33,545 nt of DNA from Deltaproteobacteria bacterium (GCA_022703375.1 JAKLDS010000025.1:1-33545); one strand, 5' to 3'; numbered from the stretch's first letter, positions 1 through 33,545 are shown. A program made the numbers and translations. The notes: generated by a model not told the origin, from the sequence alone.

Positions 1-546
1 GCATTGTTTATGGCGGTTACCCGAACGATGATGAAGGCCAAGATGCAGCCTGCCGATGCAGGACTCGGGTTGATTATAAACAAGGTCAACACCGCGCTGT
101 GCGAAGGTAATGACGCCTCCATGTTTGTCACGGCCTTTTGCGGTTTTCTGTATCTCAAAACGGGGGATATTACTTATATCAATGCCGGTCATAATCCTCC
201 GGCCATTGTGAAAAATAACGGATCCGTTTCTTTTCTCAAGACTGCCGCCAATGTTCCCCTGGGCGTTGTGGAAGATATAAATTACGGCGAAGGAAATCTC
301 CATCTGGAAACGGGGGAAACACTCGTCATGTATACGGACGGCGTGACGGAAGCCACTAACAGGCAAAAGGCTTTCTTTGCAGAAGCAGGCCTTCTGAAAG
401 TACTGCAGGGCAGTTGCGGCACATCAGTGCGGGGTATTGTGGAAAACACCATAGGCGCCGTTCATCAGTTCGCTGCCGGCGCCGAGCCCGCCGATGACAT
501 TACCCTGCTGGTACTCAGAATGGAGGGAAATAGCCGTCCGCTTTAA
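1..546 (+). CDS. SpoIIE-type serine phosphatase, C-terminal part (5' end outside window)
   Basis: This is the C-terminal portion of a PP2C-like SpoIIE/RsbU phosphatase domain. The frame is open from base 1, so the gene starts upstream of the window and a TTG at base 4 is not its start. Visible family blocks are the ALFMAVTRT helix near the left edge, 'TYINAGHNPP' in the middle, 'LVMYTDGVTEA' (the metal-binding Asp block) and a C-terminal 'ADDITLLVLR'. Such domains dephosphorylate anti-anti-sigma factors or act as outputs of two-component and stress modules in the cytoplasm. The sensory N-terminus is not visible, so the input signal is unknown. The gene converges on the MsrB-MsrA gene, only 38 bases away. 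Confidence 0.9.
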   Translation, partial: ALFMAVTRTMMKAKMQPADAGLGLIINKVNTALCEGNDASMFVTAFCGFLYLKTGDITYINAGHNPPAIVKNNGSVSFLKTAANVPLGVVEDINYGEGNLHLETGETLVMYTDGVTEATNRQKAFFAEAGLLKVLQGSCGTSVRGIVENTIGAVHQFAAGAEPADDITLLVLRMEGNSRPL

Positions 547-584
547 ACAATAAGCTTTGTTATTCTTGAGAAAACAAAGGTGTA

Positions 585-1661
585 TCAATCCACGTTAGTC
601 AAATCCACATGGCAGTATCCACCCGGATTTTTTGTCAGATAATCCTGGTGGTATTCCTCCGCGGGTGTGAAAACTCCCGCCTTGATGATTTGAGTGACAA
701 TGCGTTTTTTGTATTTGCCTGATTTTTCCAGTTGTCTCAAGGAATCCCTCGCGGCTTTTTCCTGTTGCGGTGTATGGAAAATTATTGCCGAACGGTACTG
801 TGTGCCGATATCGTTTCCCTGGCGGTTCAAGGTTGTGGGGTCATGAATTTTCCAGAAATGGTAAAGCAGCCGTTCGTACGAAACCACCGCCGGATCATAT
901 TCAACCAGGACTGCCTCCAGATGGCCGGTGTCTCCCCGTGATACATCGCGATAGGACGGGTTGACAGTCTTGCCGCCCGTGTAACCGACTTGTGTTTTTA
1001 CCACTCCTTTGACTCGCTGGAAATAGGCTTCGACTCCCCAGAAACAGCCTGCCGCAAAGGTGGCCTTTTCCGTCTTTTTCCCGGTGGAATATGCGGGAAA
1101 CAGGTAAAGAAATTCGCCATATCCCGACTCCGCCATTTTCTCGACGGGAATGAATTTGAGCGCGGCCGAATTTATACAATAACGCAGTCCCGTTGGCGCG
1201 GGTCCGTCCGGAAAAACATGCCCCAGATGAGAATCAGCCAGATGACTGCGCACTTCCCGGCGTTCGATGCCGAGGCTCCTGTCAATCCTTTCCCTGATTG
1301 ATTCAGCTTTGACCGGACGGGTGAAACTGGGCCAGCCGGTGCCCGAATCAAATTTATCCGTCGAACTGAAGAGAGGCTCGCCGCTTACAATATCAACATA
1401 GAGGCCGGCTTTCTTATTGTCCCAGTAGGCATTTTTAAAGGGCGCCTCGGTGGCATCCTTTCTGACGACGCCATACTGCTCATCGGTCAGCTTTTTTCTC
1501 AGCTCTTCATCGCTGATGGTTTTATTGGTAAGCCAGCATTGATATTCCTTGCTATTTTCCATTTTTTTCTCCCTGTTATTATCCTTGCCTGTCATTCCGG
1601 CAATTGCCAGTATCGTTGCCGTAATAAAAACGGCAATAATTATTGTTATACTTTTCTTCAT
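585..1661 (-). CDS. msrAB: Secreted bifunctional methionine sulfoxide reductase, MsrB-MsrA fusion
   Basis: Repairs both diastereomers of methionine sulfoxide in oxidised proteins. The 358-residue product begins with a Lys-Lys plus hydrophobic segment (about residues 1-22), which looks like a signal peptide or anchor, so the enzyme probably acts outside the cytoplasm. The MsrB domain (about 38-175) has the WPSF block and catalytic Cys162 in RYCINS. The MsrA domain (about 198-358) has GCFWG with catalytic Cys206 and the EEYHQDY block. All four zinc-ligand Cys of the classical MsrB are absent (YVDIVSG and RSHLADSH where CxxC pairs usually lie), and the DSG-x-GW resolving Cys is Thr. The reading frame stays open upstream to 2369, but that stretch lies over the SDR gene on the other strand. 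The chosen ATG has GGAG 7 bases upstream. Confidence 0.93.
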
Positions 1662-1764
1662 AAGCATTCTCCTTACTGCGAACTTAATCATCATCAGGCA
1701 TTCTGTCAAAGCGTCAGCCTGAACTCTTTCCATAATCAGTGAATTGCCGGCGTTTATTACTGTC

Positions 1765-1793
1765 TTGACAAGCAGAATTGCTTGACCTATGCT
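1765..1793 (+). promoter_or_regulatory. Predicted sigma-70 promoter of the SDR gene, with palindrome in the spacer
   Basis: TTGACA (1765-1770), a 17-base spacer and TATGCT (1788-1793) precede the SDR gene by about 110 bases. An inverted repeat CAAGCA-GAAT-TGCTTG (1769-1784) overlaps the -35 box and spacer, where a repressor could act. This is inferred from sequence match only. Confidence 0.5.
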
Positions 1794-1902
1794 CCTGACG
1801 CGAAAAAGCAGTGCCTGTCCGTTTCCCAAAGCCTTTTTCTCTGCAGAGCCGAAAAAGGATGATAGCGGCAGGCAAAAAATAAATACTACAGGAGGGGTTA
1901 TT

Positions 1903-2697
1903 ATGGAAGTTAAAGGAAATGTGGCGCTGATTACCGGCGGCGCCAACGGAATCGGAGAAGCTGTGGCGAAGAATTTTGCGAAAGCCGGCGCCAAAGTGGC
2001 GATTGTTGATATGTCGCAAAAAGACCTGGATCGGGTTGTGGCGGATATCAAGGCAGCCGGCGGGGAAGCAATCGGCATTTTTGCCAATGTGACCAAAGAG
2101 GAAGATACGGCCAATTTTGTCAGCCAGACCATCAAGGCTTTCGGACAAATTAACTTTGTTGTTCCTTCGGCCGGCATCATTCGCGATTCTTTGATGCTTT
2201 CGCTGGATAAAGAAACAGGCAAAGTTAAGAACAAGATGTCGCTGGATAACTGGAAAGCTGTTATTGATATTAACCTGACCGGAACATTCCTGACTATTCG
2301 TGACTGCGCGGAAGCTATGGTCAACAATAAATGCAAGGGCGTAATCTTCCCGATTTCCTCCATCAGCAAAGTGGGGCTGGTCGGTCAGTTGAACTATTCA
2401 TCAACCAAAGTGGCGGTAGCTCTTTTCCCCAAGATTCTGGTCGGCGAATTCCAGATGAGAGGAGTCAAAAATATCCGCGTAGTCGGCATCGCTCCCGGTT
2501 TTGTGGGAACGCCCCTGGTCAAGGGAATGAAGCAGGACGCTCTCAATAACATGCTGGCTGATGTTCATCTGGGCAGGCTGATTGAACCGGATGAAATCTC
2601 CAAATTAATCCTGAGCATCATTGATAATGAAACAATAGATGGAACCACAATCGAGATTACCGGCGGGATTTGCTATAAGGGCGGCATAGCCAGGTAA
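1903..2697 (+). CDS. Short-chain dehydrogenase/reductase (FabG-like)
   Basis: Cytoplasmic NAD(P)-dependent oxidoreductase of the classical SDR family, 264 residues, the usual length. The N-terminal cofactor motif TGGANGIG is at residues 11-18. The catalytic Tyr165-Lys169 lie in YSSTK, with Ser152/153 before them. The late block '[13 protein letters not shown]' matches the SDR substrate loop. The frame extends upstream to 1789, but only this ATG has a strong Shine-Dalgarno (AGGAGGGG, 5 bases away) and gives the standard SDR N-terminus. The gene stands alone between a sigma-70-like promoter and a bidirectional terminator. The substrate cannot be assigned; 3-oxoacyl-ACP/CoA or a hydroxyacid/alcohol are possible. 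Confidence 0.9.
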
Positions 2698-2739
2698 TAA
2701 GAGCTTTAAAAAAGCCGCTGTGGCTTTGCGAAAATAACA

Positions 2740-2777
2740 AGAGGGACTTGCTGCGAAACCGGCAAGCCCCTCTTTTG
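2740..2777. terminator. Bidirectional rho-independent terminator between convergent genes
   Basis: A 12-base stem with one mismatch (2740-2751 with 2762-2773) encloses a 10-base loop. It is followed by TTTTG on the plus strand, and the T run is mirrored on the minus strand. It sits between the SDR gene and the converging epimerase gene, so it can serve both. Confidence 0.75.
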
Positions 2778-2795
2778 TTTATTGCGGAAAGAACG

Positions 2796-3761
2796 TTAAA
2801 CATATCTTTGTGGATGATTTTTCATTTCGGCAATAAAATCATCCACAATCTTTTCCTGACCATATTGCGCCTGCCAGCCCCATTCCTCCTGGGCAATCCG
2901 GTCATCAAGCGGATGCAGCAGCTTGTTTAACAGCTTCTGCAGTTCCATATCCGGCTTAAATTCAATTTTTGCTCCGGGAACTTTTGCTTTAACAATGTCC
3001 GCCAGTTCCTGCGCCGAAGCCACCGGCTTGACACCGGCAATCAAATAATTGACCATTTTGATATTCTCCCGGGGGGCCTTCGCCAGCTGAATTACGGAGA
3101 GTGCGGCATCCTTGAAATACATGACTGGTGTCCTGGTTTCCGGGGCAATATTAACAGTAAAAGGTTTGCCCTTGATGCTGTCTTCAATCATCCAGGCGTT
3201 GTACTGCACAACTCCGGGAGTTTTTACGCCCGGCCCGACAATCGAAGGATAGCGGACACCGCGGAAATCCATGCCGTATTTTCTCCGATAAAACTGCCCC
3301 AGCAATTCGCAGAATACTTTTGTCGTTCCATAGAAAAGCTGCGGCCGCTGCAGCGAATAATCATCTATTGTTGAACCTTCCTCCAAATCCAGCCCGTAGG
3401 TGGCGATTGTGCTGGTGAAGATAACCTGCGGCACATCGAATAATTTGGCGGCTTCCAGAACATGGAAAGTGCCCATGGCATTGGCGCGGAAGGACGCCGC
3501 CGGATCAGCATCGGACGGTACGGACAGCATTCCGCCCATATGATAAATGGTCCGGGGACGGCAGTTTTTAACCGCATTGGCAACGTGACTGAAATTACCC
3601 AGATCGCCGCGAACTATGGTAACTTTTGCTGCCACATCGTCCAGAAGCTTGGTGGTTGGATTGATGTCAAAAACAACGATATCCTTCTCTCCTTCCGCAA
3701 GTAAAAGACGGGCGACGTGCGCCCCTACAAAACCCGTTCCGCCGATTATCAAAATACTCAT
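2796..3761 (-). CDS. NAD-dependent epimerase/dehydratase, L-threonine 3-dehydrogenase-like
   Basis: Extended-SDR Rossmann enzyme of 321 residues. The N-terminal GGTGFVG (residues 7-13) binds the dinucleotide, and the catalytic Tyr and Lys are in YGTTK after a STIATYG segment. The C-terminal end (HPLDDRIAQEEWGW...) resembles short-chain L-threonine 3-dehydrogenases, which oxidise threonine to 2-amino-3-ketobutyrate, more than sugar-nucleotide epimerases. It is the last gene of the minus-strand run after lptD (53-base gap). A sugar-nucleotide role would suit the LPS-related neighbour, so the substrate stays open. Confidence 0.85.
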   Translation of the reverse strand: MSILIIGGTGFVGAHVARLLLAEGEKDIVVFDINPTTKLLDDVAAKVTIVRGDLGNFSHVANAVKNCRPRTIYHMGGMLSVPSDADPAASFRANAMGTFHVLEAAKLFDVPQVIFTSTIATYGLDLEEGSTIDDYSLQRPQLFYGTTKVFCELLGQFYRRKYGMDFRGVRYPSIVGPGVKTPGVVQYNAWMIEDSIKGKPFTVNIAPETRTPVMYFKDAALSVIQLAKAPRENIKMVNYLIAGVKPVASAQELADIVKAKVPGAKIEFKPDMELQKLLNKLLHPLDDRIAQEEWGWQAQYGQEKIVDDFIAEMKNHPQRYV

Positions 3762-3814
3762 TGCTGCCTCCTTCAGGGAAATTATTTTAACTCAAAAGAC
3801 GAGTTGATTTACAG

Positions 3815-6058
3815 CTAAAAACCGAATTTACCCAGACCGGTCAGTGATAATTTAAAAACAATTCTGGTGTCGGTGCCTGTTTGCGGATTGGCGCCGATCA
3901 TGGTGCTGGAGTCCGCTCTGGTTAAATCCAGACCGACAGCCCAGCACTGAGAGTGGTAGACGGCGCCTATGGTATTTTCCACTGTGCGGGAGTTGAACTT
4001 ATCGCGGCGGGAAACAAAAACAGCATCAATATTTCTGGTAATGACAGCTTTGGCGCTGATATTCAGTTCTTCTATGGAATCCAGCGTATAGCGATAACCA
4101 AGAGTAACGCTGTCGCCGCGCCAGTCGCTGATGCTCAAATCGTAGTTAGTCTGTTTCCAGCCGTTATAAACGCTGTAAATATTGCGCGCCGCGAAGGAAA
4201 AATATTTATAAGGAGTAAAGTCCACTTCAACGCCGATATCTGAAAGAGGGCGCCTTTCGGCAGTATTGCCGGTCATATCTTTCTTGGCTTCATTAATATC
4301 ATAGCTCTGGAAAAGTTTGAACCTTAAAAATTCCAGATAACTGTAGGAGCCGTTTTTCTCTTTGATTTTGGCGGTAAAGGTATTGGTGAGCGCCCAGTAG
4401 ACAGAGTTCTGCTCCTCCATCACAGCGGTGAGTGCGTTAATCGGAGTTATAAAAGGCGTAACAATGGGTGTATAATCAGGCATGTTACTTTGATTCACTT
4501 TCGGGATATAGGAATAAGCTATTTCCGGCTTGATTTCATGCCTGATTTTTTCCACGCTTTGCATTTTGACATCAAAGACACGGGATACCTGGCTGGTTAC
4601 GGACAGGGATGCATTATAAATGCTGCGGGTGCCGCTTCTGTTGTCACCGGTGGCCTGTTCGTCATCGCGGCTCCAGTAGGCTTCTCTCAGAGAAATTTGC
4701 GGAGTTATCTTGGCATAGCGTCCCGCATTGAAAGGTACGGAAAAAGTGGGATTTATTTCCACGAAATGGCCTCTTTGTCCTGCTCCCCGGTAAAAATAGT
4801 CATAGACTGCATTGAGCTCATAAAAGACAGGCGTTTTAAAAAGAGACTGTTTCATGCCGGTAAAAGTTATTTCCGGATATCTTTGCAGTGTGCGGTCGTT
4901 GTTGGCGCTGGCAAAATCGTCAATCGAGCTGATGAGCGCGGTAATATTATATTGTGACCATCCTTTCGTCAGACGGACAGTGGACTCCAGGGAAGGCAGC
5001 GCTTCATCGGCCAGAAAAGGGATTTTTTTGAACGGATCTTCCGCCGTCAGGGAGTAATTGTTACGATAATAATTCTGGGAAGAAAAGTCGTGAAAATACC
5101 ATTTATCTGATACTTTGCGGATATCAGCGCGCAGATTGATTTGGGGGCCGAACGTTGTTTCATGATTCCAATAGGCCGACCAGCGTCGCTGCGTATTTAT
5201 CCAGCCGGCGCTCGTTTCGTCATTGACTTCCGTTACGGCCTTGTTTTCCATAAAATCGCCGTAAACAGTGCCGAAGGTATTCTTGCTTAAATAATAGCGG
5301 AATTCCACGCCTTCTTTGAATCCCCGTTTTTCGATATAGCGCTGATAAAATGTAGCGTCAAGCTGCGGTGATATCGCCCAGAAATAAGGAATTTCAATAT
5401 CAAAGCCGTCCTTACCCTGGGAGTAAGCAAGATACGGCAAAAGAAGTCCTGATTGCCGTTTCGTTTTTGCGGGAAAGGGCAAATAGGGTATGTAAAAAAC
5501 AGGAATATCTTTGGCGCGGAATCGGGCATTCTTCATCAGACCGTAGCCTTCGATGGTTACTTTAACTTCGCTGCCGGCAATTTCCCAGTCCTTGGCGTCG
5601 CCGTCACAGGTGCTGACGACGGGGTTTTCTACGAAATAGGTCATTTCTCCTGATTTGACAATCTTATCGCCGCGAATATAAAAATGGTTTTGGGCCATGA
5701 AGGCAAAACCTTTATAAGCAGTTCCCGTATTGTCTTTGGTGTTAAAAATTATTTTGTCACCCTGCAAAGTGTCTCCCCCGGACCTGATCAGGGCATTGCC
5801 CCGCGCCGTTGCCAGATTATTCCTGCGGTCAAGCTCCACATCATCGGCATAGAGAGTTCCGCCGGTGTAGGTTATGACCACTTTACCCTGAGCATGATAG
5901 ATGTCCCGCACGCTGTCATAATCCATTCTATCGGCCTGGATATTGACGGGTTGAGCGGAATTAACGGGCCCGGCGGCAAAGAGGGGCATCCCGGAAAGTA
6001 AAACAATTACCGCCGCCAGAATGCTGGTTATAAATGTATTTTTATGCCTGTTTGTCAA
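3815..6058 (-). CDS. lptD: LPS-assembly outer-membrane protein LptD (OstA)
   Basis: Outer-membrane beta-barrel that inserts lipopolysaccharide into the outer leaflet, receiving it across the periplasmic Lpt bridge. The 747-residue product has a signal peptide (hydrophobic residues about 10-27, ending at a FAA site). An OstA/LptA-like N-terminal domain follows (about 35-130: 'QADRMDYD', 'GKVVITYTGGTLYADDVELD'). The LptD signature 'YLPFPAKTKRQSGLLLP' precedes a long barrel with alternating aromatic strands, ending in a terminal Phe as outer-membrane proteins do. The start is a TTG overlapping the folC stop (TTGA). The first in-frame ATG lies inside the signal peptide, so TTG is preferred. Translation is probably coupled to folC. 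Confidence 0.93.
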   Translation of the reverse strand: MTNRHKNTFITSILAAVIVLLSGMPLFAAGPVNSAQPVNIQADRMDYDSVRDIYHAQGKVVITYTGGTLYADDVELDRRNNLATARGNALIRSGGDTLQGDKIIFNTKDNTGTAYKGFAFMAQNHFYIRGDKIVKSGEMTYFVENPVVSTCDGDAKDWEIAGSEVKVTIEGYGLMKNARFRAKDIPVFYIPYLPFPAKTKRQSGLLLPYLAYSQGKDGFDIEIPYFWAISPQLDATFYQRYIEKRGFKEGVEFRYYLSKNTFGTVYGDFMENKAVTEVNDETSAGWINTQRRWSAYWNHETTFGPQINLRADIRKVSDKWYFHDFSSQNYYRNNYSLTAEDPFKKIPFLADEALPSLESTVRLTKGWSQYNITALISSIDDFASANNDRTLQRYPEITFTGMKQSLFKTPVFYELNAVYDYFYRGAGQRGHFVEINPTFSVPFNAGRYAKITPQISLREAYWSRDDEQATGDNRSGTRSIYNASLSVTSQVSRVFDVKMQSVEKIRHEIKPEIAYSYIPKVNQSNMPDYTPIVTPFITPINALTAVMEEQNSVYWALTNTFTAKIKEKNGSYSYLEFLRFKLFQSYDINEAKKDMTGNTAERRPLSDIGVEVDFTPYKYFSFAARNIYSVYNGWKQTNYDLSISDWRGDSVTLGYRYTLDSIEELNISAKAVITRNIDAVFVSRRDKFNSRTVENTIGAVYHSQCWAVGLDLTRADSSTMIGANPQTGTDTRIVFKLSLTGLGKFGF

Positions 6059-7365
6059 AATCGGAAAACCCCTTTTTTCGGAAGCCTGGTTGTCTTATCA
6101 CAAGAAGCTGTTTCAGGGAAAGCATGTTTTACCGCCGCGGCCAGGTAAAGAGAACCGGCAGCGCAAATCAAATCGCAACTAGCCGCGAGTTCGGCGGCCA
6201 GCGTCAGCGCCTGTTTTACATTGACGGTTTTTTTTGCCTGAAAGCCGAGCTTACGGACAGTTTCCTGAAGCTCATCCGCCGTTACGGCGCGCCCCGATTC
6301 TATCCCGGTTACAATAATCCGGTCGGCCAACGGCGCGATTTTCCGCAGCATCCGGCAATATTCCTTGTCGGCCAGTGCGCCAAAAATCAAAATCAGCCGC
6401 CGGTAGGAAAAATCTTTGCGCAGGGCGCGGCATAATACACTGATGCCTGCCGGATTGTGCGCTCCGTCCACAATAAAAAAAGGATTTCTTTGTAAAACCT
6501 CCAAACGGGCAGGCCAGTTGGTTTTCTGTAATCCGCGGCGAATGTTGTCGGGTGTGACGGAAAAACCGGCGGGCTCAATCGCTTCGAGCGCGGCCAGCGC
6601 CAGCGCGGCATTGTCCAGTTGATGACGCCCGGCCAGGGGAACAGTCAGATTGTCAACTCTGGTTTTCCTTCCCGCATAAGTTAAAAATCCGTTTCGCTTC
6701 CCCGTTATTTTAAAATCAACTCCCAGGCGGTATAATCCGGCATGACGATGCCGGCATTCGGCAGCGATAACATTCAGTGCTTTTTTCTGCCGGACGCCGG
6801 TGAGACAAATGCCGTTTTGTTTGATGATGCCGGCCTTCTCTTGCGCTATCTCAGACAGCGTATTGCCGAGAATGGCCATGTGATCGCGGGCGATATTGGT
6901 GATTACCGACACCAGCGGCTGACAGATATTCGTCGCGTCCAGGCGGCCGCCCAGGCCCACTTCCAGCACCGCAATATCAACCTGCCGGCGCCGAAAATAA
7001 AGAAAAGCGGCGGCGGTCAGAATTTCAAAATAAGTCGCCGGCACCGAACCTGCGGCAGCCAGACGGGCAAGCAGATTGTCAAATTCCCTGCCGGGAATCA
7101 TTTTTCCGTTGACGAGGATTCTCTCGCGGACATCGCTTAGGTGCGGCGAGGTGTAAAGGCCGGTTTTATATCCGGCCGCTTTCAGGATAGAAGCCGTCAT
7201 GGCTGCCGTTGAGCCCTTGCCATTGGTTCCGGCAATCAGAATGGAAGGAAAAGAATTCTGCGGATTTCCCAGTTTCCCGAGAAGACCGGCAACAGTTTCC
7301 AGTCCGAAACGCATGACATCAATATTCAGGCTGGCCAGATATGAACGGGAATCGAACTTTTTCAT
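6055..7365 (-). CDS. folC: Bifunctional folylpolyglutamate/dihydrofolate synthase FolC
   Basis: Adds glutamate to dihydropteroate and to reduced folates, using ATP, in the cytoplasm. The 436-residue length is normal. The Mur-ligase-type P-loop GTNGKGST is at residues 46-53, followed by the 'YTSPHLSDVRERI' block, 'EVGLGGRLDATN' and the C-terminal 'VDGAHNPAG'. The stop overlaps the lptD start, and the upstream MBL gene ends 13 bases before this ATG, so the genes form one operon. Linkage of folC with lptD has no clear functional logic and probably reflects shared transcription. Confidence 0.95.
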   Translation of the reverse strand: MKKFDSRSYLASLNIDVMRFGLETVAGLLGKLGNPQNSFPSILIAGTNGKGSTAAMTASILKAAGYKTGLYTSPHLSDVRERILVNGKMIPGREFDNLLARLAAAGSVPATYFEILTAAAFLYFRRRQVDIAVLEVGLGGRLDATNICQPLVSVITNIARDHMAILGNTLSEIAQEKAGIIKQNGICLTGVRQKKALNVIAAECRHRHAGLYRLGVDFKITGKRNGFLTYAGRKTRVDNLTVPLAGRHQLDNAALALAALEAIEPAGFSVTPDNIRRGLQKTNWPARLEVLQRNPFFIVDGAHNPAGISVLCRALRKDFSYRRLILIFGALADKEYCRMLRKIAPLADRIIVTGIESGRAVTADELQETVRKLGFQAKKTVNVKQALTLAAELAASCDLICAAGSLYLAAAVKHAFPETASCDKTTRLPKKGVFRF

Positions 7366-7378
7366 TCAGGAACTCAGG

Positions 7379-8143
7379 TCAGATTTTTATTATCTGGCCA
7401 TCTTCGATAATTTGTATTTTTCTGTCTTTTATCGCGGCGACTTCATTGCGGATAGTTTCATAATAACACGGTTTAATATGATAAAGATAAACATTCGGCT
7501 TGCTGCCTTTTAATTTCTGCAGTTCGGCTTCCAGCGAACGCGGCGTGAGATGTCCTGAAATATCCGCAATATGCTTCATGCCGTCCGGGAGAGAAGTTTC
7601 GATAAATATCGCTTTCAGCGATTTCGTTCTTTTTGCCACCTGCCAGACCTTGTTTGTGGGGCCGGTATCGCCGAAGAAGATGACTGCTTTATTTGCGGTT
7701 TCTATGGCGTAGCCGACTGTCTCCACCACATGGTCAACGGCAATTGTCCTGATGGAATAGCCTTCCACGCTGATTTTTTCGCCCGGCCTGATGGCTTTAA
7801 ATCGGATCATCGGAGCTTTAAAACTGGGGATTTTCGTAAAATCCGGCCAGATTATATCGTTGAATAAATGTTTATGGATTGCGGTAATGACGCCCTTGGT
7901 ACCGTAAATTATAACCGGACGGGTGCGTTGATAGCATAGATTATCCGCCAGAAACATAATATCGCGGACATGATCGAGGTGAGCATGAGTAATGAAGATA
8001 TAATCAATCAGGAGCTGTTCTTCCAGGGTAAGAACGGATGTGACAGTTCCCGCGTCAATCAGGATATTTTTGCCCAATAAAAAACTGGTGGTATTAAAAT
8101 CAGGAAGCTGCGAACCGTTGCAACCGAGAACCCTTATCCTCAT
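7379..8143 (-). CDS. MBL-fold hydrolase, class II cAMP phosphodiesterase-like
   Basis: Metallo-beta-lactamase-fold protein of 254 residues with the binuclear metal motif THAHLDH (His53, His55, Asp57, His58). Further metal-ligand blocks are 'VDHVVETVGY' and 'FFGDTG'. The HxHLDH form and overall order match the PDE1/class II cyclic-nucleotide phosphodiesterase family (PF02112) rather than RNase Z or glyoxalase II. The likely reaction is hydrolysis of a 3',5'-cyclic nucleotide phosphodiester, but no cyclase is in the window, so the substrate is inferred. It leads the operon with folC, lptD and the epimerase. Confidence 0.8.
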   Translation of the reverse strand: MRIRVLGCNGSQLPDFNTTSFLLGKNILIDAGTVTSVLTLEEQLLIDYIFITHAHLDHVRDIMFLADNLCYQRTRPVIIYGTKGVITAIHKHLFNDIIWPDFTKIPSFKAPMIRFKAIRPGEKISVEGYSIRTIAVDHVVETVGYAIETANKAVIFFGDTGPTNKVWQVAKRTKSLKAIFIETSLPDGMKHIADISGHLTPRSLEAELQKLKGSKPNVYLYHIKPCYYETIRNEVAAIKDRKIQIIEDGQIIKI

Positions 8144-8193
8144 TGTGGACTCCCAATTAAATATTTATTAAGTATTTCAACTAACACACCTTT

Positions 8194-8226
8194 TTCCGGC
8201 AGGCAATATATTTGTTGGCGCCGGAA
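8194..8226. repeat. Inverted repeat downstream of the CDF transporter gene
   Basis: TTCCGGC (8194-8200) pairs with GCCGGAA (8220-8226) around a 19-base AT-rich loop in the gap between the CDF gene and the MBL operon. On the minus strand it follows the CDF stop codon but lacks a T run, so it may be an mRNA-end hairpin rather than a proper terminator. Confidence 0.4.
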
Positions 8227-8242
8227 GTATTTCTGGTTCCTG

Positions 8243-9238
8243 TCATTTATCGGGAAACAAAACCGATCTCTTCTCCGGTGTCAGCAGACAGCCGGCGATA
8301 CACTTATCATCACAGTTACCGTCACATGGTTCAATATGAATAGTAATGCTGCTTTGGGGAAATTGTGTCATAATATTTTGTTTCAATACGCGGGTAATGT
8401 TATGAGAAGAATTGACTGTCATCAGCGGATCAACTTTAATATGAAATTCGATAAAGCGGAAATTGCCCGCTTTGCGTGTCCTTAATTGATGGAACCCATG
8501 CACGATCGGCTGGTGACTGGTTATTATATTCCGGATAATTTCTTCTTCATCCGCCGGCAGTTTAGCGTCCATCAGGTCGCGAATGGACTGATAAGTCAAA
8601 TTATAAGCGGCGCGCAGGATAAAAAGCGCAACAAAAACAGCGGCAGCCGGATCCAGCCAGTGGATTGGGGGATTTGCGAAAAACTGGTGGCCAAGCCAGA
8701 TTATCGCGAGGCTGGTCATAACACCCAGTGACGTATAGACGTCAGTCCGCAAATGCCAGGCATCGGCCTGCAGCGCTATGGAATCGGCTTCTTTGCCAAT
8801 TTTGAAAAGCATCCGGGATACAATAAAATTAAGAATTGCCGAAAGAAGCATGACCGCAACGCCCCAGCCCGCCAATTCCATCGTCTGGGGAGAACTTAAT
8901 TTTTTAACAGCTTCAAAAATTATCCAGAAGGCGGCGACAAAAATCAGCGCCGCTTCCACCAGACCGGAGATATTTTCGATCTTGCCATGTCCGAAGGGAT
9001 GTTTTTCATCAGCCGGAATGTGGGAGGTTTTCACCGAAAACATGGCGATAAAAGACGCCAGCAAATCCATCGTTGAATGGATTGCTTCGGAAATAATCGC
9101 CACGGAACCAATCAGGACACCGACAAATATTTTGAAGACAACAAGGAAAGAATTGGAAATTACCGACAAGAGGGCCACAAGCTCTTTGCGCTGCTGTAAC
9201 TTCACAAAATCAAAGCATTCGTCGGGCGTTTTCCTCAT
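8243..9238 (-). CDS. Cation diffusion facilitator (CDF) metal exporter with Cys-rich tail
   Basis: Proton-coupled efflux of divalent metals (Zn/Fe/Mn/Co type) across the inner membrane. The 331-residue protein has about six membrane segments in the first 210 residues. TM2 contains the metal-binding 'SEAIHSTMD' region, the HPFGHGK loop follows, and TM5 has 'ALQADAWHLRTDVYTS'. The cytoplasmic C-terminal dimerisation domain ends with an unusual Cys-rich stretch (CDGNCDDKCIAGC near residues 305-320) that could bind metal. It is transcribed divergently from the KamA-like gene and separated from the next minus-strand gene by 99 bases. The transported metal cannot be predicted with confidence. Confidence 0.92.
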   Translation of the reverse strand: MRKTPDECFDFVKLQQRKELVALLSVISNSFLVVFKIFVGVLIGSVAIISEAIHSTMDLLASFIAMFSVKTSHIPADEKHPFGHGKIENISGLVEAALIFVAAFWIIFEAVKKLSSPQTMELAGWGVAVMLLSAILNFIVSRMLFKIGKEADSIALQADAWHLRTDVYTSLGVMTSLAIIWLGHQFFANPPIHWLDPAAAVFVALFILRAAYNLTYQSIRDLMDAKLPADEEEIIRNIITSHQPIVHGFHQLRTRKAGNFRFIEFHIKVDPLMTVNSSHNITRVLKQNIMTQFPQSSITIHIEPCDGNCDDKCIAGCLLTPEKRSVLFPDK

Positions 9239-9353
9239 GATTAACTTATATCATACCGGATACATTATTTCCGCCGTTATTATTATCGTGATGTATTCCC
9301 TTTGCAGCGCCAGAAAATTATGGTAGGAGACACGCGTTTTTCAGGCAGAAAAT

Positions 9354-10442
9354 ATGAATAATAAAGCATCTCTTCTTCATAACGCCTCGCGGCGCGATTG
9401 GCGGAACTGGCAATGGCAATTCCGGAACAGGATAACGAAACTGGAAGATATTGCATCTTTTTACGGCAGAAAAGCAACTGCCTGGGAAAACCTGAAAAAA
9501 GCGGCGGCCATCTATCCTCTGGCAATAACCCCTTATTATTTCTCGCTTATTAATGAAGACAACGAAAACGATCCCATTCGCAGCCAGTGTTTTCCCGACG
9601 AGAGGGAAATAACTTTTGCCGGCGGCAGCGCCGATCCTCTCCTGGAAGATTCATATATGCCGGCGCCAAAACTGGTGCGCCGCTATCCCGACCGCGCTCT
9701 GGCCATTGTTACGGAAACCTGCGCCACCTATTGCCGGCATTGCAACCGCAAGCGCTACTGGTCGGTTCCCGCTTCCGGCAAACTGCAAAAAAGAATACAA
9801 AGAATGATTAACTATGTCGCCGCGACACCGCAAATCCGGGAAGTAATAATTTCCGGCGGTGATCCGCTCACGCTCGGCGATCCGGTTTTAGAGAGTTTGC
9901 TTAAATCTTTCCGCGCCATTCCCCATGTGGAAATATTGCGTCTGGGCAGCCGGGTGCCTGTAACCATGCCCATGCGTATCACTAAAGACCTCTGCCGCAT
10001 GCTTAAACGCTGCCGGCCTTTATGGTTCAATACTCAATTTAATCATCCTGCTGAAATCACGTCGGAGTCGGCGCGCGCCTGCAACATGCTGCTGGAAGCA
10101 GGCATTCCCGTTTCCAACCAGTCAGTCCTGCTGAAAGGGGTTAACGATTCGGCATCAGTAATCCGGGATTTGCTATACTCTCTGCAAAAGATATCTGTCC
10201 GTCCTTATTATCTTTTTCACTGCGATCCGGTTAAAGGGTGCGCTCATTTCCGCACCGGCATAGCAAAAGGCCTCACCATAATGAAAAAGATCAGACGGCA
10301 ATCAGGGTTGAGCCTGCCGCAATATGTTCTGGATGTGCCGGGCGAGGAAGGAAAGCTTCCGCTTACTGCGATTTCCCGAACAGCGCAAAATGATTTAAAA
10401 AAGTTTCAATATTTTTTTGACAAGTGCGGGCAAATAGATTAG
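9354..10442 (+). CDS. KamA-family radical SAM aminomutase, probable EF-P lysine-donor enzyme (EpmB role)
   Basis: Radical SAM, PLP-dependent lysine 2,3-aminomutase family, 362 residues. The 4Fe-4S/SAM motif is CATYCRHC (Cys123, Cys127, Cys130). The glycine-rich 'SGGDPL' SAM block follows. The C-terminal 'DVPGEEGKLPL' contains Lys334, at the position of the PLP lysine in the KamA motif PGGGGK. The sequence around the cluster resembles KamA more than E. coli EpmB, but the protein is shorter than KamA (about 416) and lies directly upstream of efp and epmA. I therefore infer it makes (R)-beta-lysine for EF-P modification. Free beta-lysine as osmolyte is the alternative, but no acetyltransferase (ablB) is nearby. 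The Shine-Dalgarno is weak. Confidence 0.85.
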   Translation: MNNKASLLHNASRRDWRNWQWQFRNRITKLEDIASFYGRKATAWENLKKAAAIYPLAITPYYFSLINEDNENDPIRSQCFPDEREITFAGGSADPLLEDSYMPAPKLVRRYPDRALAIVTETCATYCRHCNRKRYWSVPASGKLQKRIQRMINYVAATPQIREVIISGGDPLTLGDPVLESLLKSFRAIPHVEILRLGSRVPVTMPMRITKDLCRMLKRCRPLWFNTQFNHPAEITSESARACNMLLEAGIPVSNQSVLLKGVNDSASVIRDLLYSLQKISVRPYYLFHCDPVKGCAHFRTGIAKGLTIMKKIRRQSGLSLPQYVLDVPGEEGKLPLTAISRTAQNDLKKFQYFFDKCGQID

Positions 10443-10468
10443 TAAGGGCGAAAATTATAGCACCATAA

Positions 10469-10630
10469 TTGATGAGCCTGTAAAAAGTTGAAAAAAAGTA
10501 ATCAACGACCTCGTTAAAAGCTCCAGAGGCAAGGCGCGCGAATCACGAGGAATGAGTCGTACTTAGACGTACGCCGCAATGACGAGGGATGAAGCGCAAC
10601 GCAGTATATGGACTTTTTACGAGGCCGTCA
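10469..10630. repeat. Palindromic intergenic repeat element (MITE/REP-like), copy A
   Basis: About 160 bases bounded by imperfect inverted ends: TGATGAGCCTGTAAAAAGTT on the left against the complement of ACTTTTTACGAGGCCGTCA on the right. A second inward copy of the end (ACCTCGTTAAAAGCTCC) lies at about 10507. The centre has a CGTAC-TTAGAC-GTACG hairpin (10559-10574) flanked by CACGAGG and GACGAGG. It fills the whole gap between the KamA-like gene and efp and ends 6 bases before the efp Shine-Dalgarno. It has no coding capacity. Confidence 0.75.
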
Positions 10631-10653
10631 TAATTTAAGGAGAAATATTTTAT

Positions 10654-11217
10654 ATGTACAACGCGAGTGACTTAAAGAAGGGCCTGAGAATTAAGCTGGA
10701 GAATGATCCCTACATCATTACCGAATTCAATTTTGTCAAGCCCGGCAAGGGACAGGCTCTTTACCGCTGCAAGCTCAAGAATATGCTCAACGGCAACCAG
10801 TTTGAAAGGACTTTCCGTTCGGTTGATATGTTTGAATCAGCCGATCTGCGGGAAAAGAAGATGCAGTATCTGTATAAGGAAGAAGACAAATATTGCTTTA
10901 TGGATAATGAAACTTATGAGCAGATTTACCTGACGGAAGGCCAGATGGATGAAGCCAAGAATTTTCTCATGGACAACATTGAAGTGGAAATCCTGCTTTT
11001 TGAAGACAAGGCCATCGGCATCAGCATGCCCAATTTTGTGGATCTGATTGTCACCGAAGCCGAGCCCTGGGCCAAGGGAGATACGGTATCCGGCGCCACC
11101 AAACCGGTAAAACTGCAAACAGGATATACCATTCAGGTGCCGACATTCGTCAACGAAGGCGAAAAAATAAGAGTTGATACTAGAACGGGTGAATATATGA
11201 CCCGTGTCAAGGGCTGA
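10654..11217 (+). CDS. efp: Translation elongation factor P
   Basis: EF-P enters the ribosomal E site and rescues ribosomes stalled at polyproline. The 187-residue length and three-domain order are standard: KOW-like domain I (1-65), OB domain II (66-127), OB domain III (128-187). The modification loop is KPGKGQA with Lys32 at the tip, matching the beta-lysylated Lys of E. coli EF-P. This agrees with the neighbouring epmA and KamA/EpmB-like genes. The 'MPNFVDLIVTEAEP' block and the terminal 'VDTRTGEYMTRV' are typical. AAGGAG lies 11 bases before the ATG. A repeat element sits immediately upstream and another immediately downstream. Confidence 0.97.
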   Translation: MYNASDLKKGLRIKLENDPYIITEFNFVKPGKGQALYRCKLKNMLNGNQFERTFRSVDMFESADLREKKMQYLYKEEDKYCFMDNETYEQIYLTEGQMDEAKNFLMDNIEVEILLFEDKAIGISMPNFVDLIVTEAEPWAKGDTVSGATKPVKLQTGYTIQVPTFVNEGEKIRVDTRTGEYMTRVKG

Positions 11218-11226
11218 GACCGCTTC

Positions 11227-11330
11227 AAAATCAAAGCGCTATCTTTGTTGGCTTCGTCGTCGGCTTCTTCAACGTATGTATAATACGCCTCATCGCCTCC
11301 TCCTTGCCGCCTCGATATCATCTTTGATTT
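11227..11330. repeat. Palindromic intergenic repeat element, copy B (related to 10469-10630)
   Basis: A 104-base unit with perfect 9-base terminal inverted repeats (AAATCAAAG at 11228-11236, CTTTGATTT at 11322-11330). It has a central CGTA-TGTATA-TACG hairpin (11273-11286). Read on the minus strand it shows the same succession as the first repeat: GAGGC-GCAAGG, GATGAGGCGTA, hairpin, GAAGCCGACGACGAAGC. It begins 9 bases after the efp stop and may also act as its transcript end. Confidence 0.7.
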
Positions 11331-11361
11331 AGAAGTGGTATGCGTAATCAAGGATTGACTT

Positions 11362-11633
11362 ATTACTCCGGCAATTAAATAGTTGAATGTAAAATTACAT
11401 ACTCAAGAAATTGATTCCCATCCGGTTGGCTTTGAGCCGCCAATCAGGGAATATTTTGGCAAATAGATAAAGGCGAAGCTGAAGATCGGCGATTCCAATT
11501 GTTTGAGTCCGCCATAGGCGGACGAGTTTTGGAATCGCCGGAAGCAAGCCTTAGATGTATTACAAAATGTTTCCGGCGGTGCAAAGCCAACCGGACGGAA
11601 AACCGATTTTCTATAATTAACTGCCGGAGTAAT
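11362..11633. repeat. Nested foldback (long inverted repeat) element upstream of epmA
   Basis: Successive inverted pairs point to one centre: ATTACTCCGGCAATTAA (11362-11378) with TTAACTGCCGGAGTAAT (11617-11633); CATCCGGTTGGCTTTG (about 11420) with CAAAGCCAACCGGACG (about 11581); GGCGATTCCA (11489) with TGGAATCGCC (about 11529); and the perfect hairpin GTCCGCC-ATA-GGCGGAC (11507-11523). The whole 272-base unit could fold into one branched cruciform, like a non-autonomous mobile element. No transposase or clear target-site duplication is visible. Its right end supplies the only good Shine-Dalgarno near epmA. Confidence 0.7.
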
Positions 11634-11648
11634 GATTTGGATAAATCA

Positions 11649-12575
11649 ATGCAGGATGATGGATTTCAACTGGCGCGCAAGCGGAAGGCTTTGGAGCTAC
11701 GCGCCAGACTAATTCAAAACATCCGCCGCTATTTTATCAATCACAATTTTCTGGAAGTGGAAACTCCGCTGCGCATACCAGCACCCGCGCCCGAAGAGCA
11801 TATCGAAGCGCTGCCCGCCGGCGACTGGTTTTTGCAAACATCGCCGGAGCTTTGTATGAAAAGGCTTTTGGCGGCAGGCTACCCGCGCCTCATTCAAATA
11901 AGCAAATGCTTTCGTGCCGGAGAAAGAGGTTCGCTGCACCTGCCGGAATTTACCATGCTGGAATGGTATGTAGCCGGATTTGATTATCGGCAATTGATGG
12001 AGCAATGCGAAGAAATGCTTAAGGCTGTCGCCGGAGATTCAGGCTGCGGCAACAAAATAACCTGGCAGGGGAAAATGATAAACCTGACGGCGCCGTGGGA
12101 AAGAATCACCGTTGGGGATGCCTTTAAAAAATATGCGCCGGTAACAGTCGAGCAGGCTTTAATTGAAGACAATTTTGATGAAGTCCTGACTAAGCATATA
12201 GAACCGAATTTGGGCGTTGTTCAACCCTTGTTCCTTTATGATTATCCGGCCAGGCTGGGAGCGCTCGCCAAATTGAAAAACGGCAACCAATCGGTCGCCG
12301 AACGCTTCGAGCTCTATATCGGCGGACTGGAGATCGCTAACGGATTTTCCGAATTGACTGATGAACAGGAACAACGGCGGCGCTTTGAGGAAGCTCAGAA
12401 ACTCCGCGCGCAAAAAGGCTATGCGGCCTGTCCGCTGCCGGAAAAATTTTTAGCTTCATTGGATCAGCTGCCTGAAGCCGCCGGCATCGCTCTGGGCATT
12501 GACCGCCTCGCCATGCTTTTTGCCGACAAAACAAGCATTGATGATGTCATTACTTTTCCGCCGGAAAATCTGTAA
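11649..12575 (+). CDS. epmA: EF-P--(R)-beta-lysine ligase EpmA (GenX/PoxA)
   Basis: A truncated class II lysyl-tRNA synthetase paralog that activates (R)-beta-lysine with ATP and attaches it to the EF-P loop lysine. The 308-residue length fits EpmA and lacks the tRNA anticodon-binding domain. Class II motifs are visible: motif 1 near 'FLEVETPLRI', motif 2 'FRAGERGSLHLPEFTMLEW', motif 3 'GIALGIDRLAML'. The frame is open upstream to 11499, but that stretch lies inside the foldback repeat. I list the ATG at 11649. A TTG at 11637, four codons earlier, has GGAG at 7-base spacing and is an equally plausible start. It completes the kamA/epmB-efp-epmA set. Confidence 0.9.
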   Translation: MQDDGFQLARKRKALELRARLIQNIRRYFINHNFLEVETPLRIPAPAPEEHIEALPAGDWFLQTSPELCMKRLLAAGYPRLIQISKCFRAGERGSLHLPEFTMLEWYVAGFDYRQLMEQCEEMLKAVAGDSGCGNKITWQGKMINLTAPWERITVGDAFKKYAPVTVEQALIEDNFDEVLTKHIEPNLGVVQPLFLYDYPARLGALAKLKNGNQSVAERFELYIGGLEIANGFSELTDEQEQRRRFEEAQKLRAQKGYAACPLPEKFLASLDQLPEAAGIALGIDRLAMLFADKTSIDDVITFPPENL

Positions 12576-12615
12576 ATTAGCATATCGCTAAAATATTTAA
12601 TGCAAGGAATCCAGT

Positions 12616-12644
12616 TTGACATATTATGAGCATATGCTTATAAT
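12616..12644 (+). promoter_or_regulatory. Consensus sigma-70 promoter with palindromic operator for the DUF134-NifX operon
   Basis: Perfect TTGACA (12616-12621), 17-base spacer and perfect TATAAT (12639-12644). The spacer ends in the perfect palindrome AGCATATGCT (12629-12638). A related inverted repeat TTAGC-ATATC-GCTAA lies upstream at 12577-12591. A perfect promoter overlapped by a palindrome suggests strong expression held down by a repressor. The DUF134 HTH protein encoded just downstream is the natural candidate. Confidence 0.8.
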
Positions 12645-12672
12645 AGACTTAATGCGGAAAGGGGCAAATATT

Positions 12673-13020
12673 ATGGTCAGACCAAAATGTTGCCGCCGCG
12701 TTTGCGGCGTTCCCGATAAAAACTATTTCAAGCCACGGGGAATACCGGCTGCCGAACTGGAAGAAGTTCTGCTGAATCTTGATGAATTTGAGGCAATTCG
12801 CCTGGCGGACTATGAGCATCTTTATCAGGAAGAAGCGGCAGCGCAAATGAATATTTCCCGTCAGACCTTCGGCAGAATAATCGCCGAGGCGCACAGGAAA
12901 ATTGCCGACGTTCTGATTGACGGCAAAGCGCTGAAAATTGCCGGCGGGGAAGTAGCGCTAAACGAAACAAATCCCTGCGGCCGCGGTAAAAAAATCGGAA
13001 AGAAAAATACTAACATTTAA
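12673..13020 (+). CDS. DUF134 helix-turn-helix protein
   Basis: A 115-residue member of the DUF134 family (PF02001). The N-terminus is MVRPKCCRRVCGVP, Arg- and Cys-rich as in the family. A sigma-70 region-4-like helix-turn-helix follows ('YQEEAAAQMNISRQTFGRIIAEAHRKIADVLI', about residues 53-85). Family members commonly sit next to NifX/NifB-like genes in anaerobes and are presumed DNA-binding regulators; targets and ligand are unknown. The longer frame starting at 12616 would place the start inside the promoter. This ATG has AAAGGGG upstream and gives the family N-terminus. Autoregulation through the palindrome in its own promoter is an inference. The NifX-like gene starts 12 bases downstream. 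Confidence 0.88.
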   Translation: MVRPKCCRRVCGVPDKNYFKPRGIPAAELEEVLLNLDEFEAIRLADYEHLYQEEAAAQMNISRQTFGRIIAEAHRKIADVLIDGKALKIAGGEVALNETNPCGRGKKIGKKNTNI

Positions 13021-13032
13021 AAGGAGAAGTAT

Positions 13033-13395
13033 ATGAAAATCGCATTACCATCTTATCAGAATCAAATTGACGCCCACTTCGGGCATTGTGAACATTTCAC
13101 TGTTTTCACCATCAGTGATAAAAATGAAATACTGTCGGAAGAGAAGATTGCGTCACCGGCCGGCTGCGGCTGTAAATCCAATATTGCTCAGACATTGGCT
13201 GAACAGGGCGTCAAATTGATGCTGGCGGGCAATATGGGGCAGGGAGCGGTAAACGTACTGAACAGTCATGGCATCGAAGTTCTGCGTGGCTGCACGGGTA
13301 ATGTGAAGGAAGTTACCAGTAACTGGCTTGCCGGTAAATTGAATGATTCAGGAGTAGCCTGCACCCAGCATGAGCACGGTTGTCATGAAGCCTGA
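13033..13395 (+). CDS. NifX/NifB-family (DiNase) cofactor-binding protein
   Basis: A 120-residue protein of the dinitrogenase iron-molybdenum cofactor-binding family (PF02579). The family start is seen as MKIALPSYQNQIDAHFGHCEHFTVF. 'GCGCKSNIAQTLAEQGVKLMLAGNMGQGA' forms the cofactor pocket region, and a His/Cys tail (CTQHEHGCHEA) may bind metal. Proteins of this family outside nitrogenase operons include the ORP protein with a Mo-Cu-S cluster. No nifHDK genes are present, so nitrogen fixation should not be inferred. It is co-transcribed with the DUF134 regulator, and AAAAGGAG precedes the start. Confidence 0.9.
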   Translation: MKIALPSYQNQIDAHFGHCEHFTVFTISDKNEILSEEKIASPAGCGCKSNIAQTLAEQGVKLMLAGNMGQGAVNVLNSHGIEVLRGCTGNVKEVTSNWLAGKLNDSGVACTQHEHGCHEA

Positions 13396-13409
13396 TTAAA
13401 TTTGTCGCA

Positions 13410-13439
13410 AAGGAGCCTCTCTCCGGAGGCCCCTTATCT

Positions 13440-13440
<1 letters not shown>
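13410..13440. terminator. Terminator hairpin between the NifX gene and the convergent cytochrome gene
   Basis: AAGGAGCCTC (13410-13419) pairs with GAGGCCCCTT (13426-13435) with one mismatch around a six-base loop. It lies in the 44-base gap of a convergent gene pair. The T tract is weak on both strands, so efficiency is uncertain. Confidence 0.6.
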
Positions 13441-15516
<2,076 letters not shown>

Positions 15517-15537
15517 AATATCGTCCTCTCGCAATAA

Positions 15538-15795
15538 TCATGATAAATCAATAAATCTGGTCAATGCGGTGTAAAAATCATCCCGCTTTTTCCCCTTGTT
15601 TCCGGCAGATTCACTCAAACACGTTTGCATATGGGTGGAAATAATCGCCGCGCCGGTTTTTTTTATTGCCGAAGTTACGGCGGAAACCTGGGTCAGCACA
15701 TCAACGCAGGGCGCTTCGTCGGCGATTAAACGCTGCAACCCCCGTACCTGGCCTTCAATCCGTTTTAAACGGGAGATGATTTTTTTCTTTTCCAT
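15538..15795 (-). CDS. CsoR-family metal-sensing repressor
   Basis: An 85-residue all-helical DUF156/CsoR family repressor. The N-terminal 'ISRLKRIEGQVRGLQRLI' helix is characteristic. Cys30, His55 and Cys59 match the spacing of the Cu(I) ligand set Cys-His-Cys of CsoR, whereas Ni sensors of the RcnR type use a different set. It probably binds the palindrome just upstream of its own gene and lifts off when it binds metal. It is the first gene of the operon with the Tat ferredoxin (21-base gap) and the cytochrome b-MoaE fusion. No copper ATPase or chaperone is nearby, so copper is not certain; a persulfide or other signal is possible. Confidence 0.88.
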   Translation of the reverse strand: MEKKKIISRLKRIEGQVRGLQRLIADEAPCVDVLTQVSAVTSAIKKTGAAIISTHMQTCLSESAGNKGKKRDDFYTALTRFIDLS

Positions 15796-15803
15796 GTCTT
15801 TTT

Positions 15804-15820
15804 ATACCCCTGGGGGGTAT
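15804..15820. promoter_or_regulatory. CsoR-type operator
   Basis: ATACCCC-TGG-GGGGTAT is a perfect 7+7 inverted repeat, 8 bases before the start codon of the CsoR-family gene. G/C tracts flanked by AT ends are the known shape of CsoR operators. A TATAAA (minus strand) directly next to it suggests it covers the promoter, so binding would silence the regulator and the electron-transfer genes behind it. Confidence 0.75.
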
Positions 15821-15855
15821 ATAGGCATGAGAAACGATTCCTGTCAAGATATTTA

Positions 15856-15883
15856 TTGTCATTCATTATTCGGTGTTTATAAT
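15856..15883 (+). promoter_or_regulatory. Predicted sigma-70 promoter of the sigma-54 activator gene
   Basis: TTGTCA (15856-15861), a 16-base spacer and perfect TATAAT (15878-15883) lie about 140 bases before the activator start. This would keep the activator constitutively available while its targets depend on sigma-54. Confidence 0.5.
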
Positions 15884-16022
15884 ATTGTCAGAATTTGTCA
15901 ATGCCCAGCGCAGACAAGTGCCGGTACCCTCGTTCCTGAGGCTTTTGTCACGGTTTTGCTTGCGCAATTATGAAAACTGATGTAATTCTCAGGCGCAAAT
16001 ATTTAAAAGGCAAGGTAACAAA

Positions 16023-17378
16023 ATGAGCGTTCAGCAATCCCGAAAACAGCAAGGTTCTCTGCTCGGTGAACAGCAGAATATCATCCTTGATTCCATTGCC
16101 GACGGGGTTTTTACCGTGGACGGGGATTGGCGGATTACCTCATTCAACCGTGCTGCCGAAAACATAACCGGTGTTTCCCGCAAAGAGGCCATAGGCCAGC
16201 TCTGCAAAGATGTATTAAAAGCGGATACCTGTGAAAAAAACTGCTGCCTGCGGGCAACCATGAAAAACGGCGAACCAATTATCAATAAAAATGTATATAT
16301 CATTGACGCCGAAGGCAAAAGACGTCCCATCAGTATTTCCACGGCCCTGCTGCGTGACAGAAAAGGGAATCTTCTGGGGGCAGTGGAAACAATCCGCGAT
16401 ATGAGTACAGAGGAAAACCTGCGCAAAGCCATTTTGCAGAAATATGATTTTGCCGACATCGTTTCAAAAAACCATAGAATTATGGAATTGTTCAATATCC
16501 TGCCGGATATCGCGGAAAGCCCGAGTACTGTTTTGATTGAGGGGGAAACCGGTACGGGAAAAGAACTTGTCGCCCGCGCCATTCACAATTTAAGCCTGCG
16601 CAAAAAATATCCGTTTATCGCCGTTAATTGCAGTGCGCTGCCCGATACTCTGCTGGAATCGGAACTGTTCGGTTACAAAGCCGGAGCTTTTACCGATGCG
16701 AAAAAAGACAAGCCCGGCCGGTTTCGCCTGGCGGAAAACGGCACGCTGTTTCTGGATGAAATCGGAGATGTTACTCCCGCCATGCAGGTGAAACTGCTGC
16801 GGGTTTTGCAGGAAAAAACTTATGAACCGCTGGGAGCGACCGACAGCGTAGAACACAATGTCCGTATTATTGCGGCGACTAATAAAAATCTCGATGAGCA
16901 GGTCCGGCAGGGGCGTTTCCGGGAAGATTTGTTTTACCGGATTAATGTTTTCAAAATTTCTCTGCCGCCGCTGCGTGAGCGCATGGAGGATATCCCGCTG
17001 CTGATTGATCATTTTCTTGCCCGTTTCAATATCTTGCAGAAAAAAGACATCAAAGGTCTGAATGACGAGGCCATGTCCGTGCTGATGTCCTACAGTTATC
17101 CGGGAAACATTCGTGAACTGGCTAATATCATAGAAAGGGCTTTTATTCTGTGTAAAACAGGATTCATTGAAAAGAAACACCTGCCGGAAGCGCTTTTTTC
17201 CGATATCGGTATTCACGTACAGCAAATTACATCTTTGCGCGATATGGAATCTGCCTGCCTTATCAGTGCCCTCAAACAGAATAATTGGAACAGGCCGCAA
17301 ACAGCCGCAGCGCTTGGTATGCATAAAAGCACGCTGTATCGCAAAATCAAATCGCTGGGCATCAAGTTGCCGCAATAA
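16023..17378 (+). CDS. Sigma-54-dependent activator: PAS sensor, AAA+ domain, Fis-type HTH
   Basis: A 451-residue enhancer-binding protein. An N-terminal PAS domain (about 17-130) contains four cysteines (Cys61, Cys70, Cys74, Cys75), suited to redox or Fe-S/metal sensing. The AAA+ domain (about 148-375) has Walker A GETGTGKE (174-181), the sigma-54 contact loop GAFTDA (221-226), Walker B 'GTLFLDEIGD' and 'FREDLFYRI'. The C-terminal Fis-like HTH ('NRPQTAAALGMHKSTLYRKIKSLGI') reads DNA. It lacks a response-regulator receiver domain, so the signal is probably sensed directly. It lies immediately upstream of a sigma-54 promoter with half-sites, and a second such promoter lies 4 kb on. It resembles the dedicated activator of the Desulfovibrio orp operons in position and role. 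Confidence 0.92.
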   Translation: MSVQQSRKQQGSLLGEQQNIILDSIADGVFTVDGDWRITSFNRAAENITGVSRKEAIGQLCKDVLKADTCEKNCCLRATMKNGEPIINKNVYIIDAEGKRRPISISTALLRDRKGNLLGAVETIRDMSTEENLRKAILQKYDFADIVSKNHRIMELFNILPDIAESPSTVLIEGETGTGKELVARAIHNLSLRKKYPFIAVNCSALPDTLLESELFGYKAGAFTDAKKDKPGRFRLAENGTLFLDEIGDVTPAMQVKLLRVLQEKTYEPLGATDSVEHNVRIIAATNKNLDEQVRQGRFREDLFYRINVFKISLPPLRERMEDIPLLIDHFLARFNILQKKDIKGLNDEAMSVLMSYSYPGNIRELANIIERAFILCKTGFIEKKHLPEALFSDIGIHVQQITSLRDMESACLISALKQNNWNRPQTAAALGMHKSTLYRKIKSLGIKLPQ

Positions 17379-17385
17379 AAAAGCA

Positions 17386-17431
17386 GTCGCATTTATGCCG
17401 CAAGTCGCATTAAATGTTGCGATTATGCGAC
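17386..17431. promoter_or_regulatory. Cluster of activator half-sites (UAS) upstream of sigma-54 promoter 1
   Basis: GTCGCAT occurs at 17386-17392 and again at 17404-17410. Inverted partners TTGCGA (17417-17422) and ATGCGAC (17425-17431) follow. The same half-site forms the perfect palindrome at 21689-21705 before the second sigma-54 promoter. The centre is roughly 125 bases upstream of the predicted transcript start, a normal enhancer distance. The adjacent activator is the presumed ligand. Confidence 0.72.
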
Positions 17432-17507
17432 ATAATTTCCATTCAACCATTTCCGCTGATTATCGTAACATATTGTTATTAATTATCTAACAGGTAATTT
17501 AGCCTTG

Positions 17508-17522
17508 TGGCATCTTGCTTGC
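17508..17522 (+). promoter_or_regulatory. Sigma-54 (-24/-12) promoter 1
   Basis: TGGCATCTTGCTTGC keeps GG and GC at the required distance and matches consensus TGGCAC-N5-TTGC at all but one of the core positions. The predicted transcript start is near 17533, giving a leader of about 150 bases before the Tat-MBL gene. It lies in the 306-base gap after the activator gene; apart from the half-sites and this promoter, I see nothing else there. Confidence 0.8.
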
Positions 17523-17684
17523 AAATCAATTACCAATTTATTTTTACGGCAATAGTATTTTAAGAATTTGGATGTCGGGAAGTTGTTGTCGTTTGAGGGG
17601 ATAAGGAACAGAATGTTAAACACTTTTTCTAACGGACAGTTTCACAATGTTGATATTGTTCAAATTTAACCGAAGGAGGATGGT

Positions 17685-18755
17685 ATGGAACGAAGAGAAT
17701 TTTTAAAGGGTGTTGCCGCGACAGGCGCCGGAGTTGCGCTGTCGGGCGGGGCAGGTATGTTATCTATGGCGCAAGCTGCGCCGGGCAAAGAAGATTTCGG
17801 AGAGATTAAGGGTTTGAAAGTGCATTGCATCTCTGAGACAAGCTGGTTTGACAATGCGACTCTCGGTAAAGACATCAAGGCCTGCGGCGGAATCAACACA
17901 TATCAGTATAATGTTGATTGGAATGTGGAAAATCTTGGAGGCTATGCGGCGTTGGTGGAAGTGGAAGCGCTGGACGGCAAGATAACGAAATATCTGCTCG
18001 ACAGCGGCTGGAACACGGAATGGATGGATTATGTTTTTGCCAAAGACGGCATTGATAAAATGCTTAAAAGCAAAGAAATCAATACTTTAATAATTTCCCA
18101 TGACCACATTGACCACTATTACGGACTGGAGAGCACCCTGAAGCATCAACCCGACATCAAAATTTACTTTCCCGGCACTTCCATGAAAGAAAGTTTTGCG
18201 CTGCTCAAGGGAGCTGATTATTCGAAAAAACCAGGTCAGCCCAAAAACAAATATCCGCACAAAGGAGAGTTAATCGTAACCAAGACGAATCAGCTCTATA
18301 AACTGCAGGATGGAGCAGCGCTGGTTTTCTTTGATGCGCCGGCGACGCTTCAGGTAAGAGGCGAGAATGTTCTGTATTTCAAAGTTAAAGACAAGGGATT
18401 CGTGACCGTCACCGGTTGCTGCCATCCGGGCATTGTTACGTTATTCAATTATTCCCGCCGGAATTTCAAGGACGGCGATAAGAATTACGGTTGCTACGGC
18501 GGCCTGCATATTTCGCCCTTCGAGAACTGGGATCCGAAGATGGATGATCTGATTCAGGGTGTCAAGGCGCTGAATATGAAAAAAATCGCCTGTAACCACT
18601 GCACCGGCTGGATTTGGGCGGAAAAGGCTGCGCAGATGGGGCTTCCCATTGTCAAAGGCACCAACAAGAATCTTTCCTATAAAAAGACGGGAACGCTGTC
18701 CAAAGCAAAAACTTCCAACGTCTATCTGGGAAACGGCGACGATATTGTTTTCTAA
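17685..18755 (+). CDS. Tat-exported metallo-beta-lactamase-fold protein (COG1237-like)
   Basis: A 356-residue protein with a twin-arginine signal (ERREFLKG, then an Ala/Gly hydrophobic stretch to about residue 32), so it is exported folded and probably metal-loaded. The binuclear metal site SHDHIDH is at residues 138-144. Later blocks 'VTGCCHPGI', 'YGGLHISPF' and 'CNHCTGW' follow the order of the COG1237 group (dihydropterin/ribofuranosylaminobenzene phosphate synthase relatives: TGCSHAGI, GGFHL, HCTG), but those relatives are cytoplasmic. No substrate can be named. It is the first gene behind sigma-54 promoter 1, and AAGGAGGA precedes the start. A strong terminator-like hairpin separates it from the membrane-protein gene. 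Confidence 0.85.
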   Translation: MERREFLKGVAATGAGVALSGGAGMLSMAQAAPGKEDFGEIKGLKVHCISETSWFDNATLGKDIKACGGINTYQYNVDWNVENLGGYAALVEVEALDGKITKYLLDSGWNTEWMDYVFAKDGIDKMLKSKEINTLIISHDHIDHYYGLESTLKHQPDIKIYFPGTSMKESFALLKGADYSKKPGQPKNKYPHKGELIVTKTNQLYKLQDGAALVFFDAPATLQVRGENVLYFKVKDKGFVTVTGCCHPGIVTLFNYSRRNFKDGDKNYGCYGGLHISPFENWDPKMDDLIQGVKALNMKKIACNHCTGWIWAEKAAQMGLPIVKGTNKNLSYKKTGTLSKAKTSNVYLGNGDDIVF

Positions 18756-18800
18756 CGGAAGACAAAACGATTAATTCTTATTCATCATGTCTGTCAAGGG

Positions 18801-18854
18801 GGACGTCTCCTGCGGGAAATAATGGTTCTCGCAGGATCGTCCACCTGTTTTTTT
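18801..18854 (+). terminator. Intra-operon terminator or attenuating hairpin
   Basis: GGACG and TCCTGCG (18801-18814) pair with CGCAGGA and CGTCC (18830-18842), 12 pairs with a small bulge. A TTTTTTT run follows at 18848-18854. It lies between the Tat-MBL gene and the membrane-protein gene with no obvious new promoter after it. It may therefore end most transcripts and keep downstream expression low, or protect the 3' end of the first cistron. Confidence 0.65.
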
Positions 18855-18906
18855 GCCAGAATATTCGACATGGTTACGCATAAAAATATATTGGAGGTAT
18901 GCTGTT

Positions 18907-20154
18907 ATGAGTACGAATAATGCAGGTAATAACTGGCTGGCGACCAGAGAACTTATTCCGCGCTGGCCGGTAGCAATTTCCGGACTGGCCAATTTGGTTG
19001 CTCTGTTGATTGCCGTTTTTGCCATTTGGTGGATATTTTTTTCCAATACAGGAGTATTTAAACTTTACACGCCGCTTTTGGGTTTTTCTCTGGTAATCTG
19101 GACGCTGCTCATTATCCTTTGGCAGGCAGAACTCTTTGATTTCTGGCCGTTTCAACGCAAATTTTTGAATGATGCCAATCCGCTGGCCAAGGGCGCAGTA
19201 TTTACAGCAATAACAATTCTTCTGTATCTGATTCTGGTAATCGGCATCGTGTATTTTGTTATCGGCCAACTGGGCGTTACTTACTTCAACTGGCATAGTC
19301 TGATGAAGTACGGAGAAATCGGACAGGATGCCATTTCCACCAGAGAAACCGCGTCCTGGGCGATGATTTCGCTCTCAGTGCCGTTCTTTCTGATCAGCGT
19401 ATGGTTCATGCTTGGAATCGGAGACAATCTGTTTCCGGAGCTGAAGCAGCCCAAACGGGGTGTCGCCATGTTAGGTTTGATAGCTGTTATCGGCATAGTA
19501 CTCTACGCGATTTTCTTTCATCCACACATTGGTTCCATGTTTTATCCGAAGCAGATTTATGCGGCAGTTCCGCCCTGGTGGCAGGGATTTGCTCACACGA
19601 ACAGTTCGGAATTCAGTCTCGGCATACTTTTTTGCTCCGTTATCGGTGTTTTTTATGCTTTTCACATGTGGGATGGACAACCGTTCAACCTGGTGAAAAA
19701 ACAACCGTGGCGCTTCATTTTTTTCGCCGTAGTGAGTTTGATTCTCGGCTATGTTATTTTTCAGGGACAGCTTTTGATTTTCAATTACCTTTGGGATGAG
19801 GCATACGCTGGCGGGCAAAACGAAATGAATTTCGGCTGGCGCTACAGCCACACGGTTACGATGGCAAACTTTGTTCTTGTTATCGCCATCATTCAAAATG
19901 TCTTTTTCGGCAAGGCATACATAAAGCTTCCGGGCATCGTCCGCGGAATTATTAAAACAGTTGTGGCAGTTGCCGTGGGGCTTCTCTTTGCCTGGGCCTA
20001 TTACAAATGGGCGCCGTCATTGCTCGGAGTCTGTGAAGGAGTTTCCCATCCTTCGGAAAATGCCGCGGCATTTCTGATTATGGTCATTAACCTGCTCATG
20101 ATTCAGGATTACTTTATGGACGGCTGGCCGGGATATAAACTGAAAAAGAAGTGA
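18907..20154 (+). CDS. Polytopic membrane protein of unknown function (about 10 TM)
   Basis: A 415-residue protein with about ten hydrophobic spans, roughly at residues 20-44, 52-72, 92-115, 141-162, 176-197, 230-250, 258-280, 312-332, 340-362 and 380-400. It has no signal peptide. Aromatic-rich loops carry 'FFHPHIGSMFYP', 'AVPPWWQGFAHTNSSEF' and 'GWRYSHTV', with histidines that could bind metal or haem. I do not recognise the family; it shows no ABC, MFS or RND hallmark I can identify. The frame opens at 18853, but the ATG at 18907 has GGAGG at a suitable distance. It lies between the Tat-MBL gene and a gene with a metal-binding tail, so a membrane partner or transporter for the exported MBL protein is a guess. 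Confidence 0.85.
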   Translation: MSTNNAGNNWLATRELIPRWPVAISGLANLVALLIAVFAIWWIFFSNTGVFKLYTPLLGFSLVIWTLLIILWQAELFDFWPFQRKFLNDANPLAKGAVFTAITILLYLILVIGIVYFVIGQLGVTYFNWHSLMKYGEIGQDAISTRETASWAMISLSVPFFLISVWFMLGIGDNLFPELKQPKRGVAMLGLIAVIGIVLYAIFFHPHIGSMFYPKQIYAAVPPWWQGFAHTNSSEFSLGILFCSVIGVFYAFHMWDGQPFNLVKKQPWRFIFFAVVSLILGYVIFQGQLLIFNYLWDEAYAGGQNEMNFGWRYSHTVTMANFVLVIAIIQNVFFGKAYIKLPGIVRGIIKTVVAVAVGLLFAWAYYKWAPSLLGVCEGVSHPSENAAAFLIMVINLLMIQDYFMDGWPGYKLKKK

Positions 20155-20167
20155 TGCTGGCAGTATA

Positions 20168-20202
20168 TTTCCCGCAGGCCCGATATTGGAGCCTGCGGGA
20201 AA
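20168..20202. repeat. Perfect intercistronic hairpin
   Basis: TTTCCCGCAGGC (20168-20179) pairs perfectly with GCCTGCGGGAAA (20191-20202) around an 11-base loop. There is no T run on either strand, so it is more likely an mRNA-stabilising or processing element than a terminator. Its arm shares CCTGCGGGAAA with the hairpin at 18801. Confidence 0.65.
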
Positions 20203-20229
20203 AAAGTTATCGCCAAGGATGAAAATGCT

Positions 20230-21192
20230 ATGTCAAACAGGGAGCTTGTTGATTACATCTCTGCGACGGAAATCAAACTGAACGAGATATTTCAGCGCGT
20301 CTTTCAAAACGACGGGGCGCGCACGCACCTGGGTTTTTCTCAGATTTCTCAGGCTCCTCCCGATCAAGGCCTTCCCGGATGGTATCTGTGGTTTAAAGAC
20401 AGCAAAGGTCCTTTCTACATCGGAATTATCGGCGAAAATGTTTCTCTGCCGGATTCCTCTTTAAAAGAATCGGCACCGCGCGAACCGGTCAGGGGTGTCC
20501 AATTTGTCATTCGTTATTTTCCCGCTATTGAAGAAGATATTTTTGAATCTTTTTCCTGTTTTGAACAGCTATTCAGGATGAGTGAAAACATTGATGATAC
20601 GGGAGCGACTACTTTCGCGGGTGCGCGCAACATGCACGAGAGTTTTTATGTGGTTGGCTATATGACTATTTCGTTTAATTCCAATAATGATATTGATTTC
20701 TTCTGCCGGGCTCCGGAGAGATGGAGAACCTATCATACCGACGGGCTGGCTCTTCCTGATTCGGCAGGTGTAAAAAAACAAGTGCTTTTGCCGGGGGAAC
20801 GCGATCGGGATGTTGCAGGATGGAATTTAAGCCGTTATGCTTTTGATAAAATTATTTCCGCATACGGTTTTTTGATGCATCGCAAGCCTTCCATTGTCGG
20901 AGTATCAGCCTGTCCGTCAGTTGAATATTTCATAGATGAATCAAAAAATATTACGGAAGCAAAAAACGAACAACTGAAGGATTTTTTACTTTTAGTTTCC
21001 TTCAGCCAGAATATTAATTTGTGGGAGGCAGAGAAGATGCTTCAGGCGGAATCAAGGAATCTTATTGGTTTGTGGAAAGATCCGAAATCCATACCTCCGG
21101 CATGGCATAATGATTTATGGTGGTCGGTACCCGATCATCATTTTCATGACGACAGCTGCTATTTATGCAGTTGCTATCACGAACACCACTAG
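20230..21192 (+). CDS. Protein of unknown function with His/Cys-rich C-terminal tail
   Basis: A 320-residue soluble-looking protein with no signal peptide or membrane span. I do not recognise a family. The last 18 residues, HHFHDDSCYLCSCYHEHH, are a dense His/Cys stretch, a plausible soft-metal or Zn site. 'SACPSVEYF' near residue 235 adds another Cys. The body is rich in aromatic and acidic residues and has mixed alpha/beta character. It lies 75 bases after the membrane-protein gene and 23 before the next small gene, on the same strand, so it belongs to the sigma-54 operon beginning at 17685. The metal tail is consistent with a role in metal handling with the exported MBL protein, but this is inference. 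Confidence 0.8.
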   Translation: MSNRELVDYISATEIKLNEIFQRVFQNDGARTHLGFSQISQAPPDQGLPGWYLWFKDSKGPFYIGIIGENVSLPDSSLKESAPREPVRGVQFVIRYFPAIEEDIFESFSCFEQLFRMSENIDDTGATTFAGARNMHESFYVVGYMTISFNSNNDIDFFCRAPERWRTYHTDGLALPDSAGVKKQVLLPGERDRDVAGWNLSRYAFDKIISAYGFLMHRKPSIVGVSACPSVEYFIDESKNITEAKNEQLKDFLLLVSFSQNINLWEAEKMLQAESRNLIGLWKDPKSIPPAWHNDLWWSVPDHHFHDDSCYLCSCYHEHH

Positions 21193-21215
21193 TACTTCAG
21201 AGGGAGCAGGACAAT

Positions 21216-21524
21216 ATGACCGACCTGTCACGCCGAAACCTTTTTAATGATTATTTCTTTAAGAATACCATACGTTTGATAGCTGAGATTCAAAAAGTTT
21301 ATACCGATGTAAAAACTGAAGTTGCCGATGCCTGTGCCGAGACGAAAAACGATCTGGATTATTTTGATTCCTTTGAGTCAGCCTATCCTCTGATATCGGA
21401 GAGTTCTTATTTTCTGGATGATGAAGTGGCGCGCCTGAAAATAGATACCAAAGATATGACCCAGCTGGAAATTGTCAAAGAAATATACAAAAGAAACAAA
21501 CAGAATAATAACGAAGAACTATAA
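21216..21524 (+). CDS. Small acidic protein of unknown function
   Basis: A 102-residue protein, acidic and predicted helical, with no recognised family. The N-terminus MTDLSRRNLFNDYF resembles a twin-arginine motif, but no hydrophobic stretch follows, so export is unlikely. A single Cys lies near residue 38 ('VADACAETKND'). The frame opens at 21165, but the ATG at 21216 has AGGGAG upstream and lies beyond the preceding stop. It is the last gene of the operon starting at 17685, and is followed by a 353-base control region. Confidence 0.7.
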   Translation: MTDLSRRNLFNDYFFKNTIRLIAEIQKVYTDVKTEVADACAETKNDLDYFDSFESAYPLISESSYFLDDEVARLKIDTKDMTQLEIVKEIYKRNKQNNNEEL

Positions 21525-21688
21525 AGGCAGGATTGCTGCCGTTCTCCATACTGATTATCAAAAAGTTACCTTTGCGAACCGGACCAGTACAGGAAATCAT
21601 TTGTTGAATATTTCGGATTGAGTTCAACTGGTTTATCAAAACCTTAAAATGCCGCCCGCTGGTCAATATTGCAGGTAAAATCGCGTTC

Positions 21689-21705
21689 TTGCGACGGTGT
21701 CGCAA
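21689..21705. promoter_or_regulatory. Palindromic activator site (UAS) upstream of sigma-54 promoter 2
   Basis: TTGCGAC-GGT-GTCGCAA, a perfect 7+7 palindrome, is centred about 130 bases upstream of the predicted start of the ORP-like operon. The half-site is the same as in the 17386-17431 cluster, tying both operons to one activator. It lies in the 353-base gap 21525-21877; the rest is AT-rich with no gene that I can support. Confidence 0.78.
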
Positions 21706-21802
21706 TAGCCGTCTTATTCATACAACAATTACGGCGTTTCACTGTGCTCGCGCAGCGCCATATCATATTGTTAATATTAGCTAAAGCGCAATTATGCTTT
21801 GT

Positions 21803-21817
21803 TGGCATTTTTTATGC
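21803..21817 (+). promoter_or_regulatory. Sigma-54 (-24/-12) promoter 2
   Basis: TTGGCATTTTTTATGCTA at 21802-21819 keeps GG-N10-GC spacing, with TGGCAT at -24 and ATGC at -12 (consensus TTGC). The predicted start is near 21829, about 50 bases before the first NifX-like gene. AT-rich DNA between the palindrome and this site could bend to bring the activator in. Confidence 0.78.
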
Positions 21818-21877
21818 TAAATAATTTAATTGTTGAAAAGATACTTACGTAAAAGTCGCTGCAGGAAAAGAGTTGGT

Positions 21878-22276
21878 ATGAAAATAGCCCTGTCCGTATT
21901 CCACGATTCTATTTCCACCGTATTTGATGCGGCGGAGCAACTTTTAGTAGTGGAGACGGATGAAACAAACGGGCAAAAACGGAAGTTGGTCAGGCTTACC
22001 GCAGCGGATGTGGTGGGCAGAGTAAGCCAGCTGAAAGAGGAGGGAATTGATATCTTGATTTGCGGCGCCATTTCCCGGCCAATGCAGGTTGCCATAGCGG
22101 CAAAGGGAATTGTCGTTTATCCTTTTATTCGCGGTTCCGTCGAATCGTTGATTACGGCTTATTTAAGCGGCAATCTGGAAAAACCTCTTTACGCTCTGCC
22201 CGGCTGCCACAGGCAATTCGGTGCGGCAGGCGGCGGCGGGCGAAGGAATCACGGCAGGAGATGTCGCTTGCGGTAA
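21878..22276 (+). CDS. NifX/NifB-family protein with Gly/Arg-rich tail
   Basis: A 132-residue DiNase-family protein. It starts MKIALSVFHDSISTVFDAAEQLLVV and has 'ILICGAISRPMQVAIAAKGI' in the cofactor-pocket region. The C-terminal tail after 'LPGC' is Gly/Arg-rich with one more Cys (...GRRNHGRRCRLR). The His-Gly-His-Cys signature common near the N-terminus of paralogs (FGHC) is replaced by DAAE, so it may hold a different ligand or act as a partner. It is the first gene behind sigma-54 promoter 2. The frame opens at 21830, but the ATG at 21878 gives the family N-terminus and has AGGAAAAGAG upstream. Confidence 0.85.
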   Translation: MKIALSVFHDSISTVFDAAEQLLVVETDETNGQKRKLVRLTAADVVGRVSQLKEEGIDILICGAISRPMQVAIAAKGIVVYPFIRGSVESLITAYLSGNLEKPLYALPGCHRQFGAAGGGGRRNHGRRCRLR

Positions 22277-22459
22277 GCGTTTATGCAGATTATCGCTTTG
22301 TTAGCTTCAACTATGAATGACAGGTGTCTAATCTGAAATCAAAATTTCGCATGAGATGGCAGGTTGAATTATTAACAGCGGGAAGCTTAAAGAAACATAA
22401 TTTATAGTGACCGGGTCAGTTGTTGCTGATGACAGGTCGTGAAGGCAAAGGAGAAAAAA

Positions 22460-23008
22460 TTGAATCAGTCCATACCCAAAGAATTGTTTTTTACCAAAGG
22501 TGTCGGCACGCACCGTGAACAGCTTCATTCGTTTGAACTGGCACTGCGCGATGCCGGCATTGAAAAATGCAACTTAGTTCAGGTTTCCAGCATTATGCCG
22601 CCGGGATGCCGCATAATCTCCCGCACCGAGGGCTTGAAAAGGCTAAAGCCCGGCGCAATTACTTTTTGTGTTATGAGCAGGTGTTGCAGTAATGAACCGC
22701 GCCGGTTGATTTCAGCGGCGATCGGTTGCGCAATTCCGGTTGATAAAAAAACTTATGGTTATATCAGTGAACATCACGCTTTTGGCTTTACTGAAAGACA
22801 AACAGGGGATTACGCGGAAGATCTGGCGGCGGCGATGCTGGCTTCCACTCTGGGTATTGATTTTAATGTAGATGAAGGCTGGGATGAAAAAAAGGAGTTG
22901 TTCAAAATCAGCGGAAAAATAGTCGGGACAAGAAATACAACTCAGTCATCCGTTTTAAAGACAAACGAATATACAACAGTGCTGGCAGCGGCAGTTTTTG
23001 TTTTTTAA
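22460..23008 (+). CDS. Pyruvoyl-dependent arginine decarboxylase
   Basis: Converts arginine to agmatine and CO2, the first step to polyamines or an acid-resistance reaction. The 182-residue length fits the PvlArgDC family (PF01862). The self-processing site is VSSIMPPG: cleavage between Ser43 and Ser44 would create the pyruvoyl group. 'YGYISEHHAFGF' and the C-terminal 'TVLAAAVFVF' are also family blocks. The start is a TTG with AAGGAG about 6 bases upstream; a GTG at 22439 is in frame but lacks a Shine-Dalgarno. It lies in the ORP-like run with no other polyamine gene beside it. The 183-base gap before it shows no clear promoter. Confidence 0.9.
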   Translation: MNQSIPKELFFTKGVGTHREQLHSFELALRDAGIEKCNLVQVSSIMPPGCRIISRTEGLKRLKPGAITFCVMSRCCSNEPRRLISAAIGCAIPVDKKTYGYISEHHAFGFTERQTGDYAEDLAAAMLASTLGIDFNVDEGWDEKKELFKISGKIVGTRNTTQSSVLKTNEYTTVLAAAVFVF

Positions 23009-23016
23009 TGAGCCCC

Positions 23017-23178
23017 AAACTTCAGAAGCGAAGCGCACTGAAGTTTGATGGGCGAATTATCCCCGAGGCGAAGCCGAGCGGGATTAATGAAACCTTTTTT
23101 TTCAGAAGCGAAGCGCACTGAAGTTTGATGGGAATTAGTGAATCAAAAGTTTCAAAAACGAAGTGCATTGAAATCTGA
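23017..23178 (+). repeat. Triple degenerate repeat of hairpin units
   Basis: Three copies of one unit: 23017-23052, about 23099-23132 and about 23147-23178. The first two share CAGAAGCGAAGCGCACTGAA plus GTTTGATGGG exactly; the third reads CAAAAACGAAGTGCATTGAA. The first copy folds as AAACTTCAG/CTGAAGTTT. The sequence after copy 1 (CGAATTATCCCCGAGGCGAAGCCGAGCGGG) and after copy 3 (CGAACTATCCTGCCGGAAGGC...) is also related, so the full unit is about 70 bases. Confidence 0.75.
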
Positions 23179-23237
23179 TAGACGAACTATCCTGCCGGAA
23201 GGCAAGGATATCCCGGATTGTAGGGGAAACGAGACCA

Positions 23238-23462
23238 ATGATTTTTAAAAGACCGCAGGAGATGAATGAAATAAATACAACAAACCGAGGTTCCGGCGCA
23301 GGCGCCGGACAGGGACGGGGAAGAATGCAGGGAGGAAAGGCGATGGGGGCTGGCGGAAATTGCCTGTGTCCCGGTTGCGGGCATCGCCAACCGCATAAAC
23401 GAGGCGTGCCCTGCACGCAGGTTCAATGTCCGAAGTGCAAAAAAACGATGATTCGTGAATAG
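23238..23462 (+). CDS. Small Gly-rich protein with Cys4-type zinc ribbon
   Basis: A 74-residue protein. The first half is Gly/Arg-rich (GAGAGQGRGRMQGG), and the second half carries CLCPGCGHRQPHKRGVPCTQ followed by CPKC, six cysteines and two histidines suggesting a Zn or Fe-S knuckle. Similar small proteins commonly accompany NifX-like genes in anaerobes; no activity is known to me. The start at 23238 has a distant GGGGA. An in-frame ATG at 23262 touches AGGAG directly with no spacing, so it is less likely. The DUF5320 gene follows after 22 bases. Confidence 0.75.
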   Translation: MIFKRPQEMNEINTTNRGSGAGAGQGRGRMQGGKAMGAGGNCLCPGCGHRQPHKRGVPCTQVQCPKCKKTMIRE

Positions 23463-23484
23463 ATAAGGAAAGGAGATTACGGTT

Positions 23485-23853
23485 ATGCCCAGAGGAGATG
23501 CAACAGGCCCGCAGGGAATGGGGCCGATGACGGGAAGAGGCGCGGGTTACTGCGCTGGTTTCAATGCTCCGGGATATATGAATAATATTCCCGGTAGGGG
23601 ACTGAGAACGGGTTTTGGCCGGGGTATGGGTGGTCGCAGCATGCGCGGCGGCGGTTTCGGTTTTCGCAATCGCTTTTTTGCCACGGGTTTTCCCGGCAGA
23701 GCATGGTTCAGCGCTTACACTGAACCATATCAAAACGCCAATCCGGAAACGGAAAAAGAATTTTTACGCGATCAGGCAACTGCGTTGGAAAATGAATTGA
23801 AAGCGATTAAAGCCCGCATCAGCGAATTGGAAAGTGAAAAAGCCAAAAAATAA
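23485..23853 (+). CDS. DUF5320-family protein
   Basis: A 122-residue protein. It begins MPRGDATGPQGMGPMTGRGAGYCAGF, the DUF5320 (PF17253) signature. A Gly/Arg/Phe-rich low-complexity stretch follows (about 30-75), then a helical, probably coiled-coil end (about 87-122, 'KEFLRDQATALENELKAIKARISELESEK') able to oligomerise. The single Cys23 lies in the signature block. The function is unknown; the family is usually found next to NifX-like and MinD-type ATPase genes, as here. AAAGGAG lies upstream of the start. Confidence 0.88.
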   Translation: MPRGDATGPQGMGPMTGRGAGYCAGFNAPGYMNNIPGRGLRTGFGRGMGGRSMRGGGFGFRNRFFATGFPGRAWFSAYTEPYQNANPETEKEFLRDQATALENELKAIKARISELESEKAKK

Positions 23854-23891
23854 AAATTATTAAAATGATTTTGTTTTGCCAATACCATCCC

Positions 23892-23924
23892 AAGCGGAGC
23901 AGCTCAAAGCGGGTTGCTCCGCTT
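23892..23924 (+). repeat. Perfect intercistronic hairpin before the CGGC gene
   Basis: AAGCGGAGCA (23892-23901) pairs perfectly with TGCTCCGCTT (23915-23924) around 13 bases. It is followed by AAATTG rather than a T run, so it is probably an mRNA-processing or stabilising hairpin. It ends 10 bases before the Shine-Dalgarno of the CGGC gene and could affect its translation. Confidence 0.65.
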
Positions 23925-23948
23925 AAATTGTTAAGAAGGAGAATTTTC

Positions 23949-24392
23949 TTGAAAAAAATCGGAATAATTATTTGCGCAAGATATCTTGATTGCGGCGGCG
24001 GCAAATGTTTTCGCTCGCTCAAGGAACGCCAGGGAGCATTTTCCATCTATAGTAGGGAAGAAAATGTTGAAATTGCCGGTTTTGCCAATTGCGGCGGCTG
24101 TCCGGGAGGAAATATTGAGTATGTACCGGCGGAATTTCTCAAAAACGGCTGCAATATAATCCATCTGGCCACCGGTTTTGTCGTGGGGTATCCACCATGC
24201 CCGTATATCCGCCAATTCAAGGAATTTATCGAAACGCAATATGGAATGCCGGTGATTATAGGCACTCATCCTATTCCGTTGAAATATCTTGAGAGCCACA
24301 ATAAGCTGACCTTCTGGAACGATTGCCGTATGGAAGAGCTGGCTGCAAACCTGGTGGCAGAGCCGGCGGAAATAATGAAATCGTATAATTAA
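23949..24392 (+). CDS. CGGC-domain protein
   Basis: A 147-residue member of the CGGC family (PF08821). 'NCGGCPGGN' holds Cys48 and Cys51, with further conserved cysteines in the N-terminal 'IICARYLDCGGGKC' (Cys9, Cys15, Cys20) and 'YPPCPYI'. This arrangement is presumed to bind a metal or Fe-S centre; no activity is established. The start is TTG, with AAGGAG 7 bases upstream; the frame extends to 23865 without a good ribosome site. The family is restricted largely to anaerobes, and the gene sits mid-run between DUF5320 and NifX-like genes. Confidence 0.88.
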   Translation: MKKIGIIICARYLDCGGGKCFRSLKERQGAFSIYSREENVEIAGFANCGGCPGGNIEYVPAEFLKNGCNIIHLATGFVVGYPPCPYIRQFKEFIETQYGMPVIIGTHPIPLKYLESHNKLTFWNDCRMEELAANLVAEPAEIMKSYN

Positions 24393-24413
24393 AAGACAGT
24401 GAGGAAAAACGAA

Positions 24414-24773
24414 ATGAAAATAGCAGTGACGACATCGGGAAAAGATTTGAGTGCGCCCTTGGACAGCCGTTTCGGGCGCGCTCCGAAATTTTTAATTTAC
24501 GATCTGGACGCCAATTCCTTTGAGATAATTGATAACGCACAGAATCTAAATGCAGCGCAGGGTGCCGGCATTCAGTCAGCGCAGAATATCGCAAGACTGG
24601 GAGTGGGCGCTTTGATCACCGGCCATTGCGGGCCGAAGGCTTTTCGTGTGTTGCAGGCAGCGGACATCAAAATATATAACTCGACAGCCGCAACTGTTGA
24701 AGAAGCCCTGAATCAATATCGCAGCGGTAAAATCGCCGAGGCGGCTGGTGCGGATGTGGAAGGCCACTGGTAA
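24414..24773 (+). CDS. NifX/NifB-family cofactor-binding protein
   Basis: A 119-residue DiNase-family protein. It starts MKIAVTTSGKDLSAPLDSRFGRAPKFLIYD and has 'GAGIQSAQNIARLGVGALITGHCGPKAF', in which GHCGPKA is the usual pocket loop of this subgroup. It lacks the FGHC histidine/cysteine pair, having FGRA instead. This fits the 'RFGRA' paralogs thought to carry Fe-S or Mo-Fe-type cofactors. The stop overlaps the trmO start (TAATG), so translation is coupled. GAGGAAAA lies before the ATG. Confidence 0.9.
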   Translation: MKIAVTTSGKDLSAPLDSRFGRAPKFLIYDLDANSFEIIDNAQNLNAAQGAGIQSAQNIARLGVGALITGHCGPKAFRVLQAADIKIYNSTAATVEEALNQYRSGKIAEAAGADVEGHW

Positions 24774-25291
24774 TGACTGAAGAAAAAATAATTTACCGGC
24801 CGATTGGCATTATCCACAGCGAACATCAGCTGGCGGAAGAAACGCCCATTCAACCCGTTTATGCGGAGGAATGCCACGGCGAAGTTGAAGTGTTCGAGCC
24901 ATACGCCGCGGGACTGAGCGACCTGGACGGATTTTCACATGTTTATCTTTTGTATCATTTCCACCGGGCGCGGGAAGTCAAATTGCGGGTGAAACCATTT
25001 TTACAGGATGTGGAGCGGGGGGTATTCTCTATCCGTGCTCCCTGTCGCCCCAACGCTATCGGGTTGAGTGTTGTAAAACTGCTCAAAATTGCCGGCCGCA
25101 TTCTTCATATCGCGGGCGTGGACATTATTGACGGCACGCCGCTTCTGGATATCAAGCCTTACACCGCCAAGTTTGATTTTGTCTGTACGACCAAAAACGG
25201 CTGGCAGGATGAGGTGGATGAAAAAACGGCGCAAAGGCGCGGCAAAAGAAACTATTCGCGGAAAAGCCCGCAAAAAAAGGATATAAAATAA
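24773..25291 (+). CDS. trmO: tRNA (N6-threonylcarbamoyladenosine37-N6)-methyltransferase TrmO
   Basis: Methylates t6A37 of tRNAs reading ACY codons, using SAM. The beta-barrel YaeB/UPF0066 family is recognised from 'IGIIHSEH', 'LDGFSHVYLLYHFHRA', 'RPNAIGLSVVKLLKI' and 'DIIDGTPLLDIKPY'. The 172 residues cover the core domain, with a basic tail instead of the larger C-terminal domain of the E. coli enzyme. It overlaps both neighbours by one base (TAATG at each end). It recurs in ORP-like anaerobe clusters for no known reason, so a second role is possible. Confidence 0.92.
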   Translation: MTEEKIIYRPIGIIHSEHQLAEETPIQPVYAEECHGEVEVFEPYAAGLSDLDGFSHVYLLYHFHRAREVKLRVKPFLQDVERGVFSIRAPCRPNAIGLSVVKLLKIAGRILHIAGVDIIDGTPLLDIKPYTAKFDFVCTTKNGWQDEVDEKTAQRRGKRNYSRKSPQKKDIK

Positions 25292-25851
25292 TGACCGGGA
25301 AGGAACAGCAAAGCGATTTTGCCTTTCGCCTGATGGCCTGGGAGTTCAAGTTGCGTGACTGGCTCCGGCCTCCGGAAAATATTTTGCGGGAAGCAGGAGT
25401 CCGCGCAGGCATGCGGGTCCTTGATTTCGGGTGTGGGCCGGGCGGTTTTTCTCTGGCCGCGTCAGCATTGGTCGGCAAGCGGGGATTTGTTTATGCGCTC
25501 GACATCCAGCCCGTCGCTTTGCAATATGTTCAGTCTGCCGCAAAACGGCTAAGTTTGGAAAACATCAAAACAATCCATACAATTGATTTCATTACCAGCG
25601 AGACCGTAGATTTCGTTATGCTCTATGATGTTTTTCATGATCTTTCAGCCTCCTCTGCTGTTTTGTTTGAATTATATCGGAAACTCAAAGCGGAGGGCAT
25701 ACTGTCCGTTAGCGATCACCATTTAAAGAAAGATGATTTGCTGAGAGCAGTGACGAAAGACGGGTTTTTTCAGCGCAAGGACAGCACCAAATGGACTTCG
25801 CAATTCATTAAAACAACAAGAAAAGAGAAGAACAACGGTGATGCGCCATGA
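25291..25851 (+). CDS. Class I SAM-dependent methyltransferase
   Basis: A 186-residue Rossmann methyltransferase with SAM motif I 'VLDFGCGPGGFSLAAS' (about residues 46-61), motif II 'VYALDIQP' and a 'VMLYDVFHDL' motif IV region. The substrate is unknown. The sequence resembles UbiE/arsenite-type small-molecule methyltransferases but lacks the conserved cysteines of ArsM. It overlaps trmO by one base and DUF89 by four, so it is translated as part of a tightly coupled block. Confidence 0.88.
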   Translation: MTGKEQQSDFAFRLMAWEFKLRDWLRPPENILREAGVRAGMRVLDFGCGPGGFSLAASALVGKRGFVYALDIQPVALQYVQSAAKRLSLENIKTIHTIDFITSETVDFVMLYDVFHDLSASSAVLFELYRKLKAEGILSVSDHHLKKDDLLRAVTKDGFFQRKDSTKWTSQFIKTTRKEKNNGDAP

Positions 25852-26741
25852 AAACTTCCCTTGATTGCATTCCCTGTTTTATCCGCCAGGCATTGGAAGT
25901 CTCACGCCTTGCCTCACAGGACGAAAAGATACGGGAAGATATCATGCGCCGGGCTTTGTCTTGTCTGGCCGCAACAGATCTGACGAAATCGCCGCCTTAT
26001 GTTGCGCGGAATTTGCATCGCAGCCTCAGAGAATTTACCGGTCTGGCCGATCCTTACTTGCGGGAAAAGGAAAAGCACAATCAGCTGGCGCTGACCCTGT
26101 TAAATGACATGAGGGTGAAAATTGACGCATCACCCGACCCTTTACTTATGGCCATAAAAACGGTTGTCGGCGCAAATGTTATTGACCTGGGCGCAAAAAA
26201 TAATAACAGGGCGTACATGCAAGACATTCCTTCTCTGCTGGCAGAGGCGATGCACGAAACTCTTTTCGGACAAGATGCTTACCGGCAATTGCAATACACG
26301 CTTGCCGGGGCTGAAAATATTTTGTATCTTGCCGACAATGCCGGAGAAATAGTATTCGATCGTTTGTTTATTGAAAAAATATCGCCGGAAAAAGTTACGC
26401 TGGCTGTGCGAGGCGCTCCCGTGATTAATGATGCGACAAGGGAGGACGCGCTGGCGGCAGGCCTCCGGGATATTGTAAAAATAATTGATAACGGCTCGGA
26501 CGCGCCGGGAACGATACTGCCGGATTGCAGTCCGGAATTTCAGCGTTGTTTTGCTGAGGCCGATTTGATTATTTCCAAAGGCCAGGGTAATTTTGAAACG
26601 CTGGTTGACGAAAAACGTGAAATATATTTCCTTTTTAAAATTAAATGTCCGATTATCGCATCGCACATTGGCCTGTCCGTGAATAAGCATGTTTTGGTGC
26701 GATCGAATGACGGAATTTCAGATATAGGGAGGCCATTATGA
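25848..26741 (+). CDS. DUF89/ARMT1-family metal-dependent phosphatase
   Basis: A 297-residue member of the damage-control phosphatase family (DUF89), which dephosphorylates side-product sugar or cofactor phosphates. The N-terminal DCIPC (Cys7, Cys10) marks the Cys-containing prokaryotic subgroup. The metal/phosphate site is seen in 'LADNAGEIVFD' (161-171) and 'SKGQGNFE'. The likely substrate is a phosphorylated metabolite from cofactor chemistry, but none can be named. It overlaps the preceding methyltransferase (ATGA) and the following MinD-type ATPase (ATGA). Confidence 0.88.
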   Translation: MKTSLDCIPCFIRQALEVSRLASQDEKIREDIMRRALSCLAATDLTKSPPYVARNLHRSLREFTGLADPYLREKEKHNQLALTLLNDMRVKIDASPDPLLMAIKTVVGANVIDLGAKNNNRAYMQDIPSLLAEAMHETLFGQDAYRQLQYTLAGAENILYLADNAGEIVFDRLFIEKISPEKVTLAVRGAPVINDATREDALAAGLRDIVKIIDNGSDAPGTILPDCSPEFQRCFAEADLIISKGQGNFETLVDEKREIYFLFKIKCPIIASHIGLSVNKHVLVRSNDGISDIGRPL

Positions 26742-27586
26742 AAATTGCCGTTGCCTCCGGCAAAGGCGGAACAGGAAAAACAACAGTCGCCGTGAACTTG
26801 GCTCGCACCATGGATAAACCGGTGTACCTCCTGGATTGCGATGTCGAAGAGCCCAATGCTCATCTTTTCCTGCCGGCAGAAATAAGCGGTGAAGAGGTTG
26901 TCAATATCCTTATTCCACAGGTTGATGAAAATCTCTGTGACGGCTGTGGCCAATGCGCGGATTTCTGCCTTTACAATGCAATAGCCGTGCTGGGAAAGAC
27001 GCCGATCATTTTTCCTGAAATGTGTCACGCCTGCGGCGGCTGTGAAAAGGTCTGTCCGCAGAAAGCAATCAGCGAAGTCGCTAAAAGAATCGGCATTCTG
27101 GAAATGAGGCGCTGTGGCGATGTGTCGCTTATCAGCGGCCGTCTCGATATCGGCGTGGCAATGGCTCCACCTTTGATCCGTGCCGTTAAGAACAGCCTGC
27201 CTGCCGATATGCCGGTTATTATTGACGCGCCGCCGGGGACATCCTGTCCGGTGATTGCCGCCATCCGGGATACGGATATGATCCTGCTGGTTACGGAACC
27301 GACGCCGTTCGGACTCAACGATCTTGCGCTTGCCGTGGATATGGTTCGTGAGCTGAAGATTCCCTTTGGCGTTGTCGTCAACCGGATGGGAAGTGGCGAT
27401 GAACGTGTGCAGGAATTCTGTAAAAAAGAAGAAGTTTCCATTTTACTGGAGATACCGGACGACCGCCAAATTGCCGAAAAATATTCCCGCGGAATTATGA
27501 TGGTTGATGCCCTGCCGCAGTACCGTATTTTTTTTACTAGACTGTTAACGGAAATAAATTCATTCCCGAAAAAGAAGGAAAATTAA
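26738..27586 (+). CDS. MinD/ParA-superfamily ATPase with inserted 2x[4Fe-4S] ferredoxin domain (1)
   Basis: A 282-residue P-loop ATPase. The deviant Walker [10 protein letters not shown] is near the N-terminus (residues 8-16), '[10 protein letters not shown]' is the Walker B/switch block, and '[11 protein letters not shown]' follows. An inserted ferredoxin domain has Cys67/70/73/77 and Cys96/99/102/106, two complete CxxCxxCxxxC sets. Such proteins are the DVU2103-type subunits of the ORP complex and relatives of Fe-S carrier ATPases. The likely role is ATP-gated electron or cluster delivery to a NifX-like partner. It is paired with a second copy at 31111. Confidence 0.93.
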
Positions 27587-27587
27587 T

Positions 27588-27845
27588 ATGCCAACCTACG
27601 AATATGAATGTATTAAGTGCGGTCTGCGCTTCGAAAAACAACAAAGCATTAAAGATGAATCACTCAAAGAGTGTCCCGAGTGTCACGGTGATGTAAAAAA
27701 AATTATCAGCGGCGGCGGTGGTTTTATTTTAAAATCAGCGGGTGCGGGCAATAGTGCGTCAGCAAAAAGCTGTTCACTTGAGACAACGGGAAGAACCTGT
27801 TGCGGGGCAACTTCGCGTTGCGGCAAACCGGCCTGTGGAGATTAA
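27588..27845 (+). CDS. FmdB-family zinc-ribbon protein
   Basis: An 85-residue protein. The N-terminal [12 protein letters not shown]...CPECHGDV is the CxxC-CxxC FmdB zinc ribbon (residues 1-45). The Cys-rich C-terminal tail ('[25 protein letters not shown]') adds six cysteines. FmdB was first named as a putative regulator in a formamidase operon; its real role is unknown. It begins one base after the MinD-type ATPase stop and precedes the radical SAM gene by 2 bases. Confidence 0.85.
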
Positions 27846-27847
27846 AG

Positions 27848-28813
27848 ATGGCGGGGACACCTTACAAATATGTCTACGGTCCTGTTTTGTCGCGCCGCCT
27901 GGGGCGTTCGCTGGGAATTGACATTATACCTTTCAAGACATGCACTTATGATTGCATCTACTGCCAACTGGGAAAAACAACAAACAAAACAATAGAACGG
28001 CGTTCCTATGCCCCTGTCGCGGATATTTTAAACGAGCTGAAGCGAAAACTGATGACCGGCATATCTGCCGATTATATCAGCGTCGCCGGTTCGGGAGAAC
28101 CGACACTGCATTCGGATATCGGCGAACTGATTATTAAAATCAAAAGCCTGACAGATATTCCTGTTGCCGTCATTACCAACGGGTCTCTTCTGTGGATGCG
28201 CGAGGTCCAGGAAGCCCTGATGCCGGTTGATATTGTGCTTCCTTCACTGGATGCCGGAGATGAGGCATTGTTTCAATATGTTAATCGTCCGCATGAAGCA
28301 ATTTCCTTTACGCAGATGGTTGACGGCCTTGTTTCTTTTGCCGGGGGGTTTTCCGGTGAAATCTGGCTGGAAATCATGTTGCTTGCCGGTGTAACCGGCA
28401 TGGATGCGGAAATAAGAAAAATTGCCGTCCTAACGGAAAAAATAAAAGCGGCAAAAATTCAGCTTAACACTGTTTGCCGTCCGGCTCTGGAGGATTTTGC
28501 CTGTGCTCTGGATAAAAAAAAGATGGAGAAACTGGCGGAACTTTTTTCTGGTAAGGTAGATATTATCAATGATGACAAAAGCAGTCGTCTCTCCGGTACC
28601 TACGAAGGTGACTCAACTAATTCCGATATCTTAGATTTGCTGGCAAGGCGTCCCTGTTCAATTGAAGGTATTTGCTCCGGGCTTGTCCTGAATCCTCACG
28701 ACGCGGCAAAAAGGCTCCGGAAGCTGCTTGAAGATAATTTGATTACGATATTGCGTAGCGATGATAAAGTATTTTATAAAATAAAGGAAAAAAGAGAACC
28801 AACAATGAGGTAA
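27848..28813 (+). CDS. Radical SAM protein (COG0731-like)
   Basis: A 321-residue enzyme with the 4Fe-4S/SAM motif CTYDCIYC (Cys32, Cys36, Cys39), the 'SVAGSGEPTLHSDI' SAM-binding block and 'NRPHEAISF' downstream. A winged-helix-like end (about 255-310, 'LDLLARRPCSIEGICSGLVLNPHDAAKRLRKL') suggests a nucleic-acid or protein-binding extension. The group is related to wybutosine-synthesis enzymes in archaea but is usually unassigned in bacteria. The reading frame opens at 27800 inside fmdB; the ATG at 27848 with GGAG upstream is preferred. Confidence 0.9.
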   Translation: MAGTPYKYVYGPVLSRRLGRSLGIDIIPFKTCTYDCIYCQLGKTTNKTIERRSYAPVADILNELKRKLMTGISADYISVAGSGEPTLHSDIGELIIKIKSLTDIPVAVITNGSLLWMREVQEALMPVDIVLPSLDAGDEALFQYVNRPHEAISFTQMVDGLVSFAGGFSGEIWLEIMLLAGVTGMDAEIRKIAVLTEKIKAAKIQLNTVCRPALEDFACALDKKKMEKLAELFSGKVDIINDDKSSRLSGTYEGDSTNSDILDLLARRPCSIEGICSGLVLNPHDAAKRLRKLLEDNLITILRSDDKVFYKIKEKREPTMR

Positions 28814-28817
28814 ATTA

Positions 28818-29462
28818 ATGCCGGATAAAATTAAAGCACCAATAGCAATTGAAGGATTGAAGATTACCATCCCCCTGGCAGTTCTTACCATCCTGCTGTT
28901 TTTTGCGGGCTGGCAAATCGCCGGTCTTATCCTGCTGGCAATCACCGTGTTCATGCTTTTCTTTTTTCGCGATCCCGACAGGGCGATTCCGCAGGGCGAG
29001 GGTTTAGTTGTCTCGCCGGCTGACGGCAAGGTGGTTGTAATTAAGGATATCCATGAAAAAGACTATCTGCAAAGTAAAAGAAAGCAAATCAGCATTTTTC
29101 TTTCCGTTTTCAACGTGCATGTAAACAGAGCGCCAATCAGCGGCACAATCGAAACCGTTAAATACAATCCCGGAAAATTTCATATCGCCGCAGTTGAAAA
29201 GGCATCGCTCGAAAACGAACAAACGGCAATGGTCATTGCCGATGGAAACAGGAAAATACTAGTCAAACAAATTGCCGGAATTCTGGCGCGACGCATCATT
29301 TGCTATGCAAAACAAGGCAATACGATTGAAATCGGCTCGCGTTACGGGCTCATCTGCTTCGGCTCGCGGGTTGATATTTTTCTGCCGGAGGATGCGGAAA
29401 TTAATGTAAAATTAGGCGATAATGTCAAGGGTGGCAGGGACATTATCGCGATTTTAAAATAA
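28818..29462 (+). CDS. psd: Phosphatidylserine decarboxylase, short (archaeal-type) form
   Basis: Makes phosphatidylethanolamine from phosphatidylserine at the inner membrane. The 214-residue length fits the short bacterial/archaeal-type Psd group. Two hydrophobic spans near the N-terminus (about 16-32 and 33-50) precede 'VVSPADGKVV' and 'NVHVNRAPISG'. The processing site FGSRVDIFLP near the C-terminus, in which Gly-Ser cleavage creates the pyruvoyl cofactor, is intact. It is the second pyruvoyl enzyme in this run. No pssA gene lies beside it in the window, unlike its usual partner. Confidence 0.9.
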   Translation: MPDKIKAPIAIEGLKITIPLAVLTILLFFAGWQIAGLILLAITVFMLFFFRDPDRAIPQGEGLVVSPADGKVVVIKDIHEKDYLQSKRKQISIFLSVFNVHVNRAPISGTIETVKYNPGKFHIAAVEKASLENEQTAMVIADGNRKILVKQIAGILARRIICYAKQGNTIEIGSRYGLICFGSRVDIFLPEDAEINVKLGDNVKGGRDIIAILK

Positions 29463-29479
29463 TACTTACAGGGAAAATA

Positions 29480-30088
29480 GTGGAAAATAAGATAATTGAA
29501 AACCATCAACGTTTTCTGGAGCGCGTGGCGCTTCATAGAAAATTCGGCTACGATATTGACAAGGAAAGGTCTTTTATTATTGAAAAGGCTCGTCCTGTTG
29601 CGGGGAATATTCTGGAGGCCGGCACAGGAAAAGGCTATTTTGCTCTGGCCCTGGCCCGGGAAGGTTTTGATTTCACTTCGTTTGATATTTCTGATACGGA
29701 GCAGCAATATGCCCGGCTTAATCTGATGTATTACGGCTGGGAAAAGCGGATTCGTTTTGATTTGGCAGACGCCGCGGCGCTTCCCTACGCGGATGGTTCT
29801 TTTGATGCTGTTTTTTCCGTTAATATGATTCATCATCTTTCATCTGTTACCAGAGTTATAAATGAATTTATCAGGATTTTATCCCCTTCAGGAAAATTAA
29901 TATTAAGCGATTTTAATGCACATGGTATGGCGATAATGGATAAAGTTCACGCTTCGGACGGAAGAAAACACGAAACAGGAGAAGGCACGCTGGCCGACGC
30001 CAGGGCAATAATAATTAAAGCCGGATTTAAGCTGAGCGAATATCAAAGCGAATCCCAGGATGTAATTGTTGCCTGCCGGATAAAATAA
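29480..30088 (+). CDS. Class I SAM-dependent methyltransferase
   Basis: A 202-residue enzyme. The start is GTG with a weak AGGGAA upstream. 'ILEAGTGKGYFALALAREGFDFTSFDIS' is SAM motif I/II (about 44-71), 'LADAAALPYADGSFDAVFSVNMIHHL' is motif III/IV, and the end is a small strand. The substrate is unknown; the layout suggests a small-molecule or cofactor methyltransferase. It is co-directional with psd (17-base gap) and with the next methyltransferase (46-base gap). Confidence 0.87.
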   Translation: MENKIIENHQRFLERVALHRKFGYDIDKERSFIIEKARPVAGNILEAGTGKGYFALALAREGFDFTSFDISDTEQQYARLNLMYYGWEKRIRFDLADAAALPYADGSFDAVFSVNMIHHLSSVTRVINEFIRILSPSGKLILSDFNAHGMAIMDKVHASDGRKHETGEGTLADARAIIIKAGFKLSEYQSESQDVIVACRIK

Positions 30089-30134
30089 TATTTTTTGTAT
30101 TTATGATTAAAGAGCATCAGAAACAGGATACGCA

Positions 30135-30749
30135 ATGGACAGCAAAAAAGATGTAGAAAAATATGTGGAGACATGCCGGGAAGAACTCTGGCGGAATATT
30201 TTCCGGATTGAAATCGAATACCTGGTTGCCAACCTGAAGGGATGCCGTGATATCTTAAGCGTTGGTTGCGGCCCGGCAATTATTGAGGGAGAATTAGCAG
30301 CAGGGGGATTCCATGTCACAGGGCTGGATGTTTCGCAAACGGCCTTAAAATGCGCGCCGGACAGCGTAAGAACAATTGCCGGGAAAGCGGAAGAAATGTC
30401 TTTTCCCGCTTCTTCTTTTGATGCCGTTATTTTTGTGGTTTCCCTGCAATTCGTCGAGGATTATCAAAAAGCCCTGCAAAAAGCAGCGGGAGTATTACGT
30501 CCGGAAGGAAAAATTATTTTGATGCTGCTTAATCCGCAGTCGGATTTTTTCAAAGAAAAAATGGCTGAACCGGATTCGTATGTTAATTTCATCCGGCACA
30601 AGAATTTACAGGAGATAGAAGAAGCGGCGTCCGAATATTTTTCAATTTCCGGCGAATATATGCTTGGCATAAAAGGCGATGATATTTTTGCCAGTGATGA
30701 TCCCTCTCGTTCCGCTCTGTACGTAATTAGCGGACAACTGCTCAAATAG
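30135..30749 (+). CDS. Class I SAM-dependent methyltransferase
   Basis: A 204-residue enzyme with 'ILSVGCGPAIIEGELAAGGFHVTGLDVS' (about 40-67), 'SFPASSFDAVIFVVSLQFVEDY' and 'VLRPEGKIILMLLNP', the usual motif I, IV and post-I blocks. It is distinct from the neighbouring methyltransferase at 29480. The substrate is unknown. ACAGGA lies before the ATG. The J-domain gene starts 8 bases after its stop. Confidence 0.87.
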   Translation: MDSKKDVEKYVETCREELWRNIFRIEIEYLVANLKGCRDILSVGCGPAIIEGELAAGGFHVTGLDVSQTALKCAPDSVRTIAGKAEEMSFPASSFDAVIFVVSLQFVEDYQKALQKAAGVLRPEGKIILMLLNPQSDFFKEKMAEPDSYVNFIRHKNLQEIEEAASEYFSISGEYMLGIKGDDIFASDDPSRSALYVISGQLLK

Positions 30750-30757
30750 GCTTTGTG

Positions 30758-31114
30758 ATGAAAAATGTATATCATGAAGTGGATATAGCCAGAAAACTGT
30801 TTGGACTTTCGTCTGGCGCCACGCTGGAAGAAACGAAAAAACGCTACCGCAATCTTGCCAAAAAATGGCATCCGGATATCAACAAATCCGCAGAGGCCAA
30901 ACAGAAAATGCAGGAGTTCAACGAAGCGTACGCCCTGCTTTTGCAAAAAGAATTCGGTGTCCTTGATCCTTGGGATGAAATCGAGAAATGGTGGTGGCAG
31001 CGATTCGGTAATGACCCGATTTGGGGCAATAATTTCCCCGAAGAAAATGCGGAAAAACCGGCGAGGGGAAGCGGACGAAAAATACTGCCGGTAAACAAAA
31101 GGGGCAACAAATGA
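30758..31114 (+). CDS. J-domain (DnaJ-like) protein
   Basis: A 118-residue protein. The J-domain (about 1-65) has helix I-II and the HPD motif in 'KKWHPDINKSAEAKQKM'. The rest is a Trp-rich linker ('IEKWWWQRFGNDPIWGN') and a basic tail. J proteins recruit Hsp70, and HscB-like ones help hand over Fe-S clusters from IscU. This one lies just before a MinD-ferredoxin ATPase and an IscU-Mrp fusion, so a cluster-transfer role is a reasonable inference, although it lacks HscB's C-terminal IscU-binding domain. A GTG at 30755 directly before the ATG is an alternative start. Confidence 0.85.
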   Translation: MKNVYHEVDIARKLFGLSSGATLEETKKRYRNLAKKWHPDINKSAEAKQKMQEFNEAYALLLQKEFGVLDPWDEIEKWWWQRFGNDPIWGNNFPEENAEKPARGSGRKILPVNKRGNK

Positions 31115-32016
31115 AAGAATTGGTTGTTATCAGCGGCAAGGGGGGAACAGGCAAAACAAGCATTACAGCTTCCTTTGCCGTGCTAGCGGGAAAAGTCGTT
31201 GTATGCGACTGCGATGTTGACGCCGCGGATTTGCATCTTGTTTTATCGCCGCAAATCCACCGGCAGGAAGATTTCTATTCCGGCCATCTGGCCATGATCA
31301 ATCAGGAAAAATGCGTCGCCTGCGGCTTATGCGCGGAGTATTGCCGATTTGATGCGGTCAAAAAGAAAATAAACGCCGCCGGAAATGAGGAATATTTAAT
31401 TGATACCGTATCCTGTGAAGGCTGCGGTGTTTGCGTGAGGTTTTGTCCGGCAAATGCTATTGATTTTCCCGAAAGCCTGTGCGGTCAGTGGTTTGTTTCC
31501 GATACCCGCTGCGGGCCGATGGTGCATGCGAAACTGGGTATAGCCGCGGAAAATTCCGGCAAGCTTGTTTCCACAGTGCGCCGGGAGGCAAAAGATATTG
31601 CAGAAAAAGAAAATTATCCTCTGATCATTGTGGACGGGCCGCCGGGAATAGGCTGTCCGGTAATTGCATCGCTTACCGGTGCCTCTCATGTGTTAATAGT
31701 GACCGAGCCTACCGTTTCGGGAGAGCATGATATGGAGCGGGTTTTGTCATTAACAAATCATTTTCAAATTCCGGCGGCGGTTTGTGTCAACAAGTGGGAT
31801 ATCAACCCTGTCAAGACAGAGTCAATTGAGCAAAAAGCTCTCGCAGCAAAAGCAACTATTGCCGGGAGGATTTGCTACGACCGTGCGGTTACCCGCGCGC
31901 AAATACAAAAAAAAGCGGTTGTGGAAATCGCTGCACCCAGCGCCGACGACATTCGTCAGCTTTGGATAAATCTAAATCTTCAGGAGGCAGTAAATATAAA
32001 TGGAAAAAATCATTGA
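31111..32016 (+). CDS. MinD/ParA-superfamily ATPase with inserted 2x[4Fe-4S] ferredoxin domain (2)
   Basis: A 301-residue paralog of the ATPase at 26738. Walker [11 protein letters not shown] is at residues 8-17, and 'VDGPPGIGCPV' and 'VTEPTVSGEHD' are the following nucleotide blocks. The ferredoxin insert carries Cys68/71/74/78 and Cys102/105/108/112, with a longer loop between the two cluster groups than in paralog 1. The two resemble the paired ORP ATPases DVU2103/DVU2104 of Desulfovibrio. It overlaps the J-domain gene by 4 bases and the IscU-Mrp gene by 17 bases. Confidence 0.92.
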   Translation: MKELVVISGKGGTGKTSITASFAVLAGKVVVCDCDVDAADLHLVLSPQIHRQEDFYSGHLAMINQEKCVACGLCAEYCRFDAVKKKINAAGNEEYLIDTVSCEGCGVCVRFCPANAIDFPESLCGQWFVSDTRCGPMVHAKLGIAAENSGKLVSTVRREAKDIAEKENYPLIIVDGPPGIGCPVIASLTGASHVLIVTEPTVSGEHDMERVLSLTNHFQIPAAVCVNKWDINPVKTESIEQKALAAKATIAGRICYDRAVTRAQIQKKAVVEIAAPSADDIRQLWINLNLQEAVNINGKNH

Positions 32017-33268
32017 ATTGGCAAGTCTTTGCTCGAAAGCCGCTAAACATGCGCAAGACCCGTATAACATGGGAGTACTGGAAAAATTCAACGGCCACGC
32101 CAAAGTTACCGGGCCCTGTGGGGACACCATGGAATTTTGGCTTGATGTGAAAAACGGAAAAATAGAAAAGATTTCCTTTATTACGGACGGATGTACTCCT
32201 TCGCTCGCGAGCGGGAGTATGGCGACATGTCTGGCGCAGGGAAAAACCATCGCGGAAGCAAAAGCTATCACGCAGAAGGACATCCTCAGGGAGTTGGGCG
32301 GTTTGCCTGAAGACGGCGAACACTGTGCGCTATTGGCCGCCAATACGCTGAAAGCGGCATGTGAGAACTACGAAAAAGAAACAAAGACAGGGAGCGCAAA
32401 GAAGACGTGCGATACCTGCGGTGACGCCACCTGCTCGGCGGCAAAAAAGCGCAAGGAAGAATCGCCGGAGGAATTTGCCGACCGGCGTAAACTGCAGTCG
32501 AGGCTTTGCCGCATCAAACATAAGATTGTCGTACTTTCGGGTAAGGGCGGCGTCGGCAAAAGCACGGTTGCCGTCAATCTGGCCACAGAGCTCGCCTTGT
32601 CGGGTCTTGGCGTCGGTCTTTTGGATGTTGATATCCACGGCCCCAGTATTCCGACGATGCTCGGTTTGGAAAACCAGACGCTGACAGGAACGGAAGAGGG
32701 TTTAATGCCGGTTTCATTCGGAATGATGAAAATAATGTCAATCGGTTTTATGCTGCGTAACGCTGATGATGCCGTCATCTGGCGCGGTCCCATGAAAATG
32801 GGAGTAATCAAGCAGTTCCTTGCCGATGTGGAATGGGGCGATTTGGATTATCTGATTGTTGATGCTCCTCCCGGGACAGGCGACGAGCCTCTTTCTTTAT
32901 GCCAGTTGATTCAACCGCTCGACGGTGCGGTCATTGTCACCACACCGCAGAAAGTAGCGGCTGTTGATGTGCGCAAATCCATCAGCTTCTGCCGGCAATT
33001 GCAGGTGCCGGTGCTGGGTGTTATCGAAAACATGAGCGGTTTTGTCTGCCCGAAATGCGGCGAGCTCACACAAATTCTGCCGTCCGGAGGCGGTAGGAAA
33101 ATATCCGACGACATGAAGGTTCCTTTTCTGGGAGCTATCCCGATGGATCCCGCCATTGCCCAATCGGGCGACAGTGGACGTGTTTTCGTTTACCATGAAG
33201 GGGCAAACCCGACGGCGAAAATCATGCAGGAAATAATTAAACAGATTATTAAACAAATTGGCAACTAA
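32000..33268 (+). CDS. IscU/NifU-like scaffold fused to Mrp/NBP35 Fe-S carrier ATPase
   Basis: A 422-residue fusion. Residues 1-125 are an IscU-type scaffold with all three cluster-ligand cysteines (Cys40 in GPCGD, Cys65 in DGCTPS, Cys109 in GEHCAL) and 'GSMATCLAQGKTIAEA'. A Cys-rich linker (Cys137, Cys140, Cys145) follows, then the Mrp/ApbC/NBP35 ATPase (about 172-422). This has Walker A GKGGVGKST (181-189), 'VDAPPGTGDEPLS' and the cluster-bridging CPKC (Cys350, Cys353). It would build and carry a cluster within one polypeptide, with ATP-driven release to a target. AGGAGG precedes the ATG inside the overlap with the previous gene. It matches the Mrp-type gene next to orp in anaerobes. Confidence 0.93.
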   Translation: MEKIIELASLCSKAAKHAQDPYNMGVLEKFNGHAKVTGPCGDTMEFWLDVKNGKIEKISFITDGCTPSLASGSMATCLAQGKTIAEAKAITQKDILRELGGLPEDGEHCALLAANTLKAACENYEKETKTGSAKKTCDTCGDATCSAAKKRKEESPEEFADRRKLQSRLCRIKHKIVVLSGKGGVGKSTVAVNLATELALSGLGVGLLDVDIHGPSIPTMLGLENQTLTGTEEGLMPVSFGMMKIMSIGFMLRNADDAVIWRGPMKMGVIKQFLADVEWGDLDYLIVDAPPGTGDEPLSLCQLIQPLDGAVIVTTPQKVAAVDVRKSISFCRQLQVPVLGVIENMSGFVCPKCGELTQILPSGGGRKISDDMKVPFLGAIPMDPAIAQSGDSGRVFVYHEGANPTAKIMQEIIKQIIKQIGN

Positions 33269-33302
33269 TTATAAAAAATAAATTAAGATGGAGGAAAATG
33301 AT

Positions 33303-33545
33303 ATGAAGATTGCAATACCGTTGGCTGAAGGAAAGCTGGCCATGCATTTCGGACACTGCGCGAGTTTTGCGCTGGTGGAAGTTGATGAAAAAACAAAACA
33401 AGTAATTAAAGTGGAGGAAATAGACGCACCGCCCCATCAGCCGGGACTTTTACCGCCGTGGCTTGCCGAACGCGGAGCAAATGTCATTATCGCCGGAGGA
33501 ATGGGAAGCAGGGCACAGGAGCTGTTTGTTCAACAGGGTATCCGG
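33303..33545 (+). CDS. NifX/ORP-like cofactor-binding protein (3' end outside window)
   Basis: The 81 residues seen start MKIAIPLAEGKLAMHFGHC, the ORP-type N-terminus, with FGHC intact. 'PPHQPGLLPPWLAERGANVIIAGGMGSRAQELF' follows, the strongest ORP-like pocket signature among the four NifX-like proteins in the window. It directly follows the IscU-Mrp gene (34-base gap) and is cut by the window edge before its stop. In Desulfovibrio the ORP protein holds a mixed Mo-Cu sulfide cluster; whether this one does is inference. Confidence 0.9.
   Translation, partial: MKIAIPLAEGKLAMHFGHCASFALVEVDEKTKQVIKVEEIDAPPHQPGLLPPWLAERGANVIIAGGMGSRAQELFVQQGIR

Follow-up and report, generated by a model that had tools for sequence, protein, structure and literature searches.

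A conserved envelope gene module linking a Tat-exported metallo-beta-lactamase-fold hydrolase, a ten-helix membrane protein and a partner domain of COG0523 GTPases

A stretch of 33,545 nucleotides from a Deltaproteobacteria bacterium (the window) carries, at positions 17508-21524 of the plus strand, a set of four genes whose members are found side by side in many anaerobic bacteria. The set points to a conserved envelope module, a self-contained metal-dependent system. Our preferred reading, to which we assign a probability of roughly 40%, is that a 10-TM membrane protein and a periplasmic hydrolase of the metallo-beta-lactamase (MBL) fold make up an envelope metalloprotein unit with a maturation factor of its own, the third gene product, P3. 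As a system the module is apparently new to description; literature searches on the topics of metallochaperone GTPases, MBLs, TonB and pseudo-pentamers returned no account of it.

All four ORFs are open, at the positions first described. They encode a Tat-exported MBL-fold hydrolase (gene 1, 17685-18755, 356 aa), a 10-TM membrane protein (gene 2, 18907-20154, starting at the ATG at 18907, 415 aa), the His/Cys-tailed P3 (gene 3, 20230-21192, 320 aa), and a small protein, P4 (gene 4, 21216-21524, starting at the ATG at 21216, 102 aa), for which an alternative longer ORF starting at 21165 would overlap gene 3. At the head of the set lies a sigma-54-type promoter element of the GG-N10-GC type, TGGCATCTTGCTTGCA (17508-17523, plus strand); the window contains this one match, where 0.16 would be expected. 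The four-gene layout behind a sigma-54 site given in a preliminary description of the region is thus confirmed, and the same set is conserved at many other loci. The wider unit also takes in the activator gene upstream (16023-17378) and a PF02579 gene downstream (21878-22276). Between genes 1 and 2, a search for terminator-like sites found a terminator- or attenuator-like hairpin (18797-18854, plus strand, with a stem at about 18797-18846 followed by seven T residues) in a region, 18760-18906, with an RNA fold z of -2.45, and between genes 2 and 3 RNA folding predicted a strong hairpin with no T run (20168-20202, plus strand) in a region, 20155-20229, with a z of -4.71. Because of these hairpins in the two gaps, the module may be expressed in a graded manner and not as one uniform transcript. 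The two stems are alike in sequence, CCTGCGGGAAA in the first hairpin and GCCTGCGGGAAA in the second.

The preliminary description had named a scattered, non-conserved occurrence of the four genes as evidence against a new system, and this was checked in a sample of 395 genomes across one phylum. The clade of 10-TM proteins to which the window's copy belongs is present in 19 of the 395 genomes and the P3 domain in 21, with all 19 having both (co-occurrence P 1.8e-30, 14 families). The genes for the MBL, the 10-TM protein and P3 are adjacent at nearly every locus with an intact contig, and the gene for P4 joins them at many; gene calls at the sister loci were mechanical, and a few loci are cut by contig ends. 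Three arrangements were found, namely form A, that of the window (MBL-10TM-P3-P4), form A' (MBL-10TM-P4-P3), and form B (10TM-MBL-P3::GTPase), in which P4 lies upstream at some loci. In a tree of the 10-TM proteins, A, A' and B each form one well-supported clade, matching the stand-alone or fused state of P3, and the architecture of P3 is therefore linked to the membrane protein it accompanies. The window's genome has both form A (C39) and form B (C40), and the genome containing L007 has forms A and B about 20 kb apart. The genes are thus conserved as a set and do not occur scattered. The module is absent from seven other sampled genomes of the window's own family, so its spread is patchy. A broader search for the form-A membrane protein relied on patterns that pick up only its close relatives; no 10-TM homologues were found in plasmids, and no P3 was found in viral contigs.

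One indication of a metal-related role, beyond the His/Cys tail, is the company kept by P3. The window's copy ends in the C-terminal tail HHFHDDSCYLCSCYHEHH, as first described, reaches the cut-off of no family in Pfam or NCBIfam, and has no convincing counterpart among solved folds, its predicted model having a pLDDT of 87.2. We did not accept kinship with the START/aromatase-cyclase helix-grip proteins, the best rows of which reached a Z of at most 4.5, and the fold search gave no match to a known chaperone. At the form B sister loci, P3 is followed within one protein by cobW and CobW_C domains with both a CxCC motif and a P-loop, the closest PDB relative of this GTPase being E. coli YjiA. 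One such fusion lies in the window's own genome, in a form B module together with a 10-TM protein and an MBL (G000:C40:14400-20400; L042:3417-9372); its CobW GTPase matches cobW at 6e-40 in Pfam and is the sole strong cobW match in that genome. The window's P3 has neither a P-loop nor a CxCC motif, both of which are found only in its fused relatives, and P3 is a partner domain of the COG0523/CobW GTPase, not a member of the family.

Known members of COG0523, whose hallmark is CxCC, are metallochaperones that act in zinc homeostasis, in the synthesis of cobalamin and in the maturation of nitrile hydratase (PMC2770081, PMC9164220). Like the COG0523 (G3E) proteins YjiA, CobW, ZigA and Nha3, the form B protein has cobW and CobW_C domains, CxCC and a P-loop, and its gene sits beside that of a putative metalloprotein client. 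Unlike them, it carries an extra N-terminal domain, P3, with no recognized relative; moreover, the form A operon has no GTPase, and the client is likely a membrane protein or a Tat-exported enzyme. The L005 genome, which has form A, gave no full COG0523-type match. As such, P3 can work without a GTPase. The HFH...CxC pattern of the tail is conserved in eight of the nine stand-alone P3 copies aligned; in the sole A' copy aligned, that of L039, the tail is reduced and ends in ...GVLPC, the three other A' loci lying outside this comparison. That a single maturation step can come in two forms is known from the nitrile hydratases, of which the Fe-type enzyme uses the GTPase Nha3 and the sister Co-type enzyme a GTP-independent activator (PMC9164220); P3 likewise occurs in two forms.

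The product of gene 1 had been described as an exported metal hydrolase, a description upheld by the presence of a Tat signal and a complete set of metal ligands. Its N-terminus (MERREFLKG...AQA) matches TAT_signal (PF10518) in Pfam at 22.9 bits against a cut-off of 22.7 and combines a twin-arginine motif with a hydrophobic core of hydropathy 1.31, such cores ranging from 1.2 to 1.7 among the MBL signals. The HxHxDH motif and later His metal ligands of the MBL superfamily are all in place, H139xH141xD143H144, H247, H275 and H305 being invariant in the gene 1 homologues (n = 22). The Lactamase_B score of the window's MBL is 20.8 bits, under the Pfam cut-off of 22.7, and that of the contig 40 paralogue, 28.1, is above it. 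Profile searches of the PDB retrieved 7dck and 2p4z (6.5e-21). Gene 1 is similar to these and to Tm1679-type MBL hydrolases in its fold, its HxHxDH motif and its later His ligands, and the GC(C/A)HxGI and GG(L/F)H motifs align with 7dck. In contrast to these hydrolases, to which the match is distant, the gene 1 product is Tat-exported and tied to the 10-TM/P3 module.

P4 also begins with a twin-arginine motif, SRRxxF, which is invariant in the alignment. However, the hydropathy after this motif is mostly about 0 to 0.4 (0.39), below the MBL range. We therefore rejected P4 as an ordinary Tat substrate, the hydrophobic core being absent despite the RR motif, and judge from its sequence that it is probably not exported. 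P4 holds on to the invariant motif despite probably staying unexported.

For the membrane protein, Pfam and NCBIfam gave no family above cut-off and PDB profile searches gave no relative. Homology to a known, unrelated transporter, the other finding named beforehand as speaking against a new system, was looked for in the same searches and none appeared. AlphaFold, run once per protein on alignments of 15-31 sequences, produced a model with ten helices (pLDDT 87.7, pTM 0.89). No Foldseek match below 0.07 was obtained with this model, and GPCR rows in the fold search were dismissed as common helical-bundle noise. The best structural match was 8qkd, a barrel designed de novo as one chain with five helices on the inside (Z 8.0 over 244 residues, a value that falls within the noise for helical proteins). 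The loops joining the helix pairs have a common motif, WPFxxLxxPxxxG, and in a profile comparison of pieces with off-register controls the two-helix repeats were in register for 1-5 (P about 1e-6) and 4-5 (P about 5e-5), with repeats 2 and 3 non-significant by sequence. The protein is thus apparently built of two-helix repeats. A pseudo-fivefold barrel is a suggestion drawn from the model, since the Z to 8qkd may reflect a common arrangement and repeats 2 and 3 are non-significant.

With its five predicted two-helix repeats, its N-in topology (by the positive-inside count) and a ring-like arrangement of inner and outer helices, gene 2 would resemble 8qkd and the pentameric two-helix channels CorA and MscL. 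Unlike the pentameric channels, however, it is a single chain, not five, and no sequence relation to the channels or to the designed barrels was found. Gene 2 was also rejected as a CorA-type metal channel, there being no GMN in its sequence and no CorA match in Pfam. E147, H205 and H207 are each kept in 22 or 23 of the 23 members of the P3-linked 10-TM clade; a far 10-TM clade has neither these residues nor P3, and H315 is common to both clades. Judging from the topology, all four conserved residues should face the periplasm. It is tempting to propose that gene 2 represents a new kind of membrane metalloprotein, in which one chain folds into a pseudo-pentameric barrel of ten helices with a metal site at its periplasmic mouth, a Tat-exported hydrolase is the partner, and a new chaperone domain, P3, matures the protein with or without a GTPase; we regard this as a tentative and somewhat unlikely proposal.

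The two clades of 10-TM proteins also bear on what P3 might serve. Tat-signal relatives of the MBL are present in genomes that yielded no P3 in the search (L121-L125). Loading and export of Tat-type MBLs therefore do not depend on P3 in general, and P3 as a chaperone solely for the MBL is disfavored. Since, in addition, the far 10-TM clade comes without P3 and without E147, H205 and H207, the 10-TM protein, or the 10-TM/MBL pair, is the likeliest client of P3. By this correlation, P3 follows the 10-TM protein and its Glu/His set, not the hydrolase alone.

In the maturation reading that we prefer, gene 2 would encode an inner-membrane protein whose ten helices, arranged as two-helix repeats, probably form a pseudo-fivefold bundle. 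A conserved Glu/His site would lie on the periplasmic side, where the metallohydrolase of gene 1, once exported by Tat, would act alongside the membrane protein. P3 would be a cytosolic metallochaperone that matures the 10-TM protein or the 10-TM/MBL pair by delivering metal. It would bring along a COG0523 GTPase of its own in form B and work alone in form A, where the C-terminal His/Cys tail would possibly stand in as the metal site. P4, with its Tat-type RR motif, would be a small partner protein. Counting against such maturation is the placement of the partners, the Glu/His residues of the 10-TM protein being periplasmic by topology and P3 being expected in the cytosol; delivery would therefore have to precede or accompany the insertion of the 10-TM protein into the membrane, or else pass through that protein. 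The reduced tail of the A' copy, the presence of H315 in the far clade and the lack of a known chaperone among the matches to P3 also count against this reading.

We consider it unlikely that the module is instead a catabolic or detoxifying unit, in which the periplasmic MBL would hydrolyze an organic compound to which the PAS activator responds, the 10-TM protein would import the product or an acid, and P3 and the GTPase would merely metallate the MBL. Such a unit would fit the L125 locus, where a Tat-type MBL relative adjoins a branched-chain-type ABC importer and an acyl-CoA ligase, as well as the far 10-TM relatives, which in at least L054 and L056 lie amid acyl-CoA genes, and the PAS and GntR-type regulators of the modules. 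However, P3 as a metallating factor for the MBL is hard to square with the MBLs of genomes without P3, the far 10-TM clade has neither P3 nor the Glu/His set, and no catabolic enzyme common to the module loci was seen.

Uptake of a metal or metallophore, in which a TonB receptor of the outer membrane would admit a metal complex, the exported MBL would cleave or release it, the 10-TM barrel would pass the metal across the inner membrane, and P3 or P3-GTPase would receive it in the cytosol, is in our estimation improbable. Genes for ExbB, ExbD and TonB lie directly 3' of P3-GTPase in five form B loci of two families, recognized by Pfam matches in L044 and L045 and as homologues in L043, L046 and L048, and these genes speak for an uptake role. 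The P3-CobW fusion and the nearby PF02579 genes would suit such a role, as would a pore-like arrangement with five inner helices as in 8qkd, the Z of 8.0 to which lies within noise. On the other hand, no TonB-dependent receptor was recognized among the large neighbors scanned, most modules have no TonB genes, and the regulators are sigma-54 PAS activators and GntR-type proteins, not Fur- or Zur-like.

The gene upstream of the promoter encodes a sigma-54 enhancer-binding protein of PAS-AAA-Fis architecture with no receiver domain (16023-17378, plus strand; Pfam Sigma54_activat 1.2e-68, PAS, HTH_8), which probably regulates the module. In the maturation reading, the module would be induced on demand, since a PAS-type sigma-54 activator would switch it on. 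Homologues of the activator lie beside the sister modules L005, L007, L009, L038, L051, L133 and L140, and sigma-54 sites scoring at least 20.9, as good as that of the window, precede 5 of 21 modules, compared with a frequency of 0.18% among 400-bp background stretches (P 3.5e-10). The PF02579 (Nitro_FeMo-Co) gene downstream of P4 (21878-22276, plus strand, Pfam 7e-9) has counterparts at several module loci. Such a gene is the first in the sister operons L005, L006 and L037, each under a sigma-54 site, and another sigma-54 site heads the PF02579 gene of L133. The window's activator carries GAFTDA, a motif present in six of the nine activators compared, and activators with this variant, like PF02579 genes, recur in both module forms. 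The GAFTDA variant has been reported for DVU2106, the regulator of the orp operon in Desulfovibrio vulgaris (PMC4641369).

The preliminary description had proposed that the module is a periplasm-to-cytoplasm metal or cofactor-precursor pathway serving the ORP-type cofactor and likely answering to the ORP activator. Its metal theme is partly supported, by the P3-CobW/COG0523 fusion with CxCC, the PF02579 genes and the TonB, ExbB and ExbD genes; the ORP link finds no support apart from the GAFTDA likeness of the activator to DVU2106 and the neighboring PF02579 genes. MrpORP scored above cut-off in 3 of the 19 module genomes versus 71 of the 395 overall, that is, with no enrichment, and we dropped the association of MrpORP with the module. 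We know of no molybdenum role for COG0523 GTPases. A route importing or making a precursor of the ORP-type Mo-Cu cofactor is thus very improbable, given also that at several module loci the searched stretch lacks a PF02579 gene and that COG0523 GTPases have their roles with Zn, Co and Fe (PMC9164220), despite the PF02579 genes and GAFTDA activators beside several modules. The module shares with the orp clusters a GAFTDA activator, a sigma-54 promoter and nearby PF02579 proteins and differs from them in occurring mostly in genomes without MrpORP above cut-off; none of its four proteins was found described in an orp context in the literature searched. The window itself contains a gene for an Mrp-type ATPase (32000-33268, plus strand) that scores 388 bits, under the MrpORP cut-off, and has about 150 residues N-terminal to the Mrp domain.

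The module ties two unnamed families, the 10-TM protein and P3, firmly together as genetic partners and gives them a biochemical theme that is open to test. A review of NTPase metallochaperones counts the question of which clients COG0523 GTPases serve among those still to be solved and proposes gene clusters as an approach (PMC9164220), and the module supplies candidate clients of this kind. The role of GTP hydrolysis is directly testable, since versions with and without the GTPase occur naturally, both of them together in the window's genome and in another (G396).

Elsewhere in the window, on the minus strand (13440-14576), a single open frame fuses a cytochrome b561-type membrane domain (PF01292, 6.8e-16) with MoaE (PF02391, 1.9e-14), an unusual pairing of a respiratory subunit with a molybdopterin synthase domain.
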